Shown here one piece after another: positions 1 through 63,392 of a stretch of DNA of 63,392 nt; position 1 is the first letter of the stretch, and each line of letters begins with the position of its first letter. The stretch covers positions 1-63,392 of the forward strand of contig JAGCPA010000088.1 of the NCBI GenBank assembly GCA_017642445.1. The letters run 5' to 3'. The DNA comes from Spirochaetia bacterium (GTDB lineage: Bacteria; Spirochaetota; Spirochaetia; CADAEX01). Below the pieces are notes generated by a model. The model was given only the letters and a program-made list of their open reading frames with translations. It did no database searches and was not told the DNA's origin. The translations under genes and the position numbers were made by a program.

Positions 1-1521
1 ATGCTCTATCCGGTGCAGAACTTCACCCATGTGATCTCTCCGGTGCTCCATCCTATCCTGGCTGTGCATCAGACCGACCGGGACTATATCTACCGGAAGT
101 ACCTTAAGATCATGAAGGTGCTGTCGCTTTTCGGCATCTACATCACAGTGCTCTGCTTCTTCTGCAGCCGCGAGGCTATCCTGATTGTATTTGGAAAGAA
201 CTGGACCGAGTCGGTCTCCTGTTTCCGTATCCTGAGCCTTGCGATCTGGGCCCAGATGACTACTGCCTCAACCGGTGCCATCTTCCAAAGCATAGGGGAG
301 ACCAGGAAGATGTTTGTGGCCACATTCCTTGCCTCGGTGGTAATGGTTATCCTGACTCTGGTGGGTCTGGGCTTCGGCAGCCTGGATGCCCTCTCCTATA
401 TGGTGGCAATCGCCTTCAACATCAGCTTTGTCCTCAACTACTATGTCCTTATGCGCTACGGCTTTGGCAAGCCTTTCCTTGATCTTGTGAAGTATCTGCT
501 GCCAGACCTTGCCATCTGCGGCGGTATTTTTATAATTATGGCTTTCCTCCCCATCCGCATCGGGAACCTTTTCCTGAGCGCAGTGGTCAAGGGTGCGGTT
601 ATGACAGCCCTCTTTATCCTGGGGATGTGGGCCACCGGGCAGAAAATGCTGCTCAGGTATGCCTACCGCAAGCTTATAAGCCGGTTCATCTGCAGGTACA
701 AGGCTAAGAAGTTCAGGAACATGGTGATAAAGGAACCACTTAAGTGCAGCTCGGAAGAGAAGGGGCGCATCATTGTATCCCTGACAAGCTTCCCAGCCCG
801 GTTTGACACGCTGGACATCTGCATAAAGAGCCTGTTTGCCCAGAGCGTCAAGCCCGACAAGATTCTTCTCTATCTGGGGAAAGAGTGTGATGATGCTCTT
901 CTGCCTGAGAGGCTTCTGGCCCTTCAGCAGTATGGCCTTGAGATAAAGAAGGGCTATGCTGATGTCCGGCCCCATAAGAAGTACCTCTTTGCGATGCAGG
1001 AATACCCCGAGGATATCATCATAACAGTGGATGACGACCTGATGTACGACAGGAACATGATCGCAAGCCTTCTTGATTCATATAAGAAGAACCCCAAGGC
1101 AGTATCGGCCCGCCGTGTACACCGTATCACCAGCTCTGGCGGCGACCTTGAGCCATACGATAAGTTTGACAAGTGCTGGACCAAGATGACAGAGCCATCC
1201 CATATCCTCCTCTCCACCAATGGTGCCGGCACCCTGTTCCCTCTAGGCTCCCTGCCTCAGGAGGCCTTTGACATCGATGCAATCAAAAAGCTGTGTCTGG
1301 ATGCAGATGATATCTGGATCAAGTTCATGCTTATAAAGAAAGGAGTTCCTGTGGTGTGGGTGAGATCTAACCACAGCATGCCGGACGAGATTCCGGGAAC
1401 CCAGAAGGTAGCCCTCTACTACGCCAACACTGACAAGGAGGACAGCAACAACGACCGGTGTATCCGCAATATGGAAGATCATTTCGGAATACATCTGGCC
1501 GATTACAGCTACAGAAGATGA
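1..1521 (+). CDS. Polysaccharide flippase C-terminal half fused to a glycosyltransferase (5' truncated by window edge)
   Basis: Two unlike parts share one frame. Residues 1 to about 220 carry at least five hydrophobic segments, resembling the second half of a Wzx/MOP-family lipid-linked sugar flippase (established family). Residues from about 257 form a soluble domain that begins IIVSLTSFPAR and contains an acidic VDDDL at 343-347, as in GT-A glycosyltransferases that bind metal-nucleotide sugar. A MOP flippase normally has 12-14 helices, so roughly half is missing and the gene very probably starts upstream of base 1; the ATG at 1 is then internal. The product would sit in the inner membrane, moving undecaprenyl-linked repeat units and glycosylating on the cytoplasmic side. 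It overlaps the next start by four bases (ATGA). The fusion is unusual. An assembly error is unlikely because the frame is continuous. Confidence 0.75.
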   Translation: MLYPVQNFTHVISPVLHPILAVHQTDRDYIYRKYLKIMKVLSLFGIYITVLCFFCSREAILIVFGKNWTESVSCFRILSLAIWAQMTTASTGAIFQSIGETRKMFVATFLASVVMVILTLVGLGFGSLDALSYMVAIAFNISFVLNYYVLMRYGFGKPFLDLVKYLLPDLAICGGIFIIMAFLPIRIGNLFLSAVVKGAVMTALFILGMWATGQKMLLRYAYRKLISRFICRYKAKKFRNMVIKEPLKCSSEEKGRIIVSLTSFPARFDTLDICIKSLFAQSVKPDKILLYLGKECDDALLPERLLALQQYGLEIKKGYADVRPHKKYLFAMQEYPEDIIITVDDDLMYDRNMIASLLDSYKKNPKAVSARRVHRITSSGGDLEPYDKFDKCWTKMTEPSHILLSTNGAGTLFPLGSLPQEAFDIDAIKKLCLDADDIWIKFMLIKKGVPVVWVRSNHSMPDEIPGTQKVALYYANTDKEDSNNDRCIRNMEDHFGIHLADYSYRR

Positions 1522-2468
1522 GAAAAATGCTCCGCTCCTGCAAAAAAGCTCTCCTTGATATAATTTATCGGGTCAATTATAAGGTCATGACCCAAAAAGC
1601 GTGTGACCCGATAACTGATCTTCCGCTTGGAAAGTTCTTCCGCCTTGATATTCCTACCTACGATGGCTCGGGGCAGGCGGTGCATCCCTCTCTTTTGGTG
1701 CGTTCTGACACACCACGGTTTGTCCTCTCTTTCACCCCTTATACCGATACCGATGATAGGGTGGAGAATCCTTCGGTTGTGATTTCTGACGACGGTATTC
1801 ATTTCCGGGAGGAGAAGCCTGGACTCAACCCCCTGGCACCTGCTCCGGAGAAGGACCATAACGACGATCCCGACCTGTTCTGCAGCAATGGGAAGTATTG
1901 CATCCTGTACCTTGAGACCATGCGCCCCGAGAAGCAGTCCCTTGTGCTGCTGGAGAGTACTGATCGCATCCACTGGGACAGGAGGGTGATCCATGTGGAG
2001 AACCTGGCCGGCGGCGCAGGCTGTTTCATGCTTTCTCCAAAGTATATAGAGAAGGATGGCCTCTCCTGGCTGTTCTATGTGAACCGGGATGCTGTGGGTG
2101 GCTATCGGATCGAGTATGTGACAGGGAAAGACATCTATTCCATGGACTTTTCCTGCCGGAAGGTGGTGAATGTATCAGAGCTTGACGCGCTCCCCTGGCA
2201 TCTTGATATTCTTCATGGCGACAGCGGATACATCATGCTGCTGGTCACAGCCTCGGGACCAGAGAAGAATGCCCGATATACCCTGCACATTGCCAATAGC
2301 GGCAATCTGACAGATTGGAAGCTGGATCCAGATTTTGCCCTGCCTGACTGCTACCGCTCATCCGGCTTTATCAAGGATGGGGTGCTTTATCTGTATGTCT
2401 CGAAAATATTCCTTCCTGCCTTGCGGCGGAAAAGATGGAATATACTGCTGTATAAAATAAAAAAATAA
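1518..2468 (+). CDS. Beta-propeller glycosidase-like protein of the polysaccharide cluster
   Basis: A 316-residue protein started at the ATG that overlaps the upstream TGA; a longer frame exists but would overlap the previous gene by 60 nt. The body has repeated short blocks such as HPSLL, ENPSVVISDDG and NDDPDLF. These resemble blade motifs of five-bladed propeller glycoside hydrolases (GH43/GH130-like), with aspartates that could be catalytic. No signal peptide is evident, so it may act in the cytoplasm, perhaps on a sugar precursor, or it may be a sugar-binding relative. The family assignment is by motif feel only. The first 35 codons are distorted by a cluster of TGACC-type repeats (1565-1614), which encode a basic stretch unlike the rest of the protein. 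Confidence 0.55.
   Translation: MRKMLRSCKKALLDIIYRVNYKVMTQKACDPITDLPLGKFFRLDIPTYDGSGQAVHPSLLVRSDTPRFVLSFTPYTDTDDRVENPSVVISDDGIHFREEKPGLNPLAPAPEKDHNDDPDLFCSNGKYCILYLETMRPEKQSLVLLESTDRIHWDRRVIHVENLAGGAGCFMLSPKYIEKDGLSWLFYVNRDAVGGYRIEYVTGKDIYSMDFSCRKVVNVSELDALPWHLDILHGDSGYIMLLVTASGPEKNARYTLHIANSGNLTDWKLDPDFALPDCYRSSGFIKDGVLYLYVSKIFLPALRRKRWNILLYKIKK
1565..1614. repeat. TGACC-family repeat cluster 1
   Basis: Inside the beta-propeller gene, 47 bases after its start. Copies: TTATCGGGTCA at 1565, TTATAAGGTCA at 1577 (12-base pitch), then TGACCCGATAA at 1604 in the opposite orientation. The first and last copies are perfect 11-bp inverted repeats and could form a hairpin. A looser TGACCC also lies at 1588. 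Confidence 0.8.
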
Positions 2469-2470
2469 GG

Positions 2471-2476
2471 TATATT
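2471..2476 (+). promoter_or_regulatory. Possible leaderless -10 of the epimerase gene
   Basis: TATATT ends six bases before the ATG at 2483. No good -35 is visible, and the gene lies within a run of coupled genes, so this may be chance. Confidence 0.35.
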
Positions 2477-2482
2477 TTTAAT

Positions 2483-3451
2483 ATGAAAGTGCTTGTCACC
2501 GGCGCGGCCGGATTCATAGGATATCATCTCTGCAGAAAGCTGTATGAGAGCGGTCATGATATTGTGGGCATCGACTCCATGAACGCCTACTATGATGTGG
2601 CTCTTAAGGAGATGCGCCTGGCAGAGCTTAAGAAACTTGGTAGCCGTTTCCAGTTCCAGAAGCTGGATATCTGCGACAGGGGAGCCCTGTTTGCCCTCCT
2701 CAAGGAAGGACATTTTGATGCGGTGTGCAACCTGGCGGCACAGGCCGGGGTGCGGTACTCGATTCAGAACCCATATACCTATGTTGAGAACAATGTGGCA
2801 GGCTTCCTCAATATCCTTGAGGGGTGTGTCCAGAACCAGGTTCCATATCTGGTCTATGCCTCAAGCTCAAGTGTCTACGGAAGGTCAGAGAAACAGCCTT
2901 TTTCCGAGGATCAGAGGGCAGACACCCCTGTAAGTCTCTACGCTGCCACCAAGAAGAGCAATGAGCTTATGGCCCATGTCTATTCCCAGATGTACGGGCT
3001 CCCTGTGGTGGGACTCCGGTTCTTCACTGTATATGGTCCTTATGGCCGCCCCGACATGGCCTACTTCAAGTTTGCAGACCGGATAGAGCGGGGTCAGGAG
3101 ATAGAAGTCTACAACAACGGCCATATGAAGAGGGATTTCACCTATATTGATGATGTGACTGCCGGAATCGAGAAGGTGCTGACTGCCCCTTATGAGGATA
3201 AGCCCAAATACCGCATTTATAACATCGGGCGGGGAAAGCCCGAGAATCTGATGGACTTTATCCGCCTGATAGAGAAGGGACTCGGCAAGAAGGCTATACT
3301 CAAGATGATGAGCCTCCAGAAGGGGGATGTGCTTGAGACTTTTGCCGACATCTCTGCCCTTAAGAGCGATTTCGGATATTCGCCATCTGTCGATCTGGAG
3401 GAGGGAATGGCTAAATTCCTGGCCTGGTTCAAGGAGTATAGCAGAAATTGA
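2483..3451 (+). CDS. UDP-glucuronate 4-epimerase-like NAD-dependent epimerase
   Basis: A 322-residue extended short-chain dehydrogenase. It has the Rossmann motif GAAGFIG at residues 7-13, the serine run YASSSSVYG, and the catalytic pair Tyr153/Lys157 in YAATKK. The block RFFTVYGPYGRPDMA is typical of UDP-glucuronate 4-epimerases (bacterial capsule and LPS enzymes). It would convert UDP-GlcA to UDP-GalA for polysaccharide building. UDP-glucose 4-epimerase activity is the main alternative. Length is normal for the family. A TATATT hexamer ends six bases before the ATG, which may be an internal leaderless promoter. The gene lies between a propeller protein and a membrane glycosyltransferase. 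Confidence 0.85.
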   Translation: MKVLVTGAAGFIGYHLCRKLYESGHDIVGIDSMNAYYDVALKEMRLAELKKLGSRFQFQKLDICDRGALFALLKEGHFDAVCNLAAQAGVRYSIQNPYTYVENNVAGFLNILEGCVQNQVPYLVYASSSSVYGRSEKQPFSEDQRADTPVSLYAATKKSNELMAHVYSQMYGLPVVGLRFFTVYGPYGRPDMAYFKFADRIERGQEIEVYNNGHMKRDFTYIDDVTAGIEKVLTAPYEDKPKYRIYNIGRGKPENLMDFIRLIEKGLGKKAILKMMSLQKGDVLETFADISALKSDFGYSPSVDLEEGMAKFLAWFKEYSRN

Positions 3452-4968
3452 TGAAAAAGAGAGTTTTTAAAATACTTCTTCTGATAGTCCTGATACTTGT
3501 GTTCCGCAGTGTCATTTTCCCTGCAATCTCCTGGAAAGGGGATGAGTTCTTCTACCTTACCATAGCCCGCGAGATGAATGATGGAAGGGTATTATACACC
3601 GACTGTGCAGATATTAAGCCGGTGGGAATATACTGTATCTATGCTCTGGCAGACAGGCTTGCAGGGCATGACCTGCAGATGGATTTCTTTGTCTTAAGAA
3701 TATTCTCTGTCTCTGCCGTCCTTCTGATATCCCTTATGCTCTGGTACATAGGGCGAACCCTGTACAATGACAGGGCAGGATACTTTGCGGCGCTCCTTTT
3801 CGCAGTCTATTCCACCTGTGTCCGGGGCAGCGAGGTTCTGGCCGCCAATACAGAGCTTTTCTCTGTCCTTTTCATGGCAGCCAGCATCTGCTTCTTCTGC
3901 CGCGGCAAATTCCGCTTAGGCTACAGAGACCTGCTGCCCGCAGCCTTTTTCCTGTCGCTCTCTTTCCTGGTCAGCTCCAGGTCGGGCATTGTGGTGGTTG
4001 CCTATGTGGTAACCCTATTCCTGTTCTCAAAGGATAAGATCAGTGCACTTTTAAAGACTTTGGCTTCGGCTGTCGCCTTCCTGATCCCATTCGGGGCAGT
4101 GGTGCTGTACTACTATTGCATAGGTAGCCTTGAGGATTTCCTCAACTGGCAGTTCTTCTTCATAGAGTATTATGTGGGGGGCTATTCCCCGCTTATGCGC
4201 ATATTCAGGGGAATACTGGTCTACCGGTTCTTTGCGGGACTTCTCCCTCTGGTGTTCTTTACAGGATACCTTTTCTTCCCGCTCCGGAAGGAAAAGTTCA
4301 ACAGGCCGGCCCTCTTCTTCCTTATCCTGCTGGCATCACTCTGGATTGCAGCCTTCTCGGGCGGAAAGCATGTGGAGCGCTACTATTTCCCACTCTTTAT
4401 CCCGCTGACAGTACTGGCAGGCTGCGGTCTGGACAGCTTCCTGCAGAGCTTTGACAAGCCGGCTGTAAAGTGGCTCCTTATCTTTATGCTTCTCTCTTCC
4501 CCGATAGTCTATCTGCATATGAATATCATCTCCATGTGGCTTAATAAGTATCCGAAGACATACCACGCCTATATGGAGGACAAGCTGCCGGCGATAGATT
4601 ATGTGATTGCAAACACCGATAAGGATGACCGGCTTCTGGTGTGGGATTTCGGAGACCTGTTCTACTGCGCCACCGACCGGAAGATGGCAACCCCTATCTT
4701 TGACCCATCTGGACATCTGCTTGCAGGAAAATACCTGGACACCAGGGAGAAGGTGGACCGGTTCTATAATATGTTCTTCCAGCACATAGAAGCCCAGCCT
4801 CCGGCCATGATCATCGACAGCACCCCGTTCTTCGGCACCGAGGGGAGCGATATAAACGAATATATGGTTCCTTACCTTGAGAAGCTGAGGGAATATGTCA
4901 GGACAAACTACGAAAAGGCTGACATACCCGGAAAATATAATGTCTATAAGAGAAAAAATGGGAAATAA
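3451..4968 (+). CDS. Membrane glycosyltransferase, PMT/ArnT-like (GT-C fold)
   Basis: A 505-residue polytopic membrane protein with about ten or more hydrophobic segments and an early acidic motif (GDEFFY, about residues 29-34). That position is where GT-C enzymes carry the catalytic Asp/Glu of the first periplasmic loop. The C-terminal 110 residues are soluble and would be periplasmic. By family knowledge it transfers a sugar from a polyprenyl-phosphate donor to lipid or protein on the outer face of the inner membrane. The ATG at 3451 overlaps the upstream TGA by one base; a TTG one codon earlier is also possible. Acceptor and sugar cannot be read from the sequence. Confidence 0.75.
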   Translation: MKKRVFKILLLIVLILVFRSVIFPAISWKGDEFFYLTIAREMNDGRVLYTDCADIKPVGIYCIYALADRLAGHDLQMDFFVLRIFSVSAVLLISLMLWYIGRTLYNDRAGYFAALLFAVYSTCVRGSEVLAANTELFSVLFMAASICFFCRGKFRLGYRDLLPAAFFLSLSFLVSSRSGIVVVAYVVTLFLFSKDKISALLKTLASAVAFLIPFGAVVLYYYCIGSLEDFLNWQFFFIEYYVGGYSPLMRIFRGILVYRFFAGLLPLVFFTGYLFFPLRKEKFNRPALFFLILLASLWIAAFSGGKHVERYYFPLFIPLTVLAGCGLDSFLQSFDKPAVKWLLIFMLLSSPIVYLHMNIISMWLNKYPKTYHAYMEDKLPAIDYVIANTDKDDRLLVWDFGDLFYCATDRKMATPIFDPSGHLLAGKYLDTREKVDRFYNMFFQHIEAQPPAMIIDSTPFFGTEGSDINEYMVPYLEKLREYVRTNYEKADIPGKYNVYKRKNGK

Positions 4969-5914
4969 GCCTGAAGTTTCAGTTGTAATAACCACCTACA
5001 AGCGTCCCGAGAAGCTGGGGAGAGCCATCAAGAGCGTCCTGAACCAGTCACTTAAGGATTGGGAGCTTATAATTGTGGATGACAACAGCTCAGACAGCCC
5101 TTTCCGCGCCGAGACCGAAGCCTTTATGGCCAGCTACCTTGGCGACAGCAGGATCCGCTATATAAAGCACGAGAAGAACTCAGGTGCCCCGGAGGCCCGG
5201 AATACTGGTATAAAGGCGGCGGTCGGCACTTATATTGCCCTTCTGGATGATGACGACGAGTTTGAGTCCACAAAGCTTGAGAAGCAGCTGGCCCTGTTCA
5301 AGAGCTCCGACCTCAAGAATCTGGGGGTAGTCTACTGCAAGAACCGCTATCTGGACGATACCGGCTCTGTGATCCGCTACAGCGTGGCCAAGGTGAGGGG
5401 AGATGTCTTCAAGTACCAGATGGTGCGGAATGTGGGAATAACCTCCACCCTTATGATAAAGAAGGCTGTGATTGAGCATGCCGGTTATTTCCACAACATA
5501 GTGTGCGCCCAGGAGTATGAGCTTCTGCTCCGTATCTTTGCACTGGGCTATACAGCCGACTTTGTTGATGAGTTCCTCTCCAATGTATATATACACGGCG
5601 GCGAGCGGATAACTACTGGAGAGAAGGTGATCCAGGGGCGTCTCCACATCTTCAAGGAGAAGCAGGATTACTTCCATCTGCTGACTCCGCAGGAGCAGAA
5701 GAGAGTTGAGCACCTTCATTACCTGGCTATGTTCCGGGAATATATCCTTCTAAAGGACTATAAGCAGGCCCGCTCTTTCTGGAAGAAAGCAGTGGCCGCA
5801 AAGCCACAGGATCCTCTGAACTATATCGAAGGGCTCTCCTTTGTCCTTCCGGTGCCGGCCGTGAACAGCATAAAGAGCTGCCTGCACCACATAAAGAACA
5901 GGGTAGGAAAGTGA
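4958..5914 (+). CDS. Glycosyltransferase family 2
   Basis: A GT-A fold enzyme of about 318 residues. It opens with VSVVITTYKRPEK, then has the nucleotide-binding VDDNSSD and the metal-binding DDDDEFE near residue 90. The chosen ATG at 4958 overlaps the previous gene by 11 nt and leaves the usual five or six residues before the first beta strand; an in-frame ATG at 4940 is the alternative. There is no transmembrane segment except perhaps a weak one near the C terminus. It probably adds a sugar to the undecaprenyl-linked repeat unit in the cytoplasm. Donor specificity is unknown. It ends in a four-base GTGA overlap with the next gene. Confidence 0.85.
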   Translation: MGNKPEVSVVITTYKRPEKLGRAIKSVLNQSLKDWELIIVDDNSSDSPFRAETEAFMASYLGDSRIRYIKHEKNSGAPEARNTGIKAAVGTYIALLDDDDEFESTKLEKQLALFKSSDLKNLGVVYCKNRYLDDTGSVIRYSVAKVRGDVFKYQMVRNVGITSTLMIKKAVIEHAGYFHNIVCAQEYELLLRIFALGYTADFVDEFLSNVYIHGGERITTGEKVIQGRLHIFKEKQDYFHLLTPQEQKRVEHLHYLAMFREYILLKDYKQARSFWKKAVAAKPQDPLNYIEGLSFVLPVPAVNSIKSCLHHIKNRVGK

Positions 5915-7038
5915 AGCATATAATACTTGATGCCCTTGCGGTGGAGAACAGCAAGACCGGTGTTGGACAGTATGTGCAGGAGCTTCTGGAGGAGCTTTTG
6001 GAAAGGGCTCCCAAGGATATGTTCTTCTCTGTGATGCTCCATCCCGACCTGAATATGAAGCACCCCCTGGTGAAGTTTGTGACCCGCCGGAAGAATGCGG
6101 AGGTGATGTGGTTCGACATCCCTGCCATAGGGCTTAAGCGGGACATCAAGTTCTTCCTCAAGCGGCGGAAGCTGAAGTGCGACCTGTTCCACTGCCTCTA
6201 CTCAAACCATCCCCTCTTCTTCAAGGGGGTGCAGATGGTCACCATACACGACCTTAAGTATGTGCTCCACCCCGAGTTCATGGGGTCGAAGGGAAAGCTT
6301 AAGTCTATATACCTCAAGAACTTGATGCGCCATGCCGCAAAGCATTGCCAGAAGCTTATAGCTGTGTCGGAATCGACCCGGAACGACCTTCTTAAGGTGT
6401 TCCCCCGTATGTCGGGGCTGCCTGAGAGAACCCAGGTTGTCTACGAGGCTGCCACAGTCAGCATGAAGACAAACCAGGAGATAATAAGAAAGTTTGAGCT
6501 GGACAGGCCCTATTTCCTCTATCTGGGAGAGCTGAGACCGCACAAGAATGTGGGCCGGGTTATCCAGGCATTCATGCAGTTCAAGGCTCAAGTCTCCCCT
6601 GATGCTGATATCCGCCTGATTGTGGCAGGAAAGCCCTACAAGAGCTTTGTGATGCATGCCGATGCCCGGCGGGACGACATTATATTCACTGGTTATGTGA
6701 AGGATGATGATGCCTACACCCTCTATTCCAATGCGCTGGCCTATTGCCTGCCGTCGCTGTACGAGGGGTTCGGCCTTCCGATCCTGGAGGCGATGAAGTG
6801 CGGCTGCCCTGTGATCACATCCGATTTCTCATCCACTGCCGAGGTGGCCGGGGATGCCGGAGTTCTGGTTGATCCCCTTTCGGTGGATGCCATTGCAGAT
6901 GCTATGACCAAGGTCTATACCGATGAGGCTTTCCGAAAGGAGCTTATAGAGAAGGGTTATGCAAGGGAGAAGGAATTCTCCTGGGCTGAGGCTGCAGAGC
7001 AGACTCTTGCAATATACAGGGAGGTTCTGGGCAGATGA
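5911..7038 (+). CDS. Glycosyltransferase family 4 (GT-B fold)
   Basis: A 375-residue enzyme started from GTG inside the overlap with the upstream stop. The N-terminal half has the loose acceptor domain. The C-terminal half shows FLYLGELRPHKN, a typical opening of the donor domain, and the EX7E-type block YEGFGLPILEAMKCG with the two glutamates that hold the nucleotide sugar. It resembles mannosyltransferases of polysaccharide clusters. Retaining chemistry is expected for the family. It is translationally coupled to both neighbours (four-base overlaps), so it belongs to the same biosynthetic operon. Confidence 0.87.
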   Translation: MKHIILDALAVENSKTGVGQYVQELLEELLERAPKDMFFSVMLHPDLNMKHPLVKFVTRRKNAEVMWFDIPAIGLKRDIKFFLKRRKLKCDLFHCLYSNHPLFFKGVQMVTIHDLKYVLHPEFMGSKGKLKSIYLKNLMRHAAKHCQKLIAVSESTRNDLLKVFPRMSGLPERTQVVYEAATVSMKTNQEIIRKFELDRPYFLYLGELRPHKNVGRVIQAFMQFKAQVSPDADIRLIVAGKPYKSFVMHADARRDDIIFTGYVKDDDAYTLYSNALAYCLPSLYEGFGLPILEAMKCGCPVITSDFSSTAEVAGDAGVLVDPLSVDAIADAMTKVYTDEAFRKELIEKGYAREKEFSWAEAAEQTLAIYREVLGR

Positions 7039-8156
7039 AGCGGGTGGTCATAACATCCAACACAGCCTGGACCATATTCAACCACAGGGCAGGTCTTATA
7101 AAGACCCTGCAGGATGCCGGGTATGAGGTCCATACTGTGGCTCCCGAGTCCAACTTCACCGATATTCAGAACCCGGGGACTATATTCCATCCGGTCAAGA
7201 ACCTGGAGCGGAAGGGGAAGAACCCTTTTTCCGACCTGTTCCTTATCCGGGAATACTATAAAATTTATAAGTCGATTCAGCCTGACATGGTCTTCGGCTA
7301 CACCATAAAGGCCAATATCTACAGCGCTATAGCCTGCCGGCTGGCCGGGATTCCGATAACCTGCACCGTGAACGGGCTGGGCACAGCCTTTGACAACCCG
7401 GCCGGCTTCACCTATAAGATAGTTAAGCAGCTGTACCGCTTTGCATTTAAGAAGGCGAGGGCTGTGGTCTTCCAGAACAAGGACGACAGAGCTTTCTTCG
7501 AGAGCCAGAAAATTATCGGGTCAAATTTAAAAGGTCAAATTATAAGGTCAGTTAATGGGTCAGGTGTTGACCTTTTAAAATTTGCCTGTACACCGCCGCC
7601 AGAGAAGCCGGCCTTCATGCTCATATCCCGTATGCTCAAGAACAAAGGGATAGGGGAGTTCATAGAGGCCAGCCGGCGTATCAAGTCGGCCCGTCCCGAT
7701 GCCGACTTCATCCTGCTGGGGCCGGCCGACAGCGATAACCCTGCCGGTGTCCCCCTCTCCGAGCTGGAGGCTCTGGAGAGTGCAGCCGGGGCATATTATG
7801 CTGGTGCTGCAAAGGATGTGCGCCCCTGGCTTGAGAAATGCTCCTGTATGGTGCTTCCATCCTACTACAGGGAAGGGGTACCTAAGATTCTTATAGAGGC
7901 TCTGGCCATGGGGCGCCCTGTCATAACTACAGACACCCCCGGCTGCCGCGAGACTGTGATTCCCGGCGCCAATGGCTGGTTTGTGGAGGCCCGCTCTGCC
8001 GGCTCCCTGCAGAAGGCTATGGAGGCTTTCCTTGCCATGGCCCGGGATGAGCAGATTGCGATGGGGAAGAGGAGCCGTCAGCTGGCAGAGGATAAGTTTG
8101 ACGAGAAAAAGGTGATTGCCACCTATATGGAAATTCTGAACCATGCTGCCGATTAA
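7035..8156 (+). CDS. Glycosyltransferase family 4, PglA/WcaJ-neighbour type
   Basis: A 373-residue GT-B enzyme. The start ITSNTAWTIFNHRAGLI and the block GYTIKANIYSAIACR match the subgroup that includes Campylobacter PglA-like N-acetylgalactosaminyltransferases. The EX7E motif is YREGVPKILIEALAMG. The normally compact segment before NGSGVDL holds an extra AT-rich stretch (about residues 160-172) encoded by four TGACC-family repeats, with a fifth repeat covering VDLL. The protein reads through in frame, so the insertion appears tolerated between the two domains. It overlaps both flanking genes. Exact sugar specificity is unknown. Confidence 0.85.
   Translation: MKRVVITSNTAWTIFNHRAGLIKTLQDAGYEVHTVAPESNFTDIQNPGTIFHPVKNLERKGKNPFSDLFLIREYYKIYKSIQPDMVFGYTIKANIYSAIACRLAGIPITCTVNGLGTAFDNPAGFTYKIVKQLYRFAFKKARAVVFQNKDDRAFFESQKIIGSNLKGQIIRSVNGSGVDLLKFACTPPPEKPAFMLISRMLKNKGIGEFIEASRRIKSARPDADFILLGPADSDNPAGVPLSELEALESAAGAYYAGAAKDVRPWLEKCSCMVLPSYYREGVPKILIEALAMGRPVITTDTPGCRETVIPGANGWFVEARSAGSLQKAMEAFLAMARDEQIAMGKRSRQLAEDKFDEKKVIATYMEILNHAAD
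7513..7578. repeat. TGACC-family repeat cluster 2
   Basis: Inside the PglA-type glycosyltransferase gene. Four units in one orientation, TTATCGGGTCA (7513), TTAAAAGGTCA (7527), TTATAAGGTCA (7540) and TTAATGGGTCA (7552), then TGACCTTTTAA (7568) reversed. The unit at 7527 and the one at 7568 are perfect inverted repeats. Including flanking bases, 15 to 16 positions can pair. Pitches are 14, 13 and 12 bases. Confidence 0.82.
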
Positions 8157-8559
8157 AAAAGTCTTCTCCTTTATTGTGTGGGGCCTTGCCACCACAGCAT
8201 TGAATGTAGGATTCTTCCTTCTGTTCCGACGTCTGGGAGTGCCTCTGACACCGGCCGTATTGCTGGCCTGGTTTCTCTCTGTCACCTTCTCCTATTTCGC
8301 CAACAAGAAGATGGTGTTCCAGGATCAGACCAGAGGTTTTGGCGCAATATTTAAAAGCATGCTGCTGTTTTATGGCTCACGGGCTTTCTCCGGCCTTATG
8401 GATGTTGTCCTTATGAACCTGTTTGTAAAGGTTCTGGGCTGGGATGAGCTGATAGCCAAGCTTATAAACGAGGTGCTGGTGAGCACCTTCAACTTCTTTT
8501 TCTGTTTTTTAGTTGTATTCCGGAAGAAAAAACCGGAGGGAGAGAAAGCCAATGGATAA
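8143..8559 (+). CDS. GtrA-family membrane protein
   Basis: A 138-residue protein with four hydrophobic segments. It begins FSFIVWGLATTALNVGFF and contains the conserved FANKKMVF after helix two, which is characteristic of GtrA proteins. GtrA proteins are thought to flip or present polyprenyl-phosphate sugars across the inner membrane. Its immediate downstream neighbour is a GtrB-like glycosyltransferase, which is the classical partner. It overlaps the upstream gene by 14 nt and the downstream gene by 8 nt. Confidence 0.88.
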   Translation: MLPIKKVFSFIVWGLATTALNVGFFLLFRRLGVPLTPAVLLAWFLSVTFSYFANKKMVFQDQTRGFGAIFKSMLLFYGSRAFSGLMDVVLMNLFVKVLGWDELIAKLINEVLVSTFNFFFCFLVVFRKKKPEGEKANG

Positions 8560-9469
8560 ATTATCCTTAGTAGTCCCCTGTTTCAACGAGCAGGACAATA
8601 TTGAACCTTTATACAAAGCTATTCTTGAAGTTTTCAACGATATCCCCGCCACATTCGAGCTTATGTTTGTGGATGACGGCTCGTCTGACGGGACTTTTGC
8701 CAAGATAAGCCAACTTCACGAGAATGATGACAGGGTTAAATGCATCTCCTTCTCCCGCAACTTCGGGAAAGAGGCTGCCCTTTTCGCAGGTATCCGCAAT
8801 GTTACCGGAGACTGCACTGTTGTGCTCGATGCTGATCTTCAGCATCCCCCTGAGCTTATAAAAGAGATGTATTCCCGCTGGAAAGAGGGGTATCAGGTTG
8901 TTGAGGGAATAAAGCAGAGCCGTGGCAGGGAGAGCGCAATCCACGGTATCTTCACCAGGCTCTTCTACCGGATGATAAGCCATGCGGTCAAGATTGACAT
9001 GGCAAACTCCAGCGACTATAAGCTTCTGGACAAATCGGTGACCGAAGAGCTGGCAAAGCTTAAGGAGCGGAACACATTCTTCCGTGCCCTCTCTTTCTGG
9101 GTTGGCTTTAAGAAGACTTCGGTCTGCTACGAGGTTGCCGACCGTGCATCGGGCCGATCCAAATGGTCCACAAAATCGCTTATGAAGTATGCCATAAAGA
9201 ATATGGTCTGCTTCAGCTATACACCGCTCCATATAATAAGCATAGTAGGAATATTATTTGTCCTTATTGCGCTGGGAATCGGAATAGATGCTCTCTTCTC
9301 CTATTTCAGGAACAGCTCTGCCAGCGGATTCCCAACTATTGTCTTCCTGCTTCTTGTGGGGTTCGGCGGCTGTCTGATAAGCCTTGGAATAATAGGAATC
9401 TATATAGCTCAGATCTATGATGAGGTTAAGAAACGGCCTCAGTACATCATAGGGAGAAGAATTGGATAA
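8552..9469 (+). CDS. GtrB-like polyprenyl-phosphate glycosyltransferase (GT2 with two C-terminal helices)
   Basis: A 305-residue protein started at the ATG preceded by GGAGGGAGA. The catalytic domain shows VDDGSSDGTF and LDADLQHPPE, the acidic motifs of DPM/GtrB-type enzymes. The last 90 residues have two long hydrophobic segments (about 232-255 and 265-290). By family knowledge it loads a hexose onto undecaprenyl phosphate at the cytoplasmic face. The adjacent GtrA protein would then transfer the lipid-sugar to the outer face, where a GT-C enzyme such as the one at 3451 could use it. That three-step scheme is inference. Confidence 0.88.
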   Translation: MDKLSLVVPCFNEQDNIEPLYKAILEVFNDIPATFELMFVDDGSSDGTFAKISQLHENDDRVKCISFSRNFGKEAALFAGIRNVTGDCTVVLDADLQHPPELIKEMYSRWKEGYQVVEGIKQSRGRESAIHGIFTRLFYRMISHAVKIDMANSSDYKLLDKSVTEELAKLKERNTFFRALSFWVGFKKTSVCYEVADRASGRSKWSTKSLMKYAIKNMVCFSYTPLHIISIVGILFVLIALGIGIDALFSYFRNSSASGFPTIVFLLLVGFGGCLISLGIIGIYIAQIYDEVKKRPQYIIGRRIG

Positions 9470-10364
9470 AACCTTTCTCGATTTCCATGCCGACGATTTT
9501 GCTGTATCTATCTCCTCAAGCCGGGATATTGTAAGCCTGGGGGAAAAGGGAGCTGTAGACAGTATAAGTATAATTCCCAACATGAGTTCCTTTGATTCGT
9601 CTGTCTCCCTGTTTAAGACTTTTCCCCCGGAGATCAAGAGAAGCATCCACCTGAATTTCATGGAGGGAAAAAGCTGCCTGGACAGGACTCTGGTTCCTGA
9701 CCTTGTGAATGAAAACTGCTGCTTCAAGGTAAGCTGGGGCTCTCTGCTTTTGGCAGGCTTGAATCCGGCAAAGCGGAAGAGAATTAAAAAGCAGCTTTCT
9801 GCCGAGATTGCGGCCCAGGTGGAGAAGTGCATTGCAGCAAGTCTGGTGGATCCATTGACGCTCCGTCTGGACAGCCATCAGCATACCCATATGATCCCCT
9901 TGGTTCAGGATGCCCTTTTTGATGCCGTAGATTCTCTGGAGAAGAGCGGAAGAAAAGTTGTCTTTATCAGGAACACAGAGGATCCGCTCTCTCTTTATTT
10001 TCATTCCCGGAGAACCTTGAGGGGTTTCTCTTTTTCTAATATGCTTAAGTGCATTATACTAAATTGCTTTTCCTTATCTTTAAAGAGAAGACTTAGGGAA
10101 AGAGGGCTGCCTGCTGGATATCTCTGCGGAGTATTCTACAGCGGCCATATGGATGCAGATAGGCTTGAGGCAGTTCTTCCTCTTTTTGAGAAGCTTGCTG
10201 TCAAGGAGAACCGCAGGGTTGAGGTGCTGTTCCATCCCGGAAGAGTGAGCAGGGAGGAGATTACTCCTGAGTTCATCAAGCCGGGCTTTGTTCAGTTTCA
10301 TCTTTCCAAAAACCGTCATATAGAGTTTAATTCAGTCTGTAAGCTGTCAGGAGTCAGTATATGA
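9462..10364 (+). CDS. YdjC/ChbG-family carbohydrate deacetylase
   Basis: A 300-residue protein started at a TTG with AGGGAGAAG just upstream, overlapping the previous stop. The N-terminal LDFHADDF is the metal-binding Asp pair of the YdjC family. HLNF and DSHQHTHMIP match the histidine motifs that complete the divalent-metal site. The family removes acetyl groups from N-acetylated sugars or oligosaccharides. In this operon it could trim an N-acetylhexosamine in the surface polysaccharide. Length is normal. No signal peptide is visible, so the reaction is probably cytoplasmic. Confidence 0.83.
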   Translation: MDKTFLDFHADDFAVSISSSRDIVSLGEKGAVDSISIIPNMSSFDSSVSLFKTFPPEIKRSIHLNFMEGKSCLDRTLVPDLVNENCCFKVSWGSLLLAGLNPAKRKRIKKQLSAEIAAQVEKCIAASLVDPLTLRLDSHQHTHMIPLVQDALFDAVDSLEKSGRKVVFIRNTEDPLSLYFHSRRTLRGFSFSNMLKCIILNCFSLSLKRRLRERGLPAGYLCGVFYSGHMDADRLEAVLPLFEKLAVKENRRVEVLFHPGRVSREEITPEFIKPGFVQFHLSKNRHIEFNSVCKLSGVSI

Positions 10365-11371
10365 AAAAACTATTAATTCTTTTATTTCTGATTATTCCAT
10401 GCTGTGTGTTCGCGCAGTTCACCATAAAGCCGGAGTTCGAGCTTTCCACCAACGACGAGAAAGCCAAGGACGACTTCTATAACCTGCACGGCACCATGCG
10501 CTTCAAGTTCCAGCCTACCGACGACATCGAGCTGGTGTTCAAGCCGGAACTGGACAAATACGAGGTTGATATAGATGAGATTTCGGCCAAGTACACTTTC
10601 CTGGAGAAACACTCCATCAAGGGAGGAAAGTTTGAGAATATCCTTACCCTGGATGATTATCTGGGAAACTTTGACCGTCCATTTGCCCGGAAGAACCTGG
10701 TGACCAGGGAGGTCAAGGATCAGGGATATGTGAGCCATGCAATAGGTGGAAAATATGAATACAAGGACGAGAGCAAGGATGGCTTCGGCGGCTTTGTCCA
10801 CGTGGTATATGTGCCATCGCAGTTCGAGCCGCAGCTTAATATCGGCTTCTACTGGCAGGACCAGAGGGAGGAGCTTCTGGCCGGAATCTTTGCCTCCTAC
10901 TATCCTTTCATAAACCACGAGAACTGGGGATCAGAGCACTGCAAATCCCAAAAGAACAACTTTATCGGCGACCTGGTCTATTCAGACTACAGGCATAAGA
11001 TTATCTACGGAGCAGAGTTCACCCTGGGTTCAAACCTCATAAATCCGGTGGGGCATATCAACTATGACCCAGACACCGAGCACCCTGCCTTTGCAGGTGC
11101 AGACCTTCACTGCGGTATCAAGGTTGATATAACCGACTATATCCAATGGCTCCCGCTTATCCGTGGAACCATGCTTATCCCCGAGATCTCCGAGGCCAAG
11201 TGCAACGAGTTTGAGGTTCTGTGGGGCAACCAGTTCACCTATAAGGAGCATGTGAAGCTCCATCTGGATACAGGTATCGGCATAAAGACAAAATATGATG
11301 TCTATGGCGATGACGACCTTAAGACAAAGCTTGACTGGAGGTGGGCAGTTTCCCTTGTCATCAAAGGCTAA
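10361..11371 (+). CDS. Porin-like outer-membrane beta-barrel protein, paralogue A
   Basis: A 336-residue protein with a clean signal peptide (LLILLFLIIPCCVFA, then QFT). The mature part alternates polar and aromatic residues in short strands such as HSIKGGKFEN and IIYGAEFTLGS, as in outer-membrane barrels. It is clearly related to the protein at 12489: both share a segment near residue 215 (GSNLINPVGH against GTNLVDPVGY) and a similar C-terminal layout. I know no exact family; phosphate-selective-porin-like proteins are the nearest idea. The gene overlaps the deacetylase by four bases and is followed by a CotH-like lipoprotein gene, so the pair may work together at the surface. Confidence 0.6.
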   Translation: MKKLLILLFLIIPCCVFAQFTIKPEFELSTNDEKAKDDFYNLHGTMRFKFQPTDDIELVFKPELDKYEVDIDEISAKYTFLEKHSIKGGKFENILTLDDYLGNFDRPFARKNLVTREVKDQGYVSHAIGGKYEYKDESKDGFGGFVHVVYVPSQFEPQLNIGFYWQDQREELLAGIFASYYPFINHENWGSEHCKSQKNNFIGDLVYSDYRHKIIYGAEFTLGSNLINPVGHINYDPDTEHPAFAGADLHCGIKVDITDYIQWLPLIRGTMLIPEISEAKCNEFEVLWGNQFTYKEHVKLHLDTGIGIKTKYDVYGDDDLKTKLDWRWAVSLVIKG

Positions 11372-12476
11372 GCTGATTCTGGCTTTCTTTACAGTATCGC
11401 TCCTCATATCATGCGGCGAGTTCGGCGGTTTTTCCGAGTTCTCCAAGGCAGACACCGGCAGCATAACCAAGGTGGAGGCCTACTTCACCGAGGAGAACCT
11501 GGCTAAGTTCTACGACAGCGTCTCCCAGCCCGAGGAGGACTATGCCCAGTGCACCGTGACCATGAGAAAGCATACATATCCGGGCGAGATGAAGGTGCGT
11601 GGCTACACTTCCCGTGGCGAACCCAAGAAGAACTTTACCATGCGGATAAAGGTGGGGGACGAAAAAATAAAGTATGCCCTGATGCACGAGGCCGACACCT
11701 GGTTCAAGAACAGGATTGTGATGTATGCCTACAACAACTATGTCTACAAGGGGGCTTCCCTTACTGCTGCGCCCGAGACTGAGCCAGTGGCCCTTTTTGT
11801 GAATGATGAGTATATCGGCTACTATGTGAAGGTGGATATGTATGAGGAATCTCAGCTCCGCCGCTATAAGAAAGGGAATATGTCCGAGCTCTTCAAGATC
11901 CTTATAAACAACTTCGACAGCGACCCGCTGCACGAGCGTACCGAGAAAAAATTCCCCAAGGACGAGAATTTCTCAACCATGGACCTCCTTATCACCAATC
12001 TTAACCGGATGAGCGATGAGGCATGGAACGCCTGGGTCGAGAAATATATTGATGTGGATGACTTTGTCCGTTATATGGTAGTCCACGATTTCTTCGGAAT
12101 AGAAGATACAGTATCCAATAACTACTATATCTACAACTATGGGAAGCTGGTGTTCCTCCCCTGGGACCACGAGCTGGGTATGAAGCTGGAATACGACGGT
12201 TTCTTCGGCGACAACAAGCTGGTGAAGCGGATACTGAAGGTGCCTTCAGTCAGGGCCGCCTACATCCAGGCCATGAAGGATTTTGTGGCTGATGCCGATT
12301 TCCTGAACACCCTTAAGGACAAAGTGAACGGCTGGTATGATGAGTCATATCTGGCCATAAAGAATGATCCGGTATTCTACTATTCTATCGAGGATGCCCG
12401 CAAATGCCGGGATAATATAATTGATTTCATCGACAACCGCGGAACAAGCGCCGTATATCAGCGGCATTTCCAATAA
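11355..12476 (+). CDS. CotH-like lipoprotein 1
   Basis: A 373-residue protein from the TTG at 11355 (GGAGGTGGG lies about ten bases upstream), overlapping the porin-like gene by 17 nt. It has a lipoprotein signal with lipobox LISC (Cys20). The body matches the CotH fold: VRGYTSR near the N-terminal domain, LFVNDEYIGYY, and the C-terminal metal/ATP motif FLPWDHELG after YYIYN. CotH proteins in other bacteria are atypical protein kinases or structural surface proteins. Being lipid-anchored, it would act in the periplasm or at the cell surface. Two paralogues follow downstream. Kinase activity is inferred, not shown. Confidence 0.8.
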   Translation: MSSKAKLILAFFTVSLLISCGEFGGFSEFSKADTGSITKVEAYFTEENLAKFYDSVSQPEEDYAQCTVTMRKHTYPGEMKVRGYTSRGEPKKNFTMRIKVGDEKIKYALMHEADTWFKNRIVMYAYNNYVYKGASLTAAPETEPVALFVNDEYIGYYVKVDMYEESQLRRYKKGNMSELFKILINNFDSDPLHERTEKKFPKDENFSTMDLLITNLNRMSDEAWNAWVEKYIDVDDFVRYMVVHDFFGIEDTVSNNYYIYNYGKLVFLPWDHELGMKLEYDGFFGDNKLVKRILKVPSVRAAYIQAMKDFVADADFLNTLKDKVNGWYDESYLAIKNDPVFYYSIEDARKCRDNIIDFIDNRGTSAVYQRHFQ

Positions 12477-12488
12477 CAGGAGACTGTA

Positions 12489-13514
12489 ATGAAGAGACTT
12501 TTTATTATTCTTGTACTTCTTCTTCTTGCCACAAGCTCACTTTTCAGCAAGCCCAAAGACTATTTCTCCCTGGATGCTGAGGTCCAGTTCAAGCTGGACG
12601 ATTCTGACATAACTGGCGACAAGTACTATGTGGAGTATCAGCTGGAAGGGGAGCTTGAGGCAAAACTCAGGTTCAACGACCGTCTTTATGCCACTCTGGC
12701 TGTGGAGATAGATCGGAAGGATGTGGACCCGGAGGAGGCCTCTGTCTTCTATTGGATAGATGAGTACCAGAGCATCAAGGGTGGTCTTTTCGACAGCAGC
12801 CTTACCCTGAACGATTTTCTCAAGAAGAAAAGCGAGCTCTTCTTCTACGATTCCCCAGGCGTTAAGTATATCAAGAGATCAGGCTTCACCAATATCGACA
12901 CAGGAATCGAGTACTCAAACCGTCATATCTTTGGCGACAAGACTCAGCTTGATGCCGCATTATTCTTCAACTCTGCCCACAACGAGAGCCAGTTCTTCCT
13001 TACCGGTTACTACAACTTCACCGAGGGGCTTGATTTCATCGCATTCACAATCTCATATCTGCCGTATGTGGTTCACAATGTGGCTTTCGGCGGGTATTCC
13101 GATGAGTATCAGTACAACAACTTTATATTCGACCTGAAATATTACAGGAATGTGAACCGCATCGTATGGGCTGCCGAGGCCAATATAGGTACAAACCTGG
13201 TGGATCCGGTGGGATATCTCCACTTCCCTGGCGAGGATGACAGCTGGTTTGCATCGGCAGATCTGGCAGTCGGATACAACTTCAACCTCTCTAATTTTGT
13301 CTATACCCCGGCTCTGCGCGCAGGCGTATTATTCCCCGACATAAAGTACATGGACGAGAACCGCCGGCTTGAGCTTATGCTTGGAAACTGGTTCCATGGC
13401 AAGTATGTGTTTGTCCACCTTGACGGAGGCCTGCGCTTTGACACCTATAAGAGCGGCAGCCTGAAGACCAAGGTTGAGCCTATCTGGGGAATCAACTTTT
13501 GCGTAAAATCCTGA
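12489..13514 (+). CDS. Porin-like outer-membrane beta-barrel protein, paralogue B
   Basis: A 341-residue protein with a signal peptide (LFIILVLLLLATSSLFS). The mature sequence is rich in aromatic and acidic residues arranged in short alternating strands, and it ends in strand-like GINFCVKS. It aligns by eye with the protein at 10361 over the whole length, including SIKGGLFDSSLTLNDF against SIKGGKFENILTLDDY. The duplication of a porin-like gene followed each time by a CotH-like gene suggests that a two-gene unit was copied. No function can be assigned beyond a likely outer-membrane barrel. Confidence 0.6.
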   Translation: MKRLFIILVLLLLATSSLFSKPKDYFSLDAEVQFKLDDSDITGDKYYVEYQLEGELEAKLRFNDRLYATLAVEIDRKDVDPEEASVFYWIDEYQSIKGGLFDSSLTLNDFLKKKSELFFYDSPGVKYIKRSGFTNIDTGIEYSNRHIFGDKTQLDAALFFNSAHNESQFFLTGYYNFTEGLDFIAFTISYLPYVVHNVAFGGYSDEYQYNNFIFDLKYYRNVNRIVWAAEANIGTNLVDPVGYLHFPGEDDSWFASADLAVGYNFNLSNFVYTPALRAGVLFPDIKYMDENRRLELMLGNWFHGKYVFVHLDGGLRFDTYKSGSLKTKVEPIWGINFCVKS

Positions 13515-14593
13515 GGATTTTTCCTCTTTTCATTATTCTTTTTTCTCTTGCATCCTGCGGCGAATTCACTACCAAAGACGAGGATGTGGACACCGGCTCC
13601 ATAAGCAAGGTGCAGATTTATATGTCGGACGACAACCTTCTCAGGTTCAGCGGCTCTGTGACAACCGGCAGCTATACATCCTGCACCGTGGAGAAAGGGC
13701 ACTGGCGCGGAGATGGAAAGATACGGGTCAGGGGCTATTCCTCCAGGCTCAACTATAAGAAGTCATTCTCTCTTAAGATTGACGATAAGCTCTATATCCT
13801 GGAGCGGGGGGAGTCCACAGGAGGGCTCTACAACCGGATAGCCATGCGGGCTTATCAGCTGGCGGAAGTAAGCGCCTGCGACACCGAGTCAGTGGCCCTG
13901 TTTCTGAACGACGAATACTTAGGCTGCTACAACCTGATCACCTACTACAGCCCCGATACCATGGCTGGGGAGCTTTATAAGTTCAATATCTCCGCAAGGT
14001 TCGATATGGGGAAGAACCATCCTCTTGTCTCCTACTGCGAGAAGAAGTTTCCCGAGGATGATGACCTTTCCAACCTGGAGCATATCTTTGCAGCCTGCTC
14101 AACCTACTCCGACGATGAATGGTGTGCTTTTGTGAATGCCAATGTGGATGTGGATAAGACTGCGGCATACCTTGCGATCCACGATTTCCTGACAGTGACC
14201 GACACCACCAGGACCAATTTCTATATCCAGTATGATGGAAAATATCGGATAATACCCTGGGACAACGAGCTGTGCATGATAAAGGACCGGAAGAGCTATA
14301 GGCTCTGCTACGACAACCAGTTCATCAACAGGATGGGCATTGTGCCCGAGATCAAGGCAGCCTATAACCAGACTATGGAAAAGCTTTTCATCGGCGGTGG
14401 AGATACCTGCATCCTAGACACCCTGAGGGAAGAGGCGGCCGATATGTTTGACAGGCTGGCTCCTGCTATGGAGAAAGACCCACTCTTTGCCATGACCAGA
14501 CAGCAGTTTATGGCAGAGAAGGCCTATGTGCTTAATTATCTGGATAAAAACACCGGCCGGGCCGCCGAGAAGGATAAGCTGATACTGTACTGA
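13499..14593 (+). CDS. CotH-like lipoprotein 2
   Basis: A 364-residue paralogue, TTG-started 16 nt inside the porin-like gene. Lipobox LASC (Cys20). Shared landmarks with copy 1 are VRGYSSR, ALFLNDEYLGCYN and IIPWDNEL, in the same order and spacing. Copies 2 and 3 resemble each other more than copy 1, for example in RGESTGG/RGDEVAG followed by NRIAMR. A structural or kinase role at the envelope is possible, as for the family. The WDNE motif replaces WDHE of copy 1, so metal-binding residues appear kept. Confidence 0.8.
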   Translation: MRKILRIFPLFIILFSLASCGEFTTKDEDVDTGSISKVQIYMSDDNLLRFSGSVTTGSYTSCTVEKGHWRGDGKIRVRGYSSRLNYKKSFSLKIDDKLYILERGESTGGLYNRIAMRAYQLAEVSACDTESVALFLNDEYLGCYNLITYYSPDTMAGELYKFNISARFDMGKNHPLVSYCEKKFPEDDDLSNLEHIFAACSTYSDDEWCAFVNANVDVDKTAAYLAIHDFLTVTDTTRTNFYIQYDGKYRIIPWDNELCMIKDRKSYRLCYDNQFINRMGIVPEIKAAYNQTMEKLFIGGGDTCILDTLREEAADMFDRLAPAMEKDPLFAMTRQQFMAEKAYVLNYLDKNTGRAAEKDKLILY

Positions 14594-14594
14594 T

Positions 14595-15689
14595 ATGAGA
14601 GTTATTAACTGGACTTCAACATTGTATTTCCTGCTCATTCTCTTAATCGCATCCCTTATATCCTGCGGCGATTTCACGACCGAGTCTAACACCCCTTCAA
14701 TCGGAAAGGCTCAGAAGCTGGAGGTGTTCCTGTCGGATGACAATCTGATGAGGCTTTATAGCTCGGTATCAATCAACGAGTCTTTCTCCTGCTCCGTGGT
14801 CTATGAGAAATGGAGAGGCGAGGGGAAGATAAAGGTGAGGGGCTACACCTCCCGTATGCATGCAAAGAAATCGTTCCAGCTCAAGATCGATGACAGGAAA
14901 TATGTGCTTGAGCGGGGTGATGAGGTGGCTGGCGTGAGCAACCGGATCGCAATGCGCACCTATCAGCTGGCGGGACTTCCTGCCTGCGACACCGAGACCA
15001 TAGGCCTTTTCCTGAACGATGAATACCTGGGGTGCTACAACCTTATCACATACTATGACGAGGATATTCTGGGTGGCGAGCTCTACAAATCCTACTTCGA
15101 GAATTATGATGACATGTCGAAGAACCATCCTCTCCACTCCCTCAGCGAGAAGAAATTCCCGGAGGATGATGATTTCTCCAACCTGGAGACCCTGCTGGCA
15201 GCTGTCACCACTTTCTCCGATGCCAAGTGGCATGAATTTGTCCTTAAGAATGTGGATATAGAGAAGGTGGCATCGTACCTGGCGGTCCACGACTTTCTGC
15301 TGGTGAACGACACCTTCAAGACAAACCTTTACATTGCATATAATAAAAAATATTATCTTTTGCCATGGGACAACGAGTCCTGTATGGGTTATAATGAGAG
15401 AACCTATGAGATGGGGGGCGACAATCAGCTGACAAGAAGGCTGGTATCTGTGCCTGAGATAAAGGCAGCCTACAACAGGCGGATGAAGGAGCTGTTTATA
15501 GATGACGGTATCCTCTCCACCCTTAAGGCTGATACAGAGAAGATGTTTGTCGCCGCAGATACAGCGATGAAAAACGACCCTAACTTCAGGGATGGTTATA
15601 ATAAATACCTGACAGAAAAGGAAAGGTTCCTGAAATTTCTTTCCCCCGATGGAAGGGTTTCGGGACTGACTGATCCTGTCTTACCTTAG
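14595..15689 (+). CDS. CotH-like lipoprotein 3
   Basis: A 364-residue protein starting one base after the stop of copy 2. The signal is longer, with lipobox LISC at Cys24. It keeps VRGYTSR, GLFLNDEYLGCYN and LLPWDNES. It is most similar to copy 2, consistent with a recent tandem duplication. The protein is followed within nine bases by a DUF4956 gene; CotH and DUF4956 are often neighbours in other bacteria, usually together with a VTC-domain gene (established genomic association). No VTC gene is seen in this window. Confidence 0.8.
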   Translation: MRVINWTSTLYFLLILLIASLISCGDFTTESNTPSIGKAQKLEVFLSDDNLMRLYSSVSINESFSCSVVYEKWRGEGKIKVRGYTSRMHAKKSFQLKIDDRKYVLERGDEVAGVSNRIAMRTYQLAGLPACDTETIGLFLNDEYLGCYNLITYYDEDILGGELYKSYFENYDDMSKNHPLHSLSEKKFPEDDDFSNLETLLAAVTTFSDAKWHEFVLKNVDIEKVASYLAVHDFLLVNDTFKTNLYIAYNKKYYLLPWDNESCMGYNERTYEMGGDNQLTRRLVSVPEIKAAYNRRMKELFIDDGILSTLKADTEKMFVAADTAMKNDPNFRDGYNKYLTEKERFLKFLSPDGRVSGLTDPVLP

Positions 15690-15697
15690 GAGTGATT

Positions 15698-16372
15698 ATG
15701 GAAGTTGAAACTTTTCCTACAGTAGTGCTTTTAAACTGTCTTAAAGGACTGGGCCTTGCGGCTATCCACAACTTCTGGCTTGCAGAAGTTTATAAGATCA
15801 TGAACAAATCCAAGCAGAACAACCATCTTATGATGCAGTCCATGGTCTTCATCTCTGTCATCCTGGCAGGAGCTATGATGGTTATAGGCAACAACCTGGC
15901 TGTAGCCTTCGGTCTTGTGGGTGCAGTCTCCATCATCCGGTTCAGGATAAGCGTAGGAAGCTTCCTGGATATGTCCTTCATCTTCCTCTCCATCGTAATC
16001 GGTATGGCCTGTGGCCTCGGCTTCTACTTCATAGCCACCATAATCGCTGTGTTCACCGGTATTCTGATGCTTGCCATCCACTTCTCCAGCTTCGGCAAGA
16101 AGTTCTTCAAGAACAGCATTGAGCTTGAGATAACTATAGAGTTCCCTCGTACCCTGCTTGAGAAAATGCCTGACAAGGACGAGATAATGCGTTCTATAAG
16201 CGCATCGGACGATCAGGAGATGACTTTCCTGGAATACAAAAGCAAGGCTGATGCAATAGAGGTCTGCTTCAGAGCTGTCTGGAGAGATATGACCCATGTT
16301 CAGAAGCTTGAGAAGATCCTTAAGGACAAGTTCCCTGGCGAACAGATTTCAATAAAGGCTGTCAGGATTTAA
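15698..16372 (+). CDS. DUF4956 membrane protein
   Basis: A 224-residue protein started at the ATG five bases after AGGAG; a GTG two codons earlier is the alternative. It has about four membrane segments in the first 130 residues and a soluble C-terminal tail of about 95 residues. The block NNLAVAFGLVGAVSIIRFR is the hallmark of DUF4956. The function of the family is unknown; it co-occurs with VTC-type polyphosphate polymerases and CotH proteins. Here it closes the 16-kb + strand gene run. It overlaps the convergent gene at 16369 by four bases, so no terminator fits between them. Confidence 0.85.
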   Translation: MEVETFPTVVLLNCLKGLGLAAIHNFWLAEVYKIMNKSKQNNHLMMQSMVFISVILAGAMMVIGNNLAVAFGLVGAVSIIRFRISVGSFLDMSFIFLSIVIGMACGLGFYFIATIIAVFTGILMLAIHFSSFGKKFFKNSIELEITIEFPRTLLEKMPDKDEIMRSISASDDQEMTFLEYKSKADAIEVCFRAVWRDMTHVQKLEKILKDKFPGEQISIKAVRI

Positions 16373-16869
16373 TCTTTCTTCTTTACAAGGAAGATTCCCA
16401 CCACATTGGTGACAGCCGACACCACATCCACCACCATCCCCACATAGTTGACGATAGAGATATCGTAGACCAGCCACATCAGCTGCATCACAGCTATCAG
16501 AACTTTCAGCAGAATCACATTCTCAGAGTCCAGGAACCAGGTGAAAAGGCACATAGCCACCACCGGCAGCCAGCCGCAGAGTCCCTCGGTCCCGAAAACG
16601 GCGTATAATCCCGCCTGCGCCGCGATGAAAATCAGCTTCCACTTCAGCGTATAATTCCACTTGATGCACACCAGGTTCCGGAAAATGGAGATCACATCCA
16701 CGATGAATCCGGCTATGCCCCCTAAAATCAGCATTCCGGCACCCATGAAAGCTTCCTGCAGGATCTGGGCTATGAGGATATTGCGTTTTGTCTTTATCAG
16801 CCCCAGGAGCACGAGAATAACGGCTCCCAGGAAGAAAACTCCGTTTCCTAGCAGAATCTGTGTGGTCAT
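16369..16869 (-). CDS. YgjV-family inner membrane protein
   Basis: A 166-residue integral membrane protein with about six hydrophobic segments separated by very short loops. The motif RNLVCIKW after the third helix matches the YgjV family, whose function is unknown. It lies six bases downstream of threonine synthase on the same strand and is probably cotranscribed. It could be a small transporter or a structural membrane protein; nothing in the sequence decides this. Confidence 0.7.
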   Translation of the reverse strand: MTTQILLGNGVFFLGAVILVLLGLIKTKRNILIAQILQEAFMGAGMLILGGIAGFIVDVISIFRNLVCIKWNYTLKWKLIFIAAQAGLYAVFGTEGLCGWLPVVAMCLFTWFLDSENVILLKVLIAVMQLMWLVYDISIVNYVGMVVDVVSAVTNVVGIFLVKKKD

Positions 16870-16875
16870 CGGCCT

Positions 16876-18180
16876 TTAGAAAGTCTTCTTAAGGTATTCC
16901 TTAAGGGCTTCGGCAGTGTTCTCCACAACCACAGAGTGCTTCTCAAGCTTCAGGAGCCTCTCCAGGTTAGGCGGCAGAGCAGGGCGTGCACCGGTAGCCT
17001 CTTCCACAACCTCCAGGAACTTGCCCGGATGCGCGGTTGAGAGGGTGATGACAGCTGTATCCTTAGGCTGGTACTTTTCCATGTAGCGGCAGGATGCCAC
17101 ATATCCCACAGCGGTGTGCGGGTCTATGAACATCTTCTTCTCCGCATAGAAATCCTTGATAGCCTTCAGGGTATCCTCATTGGAGACCCACGCTCCCTTT
17201 ATCATCGCTCCCATCTTCTTGTAATCGTCGTTGAAAATGTATCTGAGCCGCTCGAAGTTGCTCGGGTCGCCCACATCCATTGCGTTGGAGTAGGTCTTGA
17301 AGCTTGGGTGAGGCTCGTATTTGCCCGACTCCAGGTAGAGCGGAACCTCGTTGTTCAGGTTTGTAGCTGCTATGAACTCCTTTACAGGCATTCCCCAGCA
17401 CCAGTCAAGCACGCCGGCAGTAAGGTTTCCGAAGTTTCCGCTTGGAACGCAGAATACTATGTTCTTGAACTTGGCCTTGAGCTGGTTGAAGGCGTACATA
17501 TAGTAGAAGGACTGCGGAAAGAGCCGTCCCAAGTTGATGGAGTTGGCTGATGTAAGCGGCAGATACTTCATGTCAGGGCTGGTGAAGATCTGCTTAACCA
17601 TCCGCTGACAGTCGTCGAATGATCCTTTTACCTCAAGGGCGCGGACATTCTTGACCAGTGTTGTCAGCTGTTTCTCCTGCAGAGGGCTTACACGGCCTGA
17701 TGGATAGAGGATGACTACATCTATGTTCTTCTTGTCAAAGAAGGCCTGTGCAACTGCGCTTCCGGTGTCGCCCGATGTTGCTGTCAGGATTATAGCCTTG
17801 CGGTTGTCGGCTTGGAGGAATTCCTCCATGGATGCTGCCAGGAAGCAGGCGCCGAAGTCTTTGAAAGCAGATGATGGGCCGTGGAACAGCTCCTCGATGA
17901 AGATGTTGTTGCCGGTGTCCACAATCTCGGGCTTGAAATAGAAGGCCCGGTTGCAGATCCGTGCTGCAGTCTCCCTGTCCATCTCGTCCTTCATGATGGC
18001 TGCAGTCAGCTCGATTGCAGACTCGTTGAATGGTGTATCGGCAGTCATGCTTGCATAAAGGGCTGAAAGATCCGGGGTGGAATCGGGTACGAAAAGGCCG
18101 CCCTCCGGGGAAAGACCCTGGAAAACAGCTTCCTTGAAAGTAACAACTCTATTTTTGTCTCTTGTGCTTATAAATTTCAT
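16876..18180 (-). CDS. thrC: Threonine synthase
   Basis: A 434-residue PLP enzyme that makes L-threonine from O-phosphohomoserine. The N terminus KFISTRDKNRVVTFKEAV is typical. The PLP lysine lies in SSAFKDFGA, and the phosphate-binding TSGDTGSAV is the classical motif. FCVPSGNFGN is also conserved. The start at 18180 is preferred over an ATG six codons upstream because family proteins begin MKxxSTR. TATCAT ends six bases before that ATG, suggesting a leaderless transcript. Length fits the long (fungal/E. coli-like) class. It is the only amino-acid biosynthesis enzyme in this part of the window. Confidence 0.95.
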   Translation of the reverse strand: MKFISTRDKNRVVTFKEAVFQGLSPEGGLFVPDSTPDLSALYASMTADTPFNESAIELTAAIMKDEMDRETAARICNRAFYFKPEIVDTGNNIFIEELFHGPSSAFKDFGACFLAASMEEFLQADNRKAIILTATSGDTGSAVAQAFFDKKNIDVVILYPSGRVSPLQEKQLTTLVKNVRALEVKGSFDDCQRMVKQIFTSPDMKYLPLTSANSINLGRLFPQSFYYMYAFNQLKAKFKNIVFCVPSGNFGNLTAGVLDWCWGMPVKEFIAATNLNNEVPLYLESGKYEPHPSFKTYSNAMDVGDPSNFERLRYIFNDDYKKMGAMIKGAWVSNEDTLKAIKDFYAEKKMFIDPHTAVGYVASCRYMEKYQPKDTAVITLSTAHPGKFLEVVEEATGARPALPPNLERLLKLEKHSVVVENTAEALKEYLKKTF

Positions 18181-18186
18181 ATCTTT

Positions 18187-18192
18187 ATGATA
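18187..18192 (-). promoter_or_regulatory. Likely -10 of thrC
   Basis: TATCAT on the minus strand ends six bases before the ATG at 18180; no Shine-Dalgarno sequence. The -35 is not convincing. Confidence 0.45.
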
Positions 18193-18243
18193 TATCAACT
18201 TTTATGTTTTTACTATACTTTTTCTTGAAAGAACGTTAAAATT

Positions 18244-18957
18244 ATGATGATGAACAAGATTCCAGAGATAAACAGAGCCAGAGGCTACTTTGTGTATACT
18301 TCAGATGGAAAGCGCTATCTTGATATGGCGCTGGAGGGAGGCCGCCTGATTATGGGGCACCGTCAGAAGGGGTATGCGCTGGCCCTCAAGAATGTGATTG
18401 ACAAGGGGATTCTCCCCGGATATCCGTCTCCCTATGCCTACCGGCTTAAGCAGGCTGTCAAAGCCCTGCTGGGGAAAGAGTGTTTTGTTTATCTTTTCAA
18501 GAGCGAGGAGCGGGCGAGAGAGGTGCTGGGCTCTGACCCGATAAATGACCCGATAATTTTGATCTTGCCAGTTCCTTCTGATTTTGCCCCTGGTGTCGTT
18601 GTTTCTGCCACCGAGCTTGATCTTGCCGACGAGCCTGTTTCACCTGTCATTCTTGCTGGTGCAGTAAGAGCGGTCTACAATCTTAAGGCGTTCTTGGCCG
18701 AGAGAGATTACTCGGAGTGGGAAGGCTTGGCTAGAGCCTGTGCCGAAACCCCTGATGCAAATACTGGCAAGTGGAAAATCGACCTGCCCTATATCTACCC
18801 AATGTGCGAGCCTGATGATTACCCAGCCGTATGGGATGCATTCTTTGAGGCTGGAGTTATTCTCTCTACCGATTATGACACACCTTCTCTCCTGCCTCCA
18901 TCCGGCGAGCTTTCAGAGGGAAACAGAAAGAAAGTTTTGGAGCTGCTAAAAAAATGA
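18244..18957 (+). CDS. Core-deleted class III aminotransferase-like protein
   Basis: A 237-residue protein whose first 90 residues read like a class III PLP aminotransferase (RGYFVYTSDGKRYLDM, then GHRQKG and PSPYAYRL). Its last 60 residues look like the C-terminal small domain of the same fold. Functional members are about 400-450 residues; the central PLP domain with the Schiff-base lysine is absent. At the junction sits a TGACC-repeat pair encoding DPINDPI, then a short Val/Asp-rich stretch. The frame is intact and the gene overlaps the next one by four bases, so it may be a pseudoenzyme kept for another role rather than a dying gene. Three consecutive ATG codons open it. Confidence 0.55.
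   Translation: MMMNKIPEINRARGYFVYTSDGKRYLDMALEGGRLIMGHRQKGYALALKNVIDKGILPGYPSPYAYRLKQAVKALLGKECFVYLFKSEERAREVLGSDPINDPIILILPVPSDFAPGVVVSATELDLADEPVSPVILAGAVRAVYNLKAFLAERDYSEWEGLARACAETPDANTGKWKIDLPYIYPMCEPDDYPAVWDAFFEAGVILSTDYDTPSLLPPSGELSEGNRKKVLELLKK
18534..18556. repeat. TGACC-family repeat cluster 3
   Basis: Two exact TGACCCGATAA units at a 12-base pitch inside the core-deleted aminotransferase-like gene. They encode DPINDPI at the point where the enzyme core is missing. Confidence 0.82.
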
Positions 18958-19667
18958 AGTTATTAGTCATTATCCCCACATATAACGAAATAGAGAATAT
19001 CAAGAAACTGATACCTGAAGTTTTCGGTGTAATTCCTGAGAATGCTGGAATCCTGGTGGTGGACGACGGCTCCCCCGACGGCACTGCTGATGCAGTCAAA
19101 GAGATGCTGATCAAGTATCCAGACCGGCTTTGCATTTTAGAGCGTAACGGAAAACAGGGGCTTGCAACCGCCTATATAACAGGGTTCAAGTGGGGCATGG
19201 AGCATGGCTTTGATGTGCTGTGCGAGATGGATGCCGATTTCTCACATAAACCAGAATATCTGTCCAAGCTTTACGAGGCAATCCAGACCTATGATGTTGC
19301 AATCGGCTCCCGGAATATCAAAGGGGGCAGCGTTGAGAACTGGTCTTTCCTCCGCAATCTTATCTCCAAGGGTGGATCCCTCTATTCGCGGATTGTGCTG
19401 GGTGTAAAAGTCAAGGATCTTACTGGCGGCTATAACATGTGGCGGAAAGAGGCTTTGGATAAGATAGGGCTAGATTCCATAATCTCAAGGGGCTACAGCT
19501 TCCAGATAGAGATGAAGGCAAAGGCCGAGAAGCGGGGATGCTCCATAAAGGAGATCCCTATAGTGTTCCCCGACAGGGTGCTGGGAGTGTCAAAGATGAG
19601 CCAGGGTATTTTCCTCGAGGCTCTGGCCAACGTGTGGAAGGTGCGCAAGTGTTTAAAAAATTCTTAA
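18954..19667 (+). CDS. Dolichol-phosphate-mannose-synthase-like GT2
   Basis: A 237-residue GT-A enzyme with IIPTYNEIENI, VDDGSPDGTAD and EMDADFSHKPE, which closely match DPM1-type polyprenol monophosphomannose synthases. There is no C-terminal membrane anchor. It would transfer a hexose, probably mannose, from GDP-sugar to a polyprenyl phosphate. A GtrA-family gene overlaps its 3' end, giving a second enzyme/GtrA pair in this window besides 8143-9469. It is coupled by a four-base overlap to the aminotransferase-like gene upstream. Confidence 0.88.
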   Translation: MKLLVIIPTYNEIENIKKLIPEVFGVIPENAGILVVDDGSPDGTADAVKEMLIKYPDRLCILERNGKQGLATAYITGFKWGMEHGFDVLCEMDADFSHKPEYLSKLYEAIQTYDVAIGSRNIKGGSVENWSFLRNLISKGGSLYSRIVLGVKVKDLTGGYNMWRKEALDKIGLDSIISRGYSFQIEMKAKAEKRGCSIKEIPIVFPDRVLGVSKMSQGIFLEALANVWKVRKCLKNS

Positions 19668-20035
19668 AGTTCGGAATTACCGGCGGGCTGGGGACAGTAA
19701 CCAACCTTATCCTCTTCTTCATCCTTGCAGACAAGATGCAGTTTCCTCCTAGCCCGGTGAGCGCTTTCTGCTTCTTGATTGCAGGAACCCAGAACTATCT
19801 TATAAACCATCTGTGGACATTCAAGGTTGAAAGCAGGGGAACAAAGCCGTCGTTCTCCCTGTGGACAAAGTTCATGGTCTCTTCCTTGTTCGGTCTGGCT
19901 ATAAATCTTATCACCTTGAACCTGCTGCTCTATTTCTTCAGCTGGCCATATAAGACTATCCCCCAGGCATTGGGAATCCTGGCCGGAATGGGAGTCAATT
20001 TCCTGTTCTCAAATTTCCTGGTCTTCAGATCTTAA
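19649..20035 (+). CDS. GtrA-family membrane protein
   Basis: About 128 residues from a GTG inside the end of the upstream gene, with GGAAGGTG five bases before it. It has four hydrophobic segments. The motif NYLINHLWTF lies between helices two and three, as in GtrA proteins, and FLFSNFLVF closes the protein. It presumably helps translocate the polyprenyl-linked sugar made by the preceding enzyme. The gene ends nine bases before the convergent copper ATPase gene. Confidence 0.85.
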   Translation: MFKKFLKFGITGGLGTVTNLILFFILADKMQFPPSPVSAFCFLIAGTQNYLINHLWTFKVESRGTKPSFSLWTKFMVSSLFGLAINLITLNLLLYFFSWPYKTIPQALGILAGMGVNFLFSNFLVFRS

Positions 20036-20044
20036 GGCAGCTTC

Positions 20045-20254
20045 TTACTGAATGCTGACTACCTTGTAGCCTTTATCCTCAACAGCTTTCTTGATCACAG
20101 CGTTACCTACATCCCCGGAGAGGGTGAGGATTGCAGTTCCTGCCTTGTGGCTCACCTCTGCAGATGCCACATTTGCCAAAGCTTCCAGAGTTTTCTTAAC
20201 ATTTGCCTCGCAGTGAGGGCACATCATCCCTTCGATATTCACAGTTTTCTTCAT
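20045..20254 (-). CDS. Possible free CopZ-like copper chaperone from an internal in-frame start
   Basis: The last 69 codons of the copper ATPase gene form a complete heavy-metal-associated domain beginning [15 protein letters not shown], just as free CopZ chaperones begin. The ATG at 20254 has AAGGAG seven bases upstream, one of the best ribosome sites in the window, although it lies inside the ATPase frame. Two products from one gene are therefore likely: the long pump and a small soluble chaperone. The alternative is that ancestral copA and copZ genes fused by loss of a stop codon and the site is a relic. Domain identity is clear; separate translation is inference. Confidence 0.5.
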
Positions 20255-22483
20255 TTTCTTGCTCCTTTTTCCGTTCATTTTATCCTGCCCCTTGAGGCCG
20301 TACAGGTTCAGCCGCAGGGCGTTCATGCACACCGTGAAGCTTGATAGGCTCATGGCTGCGGCCCCGATCATGGGGTTCATCTTCCACCCGAAAAGTCCTG
20401 CTGCCAGCGGGATGCAGATCAGGTTGTAGAAGAAAGCCCAAAACAGGTTCTCGTGGATATTCCGCAATGTCCTGCGGCTTAAGTCTATAGCCTTGGCCAC
20501 ATCGGCCAGCGTGCTGTTCATAAGCACTATGTCGGCGCTGTCCACTGCAACATCAGCACCTGCCCCGATAGCAATTCCAATATCAGCTCTGGTAAGGGCC
20601 GGAGCATCGTTTATCCCGTCTCCGACCATCGCCACTTTTCCTTTCTCCTGCAGATCCCGTATCGCCTTCTCCTTCCCGTCGGGAAGCACCCCTGCAATCA
20701 CATCATCAACTCCCACCTGACTTCCGATAGCCCGGGCTGTGGCCTCGTTGTCGCCGGTCAGTATCACCACCTTGAGCCCCATACTTCGCATCTGGGCCAC
20801 CGCCTCGGGGGAGTCGGACTTTATCACATCTGCAACTGCAATTATTCCCAGTAACCTGCCATCCTCCTCAAAGAAAAGCGGCGTCTTTCCTGCCCTTGCC
20901 AGGCTCTCGGCCTGCTCTGCCAGGGCTTTCTCCACCGGGGCCAGGGTGCTGATGTAGGCCATACTGCCCCCGTGCATAGCCCGGCCTGCAACCACTGCTG
21001 TAACTCCGCTGCCGGACAGAGCGCTGAAGCCGGTCACCTCCGGCAGCGCTGCCCCTTGCGCCCCAGCTGCGGCTACAATAGCCTTAGCCAGTGGGTGCTC
21101 GCTCTTATTCTCCAAAGCATAAGCCTTCTCCAAAAGCTCTTTCCCGCTCACGCCCTCTGCCGGGCAGATGTCGGTGACTGTGGGTTCTCCGCGGGTTATG
21201 GTCCCTGTCTTGTCCAGGGCTACAATCTGCACCCGGCCGGCAGTTTCCAGCGCCTCGCTGGTCTTGAACAGGATGCCGTTTCTGGCACCGATTCCGTTGC
21301 CCACCATTATGGCCACCGGAGTTGCCAGTCCCAGGGCGCAGGGGCAGGAGATAACCAGCACCGAGATACCACGCGCCAGGGCGAAGCTCCAGCTTTGCCC
21401 CGCTGCCAGCCACCCGGCGGTGACTATGACCGCAATAACTATTACAGCCGGCACAAAGATGCCGGATACTTTATCTGCAATTCTGTCAATAGGGGCTTTG
21501 GTTGCCGCCGCATCGGATACCATCTTTATAATCTGGTTGAGGGTGGTATCTTTTCCCACCCGGGTGGCCTGGCATCTGATGAAGCCAGACTGGTTTATGG
21601 TGGCGGCGCTCACCCTGTCGCCGGCTCCCTTGTCCACAGGTATTGATTCTCCGGTAAGGGCAGCCTCGTTCACGGCGCTCTCTCCCTCAAGTACAACGCC
21701 ATCCACAGGGATGCTCTCTCCCGGGCGCACCACAAAGATATCGCCTATCTTGACCGCCTCTATGGGCACCTCGGTCTCTGCGCCATCCTTCAGGATTACT
21801 GCAGTCTTCGGCGCCAGCCTCATAAGGCTCTTGAGGGCGTTGGTGGTCTTTCCCTTGGACATTGCCTCCAGCATCTTGCCCACTGTGATGAGGGCAGGGA
21901 TCATTGCAGCCGACTCAAAATATAACTGCTTATGATAGAGCTCTGAGAGGGCACTGCTGCTTGCCGATGTCATCTGGAACAGGACTGCCAGGCTCCAGAG
22001 AAAGGAGACTGCGGAGCCCATGGCAACCAGGGTGTCCATATTTGGTGCGCCGTGGACCAGTGAGCCGAATCCACTGGTGAAGAATTTTCTGTTTATAGCC
22101 ATCACCACCAGGGCCAGCAGCATCTGGATCAAACCAAGTGCTATGTAGTTCTGGTGCAGGAACATCGGCAGGGGCAGGTGAAGCATGTGGTGCCCCATGG
22201 TTATGTACATCAGTACGATAAGGAAAAAGGCCGAGAGAATAAGTCTTCGCTTGAGCGCAGGGGTCTCGTGGTCCTTGAGCGCCTCTTCCTCCAGTTTTAC
22301 ACCATAGCCTGCGTTCTCCACAGCCTTGATGATATCTTCGGCAGAGGCAGTTCCTTCCACTCCCATGGAATTGGTCAGCAGGCTGACGGCGCAGCTTTCC
22401 ACCCCGGGCACCTTGGAGACAGCTTTCTCAACCCTTGCCTGGCATGCGGCGCAGCTCATCCCTGTAACAATATATTGTTCCAT
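20045..22483 (-). CDS. copA: Copper-exporting P1B ATPase with an extra C-terminal CopZ-like domain
   Basis: An 812-residue P-type ATPase. Domains in order: N-terminal heavy-metal domain with GMSCAAC (residues 8-14), transmembrane bundle, CPC (380-382) in the ion path, phosphorylation loop DKTGT (Asp424), SEHPLAKA, and the hinge [10 protein letters not shown]. These define Cu(I) export. After the last helix and a basic linker ([10 protein letters not shown]) a second heavy-metal domain with GMMCPHC ends the protein, which is unusual because these domains are normally N-terminal. The start at 22483 is preceded by GAGAGG. The linker contains a methionine with its own strong ribosome site, so the tail may also be made alone. 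Confidence 0.93.
20262..20267 (-). promoter_or_regulatory. Internal ribosome binding site inside copA
   Basis: AAGGAG on the minus strand, seven bases before an in-frame ATG at the linker between the copper pump and its C-terminal chaperone domain. Its position and strength suggest internal initiation. Confidence 0.55.
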
Positions 22484-22491
22484 GTTGCCTC

Positions 22492-24090
22492 TCACTTAAA
22501 CCTTATTCTTCCCTGACCCTTGGGGTCTGAGTATTCGGAGGGGATTTTACCGATCTTCTGTATATATTCAGCCAGAGCCTCGCAATCAGTACCTGTCTCC
22601 ACAGGCAGAAGCTTGGCACCGGCAAAGATATGACCGCTACCATTGTTCTTGATGAAATAATCAAGACCTACCACTATGTATTTTTTATCCAGATTCAGAG
22701 GAACTCCGTTCACCTTGACATCGCTTATCCTGTAGGGACCTGCCACTCCTGTGAAGAACCCGGTGATGTCCACCTGTACAGATGATGGTATAGAGGTGTC
22801 GAGAGTATAAGTCACCCCGGAGGCATGGAGGAATCCTCCCGAATTTGCAGGCAGATTCCGGACTCCGTACTCAAGCTCATCCAGAATAGTCTTCCCGCTG
22901 ACTTCCACCACGCAGAGCTGGTTTCCAAAGGGGAGCACCGAAAGGGCATCCCTGTAGCGTATTGTTCCAGGCTCTATGTTAGTGCGGAGCCCTCCGCCGT
23001 TTATAAGGCCGATGTCGGCATTGTAGATTGCCCTGAAGGCATCTGAGACAAAATCGGCCAGGTTGGATTCCTTGGAGCGGACAATCCAGCTGCCGTCCCT
23101 GTTCTTTGCCAAGAGTGGGAAATCGACAGTTCCCAGAGGGGTCTCAAGCTTTTCTTCGTGCTGCTTCCTGATATCGGCAATAAGGTTTGTTATCTTCTCA
23201 TCAGGGTCCACGTCCAGGGCGTCCAAAAGCTCCACAGTGATCTCTCCGGAAGGATGAATAGTCGCTTTTCCCAGGTGGGCAAGCTTGGTTCCTGTCTGGG
23301 TTATGGTCACCTCTTTTCCTGTCTTATCCTTTACAATGAGGGCCGGGATTACGGAATGAGTGTGCCCGTCAATCAGCAGATCGGCTCCCTGGATATTGGC
23401 AATAAGTGCTTTGGAGGTCCATTCGTCCCGATTATTCATTTTCTCGCCCAGATGAGAGAGAATGATGACATAATCGGCACCTTCCTTGCGGGCCTGGTCT
23501 ATGGCTGTCTGCACATCCTGGTACATGGTCTGGCTTATGGCATCCCAATCAAAGCTGTAAGTCTGTTTTTCGTCAGCGTCATGGAATGTGGCCACAGAAA
23601 CCTGGATCAGCGTCTCCGGTGTGGTTACGCTCACATAAGCAACTTTCTTCTTGCCGTATTTGATGATCTTATAAGGAGGGAACACCAGATTTCCGGTCTT
23701 GAGGTCTCTGAAGTTGGAGGCGATATAGCCGCAGTCAAGCATCTTGGAGAGCTTGGTGAACTGCTTCATTCCGTAGTCGAACTCGTGGTTGCCGGGAATA
23801 GCCACATCATAGCCGGTCATGTTCAAGATTCTGATGATATCCTCGCCCTTCGAGAGTGCTCCGATTATATCCCCTTGGACAGCGTCGCCCGCATCAACCA
23901 GAGTGACATAGGGATTCTGCTCCAGAAGCTGCTTTTTATAGGAGGCAAGCTTGGCGTATCCGATATTATCGTCCACACCGCAGTGAACATCGTTTGTGTA
24001 GAGGATGACAATGTCCTGATCCTGGACTTTTCCAGCGCAGGAGATAAATAGCAGGGAGACTGCAAGCAGTATGGCAAGGAGTTTTTTCAT
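22492..24090 (-). CDS. 5'-nucleotidase/UshA-like metallophosphatase lipoprotein
   Basis: A 532-residue protein with a lipoprotein signal (lipobox FISC, Cys18). The N-terminal calcineurin-like domain has [21 protein letters not shown] and GNHEFDYG, the metal ligands of UshA/NadN-type enzymes. The C-terminal substrate domain has [12 protein letters not shown], also typical. It would strip phosphate from nucleotides in the periplasm to feed nucleoside uptake; the pyrimidine phosphorylase at 34286 could use the products. TAGACT ends six bases before the ATG, pointing to a leaderless mRNA. It lies nine bases upstream of the copper ATPase on the same strand. Confidence 0.9.
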
Positions 24091-24096
24091 GCTTAT

Positions 24097-24102
24097 AGTC
24101 TA
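24097..24102 (-). promoter_or_regulatory. Possible -10 of the 5'-nucleotidase gene
   Basis: TAGACT on the minus strand ends six bases before the ATG at 24090. The -35 is weak (TGGTAA at 17 bases). Confidence 0.35.
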
Positions 24103-24135
24103 ATATTTATTTGGAATTTTTACCAGTATAAATAA

Positions 24136-24852
24136 CTACATCTCTTTCCATGTGTACTCGGCTTCGGTGTCGAAGTGGAAGATGCAGTCGTGCTCTGGGG
24201 AGTCCACGATGATCGCTCTGTTGCCGTTCTTGGTGAGGAAGCAGGGGTTGGGGCGGATTTCGGTGTGGCCTACCACCTGGCCTTTGTACTTGCCGTCAGC
24301 GGTCCACATGTCAGAAAGAAGACTCCGTGGACGCACCCATGTGGGCGGGCTGTAGATGCTGTCGCCGTATGAGTTGGTGCAGTAGGGGCCGAAGTCGAAA
24401 ATCTTATAACGTCCCGCGTGGAAGATGCCGTTGATTTCGGCTAACACATCGGTTGCTTTATCAATTCCATAGATCGAGAGCCATGTCTTGGTGATACCAG
24501 CGTGGGAGAATAACCAACCGTCAAACTCCGTGACCATGTCAAAAAGCTCGATATTATAGTTGATGATGGACCATATCTCTGTGGCGTAATCCCACTGATG
24601 ATCTGAGACATAAGGATCCGAGATATATGAGAGGTCGTGGTTTCCCATCAGCACTGTCACCTTGTCGGGATACTTCTTCTTGGCTTCGAAGATTGCCTGC
24701 AGGTTCTCCATCTGGTCGGGCTGCCTGTTGTCCCAGGAATCCACATAGTCCCCCAGGAAGACAATGGCATCGGTCTTTGCCAGCTCTTCGGGTTCAAAAG
24801 CTTTCTCCCAGTGGTGAGTGCCGTGTACATCGGGAATCACAGTGATCTTCAT
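24136..24852 (-). CDS. Calcineurin-like phosphoesterase
   Basis: About 238 residues. The metal site motifs are clear: IPDVHG, FLGDYVDSWD and MGNHD, followed by FSHAGIT. This is the layout of the PPP/Ap4A-hydrolase-like metallophosphoesterases. No signal peptide, so cytoplasmic. The start at 24852 is chosen because the beta strand KITVIPDVHG follows at once and because a perfect TATAAT ends six bases before it; an ATG twelve codons upstream is in frame. Substrate unknown (dinucleoside polyphosphate or phosphoprotein are possible). Confidence 0.8.
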   Translation of the reverse strand: MKITVIPDVHGTHHWEKAFEPEELAKTDAIVFLGDYVDSWDNRQPDQMENLQAIFEAKKKYPDKVTVLMGNHDLSYISDPYVSDHQWDYATEIWSIINYNIELFDMVTEFDGWLFSHAGITKTWLSIYGIDKATDVLAEINGIFHAGRYKIFDFGPYCTNSYGDSIYSPPTWVRPRSLLSDMWTADGKYKGQVVGHTEIRPNPCFLTKNGNRAIIVDSPEHDCIFHFDTEAEYTWKEM

Positions 24853-24858
24853 GAGCAA

Positions 24859-24864
24859 ATTATA
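24859..24864 (-). promoter_or_regulatory. -10 of the phosphoesterase gene
   Basis: A perfect TATAAT on the minus strand ends six bases before the ATG at 24852; no ribosome site and no good -35. Confidence 0.5.
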
Positions 24865-24877
24865 GCATGATTTCTGC

Positions 24878-24906
24878 TTGTCGGACATAAGTTTCCAGTT
24901 TATACT
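24878..24906 (+). promoter_or_regulatory. Promoter of the CDF transporter gene
   Basis: TTGTCG (24878-24883), 17 bases, TATACT (24901-24906), then six bases to the ATG. It is divergent from the phosphoesterase promoter. Confidence 0.6.
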
Positions 24907-24912
24907 TCTCTC

Positions 24913-26040
24913 ATGGCAGATATTTCAAAAGATATTGAGAACCGCGACAGAGTGATTGTCCGGACAAGTGTTATCGGCATCGTGGCTAATATTTTTCTTG
25001 CGGCGTTCAAGGCTGTGGTGGGGATTGTCTCAAACTCCATCGCTGTTGTGCTGGATGCGGTGAACAACCTGTCAGATGCCCTCTCTTCGGTCATCACAAT
25101 CGTAGGAACCAAGCTGGCAGGAAAGCTCCCTGATAAGAAGCACCCTCTGGGCTACGGCCGTATCGAGTATCTGAGTGCAATGATCGTGTCTGCTATCGTG
25201 CTCTATGCCGGTATCACCGCACTGGTGGAGTCTATCAAGAAAATCATCCACCCCGAGAAGGCCGATTATTCCGCTGTTGCCCTGATCATCATTTCTATGG
25301 CTGTTGTGGTAAAGCTGCTGCTGGGCCGCTATGTGAAGGCGAAAGGGAAGGCTGTCAATTCCAGCGCTCTGGTTGCCTCTGGTTCCGATGCCCTGTTTGA
25401 CGCGATCCTCTCGGCTTCGGTCCTTGCCTCCGCCGTATTCTTCCTCCTCACTGGAATTTCTCTTGAGGACTATGTGGGTGTCCTGATCTCCATAATGATT
25501 CTGAAGGCCGGCTACGAGATGATCACCGAGACTTTGGATGACATCTTGGGAAAGAGGGCTGACAAGGAGACCAGTATCCAGATAAAGAAGCTGCTGGTGG
25601 AAGAGCCCGAGGTGAGGGGTGCCTTTGACCTGATAATCAATGACTATGGACCTAACAAAAATTATGCCTCTGTTCATCTTGAGCTGCCTGACACCATGAC
25701 TGTGGACCAGGTTGATGAGCTGACCCGCCGTGTGCAGGTGAAGGTGTACAGGGAGACCGGAGTCATCCTGACTGGAGTAGGCGTTTATTCCTTCAATACT
25801 AAGGATGATGAGGCGGCGAAGATCCGCAATACTATATTTGAGGCTGTCATGTCCCACGACTGGGCCCTGCAGTTCCACGGCTTCTATGTGGACACCAAGG
25901 CCAAGACCATGCGGTTTGATGTGGTGATGAGCTTTGATATAACCCCGGATGAGGGGCTTAAGATTCTCTATGACGAGGTTGGCAAGCTCTACCCCGATTA
26001 TTCCGTCCAGATTGTTGCAGATGTGGATGTGTCAGATTGA
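24913..26040 (+). CDS. Cation diffusion facilitator transporter
   Basis: A 375-residue member of the CDF family. The first 215 residues hold about six membrane helices. The metal site signature is SNSIAVVLDAVNNLSDALSS in helix two, with ASGSDALFDA (the paired aspartate) in helix five. The cytoplasmic tail contains a ferredoxin-like dimer domain and a second 75-residue domain, making it longer than the usual 300. It would export Zn, Fe, Mn or similar in exchange for protons. A TATACT -10 ends six bases before the ATG with TTGTCG seventeen bases up, so a leaderless start is likely. It is divergent from the phosphoesterase gene. Confidence 0.88.
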   Translation: MADISKDIENRDRVIVRTSVIGIVANIFLAAFKAVVGIVSNSIAVVLDAVNNLSDALSSVITIVGTKLAGKLPDKKHPLGYGRIEYLSAMIVSAIVLYAGITALVESIKKIIHPEKADYSAVALIIISMAVVVKLLLGRYVKAKGKAVNSSALVASGSDALFDAILSASVLASAVFFLLTGISLEDYVGVLISIMILKAGYEMITETLDDILGKRADKETSIQIKKLLVEEPEVRGAFDLIINDYGPNKNYASVHLELPDTMTVDQVDELTRRVQVKVYRETGVILTGVGVYSFNTKDDEAAKIRNTIFEAVMSHDWALQFHGFYVDTKAKTMRFDVVMSFDITPDEGLKILYDEVGKLYPDYSVQIVADVDVSD

Positions 26041-26049
26041 ATATTTACA

Positions 26050-26107
26050 AAAAACTCCCTTGAAAAAGTGTATTCAAAGAGCAAAAACTCCCTTGAAAAA
26101 GTGTATT
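26050..26107 (+). repeat. Tandem 25-bp direct repeat upstream of bcp
   Basis: Two identical 25-base copies start at 26050 and 26083 (33-base pitch), each holding CTCCCTTGAAAAAGTG. The second supplies the TTGAAA -35 of the bcp promoter. It may be a double operator or a duplicated promoter half. Confidence 0.8.
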
Positions 26108-26120
26108 TTGGGTTTATAAT
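26093..26120 (+). promoter_or_regulatory. Promoter of bcp
   Basis: TTGAAA (26093-26098), 16 bases, TATAAT (26115-26120). The start codon follows 39 bases later with its own ribosome site, so this gene is leadered. Confidence 0.75.
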
Positions 26121-26159
26121 TTATTACTGGATAAAGACATTTCTGCGGGAGGTATATTT

Positions 26160-26612
26160 ATGCTGGATATCAATACAAAAGCACCGGACTTCAAGCTGCC
26201 GGACCAGGATGGGAAGATGCATACTCTGTCTGAATATAAGGGACAGAAGGTGATTCTCTACTTCTATCCGAAGGACAATACATCGGGATGCACAAAGCAG
26301 GCCTGCGGGTTCTCGGAGCTCTATCCTCAGTTCAGGGAGAAGGGGGCCGTGGTGCTTGGTGTGAGCAAGGACAGCGTGGAGAGCCACAAGAAGTTCCAGC
26401 AGAAGTTCAACCTGAAGTTCACTCTTCTGGCAGATACTGAGCTTGAGGCAATCAAGGCCTATGATGTATGGAAAGAGAAGAATATGTACGGCAAGAAGAG
26501 CTTCGGAGTGGTGCGCACCACCTACCTGATTGACGAGAAGGGCATGATTATAAAGGCGGCAGAGAAGGTGAATGCCGCAGAAAACCCGGCCGATACCCTG
26601 AATCTGATTTAA
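26160..26612 (+). CDS. bcp: Bcp-type thioredoxin-dependent peroxiredoxin
   Basis: A 150-residue peroxiredoxin of the PrxQ/BCP group. YPKDNTSGCTKQACGF carries the peroxidatic Cys44 and the resolving Cys49 five residues on, the two-cysteine form. It reduces peroxides and alkyl hydroperoxides in the cytoplasm using thioredoxin. The ATG is preceded by GGGAGG at good spacing, and a TTGAAA-16-TATAAT promoter lies about 40 bases upstream next to a 25-bp tandem repeat. Length is normal. Confidence 0.92.
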   Translation: MLDINTKAPDFKLPDQDGKMHTLSEYKGQKVILYFYPKDNTSGCTKQACGFSELYPQFREKGAVVLGVSKDSVESHKKFQQKFNLKFTLLADTELEAIKAYDVWKEKNMYGKKSFGVVRTTYLIDEKGMIIKAAEKVNAAENPADTLNLI

Positions 26613-26663
26613 AGGGTCAAATTATCTGTTGCTTTTGGGTCAAGGTGTGATATAATAAGGTCA
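26609..26663. repeat. TGACC-family repeat cluster 4 (divergent copies)
   Basis: Between bcp and the Fic-like gene. TTAAAGGGTCA (26609, overlapping the bcp stop), a looser TTTTGGGTCA (26633) and TAATAAGGTCA (26653), all in one orientation. The last ends one base before the ATG. These are less exact than the other clusters. Confidence 0.55.
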
Positions 26664-26664
26664 A

Positions 26665-27414
26665 ATGTATCAGACCCCATTCAAAATTAAAGCTGAAGCT
26701 ATCCAGCTTATTTCGGACATTGCCGAGCTGCAGGCTCTCTGCGGCGGCAAAGGGGAGAAGCCAGCCTCTTACAGGTCGCTTCTCAGGGAATATCTGCCCG
26801 AAAAGTTCAGGCAGGGGTACGGCACAGGCCGTCTTCCGTTCCTGATGCAGGATCTTCTGGGCTGGGTGGACAAGGCACCTGACCACATCCTGATAAAAGG
26901 GTGCGAGCTGCTCTATGAGCTTGAGACAAACCAGCCCTTCGAAGCCGACAACGGCGTTATAGGGCGGAAGTGCCTGCTTGCTCTCCTGGGTACCTGGAAC
27001 CCTGTGTTCCTGACCCTTCCTATCGAAGATGCGGTCGAGGCTGTCCATGGCCAGTACCGGTATGCACTCCGCGCCAGCAGCGATGCAGGCAACTCCGGCG
27101 ACTTCATCACCTTTGTGCTGAACCTGATATTATCTGAGCTGAAGAAGTGTGGGAAGCCTGGCAAGGTGGCAGCTCCGAAGGCAGCAGGTGAAGCTGTACC
27201 TCGTGACCCGATAAATGACCCGATAAAAACTGACCTTATAAATGACCTTTTAAATGTGCTGAGAGAGAACCCGGCCGCCACTTACGATGCTCTGGCTGCT
27301 CAGCTGGGAGTATCCCCGGCCACAGTAAAGCGGCGCCTGGCTGATCTTAAGAAGGCTGGTACCATAGTGAGGGAAGGCTCCAAGAAAGCCGGCACCTGGA
27401 AAGTGATAGGATAA
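26665..27414 (+). CDS. Degenerate Fic-like protein with a C-terminal winged helix
   Basis: A 249-residue protein I only partly recognise. Residues 90-101 read QPFEADNGVIGR, which looks like the Fic signature HPFxDGNGRxGR with the catalytic His replaced by Gln90 and other positions changed. The last 50 residues (YDALAAQLGVSPATVKRRL) form a winged helix-turn-helix like that found at the C terminus of many Fic proteins. The linker (about 180-197) is built from four TGACC repeats that encode DPIN/DLIN tetrapeptides. Because the active His is missing, AMP transfer is unlikely; a DNA-binding role is plausible. A repeat half-site ends two bases before the ATG, and there is no obvious ribosome site. 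Confidence 0.5.
   Translation: MYQTPFKIKAEAIQLISDIAELQALCGGKGEKPASYRSLLREYLPEKFRQGYGTGRLPFLMQDLLGWVDKAPDHILIKGCELLYELETNQPFEADNGVIGRKCLLALLGTWNPVFLTLPIEDAVEAVHGQYRYALRASSDAGNSGDFITFVLNLILSELKKCGKPGKVAAPKAAGEAVPRDPINDPIKTDLINDLLNVLRENPAATYDALAAQLGVSPATVKRRLADLKKAGTIVREGSKKAGTWKVIG
27204..27253. repeat. TGACC-family repeat cluster 5
   Basis: Four units in a row inside the Fic-like gene: TGACCCGATAA at 27204 and 27216, TGACCTTATAA at 27231, TGACCTTTTAA at 27243 (pitches 12, 15 and 12). Read in frame they encode DPIN, DPIK, DLIN and DLLN, making a linker before the winged helix. Confidence 0.82.
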
Positions 27415-27424
27415 GGAGAGAACT

Positions 27425-27994
27425 ATGAAATATGCTGATGCGGAAACTTTGCTTAAGAAATATGTGAGCAGCGACACACTGCTCAGGCACAGCAAGACAG
27501 TGTCTGTTGCAATGAAGTACTTTGCCCAGAAGAGTGGGGAGGCTGACCCTGAGTTCTGGGAGTGCGTGGGGCTGCTCCACGACATAGACTTTGAGAAATA
27601 TCCCGACCAGCACTGCATAAAGTGCAAGGATATTTTCGAGGCAGAGAAAGCCAACTTTCCTGACATCACCGACGAGCTTGTACATGCGGTTCAGAGCCAC
27701 GGCTGGAAGCTGTGCTGCGATGTTGAGCCCACCTCTTATATGGAGAAGGTGCTCTATACTGTGGATGAGCTTACCGGCCTTATCTTCGCCTGCGCCATGG
27801 CCCGTCCTTCCAAGAGCGTGACCGACATGGAGGTGAAGTCTGTGACCAAGAAGTTCAAGACTCTGGCCTTTGCCGCCGGCTGCAACCGCGAGGTTATAAA
27901 AGAGGGAGCTGCCCTGATGGGCAAGGAGCTTAACGATGTGATCCAGGACTGTATCCTGGCTATGAGGACTGAACACGAAGCCTGTGGGTGCTGA
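27425..27994 (+). CDS. HD-domain phosphohydrolase
   Basis: A 189-residue protein with the HD signature HDID after LLRHSKTV; an early histidine and a later HGW motif complete a possible metal site. It belongs to the group of small HD hydrolases annotated as HDIG/HD-superfamily proteins whose substrates are nucleotides or unknown. ATAAGGAGAG lies just upstream of the ATG. It follows the Fic-like gene by ten bases and overlaps nothing upstream, and the cupin gene begins one base after its stop, so the three are probably cotranscribed. Confidence 0.78.
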   Translation: MKYADAETLLKKYVSSDTLLRHSKTVSVAMKYFAQKSGEADPEFWECVGLLHDIDFEKYPDQHCIKCKDIFEAEKANFPDITDELVHAVQSHGWKLCCDVEPTSYMEKVLYTVDELTGLIFACAMARPSKSVTDMEVKSVTKKFKTLAFAAGCNREVIKEGAALMGKELNDVIQDCILAMRTEHEACGC

Positions 27995-27995
27995 T

Positions 27996-28325
27996 ATGGT
28001 AATAGATTTCAACAAGATGAAAGAAGAGATACTCCATCATTTCAAGGGTGGGGAGAAATATATGATGGCCAAGATGGTGGATGACGGCACAAACAAGATT
28101 CTGCTGAGCCGTCTGATTCCCGGCGCCACTGTGGGAAAGCACACTCACGACACCTCAAGCGAGATTATCTTTATCCTTGAGGGGCATGGTATTTCCTATG
28201 TCGATGATGAGGAGACCAAGGTGGGACCTGGCTGCTGCCAGTACTGCCCCAAGGGACATTCCCACCAGCTTATAAATACCGGCACCAAGGATTTGGTCTT
28301 CTTTGCCGTAGTGCCGGCACAATAA
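27996..28325 (+). CDS. Small cupin-domain protein
   Basis: A 109-residue single-cupin protein. Motif 1 is GKHTHDTSSEIIFILEG, with the two histidines and glutamate that bind metal. Motif 2 is PKGHSHQLINTG. Such proteins include sugar isomerases, dioxygenases and metal sensors, so no reaction can be assigned. A GTG four codons upstream is an alternative start. It is convergent with the phosphoketolase gene six bases away, leaving no room for a separate terminator. Confidence 0.8.
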   Translation: MVIDFNKMKEEILHHFKGGEKYMMAKMVDDGTNKILLSRLIPGATVGKHTHDTSSEIIFILEGHGISYVDDEETKVGPGCCQYCPKGHSHQLINTGTKDLVFFAVVPAQ

Positions 28326-28331
28326 TTTAAT

Positions 28332-30686
28332 TTAACTCCACTTCCAGTCTGCAACCTCTGGCAGGTCCACGCCGTACTTGGCTATGTACTGCTTGTGCTC
28401 CACCAGCTTGTCCTTCATCTGCTGGATCAGGTATGCGCCACGGTTACCCAGCTGAGGCAGGTTGTAGATAGCGCTCTGCACCAGATTGAACCGGTCGATG
28501 CCGTTGAGCACTCTCATGTCGAACGGTGTGGTGATGGTTCCTTCCTCGATATAGCCCCGGACATGGAGATTCTTGTTGGTCCGCTTGTAGGTGAGCTGGT
28601 GGATCAGGGATGGATAGCCGTGGAATGCGAAGATGATAGGCTTGTACTTTGTGAAGAGGGCATCGTACTCCTTCTGGGAAAGGCCGTGCGGATGCTGAGA
28701 GTCGGACTGGAGCCGCATAAGGTCAACAACGTTGATGACCCTTATCTTGAGCTCGGGGAATGCAGACCGCAGTATGGTAACAGCCGCCAGTGTCTCCAGT
28801 GTAGGAGTGTCTCCTGCGCAGGCCATGATGATATCCGGCTCCGCACCCTGGTCGGTGGAGGCCCACTGCCAGATTCCGATTCCCTGTCTTGTGTGCTTAA
28901 CTGCCTGCTCCATGGTCAGCCACTGTGGCCGCGGATGCTTGGATGCAACGATTACGTTGACATAGTTACGGCTCCTGATGCAGTGGTCGTAGCAGGAGAG
29001 GAGGCAGTTGGCATCTGGCGGCAGGTAGAGGCGCACGACGTCGGCCTTCTTGTTTGCAACGTGGTCCAGGAAGCCTGGATCCTGATGGGTGAATCCGTTG
29101 TGGTCCTGCTGCCATACGTTGGAAGCGAGGATGTATGTGAGCGATGATATCTTCTCTCTCCAAGGGAGCTGGTTGCACACCTTGAGCCACTTTGCGTGCT
29201 GAGAGAACATTGAGTCCACGATCCTGATGAATGCCTCGTAGCTTGTGAAGAAGCCGTGGCGGCCGGTGAGGAGGTAGCCTTCAAGCATTCCCTGGCACAC
29301 GTGCTCTGAGAGCATTGAGTCCATGACTCTTCCTTCCGGTGAAAGATGGTCGTCCTCCGGCAGAATATCGCCGCACCATGAGCGGTTGTCAACCTCGAAC
29401 ATAGGGCCGAGCCGGTTGGATGTGGTCTCGTCCGGACCGAAGGAGCGGAAGTTCCTTGCCTCCTGATTCAGCTTGTAGATGTCCCTGACAAAGGTGCCCA
29501 GCACCTTCATGTCCTGATCCTCCACACTGCCTGGGAACGGGATGTTGACTGCATAATCCCGGAAGTCCGGCATCCTGAGGTCCTTGAGGAGCTTTCCACC
29601 GTTGGCATGGGGGTTTGCACCCATCCTGAGAGTTCCCTTCGGTGGGAAATCCTGAAGCTCTTTCACAGGGACTCCGTTCTTGTCGAACAGCTCCTGTGGC
29701 TTGTAGCTCTTGAGCCATTTCTCGATCAGCTTGATATGCTCTGGTGTATCGGGCTGTACCGGCACCTGATGTGCTCTCCAGTAGTCCTCCACCTTGAGGC
29801 CGTCCACCTCTTTAGGGCCTGTCCAGCCCTTTGGAGCGCGGAGTATGATCATAGGCCAGCGCGGACGCTTGGTATCGCCCTTTTCCCTGGCTGCCTTCTG
29901 GAAGGACTGAATCTGCTGGATACAGAGATCCAGGGTGTCGGCCATCTTCCGGTGCATCTTGGCAGGGTCGCTTCCCTCCACAAAGTATGGCATCCAGCCG
30001 CACCCCTTGAAGAAGGCCTCAAGCTCGGCATGAGAGATGCGGGCAAGCACTGTCGGGTTTGCGATTTTGTAGCCGTTGAGGTGCAGGATAGGGAGCACTG
30101 CGCCGTCGTTCTTCACAGAGAGGAATTTGTTCAGCTGCCAGCTGGTGGCAAGAGGTCCGGTCTCGGCCTCGCCGTCGCCTACCACGCAGGCTGCGATAAG
30201 GGTAGGGTTGTCCAGGACTGCACCGAAAGCGTGGGCAAGTGAATAGCCCAGCTCGCCACCTTCGTTGATTGAACCCGGGGTCTCAGGTGCCACATGGCTC
30301 GGGATTCCGCCCGGGAAGCTGAACTGCTTGAAAAGGCGCTGCATTCCCTCTTTGTCCTGGGTGATGTTCGGGTATACCTCCTGATAGCTGCCGTCAAGCC
30401 AGTCCTGGGCAACCATGGCGTTTCCGCCGTGTCCCGGACCGGAGAGGTAGATCATGTCCAGCTCCTTCTCCTTGATCACGCGGTTTAAGTGGGTATAGAT
30501 GAAGTTCTGGCCGGGGCAGGTTCCCCAGTGGCCTACGATTTTTTTCTTGATATGTTCCGGCTTCAGCGGTTTTTCCAGAAGCGGGTTATCCAAAAGATAG
30601 AGCTGGCAGGCAGTCAGGTAGTTGCTGGCGCGCCACCAGGCATCCATGGTCTTGAGTTCTTTGTCTGTTGCATGTTTGATTCTCAT
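28332..30686 (-). CDS. xfp: Xylulose-5-phosphate/fructose-6-phosphate phosphoketolase
   Basis: A 784-residue thiamine diphosphate enzyme that splits Xu5P or F6P with phosphate into acetyl phosphate and an aldose phosphate, the key step of a heterofermentative or bifid-type route. Seen motifs are [23 protein letters not shown], the ThDP/Mg motif GDGEAETGP, and HPRPQWL near the C terminus. Length is normal. AAGGGAGAGA lies before the ATG, and a TTGACA-17-TACCCT promoter lies upstream. It implies that this organism makes acetyl phosphate from sugars without pyruvate. It is not in an operon with other pentose genes here. Confidence 0.95.
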
Positions 30687-30704
30687 TTGTCTCTCCCTTC
30701 AGAA

Positions 30705-30733
30705 AGGGTACCATAAAGAGGGGTATCTGTCAA
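30705..30733 (-). promoter_or_regulatory. Promoter of xfp
   Basis: On the minus strand TTGACA (30733-30728), 17 bases, TACCCT (30710-30705). A ribosome site AAGGGAGAGA follows before the ATG. Confidence 0.55.
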
Positions 30734-30741
30734 ATTTAGAA

Positions 30742-32061
30742 CTATTCTTTATCTGCGCCGATAAGGCCGTTTCTGGTGTTGTACTTGAGGAGGATGATGG
30801 CAGTGGTCATGACTATGATCTCGATGATGAGGGGTGCGAACCAGAGGTTCCGGGGGCCGAGCACCGCAGGGATTGAGAGGATTACGATTGAATTGACCAC
30901 GAAAGCCCGCAGTACATGGATGGAGAGGGCAGCCTTGCTCCTGGTGGTGGAGTAGAGGAATGCAGAGATAGTGACAGTGACTGCCTCGAGCAGTATGGAG
31001 ACCAGATACTTGGGCATATGCTGGTTGAAGAGTGCAATGGCCGCCTGGTTTGAGTTGAAGAGGAGAGCGACGGTCGGGCCAGAGAAAAGGAGGAAGAAGT
31101 TGACTATCATTCCGCCTCCTACGCTGATGAAGAGGCCAGCCCTGAGATAATAGCGCAGGTCGCTTTCGTTCTCCTCGCCGTAGCTGTTTCCGAACAGAGG
31201 CTGGAGTCCCTGGCTGGCCCCTACGAAGATGGAGGCGGAGAAGGTTGCTATGTACATAAGGAGCGAGTAGGCGTTGAGTGCGTCATCTCCGAGATGACGG
31301 GCCAGCATGACATTGGTGAGCACCATTGTGACCGGGGTTCCGAACTGGGCCACGCACTCAGGCATTCCCCGTTTGAACATGTTGAATATAAGGCTTGGAA
31401 CAATCTGCAGCCTCCCCAGCCGGAGTTTGCCGCGCTTCCGGAGGAAGTGGCCGAAGGCGAAGAGGAGCGACAGGGTCTGGGCCGAGCCGGTGGCCAGAGC
31501 TGCCCCTTTAAGCCCCATGTGGAGCGGGAAAATAAGTATGTAGTCTCCGACTATGTTGAGCACCGAGGAGCCGACAGTGAGTATGCTGACCAGCTCCGGG
31601 ACACCGTCGTTCCGGGCAAAGCCGAGGAACGCGCTGTTGAGGCAGCAGGGGATGATGAATATGGAGTACCAGAAGAGGTATTCCTTGACCAGAGGGTAGA
31701 AGGTGTCGGTGGCACCCAGCATCCTGGCCAGAGGGCCTGTGAATATGGTTCCGAAAAGGCAGAGCACTGTCCCTATGGCCGCGTTGAGTGCTATGGCCAG
31801 GGTGAAGACCTGGTTCGCACCATCGAAATCTTTGCGTCCTATGCGGATTGCAGTTATGGTGAGGGCCCCGATGGTTGTGAGCATGGTGAATGCTGTGAAG
31901 AACATGATGAAAGGGAATGCGATGTTGATTGCGCCGACCGCATTTATTCCCACCCCGTGGCCCACGAAGATGCCGTCCACGATTCCGAAGAAGAAGATGC
32001 TGACCATGCTGAGTATAGAGGGGAGTGTGTAGCGTATAAGCTTACGGGTCTGGTCCTTCAT
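30742..32061 (-). CDS. MATE-family efflux transporter
   Basis: A 439-residue protein with about twelve hydrophobic segments. It begins KLIRYTLPSILSMVS and has DGIFVGHGVG in the first loop; two similar halves are visible (a second start-like segment near residue 230). This is the DinF/MATE multidrug-sodium or proton antiporter fold. Drugs or metabolites exported cannot be named. Its promoter (TTTACA-17-TAGAAT) overlaps that of rplM on the other strand, and only about nine bases separate the -10 from the ATG. Confidence 0.88.
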   Translation of the reverse strand: MKDQTRKLIRYTLPSILSMVSIFFFGIVDGIFVGHGVGINAVGAINIAFPFIMFFTAFTMLTTIGALTITAIRIGRKDFDGANQVFTLAIALNAAIGTVLCLFGTIFTGPLARMLGATDTFYPLVKEYLFWYSIFIIPCCLNSAFLGFARNDGVPELVSILTVGSSVLNIVGDYILIFPLHMGLKGAALATGSAQTLSLLFAFGHFLRKRGKLRLGRLQIVPSLIFNMFKRGMPECVAQFGTPVTMVLTNVMLARHLGDDALNAYSLLMYIATFSASIFVGASQGLQPLFGNSYGEENESDLRYYLRAGLFISVGGGMIVNFFLLFSGPTVALLFNSNQAAIALFNQHMPKYLVSILLEAVTVTISAFLYSTTRSKAALSIHVLRAFVVNSIVILSIPAVLGPRNLWFAPLIIEIIVMTTAIILLKYNTRNGLIGADKE

Positions 32062-32070
32062 TGCAACGAT

Positions 32071-32099
32071 ATTCTAACCCTATTGACAAATTTTGTAAA
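32071..32099 (-). promoter_or_regulatory. Promoter of the MATE gene
   Basis: On the minus strand TTTACA (32099-32094), 17 bases, TAGAAT (32076-32071), then nine bases to the ATG. It overlaps the rplM promoter on the other strand, so the two may compete. Confidence 0.55.
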
Positions 32100-32119
32100 A
32101 TCATTAAATTTATTATACT
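32083..32119 (+). promoter_or_regulatory. Promoter region of rplM-rpsI
   Basis: TTGACA (32083-32088) with TAAATT 16 bases on, and an overlapping TTGTAA (32093-32098) with TATACT 15 bases on (32114-32119). One or both could drive the ribosomal operon. Confidence 0.6.
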
Positions 32120-32223
32120 TGTATTAGAATCTGCCCAGACTGCGCAGTTATGAGTCCGTTACCTTCATACCTGCCTGCTTCTAACAGGATGGTGCAGAGA
32201 AAAATTTTATAAAGGACTATGAA
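32120..32223 (+). promoter_or_regulatory. Leader of rplM with possible autoregulatory hairpins
   Basis: About 100 bases between the promoter and the rplM start. It holds the 10-bp palindrome ACTGCGCAGT (32139-32148) and a possible hairpin CCTG-CTTCTAA-CAGG enclosed by CTGC and GCAG. L13 represses its own leader in other bacteria; whether this is that site is inference. Confidence 0.4.
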
Positions 32224-32652
32224 ATGAAAACTATCTTTGTTAAACCAAAAGATGTTGTCAGAAAATGGTACGTGCTGGACGCTGAGGGAGTTCCTCTGGG
32301 ACGCGTTGCTGTTAAGGCTGCTAACCTTGCAAGAGGCAAGCACAAGGCATGCTATGTTCCTCATCAGGAGATCGGCGATTTCGTTATCATCATCAATGCT
32401 GAGAAAGCAATTGTGACTGGCGGCAAAGAAGATAAAAAGATTTACTATAACTACTCTGGATATCCAGGCGGAATGAGAGCAGAGACCTACAGAGCTGTTC
32501 TTGAGAAGAAGCCTACTTATCCGATGGAAAGAGCTGTAAAGGGAATGCTCCCACACGGCGCTTTAGGAAACAAGCTTTTCGCTAACGTAAAGATTTACGC
32601 AGGACCTGATCATCCACATGCTGCACAGAATCCTGAAAAGCTGGAAATCTGA
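32224..32652 (+). CDS. rplM: Ribosomal protein L13
   Basis: A 142-residue large-subunit protein of normal length. The start MKTIFVKPKDVVRKWYVLDA and the conserved MLPHGALGNKLFANVKIYAG are clear. It is followed 18 bases on by rpsI, the universal bacterial pairing. Codon use is strongly biased (AGA, CTT, GCT), unlike the surrounding genes, as expected for a highly expressed gene. A 100-nt leader with hairpins precedes it, which could hold the autoregulatory L13 site known in other bacteria. Confidence 0.98.
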   Translation: MKTIFVKPKDVVRKWYVLDAEGVPLGRVAVKAANLARGKHKACYVPHQEIGDFVIIINAEKAIVTGGKEDKKIYYNYSGYPGGMRAETYRAVLEKKPTYPMERAVKGMLPHGALGNKLFANVKIYAGPDHPHAAQNPEKLEI

Positions 32653-32670
32653 GGATAAGGAGAGTAAGAA

Positions 32671-33069
32671 GTGGCAAAAATAACTAATCTTTCATTAGGA
32701 ACAGGAAGAAGAAAAACTTCTGTTGCACGGGTTTATCTGAGAAACGGAAACGGTGCCATCATGGTGAACGGAAAGAGCGTTGAGGCTTATTTCGCAAACC
32801 CAGAGCACGTGTTCACTGTAAAGCAGCCTCTGGTAGCTACAGCTTCCGAAGGCAAGTTTGATATCCTTATCAATGTTAAGGGCGGCGGAGTCAGAGGTCA
32901 GGCTGGTGCCTGCAGACATGGTATCGCAAGAGCTCTTGCAGCCAACGATGAGTCAAACATCAGCGTACTCCATGCCAACGGATTCCTCACCAGAGACTCC
33001 AGAATGGTAGAGAGAAAGAAATATGGTAGACGCGGTGCGAGAAGAAGATTCCAGTTCTCAAAACGTTAA
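32671..33069 (+). CDS. rpsI: Ribosomal protein S9
   Basis: A 132-residue small-subunit protein started at GTG after AAGGAGAG. Typical features are GTGRRKTSVARVYLR at the N terminus, GVRGQAGACRHGIARAL in the middle, and the basic tail RGARRRFQFSKR whose last residues reach the P-site tRNA. The final 47 bases overlap the start of recX in another frame. Codon bias matches rplM. Confidence 0.98.
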   Translation: MAKITNLSLGTGRRKTSVARVYLRNGNGAIMVNGKSVEAYFANPEHVFTVKQPLVATASEGKFDILINVKGGGVRGQAGACRHGIARALAANDESNISVLHANGFLTRDSRMVERKKYGRRGARRRFQFSKR

Positions 33070-33691
33070 TATCTATATTACCGGAATTCATACAAAGGAG
33101 GCATTCACCGAGGTGTCAATCTCGACTGGTGCCTCTTTTTTTATTTCCGACTCAGACTATCTTGCTTTTCCCTATGCCAAGGGAGATGAGATTTCAGGCG
33201 AAGTTGTGGAGCAGCTGGAGAGAGGCCACAGACTGATCCTATGCCGCTCCAAGGCGTTATCTCTTCTGGACCTTGCCGAGCACTCTGCCTTTATGCTCCG
33301 CACCAAGCTGAGGCAGCGCGGTTTCGAGGCACCTGTGGTGGAGGCTGTCCTTGCACAGCTTAAGGAAAAGAATTATCTTGATGACAGGCGCTTTGCACAG
33401 CTTTGGGTACGTTCCCGCCTGAAGAGGAACCCGGCCGGAAAGAGCGTGCTGGTGTCGGGGCTCCGGGCAAAGGGTGTATCGGCCCGCGATGCGGAAGAGG
33501 CTGTGGCCGAGCTTCTGGATGAGGAGGCTCTTCTGGAAGGGGCCCGCAAGGTGTATAATAAAGCTGCCAGAAAGAAGAACTGCACACCCGAGAAGATTAA
33601 GGCGGCGATGCTGCAGAAGGGATACTCCCTCTCTGTCATAAGACTTATAACAAAGGAGGTCTTGGATGGAAAAGAAACGGAAGAGGATTAA
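33023..33691 (+). CDS. recX: RecX-like regulator of RecA
   Basis: A 222-residue protein with the three-helix repeats of RecX: LDLAEHSAFMLRTKLRQRGF, then YLDDRRFAQLWVRSRL, which is the family core. RecX binds RecA filaments and limits recombination. The ATG lies inside rpsI, preceded by GAGAGAAAG, so translation is coupled to the ribosomal operon. The N-terminal 60 residues are a less conserved beta-rich extension seen in many spirochaete and firmicute members. Placement behind rpsI rather than recA is unusual. Confidence 0.85.
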   Translation: MVDAVREEDSSSQNVNIYITGIHTKEAFTEVSISTGASFFISDSDYLAFPYAKGDEISGEVVEQLERGHRLILCRSKALSLLDLAEHSAFMLRTKLRQRGFEAPVVEAVLAQLKEKNYLDDRRFAQLWVRSRLKRNPAGKSVLVSGLRAKGVSARDAEEAVAELLDEEALLEGARKVYNKAARKKNCTPEKIKAAMLQKGYSLSVIRLITKEVLDGKETEED

Positions 33692-34247
33692 GATTTACTC
33701 TGCCCTGGAAGTGGCAAACATCTGTGGTGTAGTTAATCAGACTGCCATAAACTGGATAAAGAACGGCTCCCTCAAGGCCTTCACAACCCCCGGCGGCCAG
33801 TACCGGGTCTATGCCGAGCATCTGGTGGATTTTCTCAAGGAGCGGGGCATGAAGGTGCCTGCCGAGGTGCTCGAGAGCCTGAACGACGGCTTTGTGAACG
33901 ATAAAAAAGTGCTTATCATAAACACCGACCGTGTTGCTATAAAGGAGCTGCGGGATGCCCTTTCTGAGGCCCTCCCGGGATACTTGTTCATCTCGGCAGT
34001 CACCAGCTTCGATGCCGGCCGTCTCCTGATGGCTGAAAAGCCCGAGGTGATCATACTTAGCGAATCCTTCAAGGAGCTGACAGTGGAGAATCTGTACGAC
34101 ACTATCTCAAGCCGCCGGGACTACGAGAAGCCTGCCATCATCTTCATAGCCGAGGAGAACTCCACCGCAAAGGAGAGCAAGAAGGCAGACCTGTTCCTGC
34201 ATCAGCCGGTGGACATAGACAGGCTGGTGGAGTTTATCCGCTCCTAA
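33666..34247 (+). CDS. Helix-turn-helix protein with a degenerate receiver domain
   Basis: A 193-residue two-domain protein. Residues 10-55 match an excisionase/MerR-like DNA-binding domain (LEVANICGVVNQTAINWIKN, then TTPGGQYRVY). Residues 80-193 look like a response-regulator receiver, starting KKVLIINTD. However, the place of the phospho-accepting Asp reads IILSESF, with Ser or Glu instead, and one of the early acidic residues is missing. It would therefore be a phosphorylation-independent regulator. Target unknown. It overlaps recX by 26 nt with GGAGG upstream. The same domain pairing is known from several spirochaete and delta-proteobacterial regulators. Confidence 0.7.
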   Translation: MEKKRKRIKIYSALEVANICGVVNQTAINWIKNGSLKAFTTPGGQYRVYAEHLVDFLKERGMKVPAEVLESLNDGFVNDKKVLIINTDRVAIKELRDALSEALPGYLFISAVTSFDAGRLLMAEKPEVIILSESFKELTVENLYDTISSRRDYEKPAIIFIAEENSTAKESKKADLFLHQPVDIDRLVEFIRS

Positions 34248-34250
34248 CCC

Positions 34251-34279
34251 TTGTTTCAACTCCTGTTTTCAATTAAAAT
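34251..34279 (+). promoter_or_regulatory. Possible promoter of the pyrimidine phosphorylase gene
   Basis: TTGTTT (34251-34256), 17 bases, TAAAAT (34274-34279), then six bases to the ATG; no ribosome site. Confidence 0.5.
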
Positions 34280-34285
34280 GTCTCT

Positions 34286-35593
34286 ATGGTTTTCACTGAT
34301 ATTATAGAAAAGAAAAAGAACGGCCTGAAGCTTAATCAGGAAGAGCTCAATTTTTTCATCGACGGCTATGTCAAGGGAATTATTCCCGACTACCAGGTGT
34401 CGGCTCTCCTTATGGCTATTGTCCTTAAGGGGATGGACGAGGAGGAGACTGTTGCCCTGACCTCTGCAATGATTGACTCGGGGCCGCGGATGGATCTTTC
34501 CGGTATCAAGGGCTTCAAGGTGGACAAGCATTCCACCGGCGGCGTAGGGGATGACACCACACTGCTGGTTGCCCCTCTGGTTGCGGCCTGCGGATGCAAG
34601 GTGGCCAAGATGTCGGGCCGGGGTCTGGGCTTTACAGGCGGCACCCTGGACAAGCTTGAGTCTATTCCGGGCTTCAATGTTTTCTTCGATAATGAAACTT
34701 TTATAAAGAATGTCTCCAAGGTGGGGCTTTCCATAATAGGCCAGACCCAGGACCTGGTTCCGGCCGACAAGAAGCTCTATGCCCTGCGTGATGTGACCGG
34801 TACTGTGCAGAGCCTGCCCCTCATTGCCTCCAGCATAATGAGCAAGAAGATTGCCATGGGAACCGATGCTGTTGTCCTGGATGTCAAGACAGGAAACGGA
34901 GCCCTTCTTCCAGCCTTAAAGGATTCTATAAAATTGGCCGATATAATGGTAAGAATCGGTAATGCAAAAGGGCTTAAGACTGCAGCTGTGGTGACAGACA
35001 TGAACCAGCCTTTGGGCAACTGCATCGGAAATGCCCTGTCGGTGGAAGAGGCTATCCATGTTCTCAAGGATAACATCGAGTGCGACATCAAGACAGTATC
35101 CCTGACATTGGCTTCCAAGATGCTTATTCTGGGCGGAATCTGCGAGTCGGACAGCGAGGCCATGATGATGCTGGAGGAGAAGATTGCCTCTGGCCAGGCA
35201 CTGGTAAAGCTGGCCCAGATGATCAAGAACCAGGGTGGCGATCCCAATGTGGTGGACGACACCTCTATTCTGCCCCATGCAAAGGAGCAGATTTCTGTAT
35301 GCGCCGATTCCTCTGGATACGTGTCAGAGATAATCACCCACGAGGTGGGCTCTGCCGCATCCCTTTTAGGGGCAGGCCGTATGACCAAGGAGGATGTGAT
35401 TGATCCTGCTGTGGGCATAGTCATTAAGAAACGGCTTGGCGATTATGTGAAGAAGGGCGAGGAGCTTGCCATCTTCCATGTGAACGATAAAAAGAATTTT
35501 GAGGAAGCGGTGGCCAGATTCAAGAAAGCTTATACAATCTCCAAGGTTCAGCCAGACGAGCTTCCCCTTATCTATACTGTGATTGAGGAATAG
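34286..35593 (+). CDS. Pyrimidine-nucleoside (thymidine) phosphorylase
   Basis: A 435-residue enzyme of the thymidine/pyrimidine phosphorylase family. The phosphate- and potassium-binding KHSTGGVGD lies near residue 80, and the family signature SGRGLGFTGGTLDKLES follows. It splits uridine or thymidine with phosphate, giving free base and (deoxy)ribose-1-phosphate in salvage. Length is normal. No ribosome site is visible; TAAAAT ends six bases before the ATG with TTGTTT seventeen bases up, so the mRNA may be leaderless. Whether it is deoA-like or pdp-like cannot be told. Confidence 0.93.
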   Translation: MVFTDIIEKKKNGLKLNQEELNFFIDGYVKGIIPDYQVSALLMAIVLKGMDEEETVALTSAMIDSGPRMDLSGIKGFKVDKHSTGGVGDDTTLLVAPLVAACGCKVAKMSGRGLGFTGGTLDKLESIPGFNVFFDNETFIKNVSKVGLSIIGQTQDLVPADKKLYALRDVTGTVQSLPLIASSIMSKKIAMGTDAVVLDVKTGNGALLPALKDSIKLADIMVRIGNAKGLKTAAVVTDMNQPLGNCIGNALSVEEAIHVLKDNIECDIKTVSLTLASKMLILGGICESDSEAMMMLEEKIASGQALVKLAQMIKNQGGDPNVVDDTSILPHAKEQISVCADSSGYVSEIITHEVGSAASLLGAGRMTKEDVIDPAVGIVIKKRLGDYVKKGEELAIFHVNDKKNFEEAVARFKKAYTISKVQPDELPLIYTVIEE

Positions 35594-35600
35594 ATTACCT

Positions 35601-37526
35601 TTGAGGAAGCTGGTTTCCATCATCTTACTTCTCATATTAATTCTCCCTTCTCTCTGTATTGCAGAGGAGACTTATGATACCAGCGACGAGATAATGCTTA
35701 TTGATGTCCCCGTCTATATCGGGGAAGAGGCCTTTATAAAGAAGGCTCAGGAGAGGGCGGCGGCAGCAGGGCGTTCCCAGCCTTTAGGCCTTGTCCTTTC
35801 TGGCGGTGCAGCCCGCGCTATGGCCCATCTGGGTGTCCTAAAGAAGCTGGAGGAGGAGGGGATTGTCCCCGACTTCATGGTTACCAACTCCATGGGCTCT
35901 ATCATTGCACTCCTCTACAGCGCCGGAATCTCCTGCGACGACATCTACGATGTGATGACCGAGTTCACCCTGGGGGAGTTCTTCAAACCCCAGCTGCCAG
36001 TCAAGGGCGGTGTCCTTGATACATCCCGCTTTGTCTCTGTAATCCACGGAATTCTGGGGGACAGGCGCATAGAGGATCTGGATATTCCTGTGGCTGTCAT
36101 CTGCGAAGACCTGATCACCCGCCGCCAGATTATATTCGAGGCCGGCGACATGTATGACATAATCGAGGGAAGCATTGTAATCCCTGTGGACTTTGCCCCG
36201 AAAGAATATATGGGCTATCTGCTGATGGACGGCGGCTGCACCAATATTGTGCCGGTGGACCACGCATACCGGTATACTGATAAAGTGGCAGTCTCCTCGA
36301 CATTGTACACATTCAAGCAGAACCTGCGGAACTTTGTGACTGTAGTGAACCGTATGCAGGATGTGAGCAAGACCAGAAAGGGAGTGGAGGAGATAAAGAA
36401 GCACGAGAACCTGGTATGGCTCCGTAACCCTGTGGAGAAGTATTCATTCATGGGCTTTGACAAGAGCGATGAGATTATCCAGCTGGGTTATGAGTGTGCA
36501 GAAGAGCACATGGGTGAGCTCAAGAGTCTGGCAGAGCTTTCGGACAAGACCGAGGCAGAGCAGGCATCATTCCTTGCCAAGCGGGAAAAGAACAGGGAGA
36601 AGATTGACGATTTCTGCAGGCGCTACCGGAAGACAGAGATGATTCCCCTGCGGGAGCTTACACCTCTCTTTACAATCGGTATATCTATGCTGGGAGAGAT
36701 TCCGAATGACTATTATCTGAATAACTACAATTACCTTTATCTAGGAGAAGAGCTGGGCTATAAGACCATGCGGATAAACCTGCGTGAATACTGGTTCCCC
36801 GACAACTACGGCCTCGATTCTGCCCTTACTTTTGCCCTTGGTGATTTCTTCAAGTCAAAGACCAGAGGACTGGTGGATTTCAAGGATAACGAGCTCCATA
36901 AATTCTATTACTATTCAAACAACGAGATTATATATTTCTCCGGCGATAGGTTTGGCATTGACCCATTCTGCACCTTCGAGGGAACTCTGGACAGGGATAT
37001 GGATGAGATTGATTCCTTCCACCGTGCCGGTCTCAAGGGATATATAGGCCGGGATAAGTTCATAAAGTTCTCTGCTTTCGGCTTCAAGGAGAACCAGGAC
37101 ACCGACGGCTGGGGAGGTTCTGTAAACTTTGACCACAAGCTGGTTTGGCTCTTGCATCTGCAGGAGAAGGCGACCTACAGAATGCCTCTTCCAGGCAACG
37201 ACACCATCTGTCTGTACAAGAACGACGGCGTCCGGGGAAAGACTATCAAGGGCGACTTTGACCAGATTCTTATGGCCCAGACCACCTTATACCTTAAGCC
37301 TGACTTCACCCCAAGCCTTGCCGAGGCCTTTATATTCAGCGATGTGCGCCTGGGTGTGTTCGGCGACTTCTACTACTTTGACGAACCTATCTTCACCGCA
37401 GGTCTCTCTTTTGACTTCAACATCGTCTTCATCGGCGTGATGCCGGTCAAGTTCCTGTGCTATGGCGGCTGGGACTTTGACCAGAAGAAGATATTCACCA
37501 AATTTGCCATAGGTACGGAGTTCTGA
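35601..37526 (+). CDS. Patatin-like phospholipase with C-terminal beta-barrel-like region
   Basis: About 641 residues from the TTG at 35601; a TTG at 35583 would overlap the previous stop. Signal peptide LVSIILLLILILPSLCIA. The patatin domain has LVLSGGAARAMAHLGVL (oxyanion loop) and MDGGCTNIVPV (catalytic Asp). The nucleophile elbow reads TNSMGS rather than the usual GTSxG, so Ser is kept but the first Gly is not. The last 280 residues alternate aromatic and polar strands and end in TEF, like an outer-membrane barrel. Related RssA-type proteins carry a similar tail. It may cleave or remodel envelope lipids. Confidence 0.78.
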   Translation: MRKLVSIILLLILILPSLCIAEETYDTSDEIMLIDVPVYIGEEAFIKKAQERAAAAGRSQPLGLVLSGGAARAMAHLGVLKKLEEEGIVPDFMVTNSMGSIIALLYSAGISCDDIYDVMTEFTLGEFFKPQLPVKGGVLDTSRFVSVIHGILGDRRIEDLDIPVAVICEDLITRRQIIFEAGDMYDIIEGSIVIPVDFAPKEYMGYLLMDGGCTNIVPVDHAYRYTDKVAVSSTLYTFKQNLRNFVTVVNRMQDVSKTRKGVEEIKKHENLVWLRNPVEKYSFMGFDKSDEIIQLGYECAEEHMGELKSLAELSDKTEAEQASFLAKREKNREKIDDFCRRYRKTEMIPLRELTPLFTIGISMLGEIPNDYYLNNYNYLYLGEELGYKTMRINLREYWFPDNYGLDSALTFALGDFFKSKTRGLVDFKDNELHKFYYYSNNEIIYFSGDRFGIDPFCTFEGTLDRDMDEIDSFHRAGLKGYIGRDKFIKFSAFGFKENQDTDGWGGSVNFDHKLVWLLHLQEKATYRMPLPGNDTICLYKNDGVRGKTIKGDFDQILMAQTTLYLKPDFTPSLAEAFIFSDVRLGVFGDFYYFDEPIFTAGLSFDFNIVFIGVMPVKFLCYGGWDFDQKKIFTKFAIGTEF

Positions 37527-38369
37527 TTGAGGAGATTTTTTGCTCTCTTTCTGCTGTTTGCCGTTATGCTTTGCACAGGCTGCGAGTCGCTGCCCCAGAT
37601 CTTTGACTGTCCTGCAGTGAAGCAGAAACAGGAGAAAAAGGCTGCAGAGGAGACAGCAGAGCCAGCAGAGTCAGTTCCGAAGGCAGAGCCCAAAGCTGTT
37701 TCCAATACTCCCCAGGAAACCAGTAAGAGCAGCAGCGCAACTCCAAGCCCAAGTCCCAGCTCCAGTACAAGCACTGCCACCAGCACCACTCCAAGCACAA
37801 TCACCCCGGTAAAAAGCCCAGGCAGCACCCAGAGTATCAGCCAGAAGCAGAAGCAGCTGGTGGAGGCAGCAAACTGGGCAAAGGGAAGAAACTATCTGAC
37901 AGTCAACGGCACAAGGTTCAAGATGGACTGCTCCGGAGTGGTCAGAGCCATATACTATAAAGCCGGGATAGACCTGGCCAAGGATTTCAATAAATACGGG
38001 GGCGGTGGCACACAGCGGATTCACGAGACTCTGTGTGCCAAGGGACTTATATACAGGCCTACTGTTCCGGTACCTGGCGATATCCTGTTCTGGGACAACA
38101 CCTACGATGCCAACCATAACGGCCGTTCCGACGACATGCTGAGCCATATCGGCATGGTTGTCTCATCCGATAAGAAGTCCGGAAATGTGGTCTATGTCCA
38201 TCATCACGAGAAGAAGGGGATAGTCTTTGAGAAGATGAACCTGCTTCATCCCAACGACCCGAACTACAACGCTATAATGCGCTCCCAGAGGGCCCGTAAG
38301 CTGCCTGGGAACAAATATCTGACCTCCCATCTGTATAAGGATGCAGGCAAGGGATATCTCTTAAGGTAG
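37527..38369 (+). CDS. NlpC/P60-family (C40) peptidase lipoprotein
   Basis: A 280-residue protein that starts at TTG directly after the previous stop. Lipoprotein signal LFAVMLCTGC (Cys19). Residues 40-105 are a low-complexity Ser/Thr/Pro/Glu spacer. The C-terminal domain has MDCSGVVRAIYYKAG with catalytic Cys135, and LSHIGMVVSSD with the catalytic His. The domain cuts peptide bonds in peptidoglycan stems, between gamma-D-Glu and the diamino acid in related enzymes. The long flexible spacer would let it reach the wall from the outer membrane. It follows the patatin-like gene without a gap. Confidence 0.85.
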   Translation: MRRFFALFLLFAVMLCTGCESLPQIFDCPAVKQKQEKKAAEETAEPAESVPKAEPKAVSNTPQETSKSSSATPSPSPSSSTSTATSTTPSTITPVKSPGSTQSISQKQKQLVEAANWAKGRNYLTVNGTRFKMDCSGVVRAIYYKAGIDLAKDFNKYGGGGTQRIHETLCAKGLIYRPTVPVPGDILFWDNTYDANHNGRSDDMLSHIGMVVSSDKKSGNVVYVHHHEKKGIVFEKMNLLHPNDPNYNAIMRSQRARKLPGNKYLTSHLYKDAGKGYLLR

Positions 38370-38376
38370 GAAAGCC

Positions 38377-39579
38377 ATGAACCTTGTAGTGGATCTTCAT
38401 TCCCATTCACCTTATGCCGGTGCCTCAGGAAAATCAGACTTCAAGCGTCTTTCCTATGTGATGGGAATCAAAGGAATAAATATCTACGGCAGCGGCGACA
38501 TCCTGCTCAAGAAGTGGGAGGATGAGCTTTGCGCCGAGTTCCCGTTTGACAGGCAGAAATCGATGTGGGTCATAAAAGAGGGTCAGTATCTGATGCCTCA
38601 GACCGAGATTATTGTCACATTGCCTTATGCCCAGAATCCAGCCAAGCGGAAGCTGTTTCATGTTGTGATACTCTTCGGCGATATGGAGAGTGTCTATACA
38701 GTCCGCACCATGATGGAGAAGAAGGGCTCCAAGCTGGGAATCGGCCGCCCCTTTGTAAAGTTTGAAAGCTATCCGGAGATGCAGGATTTTTTTATAGAGA
38801 TGAAGAGAAAGGCCAGGGTTGCCATAGTTCCGGCCCATGTTGTGACCCCGGAGGGAATCCTGGGCGGTAAGAATCCGGTTGACTCTGTGACCGAGATATG
38901 GGGAGAAGCCTCTTCCTGCATCGATGCCCTTGAGACAGGCTTAAGCGCCGACCCGGAGATGCTGGCTGCAGTGGCCGGCGGCCTGGATGTTCCTTTGATT
39001 TCATCAAGCGATGCCCACTCAGCTGCCTTCAACCGGCTGGGCCGGGAGTTTACCCTTCTGGATATGCAGGAGGAGTCTGCTTCCGGTGTCCTGGCTGCAC
39101 TGGCTGCCAAGGCTGTGCTTAAGACTGCGGAGTTCCCTCCCTTCGAGGGGCGCTACTACCTGACAGGACACCGCCTTGACAGACCGGGCCATAATGGGCA
39201 GGAGGTCTGGTATCTGGATAATCCGCCGGCGGTCTGCCCCCTGTGCGGCAAGCCCTTTGTGGAAGGGGTTAGGCAGCGGATTAAGCGTATCTCCAGCGGG
39301 CTTGCCGTACGGAAGCAGGCGTTTGTCTACCAGATGCCGCTTATCGAGATTATTGCCGCAAGCTTAGGCTGCGGCGCCGGCTCCAAGAAGGCATCTGACC
39401 TTTATATAAAGATTGCGGGCCAGGCCGGGAACGAGAGCAGCCTCTGGTTCCAGGATGCAGATGTGGCTCTGCAGGGTGTTCCCGATGCAGTTATAGAGGG
39501 AATCAGGGCTGTCAAGGAGAACAGATTTAAGATAAAATATGGATTTGACGGGCAGTACGGCCAGATATTGCTGGCTTGA
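38377..39579 (+). CDS. Endonuclease Q-like PHP-domain protein
   Basis: A 400-residue protein whose N terminus DLHSHSPYAGASGK, PAHVVTP and SSSDAHSAAF give the metal-binding histidines and aspartates of the PHP superfamily. The segment CPLCGKPFVEGV is a zinc-ribbon half typical of endonuclease Q, which cuts DNA 5' to deaminated bases (hypoxanthine, uracil) and abasic sites. EndoQ is known from Thermococcales and a few bacteria. The match rests on motif order and length. It lies in a row of cell-wall and repair genes, 32 bases before murA. Confidence 0.75.
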   Translation: MNLVVDLHSHSPYAGASGKSDFKRLSYVMGIKGINIYGSGDILLKKWEDELCAEFPFDRQKSMWVIKEGQYLMPQTEIIVTLPYAQNPAKRKLFHVVILFGDMESVYTVRTMMEKKGSKLGIGRPFVKFESYPEMQDFFIEMKRKARVAIVPAHVVTPEGILGGKNPVDSVTEIWGEASSCIDALETGLSADPEMLAAVAGGLDVPLISSSDAHSAAFNRLGREFTLLDMQEESASGVLAALAAKAVLKTAEFPPFEGRYYLTGHRLDRPGHNGQEVWYLDNPPAVCPLCGKPFVEGVRQRIKRISSGLAVRKQAFVYQMPLIEIIAASLGCGAGSKKASDLYIKIAGQAGNESSLWFQDADVALQGVPDAVIEGIRAVKENRFKIKYGFDGQYGQILLA

Positions 39580-39610
39580 CAGCCTGTTTTTACCATTGTA
39601 AGGTGGAAAT

Positions 39611-40891
39611 ATGGATAAATATGTTATCGAGGGTTCTTATCCGCTGAAAGGCAAGATCAAGGCCAGTGGAAACAAGAATGCGGCTCTTCCATGCCTTGCC
39701 GCGGCGCTTCTTACCGACGAGGAAGTCATCTTAGAGAACATTCCCGAGATTGAGGATGTATCTGTAATGGTGAGGATTCTCAAGCAGCTGGGCTCCAAGG
39801 TGACCTGGCTGGGCACAAACAAGTATTCCATAAAGACAACTGATATAAAGAAAGCCGAGATTCCGGCTGCCGAGGCCAAGGCTGTAAGAGCCTCCATCCT
39901 TTTTGCAGGGCCTCTTCTGGCCAGAACCGGCAGCGTTACATTCCCACCTCCGGGCGGCGATGTAATAGGCCACAGAAGGCTTGATACCCACTTCCTGGCA
40001 TTCACCGAGCTGGGTGCCCGGGTCTCTGCCGACGGTGTATACAAAGTTACTGCCAACAAGCTGGTGGGTGTGGATCTGTTCCTGGACGAGGCATCTGTAA
40101 CTGCTACCGAGAACGCTATTATGACTGCGGTTCTGGCCGAGGGAAATACTGTTATCCAGAATGCGGCATCCGAGCCCCATGTGCAGGATCTGTGCAGCAT
40201 GCTGGTATCCATGGGTGCTAAAATCGATGGAATCGGCTCCAACATCCTGCGGATAAAAGGGGTCTCCAAGCTCCACGGCACACAGTTCCGGATAGGCTCT
40301 GACTTCATGGAGGTCGGCTCCTACATAGGTCTTGCGGCTGTAACCCACAGCAAGCTGGAGATAATCGATGCAGAGCCCAAGAACCTGCGTATGGCGAAAA
40401 TTGCATTCGGCAAACTTGGAATTAGCTGGGAGACCAGCGGCAACTCAATCCTTATCCGGCCACGGCAGGAGCTGCGGGTAAAGCCTGATATGGGAGACCA
40501 GATCCCATCCATAGACGACGCTCCATGGCCAGGATTCCCGCCTGACCTGACCAGTATTGTCACTGTAGTGGCAACCCAGGTGAACGGCACAGTCCTGATT
40601 CACGAGAAGATGTTCGAATCCAGGATGTTCTTTGTCGATAAGCTTATAGAGATGGGGGCAAAGATTGTTCTCTGCGACCCTCACCGGGCTGTGGTGAGCG
40701 GTCCTGCTTCCCTGAAGGGCTCCAACATGGTTTCTCCTGATGTCCGGGCTGGTATGGCTATGGTTATTGCAGCTCTGTGCGCAGAGGGCAAGAGCACTAT
40801 AAGCAACATCTACCAGATAGAGCGGGGCTACGAGAACCTGGCTGCAAAGCTTAAGAGTCTGGGTGCCAAAATAGAGCGGATCTCCGACTGA
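39611..40891 (+). CDS. murA: UDP-N-acetylglucosamine 1-carboxyvinyltransferase
   Basis: A 426-residue EPT-family enzyme that adds enolpyruvate to UDP-GlcNAc, the first committed step of peptidoglycan synthesis. SGNKNAALPCLAAALL near the start is the substrate-binding segment. The active-site loop reads PPGGDVIGHRRLD: the usual catalytic Cys is Asp117. That change is known to keep activity and confer fosfomycin resistance in Mycobacterium and Borrelia. AAGGTGGAA precedes the ATG. The gene ends one base before the convergent helicase gene. Confidence 0.96.
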   Translation: MDKYVIEGSYPLKGKIKASGNKNAALPCLAAALLTDEEVILENIPEIEDVSVMVRILKQLGSKVTWLGTNKYSIKTTDIKKAEIPAAEAKAVRASILFAGPLLARTGSVTFPPPGGDVIGHRRLDTHFLAFTELGARVSADGVYKVTANKLVGVDLFLDEASVTATENAIMTAVLAEGNTVIQNAASEPHVQDLCSMLVSMGAKIDGIGSNILRIKGVSKLHGTQFRIGSDFMEVGSYIGLAAVTHSKLEIIDAEPKNLRMAKIAFGKLGISWETSGNSILIRPRQELRVKPDMGDQIPSIDDAPWPGFPPDLTSIVTVVATQVNGTVLIHEKMFESRMFFVDKLIEMGAKIVLCDPHRAVVSGPASLKGSNMVSPDVRAGMAMVIAALCAEGKSTISNIYQIERGYENLAAKLKSLGAKIERISD

Positions 40892-42559
40892 TCAGCGGCT
40901 CTCTATAAGATATCTGTAACCCTGTTCTGTAAGAAACTTCTGTCTGTTTGCAGAGAATTCCTCCTCCACAGTGAACCTTGATGTAAGGGTGTAGAATGTG
41001 GAGTTCCTGTCCTTCGGCCGCAGTATCCGGCCTAACCGCTGCGCCTCCTCCTGCCTTGAGCCGAAGCTTCCCGATATCTGTATTGCCATGGATGCATCCG
41101 GCAGGTCTATGGCAAAGTTTGCCACCTTGGATACAATTATGACCCTCTCCTCACCGCGGCGGAACCTGTTGTAGATCTCCTCCCTGTTCTTGTTCGGGGT
41201 CTGTCCTGTGATTATAGGGACATCCAGCAGCTTCTTGACCTCTTTGAGCTGGGAGAGGTACTGCCCTATGATAAGGATAAAGTCGTCGGGATGGTTGTCT
41301 ATGAGCTCCTTGATGATCGGGAGCTTGCGTGGATTCTCCGAGGCAAGCCGGAATTTCTCCCTCTTTCCTGCGATAGAATATGGAACTTTAAGGTCCTCGG
41401 GCAGCTCAACCCGGATCTCGTGGCACGATGCATCGGCAATCCAACCTTTTGCCTGCAGGTCTTTCCATGGGCTGTCGTACTTTTTAGGGCCTACCAGAGA
41501 GAAAAGATCCTTTTCCCTTCCATCCTCACGGATAAGTGTGGCAGTAAGGCCGACCCGGCTTATAGCCTGGATCTCGGCAGTGATCCTGAACACAGGGGCA
41601 GGAAGCAGGTGGACCTCATCATAGATGATGAGTCCCCATTTGTTCTTCTTGAAAATCTCGAAGTGGGGGAAGTGCTCTTTTTTGTCAGGCCGCCATGTAA
41701 GTATCTGGTAGGTTGCCACAGTGATAGGCTTTATCTCCTTCTTCTCTCCGCTGTACTCTCCGATATCCTCCGGCTTCGCAAAGGACTTGTCCAGAAGCTC
41801 CTCCATCCACTGGTGCACGGCGGCGATGTTGGTGGTCAGGATCAAAGTCTGGGTCTGCATAAGCTCCATGATCTTCATGCCCACCATAGTCTTTCCTGAG
41901 CCGCAGGCCATGACCACAGTGCCGTAGCCGTTTCCCGGGGCACCCTTGCCGTAGAATGCGTTTGCAGCCTCTATCTGGTAATCTCTGATAACCAGCTTCT
42001 TGCCGCTGGAAGTGGTGTTCCTGAGTCTGAACTCCATCGGTGCGCCGGCTCTGAGCGGTATGTTGTCTTTGACAGGATAGCCCAGGTTGATAAGCTCCTG
42101 CTTCACAGTGCCCCGGTCCAAGGTTCTTACCAGGAATGCATTATCCTCTGGTGCAGGCATGAGCAGCTTCTCAAGCTTTTTCACTGCAAGGAGGGATTTG
42201 TACAGGATTATGTTCTCCACCTTGAGCATCAGGGTGTCCGGGTTGCCGGTCTCCACCAGCACCAGTTTGCCGAAAAGTGATCCGCTGTCCTCGATCTGGA
42301 ACAGGACATTCTCGGGTATATCAAACCGCGACCATTTCTTAAGCCGCTTTATCACCTGATCTGTGGGGATTCCTGCCGATGCGGCGTTCCAGAGGGAGAT
42401 GGGAGAAATTGAATAGGTGTGTATGTGCTCCGGCGATTTCTCAAGCTCTGCAAAGACAGAGATATCGTCCCGTGCCGACTCGAAATTAGGAGAGTGGACA
42501 TCCAGCAGTATTGTGCCGTCGCTCTGGACTATGATCGGTTTTTCTTCTGCCAAGGCCAT
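40892..42559 (-). CDS. XPB/ERCC3-type superfamily 2 DNA helicase
   Basis: A 555-residue helicase. After an N-terminal 220 residues, motif I is CGSGKT, motif II IYDEVH, and the XPB-specific RED motif is in LTATLIREDGRE. Motif VI is QRLGRILRPK. T. pallidum is known to carry such a RAD25/XPB homologue. In archaea and eukaryotes XPB unwinds DNA at repair sites and promoters; the bacterial role is poorly known. Promoter: TTGACA-17-TACAAT, with the -10 ending six bases before the ATG, so the transcript would be leaderless. Confidence 0.93.
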   Translation of the reverse strand: MALAEEKPIIVQSDGTILLDVHSPNFESARDDISVFAELEKSPEHIHTYSISPISLWNAASAGIPTDQVIKRLKKWSRFDIPENVLFQIEDSGSLFGKLVLVETGNPDTLMLKVENIILYKSLLAVKKLEKLLMPAPEDNAFLVRTLDRGTVKQELINLGYPVKDNIPLRAGAPMEFRLRNTTSSGKKLVIRDYQIEAANAFYGKGAPGNGYGTVVMACGSGKTMVGMKIMELMQTQTLILTTNIAAVHQWMEELLDKSFAKPEDIGEYSGEKKEIKPITVATYQILTWRPDKKEHFPHFEIFKKNKWGLIIYDEVHLLPAPVFRITAEIQAISRVGLTATLIREDGREKDLFSLVGPKKYDSPWKDLQAKGWIADASCHEIRVELPEDLKVPYSIAGKREKFRLASENPRKLPIIKELIDNHPDDFILIIGQYLSQLKEVKKLLDVPIITGQTPNKNREEIYNRFRRGEERVIIVSKVANFAIDLPDASMAIQISGSFGSRQEEAQRLGRILRPKDRNSTFYTLTSRFTVEEEFSANRQKFLTEQGYRYLIESR

Positions 42560-42565
42560 TCAAAA

Positions 42566-42594
42566 ATTGTAAGTTTAAAAAAACCATATGTCAA
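42566..42594 (-). promoter_or_regulatory. Promoter of the XPB helicase gene
   Basis: On the minus strand TTGACA (42594-42589), 17 bases, TACAAT (42571-42566), then six bases to the ATG at 42559. This is the clearest leaderless promoter in the window. Confidence 0.75.
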
Positions 42595-42611
42595 CTGGTA
42601 AAGCAATATGT

Positions 42612-42617
42612 TATAGT
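42612..42617 (+). promoter_or_regulatory. Likely -10 of the pseudouridine synthase gene
   Basis: TATAGT ends six bases before the ATG at 42624; no ribosome site. The best -35 is weak. Confidence 0.5.
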
Positions 42618-42623
42618 AAAAGT

Positions 42624-43397
42624 ATGGGAAAGAACAATGAACAGGTGAGGCTTGACCGGCTTCTGGCAAACAGCGGATATGGTTCCCGGAGCGATGTGAG
42701 ATCTCTGGTGAGATCGAGGCTTGTGACTGTGAACGGAGTGCCGGTTGAGCGTTTTGATATCCACATAAACATAGCTGAAGATAAAGTTGTTGTCGACGGC
42801 CGGCCTCTTAAAGTTTCTGTCCATGTGTACTACATGATGAACAAGCCATCGGGCTATGTCTGCTCATCCAAAGGAGGGGCTCACCCTACAGTATTTGACC
42901 TTATGGAGGATGCTGACAGGGGGAAGAGGCTGGGCGGCGAGCTGGGCATTGTAGGGCGCCTTGATCTGGACACCGAGGGGCTTCTGATACTTACCACAGA
43001 CGGCAATCTGAACCACAGGCTGACATCCCCTAAGCATCATGTTCCAAGGACCTATTTTGTGCAGCTTGAGAACGCACTCTCTGAGGCTGAGCAGAAACAG
43101 TATTCCGAGGCTGTGGCGGCAGGGGTGGAGATGCCGCCCGAAGATCACGAGCCAGGAGCAGTATGCCGGGGCGGAGAACTTGAGTGGGAGGGGAAAGATA
43201 CCTGCCGCCTTACCATATACGAAGGGCTTTATCATGAGGTCAAGCGGATATTCGCAGCACTCGGCAACAGGGTCATTTTCCTTAAACGGATCAGGATGAA
43301 TCGTCTGACATTGGATCCTGCTCTTGCACCGGGAGAATACAGGGAGCTTTCGGAGCAGGAACTTTCGGCTCTAACCTTGACAAACGCTATTCTATGA
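42624..43397 (+). CDS. RsuA/RluB-family pseudouridine synthase
   Basis: About 257 residues from the ATG at 42624. An N-terminal S4 RNA-binding domain (RLDRLLANSGYGSRSD) is followed by the catalytic domain with GIVGRLDLDTEGLLILTTDG, whose second Asp is the nucleophile. It isomerises uridine in 16S or 23S rRNA (family knowledge; the target base cannot be read). TATAGT ends six bases before the ATG and no ribosome site is present, suggesting a leaderless message. It overlaps the LolA-like gene by four bases. Confidence 0.88.
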   Translation: MGKNNEQVRLDRLLANSGYGSRSDVRSLVRSRLVTVNGVPVERFDIHINIAEDKVVVDGRPLKVSVHVYYMMNKPSGYVCSSKGGAHPTVFDLMEDADRGKRLGGELGIVGRLDLDTEGLLILTTDGNLNHRLTSPKHHVPRTYFVQLENALSEAEQKQYSEAVAAGVEMPPEDHEPGAVCRGGELEWEGKDTCRLTIYEGLYHEVKRIFAALGNRVIFLKRIRMNRLTLDPALAPGEYRELSEQELSALTLTNAIL

Positions 43398-44095
43398 ATA
43401 AACTAATATATGTGAAAAAGATTTATATTATTATATGTTTGATCATATTCCCAGCGCTTTTCTCTTATGCCCAGGACTCAGGGCGTATTGTCACAGCGAA
43501 TGAATTCCTCAACTATGTCTCTGCCCAGTACGGCTCGATCGACGATTACGAGGCAAAGGTGACAATCACCAAAGGGAAGGAGAAGATGAATGGAATCTTA
43601 TACTACAAGACTCCTTCGCTCCTCAGGATCAACTTTGACAACCCTAAGGAACAGGTTCTGGTGGTGGACAAGGAGAAACTGGTCATCTATATCCCTAAAT
43701 ACCGTGTGATCATGCAGCAGAAGCTGAAGAAGAAAGGTGGTGTCTCTGGTGCGGGCATGGCAAGCAGAGAAGGGCTTAAGATCCTTAAGCAGAACTATAC
43801 AGTGGCATATCTTGACAGCCCCGACTTTGTCCCTCTGGATGACGGCAGCGATGAGATGGTAAAGAAGCTCAAGTTTGTCTGGAGAACACCGGACGAGGGC
43901 TTCAGGCAGCTTATTATGTCTGTGGGCGAGGATAACCTTATACGCCGCCTGATCTGCGTTACCGCCGACTATACCGAGATGCAGTTTGACTTCACCGATA
44001 TCATGACCAACGAGGGTATCCCCGACACCAGATTTGAATACGATTCCCCGGCCAGCGCCAATGTCTTTGAGAACTTCCTTTTCGAAGCGGAGTGA
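43394..44095 (+). CDS. LolA-like outer-membrane lipoprotein carrier
   Basis: A 233-residue protein with a long hydrophobic signal ending FSYA, then QDSGRIV. The mature part resembles LolA: TANEFLNYVSAQYGSIDDYEAKVTI, then a beta-rich sandwich that forms the half-barrel cavity for lipoprotein acyl chains. LolA shuttles lipoproteins from the inner to the outer membrane through the periplasm. Sequence identity with proteobacterial LolA is low, as in other spirochaetes, so the assignment is by fold and layout. It is coupled to the pseudouridine synthase gene and precedes a RodZ-like gene. Confidence 0.75.
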   Translation: MNKLIYVKKIYIIICLIIFPALFSYAQDSGRIVTANEFLNYVSAQYGSIDDYEAKVTITKGKEKMNGILYYKTPSLLRINFDNPKEQVLVVDKEKLVIYIPKYRVIMQQKLKKKGGVSGAGMASREGLKILKQNYTVAYLDSPDFVPLDDGSDEMVKKLKFVWRTPDEGFRQLIMSVGEDNLIRRLICVTADYTEMQFDFTDIMTNEGIPDTRFEYDSPASANVFENFLFEAE

Positions 44096-44098
44096 TCC

Positions 44099-45181
44099 AT
44101 GGATTCTGTAGGGGCAATTCTTAAGGCTGCCAGAGAGGAGAAGAAACTCCCTCTGAATCAGGTCTCATCCGACACCCATATCCTTCCGGGCTATATCCAG
44201 GCGATAGAGGAAAACCGTTTCCAGGATCTGCCGGGCGAGGCTTACTGCGCAGGTTTCATAGGAACTCTTGCCCGTTACTATGGGCTTGACAGCGAAAGGC
44301 TGGTTGCCATGTTCCGGGGAATTCCTGTCAAGGAGAAATCTGCTCCTGCGCCAAAGACCAAGGTTCCGATCATTAAGACTGAGAAAAAGAATTTAGTTCC
44401 TATAGCACTCATCATTGTAATCCTGATTGTGATGGCGGCTGCTCTCTTTTTCATCTTCGCAGGCAACAGAAGCCAGGAGAAAGCTCCGGAGCCTGTGGCC
44501 AAGGAAGAGCAGAAATCAAATGTATATACGATGAACGAGGTGCTGTTTGAGCGCTCCTTCGCCGAGAACGATATAGTGCAGGTGATTCTGGGATCTCTTT
44601 CTCCCGAGATTATGTGTAAATCGGTCGGTGAATCTGTGGTGCTGGGAACCAAAAGTGGCAATGTCACCCTGTCCCCTTCGCAGGAGAAGCTTTTAGATCT
44701 GGACGGAGACTCCAAGAATGATGTAAAGGTGACCCTTAAGGAAGTGGATTCTGCTGCCAGAAAAGCGATCATACGGATAGATCGGGCTATAGAGGCCCCT
44801 GTTCCGCCGCCGCTTCCAGATATCTCAATCGCACCGAAGCCGGAATCTGTGATCATGCACGGCAAGGGTACAGTGACAATCCTTTCTTCCCCTGTGAAGC
44901 GGAAATTCGCAATGGAGGTGAGCTTCAGCGGGCCATGCATGTTCCGTTATCAGGCAGACAGCGAGAAGAGCATAGAGAACTACTATAAGGCCGGAAGCCA
45001 GGTGCGCCTGGATGTGGCCGAAGAAGTCAGAGTATGGCTTTCCAACGCCGGCAATGCCAAGATCCTTATAGGCGATGCAGAGATAACCTTAGGTGACAAG
45101 GGTGAAGTCACATCCGAGAAGATAGGGTGGGAAGAGGCTGCAGACAGATCCTTCAATCTTTCAATTGTTTCAATGCACTGA
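44099..45181 (+). CDS. RodZ-like membrane-anchored helix-turn-helix protein
   Basis: A 360-residue protein. Residues 3-70 form a RodZ-type HTH (GAILKAAREEKKLPLNQVS, then YIQAIEENRF and YCAGFIGTLARYYGLD). A linker and one transmembrane segment (about residues 99-121, IALIIVILIVMAAALFF) follow, then a periplasmic beta domain of about 230 residues ending in the DUF4115-like block. RodZ links MreB to the wall-building machinery. The periplasmic part is longer than in E. coli. It sits four bases after the LolA-like gene and nine before rimO. Confidence 0.85.
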   Translation: MDSVGAILKAAREEKKLPLNQVSSDTHILPGYIQAIEENRFQDLPGEAYCAGFIGTLARYYGLDSERLVAMFRGIPVKEKSAPAPKTKVPIIKTEKKNLVPIALIIVILIVMAAALFFIFAGNRSQEKAPEPVAKEEQKSNVYTMNEVLFERSFAENDIVQVILGSLSPEIMCKSVGESVVLGTKSGNVTLSPSQEKLLDLDGDSKNDVKVTLKEVDSAARKAIIRIDRAIEAPVPPPLPDISIAPKPESVIMHGKGTVTILSSPVKRKFAMEVSFSGPCMFRYQADSEKSIENYYKAGSQVRLDVAEEVRVWLSNAGNAKILIGDAEITLGDKGEVTSEKIGWEEAADRSFNLSIVSMH

Positions 45182-45189
45182 GGTGAACC

Positions 45190-46521
45190 TTGGAAAAGAC
45201 TTTTTATATCGTTAACCTGGGCTGCTCAAAAAACCAGGTGGATGGGGAGACTGTCCTTGCGCTCATGGAGCAGAAGGGGTGGAAGTACACTGACCTTGAG
45301 TCGGCAGATGTGGTCATAGTCAACACCTGCGGCTTCATAAACGATGCCAAAGAAGAGTCTATAAACACAATCCTGAACTGCAAGAGCAGCTATCCCGATA
45401 AGATTGTGATTGCAGCCGGATGCCTGGCACAGCGGTATGGGAAGGAGCTTTCCGACGAGATGACCGAGGCTGACGGCTTTGTTGGTAACCGAGACCTCTA
45501 TTCAATCCCCGATGCAGTTGAGAAGATAGCAAGGGGAAAAACCCGTCTTATAAGCCCAAAGACACCATCGCCAGACTGCTTTGTGGACCGCAAGACTCTT
45601 TTCACATTCCCACGGAGCACCTATATAAAGATTGCAGAAGGATGCAACAACAACTGCACATACTGTGCCATTCCCCTTATCAGGGGACAGCTCAGGAGCA
45701 TCCCTGCCGACATCATCATAAAAGAAATCAGAAGCTTTGTTAAAAAAGGGTTCTTCGAGATAAACCTGGTAAGTCAGGATCTGGCCTCCTGGGGTACTGA
45801 CATAGGGCAGGACCTTATATATCTGCTCAAGAGAATCAGCCGCCTGAAGGGAGACTTCCGCATCCGGCTGCTTTATATGCACTCCGACAAGTTCAACCCA
45901 GATATCCTGCCACTTTTCAAGAAGGAGAGCAGGCTGATCCCTTACTTCGACATCCCGTTCCAGCATGCCTCAGAGCCTGTTCTGGCCGCCATGGGAAGAA
46001 AGGGAAACAAGGAGAAATATCTTAAGCTTATTGCGGCAATCAGGGAGGCACTGCCCGAGAGCGCCATCCGTTCCACTGTTATGCTGGGATTCCCCGGCGA
46101 GAAGGATGAGGATTTCCAGTGCCTTATGGACTTCCTGAAAGAGGCAGAGCTTGATTGGTGCGGCTTCTTCACCTACTCAAGGGAAGAGGGGACCAAGGCC
46201 TTCAATTTCAAGGGGAAGGTGCCTATAGCGACAGCAGGACTCCGGAAGGAGCAGGCCCAGGATCTTCAGAACCGGATCACCGAAAGACGGCTTGAATCCT
46301 ATATCGGCAAGGAGATAGAGGTGCTGGTGGAAGAGGTTATAGCCGAGGAAGAGATAGCCCTTGGACGGGGATATATGAATGCCCCCGAGGTTGACGGAGC
46401 TGTGATCCTGCATAGCGAAAAAGCCTCTTCCGGCGGAATAAAGCCTGGCGATGTGGTCCTTGCGAAAGTGGTTAGACGGAACAATATAGATCTGGAAGCT
46501 GTAGATGTCAGATTATCTTGA
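45190..46521 (+). CDS. rimO: Ribosomal protein S12 methylthiotransferase
   Basis: A 443-residue radical-SAM enzyme started at TTG after GAGGTG. The N-terminal methylthiotransferase domain has YIVNLGCSKNQVDGE with the first cluster cysteine. The radical-SAM cluster cysteines are Cys152, Cys156 and Cys159 in EGCNNNCTYC. The C-terminal TRAM domain binds RNA or protein. It adds a methylthio group to the conserved Asp of S12. NLGCSKNQVD and the SNK-free ending separate RimO from the related tRNA enzyme MiaB with good confidence. It overlaps the helicase gene by 17 nt. Confidence 0.93.
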   Translation: MEKTFYIVNLGCSKNQVDGETVLALMEQKGWKYTDLESADVVIVNTCGFINDAKEESINTILNCKSSYPDKIVIAAGCLAQRYGKELSDEMTEADGFVGNRDLYSIPDAVEKIARGKTRLISPKTPSPDCFVDRKTLFTFPRSTYIKIAEGCNNNCTYCAIPLIRGQLRSIPADIIIKEIRSFVKKGFFEINLVSQDLASWGTDIGQDLIYLLKRISRLKGDFRIRLLYMHSDKFNPDILPLFKKESRLIPYFDIPFQHASEPVLAAMGRKGNKEKYLKLIAAIREALPESAIRSTVMLGFPGEKDEDFQCLMDFLKEAELDWCGFFTYSREEGTKAFNFKGKVPIATAGLRKEQAQDLQNRITERRLESYIGKEIEVLVEEVIAEEEIALGRGYMNAPEVDGAVILHSEKASSGGIKPGDVVLAKVVRRNNIDLEAVDVRLS

Positions 46522-48580
46522 GAAGCTGAATCCAAAACAGTACGAGGCGGTGGTGAACCAGGGGCATCCCCTGCTGATTCTTGCAGGGGCAGGCTCGGGG
46601 AAAACCCGGGTCATAACCTCCAAGATCGCATATCTGGTGGAGCACTGCGGCACTCTGCCATCCTCTATACTGGCTGTCACCTTTACAAACAAGGCGGCAG
46701 GGGAGATGCGGGACCGGGTGGCCGGCTTCCTCGGCTACACCGGGGATATGAAGTCGTACGAGCTCCCTATGATCCGCACCTTCCACTCCTTCGGAGCCTG
46801 GATACTGCGGCGCAACAGCGAGTATGCCGGCCTTTCCCCGAACTTCTCCATCTACGATGATTCCGATATGGTCTCGCTTCTTAAAAGCCTGGAGAAGTCC
46901 GGTTCCAAGCGGGATATCAAGCTCTATGCCAACCTGATAAGCAGGGCAAAGGATTTTGGACTTACTCCCGACGACGACCTTACGGCAGTCACTTTTGACC
47001 CTGAGTTCCCGGCAATATACAAGGCTTATCAGGAGAAGCTCGATTCCATAGGCAATGTAGACTTCGGCGACCTGATCCTGAAGGCGGTGGAGCTTCTTAA
47101 GAACAACAGGGAGATACGGGAGCGCCTTTCCAGGAAGTTCCAGGTGATACTGGTGGACGAGTACCAGGATTCAAACATAGCCCAGTTTGAGCTTCTGAAG
47201 CTTCTGGCCGGGGACGGCAGGAGCCTTACGGTGGTGGGCGATGATGATCAGTCTATCTATAAGTTCCGCGGCGCCGAGGTGCAGAACATAATCGGGTTCC
47301 CGGAATACTTCAGCGGCACCAAGGTGATAAAGCTGGAGCAGAACTACCGCTCCACCGCCCCTATACTCAGTCTGGCCAGCGCAGTCGTGGACAAGAACAA
47401 AGGACGGCTGGGCAAGACTTTATGGACATCCCGCAAAGGGGGGCAGAAACCGGTGCTCTCATACTTCAACACAGCCCAGGAGGAGGCCGAATACTGTGCC
47501 AGCCTGGTGGCCAAGGACAAGGTTGAGACCGCCATCCTTTACCGCACCAATGCCCAGTCCCGGCTTTTCGAGTCTGTATTCACCCGCCTTGCCATCCCGT
47601 ACCGCATAGTGGGTTCCCTGAGGTTCTATGAGCGGGAGGAGATAAAGGACACCCTTGCCTGGATGGCTTTCCTGGTGAATCCAAAGGACCAGGTCTCTTT
47701 CCAGCGCATAATAAACAAGCCGGCCCGGGGCATCGGCAAGGCTACTGTGGATAAAATACTGCTGGCGGAAGGGGAAAACATAGCCACCAGGCTTAAGTCC
47801 TATGTGGAACACACCAAAGGAAAGAGCAAGGCAGCCCTTGAGGAGTTCCTGGAAGTCTATAACCAGCTGACCGCCCTCCTTGCCCAGCCGGACGAGAACC
47901 TCTCCGGCCTTATCAAAGAGATCCTCGACCTCTCCGGTCTTTATGATTATTACAGGGAGGAGGACAGGGTCGAGGGAACATTCAAGACCGACAACCTTAA
48001 AGAGCTTTCCAATGCGGCCGCCGAATTCCCGGCCGGTTCAGAGGGGATAACCCAGTTCCTTGAGAATGTGGAGCTCGACACCGGGGCAGCCCAGACCGAC
48101 GAGAATGCAAGGGTGACCCTGATAACCATGCACAACACCAAGGGGCTTGAGTTTGACAGGGTCATTATAACCGGCCTTGAGGACGAGCTCTTCCCCGGCC
48201 GGGGCAGCGAAGACGAAGAGGAAGTGGAGGAGGAGCGGCGCATTTTCTACGTCAGCATAACCAGAGCACGGGACCAGCTCTACATGACATCATGCCGTCA
48301 GAGGATGATATGGGGAAGATCCCAGTTCTGCAGCCCGTCCCGCTTCCTGGACGAGATACCTCCTCAGCTTCTGGATATAAGAGGCGGCGGCCATACCAAA
48401 GGAAGGGCAGGCACAGGATATAGGATAGGCGACTATATCTACAGGGACGACTATGGGGTAGGTGTTGTCATAAAAAGCTGGGTGGAAGCTGGTGAGCCTG
48501 TGGTGGTTGTGCGGTTCGAGACCGGCCAGTATGCACGGTTCCTTACAAATTATACCAAGCTTGAGAAGATAAGTCCCTGA
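46505..48580 (+). CDS. UvrD/PcrA/Rep-family DNA helicase
   Basis: A 691-residue superfamily 1 3'-5' helicase. The N terminus LNPKQYEAV contains the Q motif, LAGAGSGKTRV is motif I, and VDEYQDSN is motif II. VGDDDQSIYKFRGA is motif III and VTLITMHNTKGLEFD is motif V. The C-terminal 70 residues include GYRIGDYIYRDDYGVGVV, the Tudor-like tail seen in PcrA/UvrD. It unwinds DNA in nucleotide excision and replication restart. Whether it is pcrA or rep cannot be told. It ends at the convergent small gene. Confidence 0.93.
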   Translation: MSDYLEKLNPKQYEAVVNQGHPLLILAGAGSGKTRVITSKIAYLVEHCGTLPSSILAVTFTNKAAGEMRDRVAGFLGYTGDMKSYELPMIRTFHSFGAWILRRNSEYAGLSPNFSIYDDSDMVSLLKSLEKSGSKRDIKLYANLISRAKDFGLTPDDDLTAVTFDPEFPAIYKAYQEKLDSIGNVDFGDLILKAVELLKNNREIRERLSRKFQVILVDEYQDSNIAQFELLKLLAGDGRSLTVVGDDDQSIYKFRGAEVQNIIGFPEYFSGTKVIKLEQNYRSTAPILSLASAVVDKNKGRLGKTLWTSRKGGQKPVLSYFNTAQEEAEYCASLVAKDKVETAILYRTNAQSRLFESVFTRLAIPYRIVGSLRFYEREEIKDTLAWMAFLVNPKDQVSFQRIINKPARGIGKATVDKILLAEGENIATRLKSYVEHTKGKSKAALEEFLEVYNQLTALLAQPDENLSGLIKEILDLSGLYDYYREEDRVEGTFKTDNLKELSNAAAEFPAGSEGITQFLENVELDTGAAQTDENARVTLITMHNTKGLEFDRVIITGLEDELFPGRGSEDEEEVEEERRIFYVSITRARDQLYMTSCRQRMIWGRSQFCSPSRFLDEIPPQLLDIRGGGHTKGRAGTGYRIGDYIYRDDYGVGVVIKSWVEAGEPVVVVRFETGQYARFLTNYTKLEKISP

Positions 48581-48796
48581 TCAGACCTGATGATAAGCGT
48601 AGAGCAGGAAAGTAAGGCCCAGGAGAAGGCTCATTCTTCCTAACAGGCGGATATGTCTCACATGCTTTGCATGGAATTCATCCCACCATTCGGGATTCTT
48701 AGGCCGGTGCGGAAAAGCCTTGAACTCCATGAGGAAGCCGAGCATAGATATAAAAATAAGAATACTGCCGAGTATCAGTTTGAAAATTGGACTCAT
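48581..48796 (-). CDS. Small two-helix membrane protein
   Basis: A 71-residue protein of unknown function. Two hydrophobic segments (about residues 5-25 and 52-68) flank a basic, His-rich loop (WWDEFHAKHVRHIRLLGR). A TATAGT hexamer ends six bases before the ATG, with TTGAAG seventeen bases up, so the short frame looks like a real leaderless gene rather than chance. It lies convergent to the helicase gene and 17 bases below the M23 peptidase gene. Confidence 0.55.
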   Translation of the reverse strand: MSPIFKLILGSILIFISMLGFLMEFKAFPHRPKNPEWWDEFHAKHVRHIRLLGRMSLLLGLTFLLYAYHQV

Positions 48797-48802
48797 AGAA
48801 AC

Positions 48803-48831
48803 ACTATACCTGTTTAATCCTTTTTCTTCAA
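48803..48831 (-). promoter_or_regulatory. Promoter of the two-helix membrane protein gene
   Basis: On the minus strand TTGAAG (48831-48826), 17 bases, TATAGT (48808-48803), then six bases to the ATG at 48796. It lies within the end of the M23 peptidase gene. Confidence 0.55.
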
Positions 48832-49971
48832 GTTCTCAAAAAGCTCATCCACCTGGGCTTTCCGTTTTGCAAACCGCTCAAGCTCTGCTTTTGTCAGGTT
48901 CCGCTCAGGGGGAGACTTGACCGAGGCAGGGTTTATCTTAACGTCATTGAATATGACTTCGTAGTGCAGATGAGGACCGGTGGACATTCCGGTGGTGCCT
49001 ATATAGCCGATCACCTGTCCCTGCTTTACCCGCACCCCTTTCCTGATCCCTTTTCCATAGGCGTTCATGTGGCCGTACAAAGTCTTGTACCCGTTGCTGT
49101 GCCGCAGTATTATGCAGTTTCCATAGATATCGAACCAGCCGGCCAGCTCCACGGTGCCGCTTCCAGAGGCCAGGATAGGGGTGTTGATAGGGGCGGCGAA
49201 ATCGAGTCCTTTGTGGAAGGATTCGTAGCCATATACCGGGTTTGTCCTCTTGCCGTAGGAGGAGGATATCCTTGCGTTGGCCACAGGGGTCTTGAGCAGG
49301 GTTTTCCGCACGCTCTTACCCTCGGCGTTGTAATAGTCGTATTCATTTGAGTCGGTGACAAATCCGTACAGGTTGATATCTGCAAAGTTGGTCTTGAGCG
49401 ATGCAAAGGCGATGGGTCCATGCTTTGCAACAGTGCCGTCGTCCTTCATAAAATCGTAGTAGAGCACCTTGAATGTGTCTCCCTTGCGGATATCGCGCTG
49501 GAAATCCACGTCAAAAGAGAAGATGCGGAAAAGCTCCATGATCTTGGAACCAGCAACTCCGGCAGCCGCCATATCGTTGTAGAAGCTGCTCTCTATCGTC
49601 CCCTCTGCAGCTATCGGCACCATCTTCAGCGAGAGCTTCTCGGGGAAGGATTCGTAGGCATATCCGTTGTATTTTACAACAATATCCTCGTCAAAGTCGG
49701 AAGAAAGGCGCATCTCCATAAGCCGCACCTCGGGCTCGCTCTCCACTTTTATCAGTATTTTCTGGTTGGGGTATATGTGCTTGAGGTTGTAATGGGCCGA
49801 GAGGGCTCTGGTGGCCTCCACTATCTGCTGGCCGGGAATATCCTCGTTCTTAAGCAGAGAAGAGAGGTTTCCTCCCTTTGGGACTGTCAGTTCTTTTTCT
49901 TCGGCTTGGAGTAAAATTGCCGGGAACAACAAGGTAAGGATGATGATGCATTTTGCCAGTACATGCCTCAT
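48814..49971 (-). CDS. M23-family (LytM/OapA-like) metallopeptidase
   Basis: A 385-residue protein with signal peptide LLFPAILLQAEE. Residues 30-110 resemble a LysM-like or OapA region (ELTVPKGGNLSSLL; YPNQKILIKV). The C-terminal peptidase domain has FHKGLDFAAP and HLHYEVIFN, giving the zinc ligands His, Asp and His. Such enzymes cut peptidoglycan cross-links in the periplasm, or serve as inactive activators; here the ligands are present. The promoter (TTGTCA-17-TAATAT) ends six bases before the ATG, predicting a leaderless mRNA and sharing its -35 with tRNA-Ser. Confidence 0.9.
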   Translation of the reverse strand: MRHVLAKCIIILTLLFPAILLQAEEKELTVPKGGNLSSLLKNEDIPGQQIVEATRALSAHYNLKHIYPNQKILIKVESEPEVRLMEMRLSSDFDEDIVVKYNGYAYESFPEKLSLKMVPIAAEGTIESSFYNDMAAAGVAGSKIMELFRIFSFDVDFQRDIRKGDTFKVLYYDFMKDDGTVAKHGPIAFASLKTNFADINLYGFVTDSNEYDYYNAEGKSVRKTLLKTPVANARISSSYGKRTNPVYGYESFHKGLDFAAPINTPILASGSGTVELAGWFDIYGNCIILRHSNGYKTLYGHMNAYGKGIRKGVRVKQGQVIGYIGTTGMSTGPHLHYEVIFNDVKINPASVKSPPERNLTKAELERFAKRKAQVDELFENLKKKD

Positions 49972-49977
49972 TCTTAT

Positions 49978-50006
49978 ATATTACCATAATCTTATATGCT
50001 TGACAA
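49978..50006 (-). promoter_or_regulatory. Promoter of the M23 peptidase gene
   Basis: On the minus strand TTGTCA (50006-50001), 17 bases, TAATAT (49983-49978), then six bases to the ATG at 49971. Confidence 0.65.
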
Positions 50007-50029
50007 TTTACATTTTTTGTGGATAAACT
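50000..50029 (+). promoter_or_regulatory. Promoter of tRNA-Ser and SRP RNA
   Basis: TTGACA (50000-50005), 18 bases, TAAACT (50024-50029), about 12 bases before the tRNA. Its -35 is the same TTGACAA used in reverse by the M23 promoter. Confidence 0.6.
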
Positions 50030-50041
50030 GTACGAGCCTTT

Positions 50042-50126
50042 GGAGAGATGTCCGAGCGGTTTAAGGTACAATCTTGGAAAGGTTGCGTATCGAAAGGTAC
50101 CGGGGGTTCGAATCCCCCTCTCTCCG
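50042..50126 (+). tRNA. tRNA-Ser (anticodon GGA)
   Basis: An 85-base cloverleaf. The acceptor stem pairs GGAGAGA with TCTCTCC, followed by discriminator G, and no CCA is encoded. The anticodon stem CAATC/GGTTG holds the loop TTGGAAA, so the anticodon is GGA, reading UCC and UCU. A long variable arm (CGTATCGAAAGGTACC) and the T-arm GGGGGTTCGAATCCCCC are typical of serine tRNA. A TTGACA -35 lies 42 bases upstream. Confidence 0.95.
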
Positions 50127-50130
50127 TTTT

Positions 50131-50227
50131 CAGCCAGGCACTGTGCAATTGAGCTCCGCCCAACCCCGTCAGGACCGGAAGGTAGCAGCGGTAAGCGGCA
50201 GCCAATGTGATGCAGTCTGCTTGGCTG
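50131..50227 (+). ncRNA. ffs: Signal recognition particle RNA (small bacterial type)
   Basis: About 97 nt. The ends pair (CAGCCAGGCA with TGCTTGGCTG) into a long helix. The conserved domain IV loop GTCAGGACCGGAAGGTAGCAGC holds the GGAA tetraloop and the internal loop that binds Ffh and FtsY. It is the short form without an Alu domain. It begins four bases after the tRNA and ends in a run of eight Ts, so both RNAs may share one transcript. The exact ends are inferred from pairing. Confidence 0.93.
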
Positions 50228-50235
50228 TTTTTTTT
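50218..50235 (+). terminator. Terminator of the SRP RNA gene
   Basis: The 3' strand of the SRP RNA helix (TGCTTGGCTG) is followed at once by eight Ts, so the RNA's own end doubles as an intrinsic terminator. Confidence 0.7.
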
Positions 50236-50244
50236 GGAGGTTTT

Positions 50245-51951
50245 ATGCGGCGTATATTATTGACAGTCCTTTTGTTCAGTCTGTTCCTTCAGCCGGCAGC
50301 GTCCCAGGGTGTCACTTTTTATCCACAGACCACAACAGCATATGTAGAGAGTCTGGAAGATCCGGAATCTCTTGAACTGCTTTTTTCCGATGCCACCGGT
50401 AAGATACCCTATGTAAGCCTTCAGGATGGGCTGGATTTCCTCTATGGGGAAGGGGAATACCAGAGCAAAATTGAGGACGGACTCTTTGTTGTCACCAGAT
50501 CCAACGGCGCATATATGGCGTTGGATGTCGAGGAGGAGACAATTTACTTCTCCGACTATGATCTGTTTTTGAAGCAGCCTGATGCAGTGACTCTTCTGGA
50601 TATTGTCCTGGATGACACCATCATTCACCACGAGCCTTTGAGCTTTGAGTCCAAGGGTCGTTCCCTGAACATAGATTACGGAACTTTCCTCATCGATGTG
50701 TTCCTCGCTGATGATGAATGTCTCCTTCCGCTCCAGACTTTCTCCGATATCTTTGGTATTTCAGCCCTGGGAGCTCTGCTTTATAACGGCGAGGACCTTT
50801 TCTTTGTCTCCTCAAAGAGCTGCCTTAAGAATTATGATGATACCCTCACAGAGATGGGAGAAAAGTATTATTCGGTTAAACCGTCCATGCTGGATGAGGA
50901 TTTTGCCGACTTCAACTACAGGGAGCTGGGACTTAACCTGCAGCTTAACTACGGTCTTGCGGAAAAGCATAATATAACAACCAAGATACATGACTGGTTT
51001 GAGATGCTGGATCTGGAGGATAAGCTTTCCTCCACCGACCCCATGGATGCAGACCAGGCTCTTGCAGAGATCTGTTACAAATACTTTGGAGACCTCCACA
51101 GCGCATTCCATGCCCGTTCTCCTTATACAGGTCTGGAAAGAGAGAGCGAGGATATTGTTCCGGGACCTTCTGTCAAAAAGTTCATCCAGAATATGGGTGA
51201 GATCCTTACTGCAAGATCTGAATTCTTCCCCGACGGTGTTCCCGGTTTCCAAAGGAAAGGGGATACCGCGTATATCACATTTGATGATTTCTGGATGGAC
51301 CGTTCCAGAAACTACTTTGAGGAGCCCCTTACCCGCAAGGAGAAACAGGCTATCCAGAAGGATTATGCCTCAAGCGGAATCGATACCATCGGCCTTATCC
51401 ATTATGCCAACGAGGAGATACAGTCAAACCCGAGAATAAAGAATGTGGTTATAGACATTTCCTGCAACACAGGCGGCGCTCTGGATGCAGAGGTGTTTGT
51501 AGCAAGCTGGCTTTTAGGGCAGAGCTCCCTGGCTGTCCGGAGAAATATAACCGACTGCCAGTCTGTAACATCATACACAGCAGATGTTAACTTTGATGGC
51601 AAATGCGGTCAGAAGGATGATTATGTGGGAGACCGCCGGATTTTCTGTCTGATCTCTGGCAACACATTCTCCTGCGGAAACCTGCTTGCCTCCATGCTGG
51701 CAGAGTCGGGCAAAGCTGCTCTTATTGGAACTAAGACAGGCGGCGGCGCATGTGCAGTATATCTTACCTCCACCGCAGCAGGGGCTCTGTTCCAGACATC
51801 GAGCCCATGGCTTTTCAGCTCCGAGAGAAACGGCGCTTTCTTTGATATTGAGGCCGGGGTTGTTCCCGATTATAAGCTGACAGGCTATTCTGCCTTCTTT
51901 GACCGTTCTGAGAAAAAAGGCCTTACAGCCTATATAAGAAAGCTGTACTGA
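50245..51951 (+). CDS. S41-type (tail-specific) protease-like exported protein
   Basis: A 568-residue protein from the ATG after TTGGAGG, just past the SRP RNA. Signal peptide LLTVLLFSLFLQPAASQ. The first 200 residues are unrecognised and beta-rich. The C-terminal part has VVIDISCNTGGALDAEV, then SGNTFSCGNLLASML and GTKTGGGACAVY, which match the core of S41 proteases with the serine in FSCGN. No PDZ domain is evident. It probably acts in the periplasm. Substrate unknown. Confidence 0.75.
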   Translation: MRRILLTVLLFSLFLQPAASQGVTFYPQTTTAYVESLEDPESLELLFSDATGKIPYVSLQDGLDFLYGEGEYQSKIEDGLFVVTRSNGAYMALDVEEETIYFSDYDLFLKQPDAVTLLDIVLDDTIIHHEPLSFESKGRSLNIDYGTFLIDVFLADDECLLPLQTFSDIFGISALGALLYNGEDLFFVSSKSCLKNYDDTLTEMGEKYYSVKPSMLDEDFADFNYRELGLNLQLNYGLAEKHNITTKIHDWFEMLDLEDKLSSTDPMDADQALAEICYKYFGDLHSAFHARSPYTGLERESEDIVPGPSVKKFIQNMGEILTARSEFFPDGVPGFQRKGDTAYITFDDFWMDRSRNYFEEPLTRKEKQAIQKDYASSGIDTIGLIHYANEEIQSNPRIKNVVIDISCNTGGALDAEVFVASWLLGQSSLAVRRNITDCQSVTSYTADVNFDGKCGQKDDYVGDRRIFCLISGNTFSCGNLLASMLAESGKAALIGTKTGGGACAVYLTSTAAGALFQTSSPWLFSSERNGAFFDIEAGVVPDYKLTGYSAFFDRSEKKGLTAYIRKLY

Positions 51952-51952
51952 T

Positions 51953-52750
51953 TTATTTTATCAAAGTGCCGATGCACTGACCCATCTTTACCGGGGTCTC
52001 AAGTATATTCTGCCGTATTGCAAGCCGTTCTTTCTCTATCAGGAGGATGACTGTGGAGCCGCCGTACTCGAAATAGCCTTTCTCGTGGCCCCGTTCTGCA
52101 ACACCTGCCTGCTCCAGGTTCACAATTCTTCCCACCAGCATGGCACCAACTTCCATCTGCACCACTCTGCCGAACTCATCCGATTCAATTACGGTATACT
52201 CACGGCAGTTCTGGGCAAACACAGGAAACTTTTCCAGGGCTATAGGCTGTACTGTATGGAGTATTCCAGGGATAAAGATATTCGGTCCCTTTACGCCGGA
52301 AACAGGGTAGGCATACCGGTGGTAGTTGTCCACACACAGCCGGAAGACAAGGCACCAGCCGCCGTTGTAACGTGAGGCCAGCTCTTTATCCTTAAGCATC
52401 GAAGCTATAGTGTATGCGGACTGCTTTACAGGAATCACAGTTCCTTCGTCATTTATTGGATAAACTGTCAGAAGCCCATCGCAGGGGGAACACAGGTGAT
52501 CTGTATCCATATCGAAAGGACGTTTTCCATCTTTTATGCGGCGCCGGAAGAACTGGTTGAAAGTCTTTATCCCATCCAGCTCGTAGTCGCTTAAGTCTAT
52601 GTTGTTCTTTCTGACAAAGCCTTTTATCAGGAAAGCAGAGAGCCTGGAATCCAGAAATGCGCCGCAGAGTTTAGAGACAGGACGTGAGGAAAGGAGTTTC
52701 AGAAGACATCTGCCGGCAGCAGTCTTGTAGAGAAAAGTCAGCCCATCCAT
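51953..52750 (-). CDS. psd: Phosphatidylserine decarboxylase
   Basis: A 265-residue self-cleaving enzyme that turns phosphatidylserine into phosphatidylethanolamine at the inner membrane. The processing site lies in YFEYGGSTVILL: cleavage before Ser232 would give a pyruvoyl-bearing alpha chain of 34 residues. HRYAYPVSG and the Asp/His cluster near SPCDGLLTV are also conserved. The GGST form of the motif replaces LGST. The gene is 18 bases downstream of the synthase gene, completing a two-step pathway. Confidence 0.93.
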   Translation of the reverse strand: MDGLTFLYKTAAGRCLLKLLSSRPVSKLCGAFLDSRLSAFLIKGFVRKNNIDLSDYELDGIKTFNQFFRRRIKDGKRPFDMDTDHLCSPCDGLLTVYPINDEGTVIPVKQSAYTIASMLKDKELASRYNGGWCLVFRLCVDNYHRYAYPVSGVKGPNIFIPGILHTVQPIALEKFPVFAQNCREYTVIESDEFGRVVQMEVGAMLVGRIVNLEQAGVAERGHEKGYFEYGGSTVILLIEKERLAIRQNILETPVKMGQCIGTLIK

Positions 52751-52768
52751 GGCAAATCCAGCGCTTTA

Positions 52769-53479
52769 TCAGCGGTTCTTGAGGAATATGAATATAAGGC
52801 CAAGGACAATAGCCTCCACCGCTCCGAAGGCGATCATCACAAAGACATCTTTTGTGGTAGGCTTCTTGACCCTTATGTCCGAGATAAACAGAATGCCCAT
52901 GACCACCATGAGAAGAGAGTAGAGGAATGTGAAATCCATGCTGAACACGATATGGCACAGCAGCACAGTAGGGAACACAAGGGCGGCGCTTGTCACAGGA
53001 AGCCCATGGAAGAACTTGCCTGCAGAACCGTCGCTCTCCTGCCGCTCCTCCTCCAGCACATTGAAATAGGCCAGCCGGATCAGGGCTGCAAGGGTATAGA
53101 ATGTCGCAGTCACAGTAAAGGCAATTTTCACCCCCAAAGCTCGCTCGGTAATCTTTAAGAAGAAGATAGTGTTCGGAAGGGTCTCATAGTAGATGCTGCT
53201 CCGCATCATGGCAATTCCGATGCAGGCAGGAAGCACTCCGAAAGCAATCAGGTCAGAGAGCGAGTCGATCTGGATGCCGAACTTTTTCATCCGTTCGGTC
53301 CTGTTCTTTTTAGTCCTGGCAACCTTGCCGTCGAAAGCGTCACACAGTCCGCAGAGAAGGAGGAAAAGCATTCCGATATAGGGGTGGCCTATGTTGTTCA
53401 GACAGAAGATGATTCCGCATGTGGCAGAGATCATGGAAAGATATGTAAGGATGACTGTGTAATCATAAAAACCAATCAT
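52769..53479 (-). CDS. pssA: CDP-diacylglycerol-serine O-phosphatidyltransferase
   Basis: A 236-residue integral membrane CDP-alcohol phosphotransferase. The catalytic signature is CDAFDGKVARTKKN, then GIQIDSLSD, with the acidic residues that bind Mg and CDP. It joins serine to CDP-diacylglycerol to make phosphatidylserine, the substrate of the Psd encoded next. About six to eight membrane segments are visible. The family also includes phosphatidylcholine synthases, but the neighbouring psd settles the role. Confidence 0.88.
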   Translation of the reverse strand: MIGFYDYTVILTYLSMISATCGIIFCLNNIGHPYIGMLFLLLCGLCDAFDGKVARTKKNRTERMKKFGIQIDSLSDLIAFGVLPACIGIAMMRSSIYYETLPNTIFFLKITERALGVKIAFTVTATFYTLAALIRLAYFNVLEEERQESDGSAGKFFHGLPVTSAALVFPTVLLCHIVFSMDFTFLYSLLMVVMGILFISDIRVKKPTTKDVFVMIAFGAVEAIVLGLIFIFLKNR

Positions 53480-53481
53480 GG

Positions 53482-54522
53482 CTATACCTCGCTTTTTCCC
53501 CTGTGCTGTATGAACTTTATGAAGATATATCCTAATATTACAGTAAAAAGTGATACTATGCTACAGGTATAGAAAGAAATTCCACGGCTTGCTATCGCCA
53601 GTCCCACAGCCATGTCATTGCTCATGAGCATGGAGTAGCCGAAGACCATGATGAACTCCGAGATTCCTACTGCACCCGGCATAGGAAGGAAGTTGGAGCC
53701 AACCACAACATAGCACTGGATTATGAAGATCATGAATCCGTTGGAATAGTCGCCGTGCAGTGCAAAATAGACAAAGACCGGGACAAGGATCTGGGAGGCC
53801 CGCTGCAGGAGGTTCAGGAAGAAAACCTTGCTGTAAAGCCCCTTGGTTCCGGAAAGCTCGTTGACACACAGGTTGTACTTCTCAAGCCCTTTGTTGAATC
53901 TGGTCTCAAGCTTTGCCGCCAAGTTCTTGAAATGGAGCTTGCGCAGAATAAAGAAAATGACACTTCCTGCCTTGAGAAGGACAATCTTTTTCTTGAGCAG
54001 GACTATGAAGCAGAGGGTAAGGAGCACCATGGAGAAGATGCCGAACAGGATCATAACCTTGCAGGATAGTGTGAACTCGAAGAAGATGCCGGGGAAGAAG
54101 ATTACCGAGAATAGACCCAGTGCGATTATGGCCAGGGTGTACATGGTAAGGTTCAGTATGAGGGCTGCGGTAACCACTTCGGCAGGGATGCCGTCTATAT
54201 ACATGAAATAGGCGCTTGCAGGCTGTCCGCCGGTTGCAGAGGGGGTTATGGAGGAGAAATAGATGTCGGCAGATGCATAGAGGAACCCTTTTCTCTTCTT
54301 GACAGGATAGCCCAGAGAGCGGGAGATAATGGTAAGTGATTTTCCCTCGAACCAGATGAAAAGGAGCATGCAGACAACTGCAGGAACCAGCCAAAGCAGG
54401 TTGGCATGCCGTATTGCCTCGATAAACTCCTGGACCGACAGGCTGCTCTTGTAGAAACAGATATACATGGTCAGGATAGAGAGAATCAGCGTTACAATGG
54501 TCCAGAAAAGCTCTTTTTTCAT
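53482..54522 (-). CDS. UPF0104/LPG-synthase-type membrane protein
   Basis: A 346-residue protein with about eight hydrophobic segments. SSITPSATGGQPASAYFMYIDG is a family hallmark, and GAVGISEFIMVFGYSML occurs near the end, as in the transmembrane half of lysylphosphatidylglycerol synthases. The soluble aminoacyl-transfer domain is absent, so it may only flip lipids or act with another protein. It lies two bases upstream of pssA on the same strand, supporting a role in phospholipid handling. A GTG three codons upstream is an alternative start. Confidence 0.83.
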   Translation of the reverse strand: MKKELFWTIVTLILSILTMYICFYKSSLSVQEFIEAIRHANLLWLVPAVVCMLLFIWFEGKSLTIISRSLGYPVKKRKGFLYASADIYFSSITPSATGGQPASAYFMYIDGIPAEVVTAALILNLTMYTLAIIALGLFSVIFFPGIFFEFTLSCKVMILFGIFSMVLLTLCFIVLLKKKIVLLKAGSVIFFILRKLHFKNLAAKLETRFNKGLEKYNLCVNELSGTKGLYSKVFFLNLLQRASQILVPVFVYFALHGDYSNGFMIFIIQCYVVVGSNFLPMPGAVGISEFIMVFGYSMLMSNDMAVGLAIASRGISFYTCSIVSLFTVILGYIFIKFIQHRGKSEV

Positions 54523-54570
54523 ACCGATCACTTATTTTATCGGCATAATTATAGTATTTATAATAGATTT

Positions 54571-55635
54571 TTACCTGACAGGCTCGTACCAGCGGGTCTG
54601 GAACTCTTTGATCCTGGAGAAAGGAACTGTCTCCCCGATATAAGGGGTGATGATTTTTATGCTGCTTCCGTCGGCAGCTTTTACCATCCGCTGGACGCTG
54701 TCGTCCCAGGGGTGGCGTGCCAGTTTGAAGGCTCCCCAGTGGATTGGAACCACATATTCTGTTCCCAGAGCTTTTGCTGCCTCGAATGATTCTTCCGGCT
54801 TCATGTGCACCGACGGCCAGCGGATGTCATACTGGCCCGCCTCTATGAAAGCAAGGTCAAAGCTGCCATATTTTTCCCCTATTCTCTGGAAATGGTCGTC
54901 CCACCCGCTGTCGCCGCTCTCAAATATCTTATGCTTCCCGTCGGAAAGCACCCATGAGGCCCATAAAGTCTCAAAGCGGTCGGTAAGGGTCCTGCCGGAA
55001 AAATGGCGGGCCGGTGTGCAGGCTATGGTCAGTCCCTCTATGCGGGTCTCCTCCCACCATGCCATGTCTGTGATCTTGCCGGCATCTGCTCCGAACTTTA
55101 TAAGACGTTTCTCCACACCCAGCGGAACCACATATTTTTTAACCTTTGAATCCAGCTTTTTTATTGCATTCTTATCCAGATGATCGTAGTGGTCGTGCGA
55201 GATTATAAGTATGTCGATTTCCGGCAGGTCCACAATGGAGCAGGGGGGCGGAGTGAACCGCTTAGGGCCGGCAAACTGCACAGGGGAAGATCTGTTGCTG
55301 AAGACAGGATCGAAAAGTATGTTATTCCCATCCATCCGGATGAACAGAGAGGAGTGGCCGAACCAGGTGAAAAAGAGCTCTTCTCCAGAGCTGTTGCTTG
55401 CAAAATCAGGCACTTTAAGCGGAAGCTTGCTTTCAGGGACAGTCTCTTTGTCAGAAATCACACCGGTAGGGACATCCTTGGGTTCGTTCAGCAGAAGTAC
55501 GAACTCATGTTCATTTTTGAATATTTTCCCATCAAAGTTGGATGCCCGTGCCGCATAATCTGCTGTATTGGAAAACACCAGCCAGGGCAGGAATAAAAAG
55601 ATGGATAATATAGTCAGTTCATTTACAGTTTTCAT
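54571..55635 (-). CDS. Metallo-beta-lactamase-fold hydrolase (UlaG/NAPE-PLD-like)
   Basis: About 354 residues with an N-terminal hydrophobic signal or anchor (LTILSIFLFLPWLVF). The MBL motif is ISHDHYDHLD, with later metal ligands in CTPARHFSG, FESGDSG and VPIHWGAF. WFGHSSLFIRMDG and FDPVFSNRSSP match the NAPE-PLD/RomA group, which act on phospholipids or sugar lactones. With phosphatidylethanolamine genes next door an N-acyl-PE hydrolase role is tempting but unproven. It overlaps the MFS gene by 17 nt. Confidence 0.8.
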   Translation of the reverse strand: MKTVNELTILSIFLFLPWLVFSNTADYAARASNFDGKIFKNEHEFVLLLNEPKDVPTGVISDKETVPESKLPLKVPDFASNSSGEELFFTWFGHSSLFIRMDGNNILFDPVFSNRSSPVQFAGPKRFTPPPCSIVDLPEIDILIISHDHYDHLDKNAIKKLDSKVKKYVVPLGVEKRLIKFGADAGKITDMAWWEETRIEGLTIACTPARHFSGRTLTDRFETLWASWVLSDGKHKIFESGDSGWDDHFQRIGEKYGSFDLAFIEAGQYDIRWPSVHMKPEESFEAAKALGTEYVVPIHWGAFKLARHPWDDSVQRMVKAADGSSIKIITPYIGETVPFSRIKEFQTRWYEPVR

Positions 55636-56776
55636 GAGCTGCAAGGCCTGTTATCAGTGTTCCGACTATGGCAGCCCCGGTTGCGCACCATAGCAGAAGC
55701 ATTATCCCGCCGCTTCCCATAAGCAGACCGCCTGTCAGGCTGGCAAGGACGCTAGCCATGGATTCGGTCATTGTCATTACAGACTGCCCTGTGACCTTGT
55801 CTTCCTCTGTCATGCAGGTGTCGGCATAATGAGCCTTGGCTGCCACCAGAAGTCCGAAAGATACACTCTGCAGCAGCTGTACTGCATAAATGGTCTGAAC
55901 ATTTGGCGCTGCGATAAAAAGGATTCCCTTAAGGGAGAAGAAGAAACCGGATATGACAATAAGCTTAGGTGCCGACACATGCCTTGCCAGCTTGGAGTAG
56001 AGGAACAGCATGGGGAGCTCTGCGCATGCCGCTATAGCCAGTGCTGTTCCCATGCTTCCGCTGTCTCCGCCTACACGCTCCATGATCCTGAGCATGTAGA
56101 TTGTCACCATGTTGTTGAAGAATACAAACAGCATTGCACCGATTGCGGTGATAAAGAACACAGGATAGGTGCGGATAAGGCTTTTATGGGATTTGAGTGC
56201 AGCTGGTTCTGTGCTTGGTTTATGCACATTGGCTATATATGGCATGGATGTGGCAACAATAAGGAGAAAAACAGAAGCCAATATATTCAGGAAAAGAATC
56301 ATGGAGGGACCCCAGTGGGCTGTCAGCTTTCCTGCTAAATAGGCTGTGAATGCGTAGGATAAGGATCCAAGCCCCCGGGCTATGCCGAAATCCACTTTTT
56401 TCTCAGCATCCTTGTAATGAAAGCCGGCGGCGTTCACCATAGGCATCATCAGCATGGAGAACAGGATAAGAAGGGCAAATATAACACCTGTGACAGAGGA
56501 ACCGCCTGGAAGAAAAAGTATGATGGAGAGGATGATCTCGAGAACAGCATAGATCTGGAGCTGCTTTTTCCAGGAGAACAGAGCACTTCTGTCTGCAAGA
56601 CGGCCTGCCGCTCCCTGGAAAAGAGAGCTCAACAGACAGGTCAGTGCCACAAGGAACCCTATAGCGCGGTCAGAAAGGCCGGCAATGGTCAGGTAGTAGA
56701 CAGCATAGCTTAAGACAACACAATGGCTTGCGTAATATGAGCACTGTAAAAGCTGGTATTTCCCGTTCTCTTTCAT
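55619..56776 (-). CDS. MFS transporter
   Basis: A 385-residue protein with about twelve hydrophobic segments in two halves. The loop between helices two and three reads GAAGRLADRSALFSWKK, the typical MFS signature GxxxDRxGR-like. It belongs to the short MFS group (nucleoside or sugar permease-like). Substrate unknown. It follows the SDR gene by six bases and shares its strand with the symporter and SDR genes, so a small catabolic operon is likely. Confidence 0.8.
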   Translation of the reverse strand: MKENGKYQLLQCSYYASHCVVLSYAVYYLTIAGLSDRAIGFLVALTCLLSSLFQGAAGRLADRSALFSWKKQLQIYAVLEIILSIILFLPGGSSVTGVIFALLILFSMLMMPMVNAAGFHYKDAEKKVDFGIARGLGSLSYAFTAYLAGKLTAHWGPSMILFLNILASVFLLIVATSMPYIANVHKPSTEPAALKSHKSLIRTYPVFFITAIGAMLFVFFNNMVTIYMLRIMERVGGDSGSMGTALAIAACAELPMLFLYSKLARHVSAPKLIVISGFFFSLKGILFIAAPNVQTIYAVQLLQSVSFGLLVAAKAHYADTCMTEEDKVTGQSVMTMTESMASVLASLTGGLLMGSGGIMLLLWCATGAAIVGTLITGLAAHENCK

Positions 56777-56782
56777 AGAAGA

Positions 56783-57649
56783 TCAGCTCCAGCCGTCGCC
56801 GGTTGCGGCAGAGCCTTCAGGCATTCCTGGCAGTATAAGTCCGCCGTCCACCCGCAGGGTGACACCAGTTATATATGAGGCTTTATCGGAGGAGAGGAAC
56901 ACAACTGCATTCGCGATATCCTGAGGTAGCGCTGCTCTTCCTAATGGAATTTTCTTTCCAACTCCATCCCAAAAGTCGCTCGCAATAGGCTTTGACTTAT
57001 CTAAAAACTCTTCGTTGAAGAAGTAGTCGGTGTCAGCCCCGAATCTCATGTCTGCCAGTTCTTCCTTGGTGCGTATCCGGACAGCTCCCGGTGCCACATT
57101 GTTTATCCTTATTCCATAGGGTGCCAGATCCAGGGCAAATGCTTCGATGGCCCGGTTGAGCCCTGCCTTCATGCCGCAGTAGAGGCCGCAGTTGGGGTAG
57201 ACCCGCTCGCCCCGGGAAGATGTGATATTTATGATGCAGCCCTTAGTCTTGTGGGCAATCATGTAGGCCGATGCATGGCGCATCATCATTATGTAGCTAC
57301 GGAAATCAAGGTTTATCAGGTAGTCAAAGTTCTCGTCATTGAACTCGTAGATAGGCTTTGGCTTGTTTACGCCAGCGTTGTTCACCATAAGGTCAAGGCC
57401 TCCTAAGTCGGCGACAGCTTTGTTGAAGAGAGCTTCTGCAGTCTCAGGCTTGGAAAGGTCTGCAGGGTAGGCAAAGCTCTGACCACCCCTTGCTTCAATC
57501 TGTTCTTTTGTATACCGAACTGCTTTCTCCGAGTTCTGCTCTTTCTCGTAGTAGGAGAAAGCCACATTGTAGCCTTCTGCTGCAAGGGCCAGAGCGATTC
57601 CCCTTCCGATTCCCCGCTCACCACCTGTGATAAATGCTTTCTTTCTCAT
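56783..57649 (-). CDS. Short-chain dehydrogenase/reductase
   Basis: A 288-residue classical SDR. The cofactor motif is [14 protein letters not shown] follows at about residue 92, the serine sits in NITSSRG, and the catalytic Tyr/Lys are in YCGMK. The C-terminal [11 protein letters not shown] is typical. It oxidises or reduces a sugar or other alcohol with NAD(P). An insertion after [11 protein letters not shown] makes the substrate loop longer than average. AGGTGAC lies just before the ATG. Confidence 0.88.
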
Positions 57650-57654
57650 GTCAC

Positions 57655-59268
57655 CTACCTTTTATAGACTTCTGAATCAAGCTCTTTCTCGCTGGCTGCC
57701 ACCACCATGCTTGTGACAATGTCTCCGTTGACATTGGTCGCTGTATCTATACGGTCCACAATATTCCAGATACCGATGAGGAATCCAAGACTAGATGCCG
57801 GAATCGGTGTGGAGGAAAGCAGGGTTGCAATAATCACCAGACCAGTGTTTGGTACGCCCGGGGCTCCTGCCGCGAGAAGCATTGTCATTATTCCTATCTG
57901 GATCCAGTCGGCGGTGGGCAGGTCAAGACCGCACATTTTTGCCAGCATGACAACAGAGATGGTTACAGACATTGCGCAGCCGTTCATATTTATAGTGGCT
58001 CCCAGCGGGATTCCGAAGCTGGATATCTTTTCAGACACACCCAGTCTCTTCTGGCAGAAGTCAATTGTCAGAGGAATGCATACGCTGCTGCTTGCCAGGG
58101 TGAACGGGGTAAGAAGATACAGCGGAGCTTTCTTTGCATAAGGGATCGGCGATATATGGCCTATTGCTACGATCATGAACATATAGACCAGGATCAGGAT
58201 TATGCTGCCTGCAGCAATGGACAGGAGGAATGTGATAAGCATGAACAGGGTCGATGCCTCGCAGCTGTAAACAAGGATAGCCATTGAGGCGAATGCCGCA
58301 AGAGGAATAAATGATATGACCATTTCCATCATCTTGAGAAAAAGGGTGTTTGCCTCTTTGATGATATGCCGTATCCTGTCTGTTTTATCGCCCAGGATGC
58401 TCAAAGCGAGCCCACAGAAAACCGCGACAAAAATCACCTGAAGCATATTTCTTTCAAGTATAGGCTGGATTATATTTTTCGGGATAATTCCAATCAGAAG
58501 TGAATTTACAGTGACCTCTATATTCCCTTCAACCGCAGGAGCGGCATCTGTCAGGCTTGCAGGAAGCTTTGGCACATCGCCCATGAAGAACATGAATCCC
58601 ATGCCGAATCCTATCAATATAGCTATGACAGTTGTGACAAGATATGAGCTTATGACCTTGCCCCCTATGCGGCCAGCCTCTTTGCTGCCCGAGAGATTGG
58701 CAAGGCTGGTGGTGATGGAGAAGAAGACCACCGGTGCCAGCAGCAGAGACATCGCGTTGAGGAAAAGGGTCTGCACAGTGGAGAAGATACTGTTTGAGAT
58801 AAAATCTGCAGCAGCCTGAGGAATCCACTTAAGGGCCAGTCCCATGACAATGCCGGCCAGCATACATACGAATGTTATGATCACCTTGCGGTTCTCATTC
58901 TCGTGGACAGTTATTGTGACAATATTGTTTCCGTTTCTGCGGCAGTAACTAAGGTTTGCTTGATAAGCCCTCAGGATCTGATCTCTGCAATACTCATCGC
59001 TTTCTATATCCCAGCTGCTCAAGGAGGCAAGGGGGTTATACTCCTCGCCATGACTTGATAATGATAGAGAGATATCTCCCAGATGTTTCTGTATCTTAAC
59101 ATCTGTAGGGTGGCCTGAGTTCTCCTGAAGCCGCACAATTATTTCTTCCAATAGGAGAAGCGATGAAGTCACCTCTTTGGAGCTTGCTTTTGTCGTTAGA
59201 AGCTGTTTCTTCAGCTCTTCGCTCTGCTTTCCGATTTCTTCAACCGAAATTTTTAAAAAAGAGGCCAT
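57655..59268 (-). CDS. Dicarboxylate/amino acid:cation symporter with an ATPase-like N-terminal domain
   Basis: A 537-residue protein. Residues 130-520 are a DAACS (GltP-like) transporter with about eight helices; hallmark segments are [10 protein letters not shown] and [12 protein letters not shown]. The first 125 residues are soluble and not part of that family. They contain [15 protein letters not shown] and [11 protein letters not shown], which resemble the N and G1 boxes of GHKL/anti-sigma ATPases, though the fit is incomplete. The fusion suggests nucleotide-controlled uptake of dicarboxylates or Glu/Asp. TTGTCA and a TATAAA hexamer lie just upstream, only five bases before the ATG. Confidence 0.83.
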
Positions 59269-59273
59269 AATTA

Positions 59274-59303
59274 TTTATAACATCAGAGAAATAAATCTGA
59301 CAA
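59274..59303 (-). promoter_or_regulatory. Promoter of the symporter gene
   Basis: On the minus strand TTGTCA (59303-59298), 18 bases, TATAAA (59279-59274), then five bases to the ATG at 59268. Confidence 0.5.
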
Positions 59304-59312
59304 TATTTTTTT

Positions 59313-59345
59313 CAAAAAAAACCCTGTGCCATTTCTGACACAGGG
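59313..59345 (-). terminator. Intrinsic terminator after trpB2
   Basis: On the minus strand, CCCTGTG and CACAGGG pair around a ten-base loop, followed by a run of Ts. It lies 33 bases past the trpB2 stop. Confidence 0.85.
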
Positions 59346-59378
59346 AACATATCTTTAAAAGGAGAAAAGAACGAATAA

Positions 59379-60764
59379 TTACTCTAAATTACCAGGGAAT
59401 CTTGGGATTGTATCAAAGCCCTTCTTAAGGTCTGCGTCGGTCGGGATGTAGTCGTTCATCTCGCCGTCGTTGAACTTCTGGTATGCTACCAGGTCGAAGT
59501 AACCGGTTCCGGTAAGGCCGAATACAATGGTCTTCTCCTCGCCGGTCTCCTTGCACTTAAGAGCCTCGTCGATTGCTACGCGGATAGCGTGAGCACTTTC
59601 CGGTGCAGGGAGGATACCCTCGATCCGTGCAAACTGCTCTGCAGCCTTGAATACCGATGTCTGCTCAACAGACCGAGCTTCCATAAGCTTGTCATCATAC
59701 AGCTGGGAGAGAACAGAGCTCAGTCCATGGTAGCGGAGACCGCCTGCATGGTTTGCGGATGGGATGAACTCGGAGCCCAGTGTGTACATCTTTGCCAATG
59801 GACATACATGACCTGTGTCGCAGAAGTCGTATGCATATATACCTCTGGTGAAGCTTGGGCAGGATGCAGGCTCTACTGCGATGATCTGATAGTCAGCCTC
59901 GCCACGGAGCTTTCTTCCCATGAATGGAGCGATAAGACCGCCAAGGTTGGAGCCGCCGCCGGCACAGCCGATGATCATATCTGGTTTTACACCATATTTA
60001 TCAAGAGCAGTCATAGTCTCAAGTCCGATTACTGACTGGTGCAGCAGTACCTGAGCAAGAACGCTTCCAAGAACATAGCGGTAGCCTTCCTGTGATGTGG
60101 CAGCTTCAACAGCCTCGGAGATTGCGCATCCCAAGCTTCCTGTTGTTCCAGGGAACTGCTCGAGGATTGCCCGTCCTACTTTGGTTGTGTTGGATGGAGA
60201 AGGGGTTACCTTTGCTCCGTATGTCCGCATAACTTCGCGGCGGAACGGTTTCTGCTCGTAGGAAACTTTAACCATGTAAACCTGGCAGTCCAGGCCGAAG
60301 TATGAGCATGCCATGGAGAGCGCTGTTCCCCACTGACCTGCGCCAGTCTCGGTTGTCACACCCTTGAGGCCCTGTTTCTTTGCATAGTAGGCCTGTGCAA
60401 TGGCGGAGTTAAGCTTGTGACTTCCGCTGGTGTTGTTTCCCTCAAATTTATAGTAGATCTTTGCAGGTGTTCCCAGCTGCTGCTCAAGGCAGTAAGCTCT
60501 TACTAACGGGGATGGCCGGTACATCTTGTAGAAGTTCCGGATATCCTCTGGAATCTCAATATATGGAGTCTTGTCATCAAGCTCCTGTTTTGCCAGCTCC
60601 TCGCAGAAAATAGGGGTAAGCTCCTCCAGCTTAAGCGGCTGATGTGTGCCCGGGTGGAGCAGGGGTGCCGGCTTATTCTTCATATCAGCACGGAGATTAT
60701 ACCAGCTCTTTGGCATCTCACTTTCTTCAAGATAGATTTTATAAGGGATTTCATTTTTGCTCAT
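59379..60764 (-). CDS. Tryptophan synthase beta-like enzyme, TrpB2 class
   Basis: A 461-residue PLP enzyme of the TrpB2 group, longer than ordinary TrpB (about 400). NTSGSHKLNSA carries the PLP lysine, GAGQWGTALS is conserved, and GCAGGGSNLGG binds the cofactor phosphate. TrpB2 works without a TrpA partner and makes tryptophan from indole and serine (family knowledge). No trpA or other trp genes are seen in this window, so it may salvage indole. AAGGAGG precedes the ATG and a hairpin with a T run ends the gene. Confidence 0.92.
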   Translation of the reverse strand: MSKNEIPYKIYLEESEMPKSWYNLRADMKNKPAPLLHPGTHQPLKLEELTPIFCEELAKQELDDKTPYIEIPEDIRNFYKMYRPSPLVRAYCLEQQLGTPAKIYYKFEGNNTSGSHKLNSAIAQAYYAKKQGLKGVTTETGAGQWGTALSMACSYFGLDCQVYMVKVSYEQKPFRREVMRTYGAKVTPSPSNTTKVGRAILEQFPGTTGSLGCAISEAVEAATSQEGYRYVLGSVLAQVLLHQSVIGLETMTALDKYGVKPDMIIGCAGGGSNLGGLIAPFMGRKLRGEADYQIIAVEPASCPSFTRGIYAYDFCDTGHVCPLAKMYTLGSEFIPSANHAGGLRYHGLSSVLSQLYDDKLMEARSVEQTSVFKAAEQFARIEGILPAPESAHAIRVAIDEALKCKETGEEKTIVFGLTGTGYFDLVAYQKFNDGEMNDYIPTDADLKKGFDTIPRFPGNLE

Positions 60765-60883
60765 AAGACTCTATAACCTCCTTGTTCTTATGGATAGAAA
60801 CACAATAGCATGTTTTGTTTCTATGTGCAAGAACAAAATGAAAAAAAAATAAACTTTTTTCTAAATCATTATATTGCAATAAA

Positions 60884-60909
60884 AAAGGCAGGACCTAAGC
60901 CCTGCCTTT
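60884..60909 (-). terminator. Intrinsic terminator after the lipoprotein gene
   Basis: AAAGGCAGG and CCTGCCTTT pair exactly around an eight-base loop. On the minus strand a T run follows, so it ends the lipoprotein transcript. The rest of the gap from 60765 to 60956 is AT-rich and shows nothing else. Confidence 0.88.
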
Positions 60910-60956
60910 GCACGTCAGTCATGCTGAAACAAGTTCAATGTGACATAGAAATATTA

Positions 60957-61451
60957 TTACTTTTTAAGAACTAATCTAGCAGGAAGCAATGGATCCTGAA
61001 CATCTTCTGTCAATGTGTTGCCACCATCAGAAACGGTGAATGATTCATCATCTGGAGGATCAATCGGATTAGTAGTCCCAGCCATATTATCTTTCTCTGA
61101 TTTTGCATGTGTATTTATTGTTGAGCCACTCTGATCCCATGTTCCGGTAAATTCGCTGTCTATTTGTTTAACGCCATCCATCCAAAGTTTCTCTACAGAG
61201 GTGAAGGTGCCATTATCATCTAATGTTAAAGAAACATGTATTTCAAATTCTATGCCTCCTTGTGTAAATTTAATACCTTTTCCAGGAACAGGAGTAATTT
61301 CAACAATACCACTTGGAACCATGTCAGAAACAATAAATGCCCCGGTGCCTCTTTCATTTTCTCCACCGCCACCGCTGCCACCGTCATCGCATCCGATCAT
61401 AAAAAATACAACACAAAGAGCCAAAAGAATAAGAACTAATTTTTTAATCAT
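60957..61451 (-). CDS. Small lipocalin-like lipoprotein
   Basis: A 164-residue protein from the ATG after GAGGAGATAATA. Lipoprotein signal with lipobox MIGC (Cys21), then a Gly-rich linker DDGGSGGGGENE. The mature domain is beta-rich; FTGTWDQSGSTI resembles strands of lipocalin-like or META-like domains, but no family is certain. Its codon use is more AT-rich than neighbours, which may mark recent transfer. A hairpin with T run follows it at 60884. Possible role: small periplasmic binding or stress protein. Confidence 0.65.
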   Translation of the reverse strand: MIKKLVLILLALCVVFFMIGCDDGGSGGGGENERGTGAFIVSDMVPSGIVEITPVPGKGIKFTQGGIEFEIHVSLTLDDNGTFTSVEKLWMDGVKQIDSEFTGTWDQSGSTINTHAKSEKDNMAGTTNPIDPPDDESFTVSDGGNTLTEDVQDPLLPARLVLKK

Positions 61452-61520
61452 TATTATCTCCTCAAATATATTCGGTATATAAATTTTATATCCTATATTG
61501 CGAACCGTCAACAAATATTC

Positions 61521-61548
61521 TTGTAAAGAGAGAAATATATGGTACAAT
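61521..61548 (+). promoter_or_regulatory. Promoter of the TlpA operon
   Basis: TTGTAA (61521-61526), 16 bases, TACAAT (61543-61548), about 22 bases before the GTG start, which has a ribosome site. Confidence 0.6.
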
Positions 61549-61570
61549 TAAAGCACAACGGGAGAATCAG

Positions 61571-62089
61571 GTGAGAAAAACAGCAGCAATACTGACTTTT
61601 TTAATGCTTTTGTTTACAGCTGCGATACTGTATGCCCAGCCTGGGGATATCATAACATTTGAGACTGCTGAACTGGATGGCAGGCCGGTTACCGATGCGC
61701 TGTTCACACAAAACAAAATAACCATGATAAATATCTGGGGCACCTTCTGCCCTCCATGCATACGGGAGATGCCTGATCTTGGAAGGCTGAGCGCTGATTA
61801 TAAAGGCAAAGGAGTGCAGATTGTCGGGGTTGTGATAGATGCCATGGACCGGTACGGCAATGTGGACAATAAGATCAAGGAAGATGCCTATAAAATAATT
61901 GACAAGACAAAGGCTGATTATCTTCATATTGTTCCGACAATCACCATGTTCTACGGGTTTTTAAGGGATGTCCAGGTGGTTCCTACCACTATTTTCGTGG
62001 ATTCCAGTGGGCATCAGATAGGGGAGGCATACTTGGGGTCCCGCTCCTATAAGGATTGGAAGAAGATAATCGACAACCTCCTGAAATGA
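61571..62089 (+). CDS. TlpA/ResA-like exported thiol-disulfide oxidoreductase
   Basis: A 172-residue thioredoxin-fold protein started at GTG after GGGAGAATCAG. Signal peptide LTFLMLLFTAAILYA. The active site is WGTFCPPCIREMP with Cys60 and Cys63, and VPTTIFVDSSG holds the cis-proline. It would keep exported cysteines or cofactors reduced in the periplasm. A four-base overlap leads to the CXXC peptide, and the polyferredoxin gene follows, so it may pass or receive electrons from that membrane protein. Confidence 0.9.
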   Translation: MRKTAAILTFLMLLFTAAILYAQPGDIITFETAELDGRPVTDALFTQNKITMINIWGTFCPPCIREMPDLGRLSADYKGKGVQIVGVVIDAMDRYGNVDNKIKEDAYKIIDKTKADYLHIVPTITMFYGFLRDVQVVPTTIFVDSSGHQIGEAYLGSRSYKDWKKIIDNLLK

Positions 62090-62229
62090 ACAAGAAAATA
62101 TCATTTTACAGAATAATTCTCTTTACTGCAGGGCTTTCGGCTTTAATCTGGGGCCTGTATCAAGGCGGGGCAGGCGAGGTGCTCAAGAGGGCTGCCCGTA
62201 TCTGTCTGGAGTGTGTCGGAATTGGCTAA
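62086..62229 (+). CDS. 47-residue CXXC-containing membrane peptide (CD1871A-like)
   Basis: A short gene in the overlap between its neighbours: ATG inside the TlpA stop, TAA inside the next gene. It has one hydrophobic segment (about residues 9-25) and ends CLECVGIG, with a CXXC pair. NCBI uses the name CD1871A family for such peptides beside NapH-like ferredoxins and TlpA proteins (established association as I recall it). The pair could hold an iron-sulphur or disulphide link to the membrane complex. Being so short it is easily missed, but the overlaps on both sides support it. Confidence 0.75.
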   Translation: MNKKISFYRIILFTAGLSALIWGLYQGGAGEVLKRAARICLECVGIG

Positions 62230-63052
62230 GTTAAGACTTTTTGTTCAGGTCTGTGCCGCAGCCCTTTCCAATGGGTATATCAAAGGTTTTGCAAAAGGGA
62301 GGATCTATGATGGCCCCCTTAAGCAGCTCTGTGTGCCGGGGCTCAACTGCTACTCCTGCCCCGCCGCCCTGGGAGCCTGCCCCATAGGTGCGCTCCAGGG
62401 AGCACTGGGAAGCCACAGCTTCAGGACATCCTTATATGTAATTGGATTTCTGGTGGTGTTCGGCACTCTGATGGGCCGGTTTGTCTGTGGCTTCCTATGC
62501 CCCTTCGGACTGGTTCAGGACCTGCTTTTCAAGATTCCTGCAGTGCGCAAGATACAGCGGCTCCCAGGGGAGAAAGGGCTCCGGTGGCTGAGATTTGTCA
62601 TACTTGGGCTTCTTGTCATTCTGCTTCCCCTGTGCATAATCGATTTCACAGGGCTTGGGGAGGCATGGTTCTGCAAATACATCTGTCCTGCTGGAACTCT
62701 GGAAGGGGGAATCCCTCTGGTTCTCCTTGACAGCTCTATACGGGCAGCCGCCGGTTTCCTATACCGCTGGAAGCTGGTTCTGCTTGTCATCATATTGATT
62801 GCATCGGCAGTGATATATCGTCCTTTCTGCCGGTATATCTGTCCTCTGGGTGCAATCTATGGGGTATTCAACAAAGTATCGTTCTTCCGCCTTTCCGTGG
62901 ACAGTACAAAGTGCATCCGCTGCGGCGCATGTGCAAAAGCATGTAAGCTTCACATCAATGTGTTTGAGAATCCCAACAGCATGGACTGCATCCGATGCCT
63001 TGAATGTTCCTCTAGCTGCCCTCAGAATGCAATAAAAAAACTTGCCAAATAA
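62213..63052 (+). CDS. NapH/YccM-like membrane polyferredoxin
   Basis: A 279-residue protein from the GTG at 62213; a TTG at 62222 is the alternative. About four to five membrane helices carry cytoplasmic motifs FVCGFLCPFGLVQD and FCRYICPLGAIYG, the CX3CP motifs of the NapH/RnfB-like family. Near the N terminus CYSCPAALGACPIGAL is another such motif. The C-terminal domain has two 4Fe-4S sites (CIRCGACAKACK and CIRCLECSSSCP). It passes electrons between cytoplasm and periplasm. With the TlpA protein upstream, electron supply for thiol reduction is a plausible job. Confidence 0.88.
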   Translation: MSELAKLRLFVQVCAAALSNGYIKGFAKGRIYDGPLKQLCVPGLNCYSCPAALGACPIGALQGALGSHSFRTSLYVIGFLVVFGTLMGRFVCGFLCPFGLVQDLLFKIPAVRKIQRLPGEKGLRWLRFVILGLLVILLPLCIIDFTGLGEAWFCKYICPAGTLEGGIPLVLLDSSIRAAAGFLYRWKLVLLVIILIASAVIYRPFCRYICPLGAIYGVFNKVSFFRLSVDSTKCIRCGACAKACKLHINVFENPNSMDCIRCLECSSSCPQNAIKKLAK

Positions 63053-63104
63053 GAAATCTCATTATATATTGTAATTGATATTCATACATTCATAAGGAGA
63101 AATT

Positions 63105-63392
63105 ATGGCAAACAGAATTACACTGAATCAGACATCTTACCATGGAAAAGGGGCAATCAAAGAGATTGTGAACGAGGTGAAGACTCACGGATGGAAAAAG
63201 GCACTGGTCTGCACTGACCCTGACCTCCTTAAGTTCGGCGTCACCAAGAAGGTTACAGATATCCTTGACGGGGCAGGTCTTGCTTACGAAGTTTATTCAG
63301 ATATCAAACCAAACCCACCTGTTGAGAACGTAAAAAGCGGCGTAGAGTTCTGCAAGAAATGCGGAGCAGACTATATCATCGCAATCGGAGGA
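63105..63392 (+). CDS. Iron-containing alcohol dehydrogenase, FucO-like (3' end cut by window)
   Basis: The first 96 residues of a group III alcohol dehydrogenase. MANRITLNQTSYHGKGAI is close to the start of lactaldehyde reductase FucO, and KPNPPVENVKSGVEF and ADYIIAIGG are conserved NAD-binding segments. AAGGAG precedes the ATG by seven bases. Its codon use is of the highly expressed type (AAG, GTT, ATC). Whether it acts on lactaldehyde or ethanol cannot be told from the fragment. The frame is open to the last base. Confidence 0.9.
   Translation, partial: MANRITLNQTSYHGKGAIKEIVNEVKTHGWKKALVCTDPDLLKFGVTKKVTDILDGAGLAYEVYSDIKPNPPVENVKSGVEFCKKCGADYIIAIGG

What the first reader, a model, noticed from the sequence alone, without database searches (positions are those of the whole stretch)
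24852..24913. Many genes have a -10 ending exactly six bases before the start codon: probable leaderless mRNAs
The same geometry (TAnnnT, six bases, ATG) is seen upstream of 2483, 18180, 24090, 24852, 24913, 34286, 42559, 42624, 48796 and 49971. At 42559 (TTGACA-17-TACAAT), 24913, 48796 and 49971 a fair -35 sits 17 bases further up. These genes lack a Shine-Dalgarno, while operon-internal genes have one. Bacterial RNA polymerase starts about seven bases after the -10, so transcription would begin at the A of the ATG. Leaderless mRNA at this frequency would be notable in a spirochaete.
Basis: partly seen in the sequence, partly recalled or inferred. Interest (0 to 1): 0.75.

Follow-up and report, generated by a model that had tools for sequence, protein, structure and literature searches.

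The report
Leaderless gene starts in rumen spirochaetes
In this uncultured gut spirochaete roughly one in six of the genes that start a transcript has its promoter so close to the start codon that the messenger RNA should begin at the start codon itself, a known but uncommon arrangement that turns out to be widespread in this class of bacteria.

Summary
All ten sites show TAnnnT, exactly six bases, then ATG, and it is not chance. In a 643-kb sample of the same genome, with starts called without looking upstream, first-in-operon genes lacking a Shine-Dalgarno have TAnnnT at spacing 6 in 30 of 155 cases; 4.9 are expected (P 1e-14; 21 of 134 without the window). A -35 "TTG" lies exactly 17 bp further up in 17 of 30, against 0-1 at other spacings. 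E. coli gives 0 of 144. In same-genus species 30 of 32 orthologues keep the geometry, while the six bases between -10 and ATG diverge freely. The base before ATG is usually a pyrimidine, as expected if transcription starts at its A.

Best reading: ordinary sigma-70 promoters producing leaderless mRNAs. Genome-wide this is about 13-20% of first-in-operon genes; the window is about three-fold richer than the rest. The pattern holds in 101 of 118 Spirochaetia genomes.

It is not unprecedented. Zheng 2011 predicted leaderless genes in 6 of 18 spirochaete genomes, and dRNA-seq found about 440 leaderless mRNAs in Leptospira. It is a known kind, extended here to uncultured Spirochaetia. No 5' ends were measured.

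The parts
24859..24864 (-). -10 box TATAAT (preceded by TGC, extended -10), 6 nt before ATG at 24852 (metallophosphoesterase)
   Evidence: kept in 3 of 3 same-genus orthologues
24901..24906 (+). -10 box TATACT, 6 nt before ATG at 24913 (CDF cation transporter)
   Evidence: kept in 3 of 3 orthologues, one with 17+3 nt inserted in the intergenic region
24878..24883 (+). -35 box TTGTCG of 24913, 17 bp before its -10
42566..42571 (-). -10 box TACAAT, 6 nt before ATG at 42559 (XPB-type helicase)
   Evidence: also in horse-gut relative L012
42589..42594 (-). -35 box TTGACA of 42559; the same 6 bp occupy the -35 position of the divergent gene 42624
42612..42617 (+). -10 box TATAGT (preceded by TGT, extended -10), 6 nt before ATG at 42624 (RsuA-type pseudouridine synthase)
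49978..49983 (-). -10 box TAATAT, 6 nt before ATG at 49971 (M23 peptidase)
50001..50006 (-). -35 box TTGTCA of 49971
48803..48808 (-). -10 box TATAGT, 6 nt before ATG at 48796 (71-aa conserved ORF); promoter reaches into the 3' end of the upstream gene
   Evidence: kept in 4 of 4 orthologues with diverged discriminators
48826..48831 (-). -35 box TTGAAG of 48796
34274..34279 (+). -10 box TAAAAT, 6 nt before ATG at 34286 (pyrimidine-nucleoside phosphorylase)
   Evidence: kept in 4 of 6 orthologues, replaced by TAAATG stop-start overlap in L254 and L256
34251..34256 (+). -35 box TTGTTT of 34286
18187..18192 (-). -10 box TATCAT, 6 nt before ATG at 18180 (threonine synthase)
24097..24102 (-). -10 box TAGACT, 6 nt before ATG at 24090 (5'-nucleotidase family)
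2471..2476 (+). -10-like TATATT, 6 nt before ATG at 2483 (NAD-dependent epimerase); operon-internal, no -35, the weakest case
39576..39581 (+). -35 box TTGACA of 39611

Best explanation
These are housekeeping (sigma-70-type) promoters abutting the start codon. RNA polymerase bound to the -35 (TTGnnn, 17 bp) and/or an extended TGn -10 box melts TAnnnT and begins at the purine seven bases after the box, which is the A of ATG. The mRNA therefore has no 5' leader and no Shine-Dalgarno, and translation starts by direct recognition of the 5'-terminal AUG (by analogy with leaderless mRNAs elsewhere, by 70S or 30S-IF2-initiator tRNA). Other genes of the genome, operon-internal ones above all, use Shine-Dalgarno sites. 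Shown here from sequence: promoter geometry, its statistics, its conservation and its rarity together with an SD. Inferred: the exact transcript 5' end and the mode of ribosome binding.
For: Peak at spacing 6 in first-in-operon genes without an SD, 30/155 against 4.9 (21/134 against 4.1 outside the window), with -35 TTG at spacing 17 in 17/30 against 0-1 elsewhere. Offset peak without gene calling. Same-genus G002 17/89 against 2.2; class member G016 10/64 against 1.8. E. coli 0/144. TGn extended -10 in 9/30 against 9/125. Pyrimidine at -1 in 51/63 against 149/274, P 1e-4. 30 of 32 orthologues keep the geometry. Substitution rates: -35 8%, -10 6%, discriminator 28%. Mixture model with generic promoter weights: 0.158 of first-in-operon genes at d=6 against 0.013 per other position. 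The full promoter pattern is enriched in 101 of 118 Spirochaetia genomes.
Against: No 5' ends have been mapped in this organism, and a leader of 1-3 nt cannot be told from none by sequence. The scarcity of SD in these genes is partly mechanical, because the -10 box occupies the SD position. Half of the 30 cases have no good -35 and 9 have neither -35 nor TGn; about 5 of the 30 are expected by chance. The same-family genome G007 shows no peak in its gene sample.
Confidence: 0.92

Rival explanations
1. Near-leaderless: the promoters are real, but transcription begins 1-4 nt upstream (or a few nt downstream) of the A, leaving a tiny leader; ribosomes still cannot use an SD.
For: Start-site choice of RNA polymerase is flexible by 1-3 nt (general knowledge). 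Some excess of TAnnnT also lies at spacings 4 and 7 (11 and 10 against 4.9).
Against: The peak is sharp at 6, and the base at -1 is T/C in 26 of 30 own-genome cases, the usual partner of a +1 purine.
Confidence: 0.2
2. Chance plus reader selection: AT-rich upstream regions give many TAnnnT, and the reader picked those at six bases.
For: TAnnnT at any one spacing occurs in about 3% of no-SD first-in-operon genes, and the window is enriched over the rest of the genome, as selection would produce. 2483 and 14595 may be such chance cases.
Against: The peak holds outside the window (P 3e-9), with a -35 at exactly 17 bp, orthologue conservation and many other genomes.
Confidence: 0.02
3. Mis-annotated starts: the ATG after the -10 is not the translation start, and a downstream start codon with a normal leader is used.
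For: Not excluded for each gene; RsuA models align from codon 8 of the 42624 ORF.
Against: MurA, the epimerase and the pyrimidine-nucleoside phosphorylase models align from residues 1-3. The ATG is kept in all 32 orthologues. Codon 8 of 42624 is GTA, not a start, in L009. A chance ATG would not peak at one offset.
Confidence: 0.04

Closest known systems
TA-led leaderless genes of bacteria (Zheng et al. 2011, PMC3160421)
   Same: TANNNT at about -12 to -7 upstream of the start, read as a Pribnow box making leaderless mRNA. Spirochaetes are listed: 6 of 18 genomes, 1.8-6.9% of genes.
   Different: That survey covered sequenced isolates of 2011. Here it is shown for an uncultured rumen genus and 101 of 118 Spirochaetia genomes, with -35 spacing and orthologue conservation.
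Leptospira interrogans leaderless transcripts (dRNA-seq, PMC5243855)
   Same: Same phylum; 430-450 genes with a primary start site within 10 nt of the start codon, 184 exactly at it.
   Different: Another class; measured, not predicted; no TTG-17-TAnnnT promoter consensus was found there.
-10 box adjacent to ORF in Deinococcus-Thermus (PMC12340547)
   Same: -10 box a few bp upstream of the ORF drives leaderless mRNA; a -35 17 bp upstream of it raises expression.
   Different: About 30% of ORFs there, -10 alone often sufficient; here a smaller share and a clear -35 at 17 bp in half of the cases.
Mycobacterium leaderless transcriptome (PMC3898074, PMC4633059)
   Same: Large set of genes with the start site at the start codon beside SD-led genes.
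   Different: Actinobacteria, high GC, GTG starts common (own knowledge); here nearly all are ATG (28 of 30).

Membership tests
Leaderless (TA-led) bacterial genes | -10 box TANNNT ending about six bases before the start codon, peaked there and not elsewhere | tested here: met
Leaderless (TA-led) bacterial genes | No Shine-Dalgarno between promoter and start | tested here: met
   In first-in-operon genes, TA at spacing 6 in 25 of 129 no-SD genes and 1 of 91 SD genes; partly mechanical
Leaderless (TA-led) bacterial genes | Mapped transcript 5' end at the start codon | not testable with these tools
   No RNA data for this organism
Leaderless (TA-led) bacterial genes | Translation of the leaderless mRNA from its 5' AUG | not testable with these tools
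   Needs ribosome profiling or reporter assays
Sigma-70 promoter | -35 TTGACA-like hexamer 17 bp (16-18) upstream of the -10 | tested here: met
   TTG at exactly 17 bp in 17 of 30, 0-1 at any other spacing from 8 to 29; TGn extended -10 in 9 of 30
Sigma-70 promoter | Start at a purine preceded by a pyrimidine, about seven bases after the -10 | tested here: met
   -1 pyrimidine in 26 of 30 own-genome cases; pooled P 1e-4; sequence evidence only

The most novel reading that the evidence does not exclude
Leaderless initiation from a start-codon-abutting sigma-70 promoter is a standing feature of the whole class Spirochaetia. It is strongest per Mb in this rumen genus and lost in one family of small genomes. 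It allows very compact bidirectional promoters in which two ATGs lie only 53-64 bp apart and share -35 bases, and single genes can switch between leaderless and operon-coupled starts among sister species.
Probability: 0.7. Interest if true: 0.5.

Novelty: new member of a known kind. Interest (0 to 1): 0.42.

Why it matters
Gene finders that demand a Shine-Dalgarno will mis-place starts in these genomes; the distance peak gives a direct rule for start calls and promoter maps of uncultured spirochaetes. It adds a whole class to the list where SD-led and leaderless initiation coexist. It offers closely related species in which the same gene (pyrimidine-nucleoside phosphorylase) is leaderless in some and operon-coupled in others, a natural test of what the choice costs.

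Tried and rejected
Chance and reader selection: rejected by out-of-window, relative and E. coli tests. SD/TA exclusivity as independent proof: only partly used, because the two motifs compete for the same bases. 16S anti-SD tail of this genome: not obtainable, since no 16S gene is in the assembly or in same-genus assemblies; the class member G017 has ...GGATCACCTCCTTT. XPB gene across 76 named spirochaete loci: the spacing-6 box is kept only in the nearest relatives (L009-L012) and sporadically elsewhere, with TA signals at other spacings, so leaderlessness of a given gene is not deeply conserved. The Borrelia 5'-end mapping paper is not held.

Full report
What was claimed.

Observation. All ten sites are as described. 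The window lies in a 1.70-Mb, 103-contig, 98.7% complete genome of an uncultured gut spirochaete. Its nearest named relatives are the gut MAGs RUG13243, RGIG3334 (goat) and RGIG9769 (yak). Genes are threonine synthase (18180), a 5'-nucleotidase-family protein (24090), a metallophosphoesterase (24852), a CDF transporter (24913), pyrimidine-nucleoside phosphorylase (34286), an XPB-type helicase (42559), an RsuA-type pseudouridine synthase (42624), a 71-aa conserved ORF (48796), an M23 peptidase (49971) and an epimerase (2483). A further clear case is murA at 39611.

Is it more than chance? I sampled 643 kb of the genome (window plus the first 20 kb of contigs 1-60; contigs under 3 kb read as N) and called genes from codon usage, with starts chosen without any upstream signal. 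On E. coli this caller found 40 of 42 genes on one stretch, 34 with the annotated start. Among 155 first-in-operon (or mid-gap) genes without an SD, TAnnnT occurs at spacing 6 in 30, against 4.88 on average at spacings 9-40 (P 1.5e-14). Without the window it is 21 of 134 against 4.12 (P 3e-9). In those 30 genes the -35 TTG sits exactly 17 bp before the -10 in 17, and in 0-1 at any other spacing from 8 to 29; outside the window it is 12 of 21. TGn extended -10 elements are enriched too (9/30 against 9/125). Independent of gene calls, strong promoter-like sites are followed by an ATG that opens an ORF at offset 6 in 15 cases against 1.6 per other offset. E. coli shows none at 6 (0 of 144).

Where does transcription start? 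The last base before ATG is T or C in 26 of 30 own-genome cases. Pooled over four genomes it is 51/63 against 149/274 in other no-SD first-in-operon genes (P 1e-4). ATG rather than GTG/TTG is weakly favoured (59/63 against 228/274, P 0.047). Both fit a pyrimidine-purine initiator whose +1 is the A of ATG.

Conservation. In same-genus species about 70-98% identical over the regions compared, plus the close named relatives L009-L012, 30 of 32 orthologues of eight window genes keep TAnnnT-6-ATG. Base changes against this genome are 8% in the -35, 6% in the -10 (0 of 87 at T, A and T among those that keep it), 20% in the spacer, 28% in the six-base discriminator and 26% further up. So the length of the discriminator is kept while its bases are not. 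In L222 the 24852/24913 intergenic region has 17 and 3 extra bases and both geometries survive. The two exceptions, 34286 in L254 and L256, have lost the intergenic gap: the gene now starts inside TAAATG with the upstream stop, so initiation there is operon-coupled.

How common? A mixture model with generic promoter weights puts a promoter at spacing 6 before 15.8% of first-in-operon genes (19.8% for 5-8); 12.7% and 16.7% without the window; 39% and 45% in the window; 0% in E. coli; 12% in same-genus G002; 7% in G016; 2% in G007 and G017. With first-in-operon and mid-gap genes being 251 of 546, this is roughly 6-9% of all genes (my arithmetic). SD motifs are present in the genome: strong SD in 36% of internal and 25% of first-in-operon genes, against 5% at a control position.

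How widespread? The pattern TTGA-N19-TAnnnT-N6-ATG was counted in 118 Spirochaetia genomes and compared with the mean count per spacing from 10 to 29. The median ratio is 3.1, and 101 of 118 exceed 2. The own genus has the highest excess per Mb. One family of small genomes (f19, 1.0-1.8 Mb) shows none, ratio 0.92. That size would fit Borreliaceae, but I did not verify the name; if it is Borreliaceae, it sits uneasily with a remark in PMC10618245 that leaderless transcripts are frequent in Borrelia burgdorferi. G007, of the same family as the window's genome, has a whole-genome excess (31 against 12.6 per position), though its gene-level sample showed no peak. Counts were copied by hand from the tool output.

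Mechanism. Most likely sigma-70 polymerase starts at the A of AUG and the ribosome takes the 5'-terminal AUG directly. The promoter part is well supported by sequence. The exact 5' end and the mode of translation are inferred.

What is known. Zheng et al. (PMC3160421) defined this very signal and listed 6 of 18 spirochaete genomes with 1.8-6.9% leaderless genes. Leptospira dRNA-seq found 430-450 start sites within 10 nt of the start codon, 184 at it (PMC5243855). Deinococcus-Thermus and mycobacteria have more (PMC12340547; PMC3898074). This is therefore a known kind in a new genus, with the added result that it spans the class.

Noticed in passing
window 42559-42624 and 24852-24913; L112:745-799: Compact bidirectional leaderless promoters: divergent ATGs 53-64 bp apart. 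At 42559/42624 both -35 positions are the same 6 bp (42589-42594). In the own-genome sample 10 of 16 divergent starts with 50-70 bp gaps have the spacing-6 box, against 13 of 86 at wider gaps.
   Followed up: partly
window 34286; L254, L256: Pyrimidine-nucleoside phosphorylase has a leaderless promoter in five genomes of the genus but a stop-start overlap (TAAATG) with the upstream gene in two sister species.
   Followed up: partly
genomes of family f19 (G028, G050, G066, G080, G091, G101, G111): The only multi-genome family of the class without any excess at spacing 6 (ratio 0.92).
   Followed up: no
genome G243 (family f40): Highest raw count of the spacing-6 promoter pattern seen (140 in 3.1 Mb); a 92-kb sample gave 6 of 29 no-SD first-in-operon genes.
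   Followed up: partly
L099:4747-6048 and L099:3796-4638: rpoN (sigma-54) itself has a TATAAT-6-ATG start, divergent from another spacing-6 gene that starts with GTG.
   Followed up: no
window 48581-48796: Conserved 71-aa ORF with hydrophobic stretches and no Pfam or NCBIfam match, kept in four same-genus species behind the M23 peptidase gene with its own promoter.
   Followed up: no
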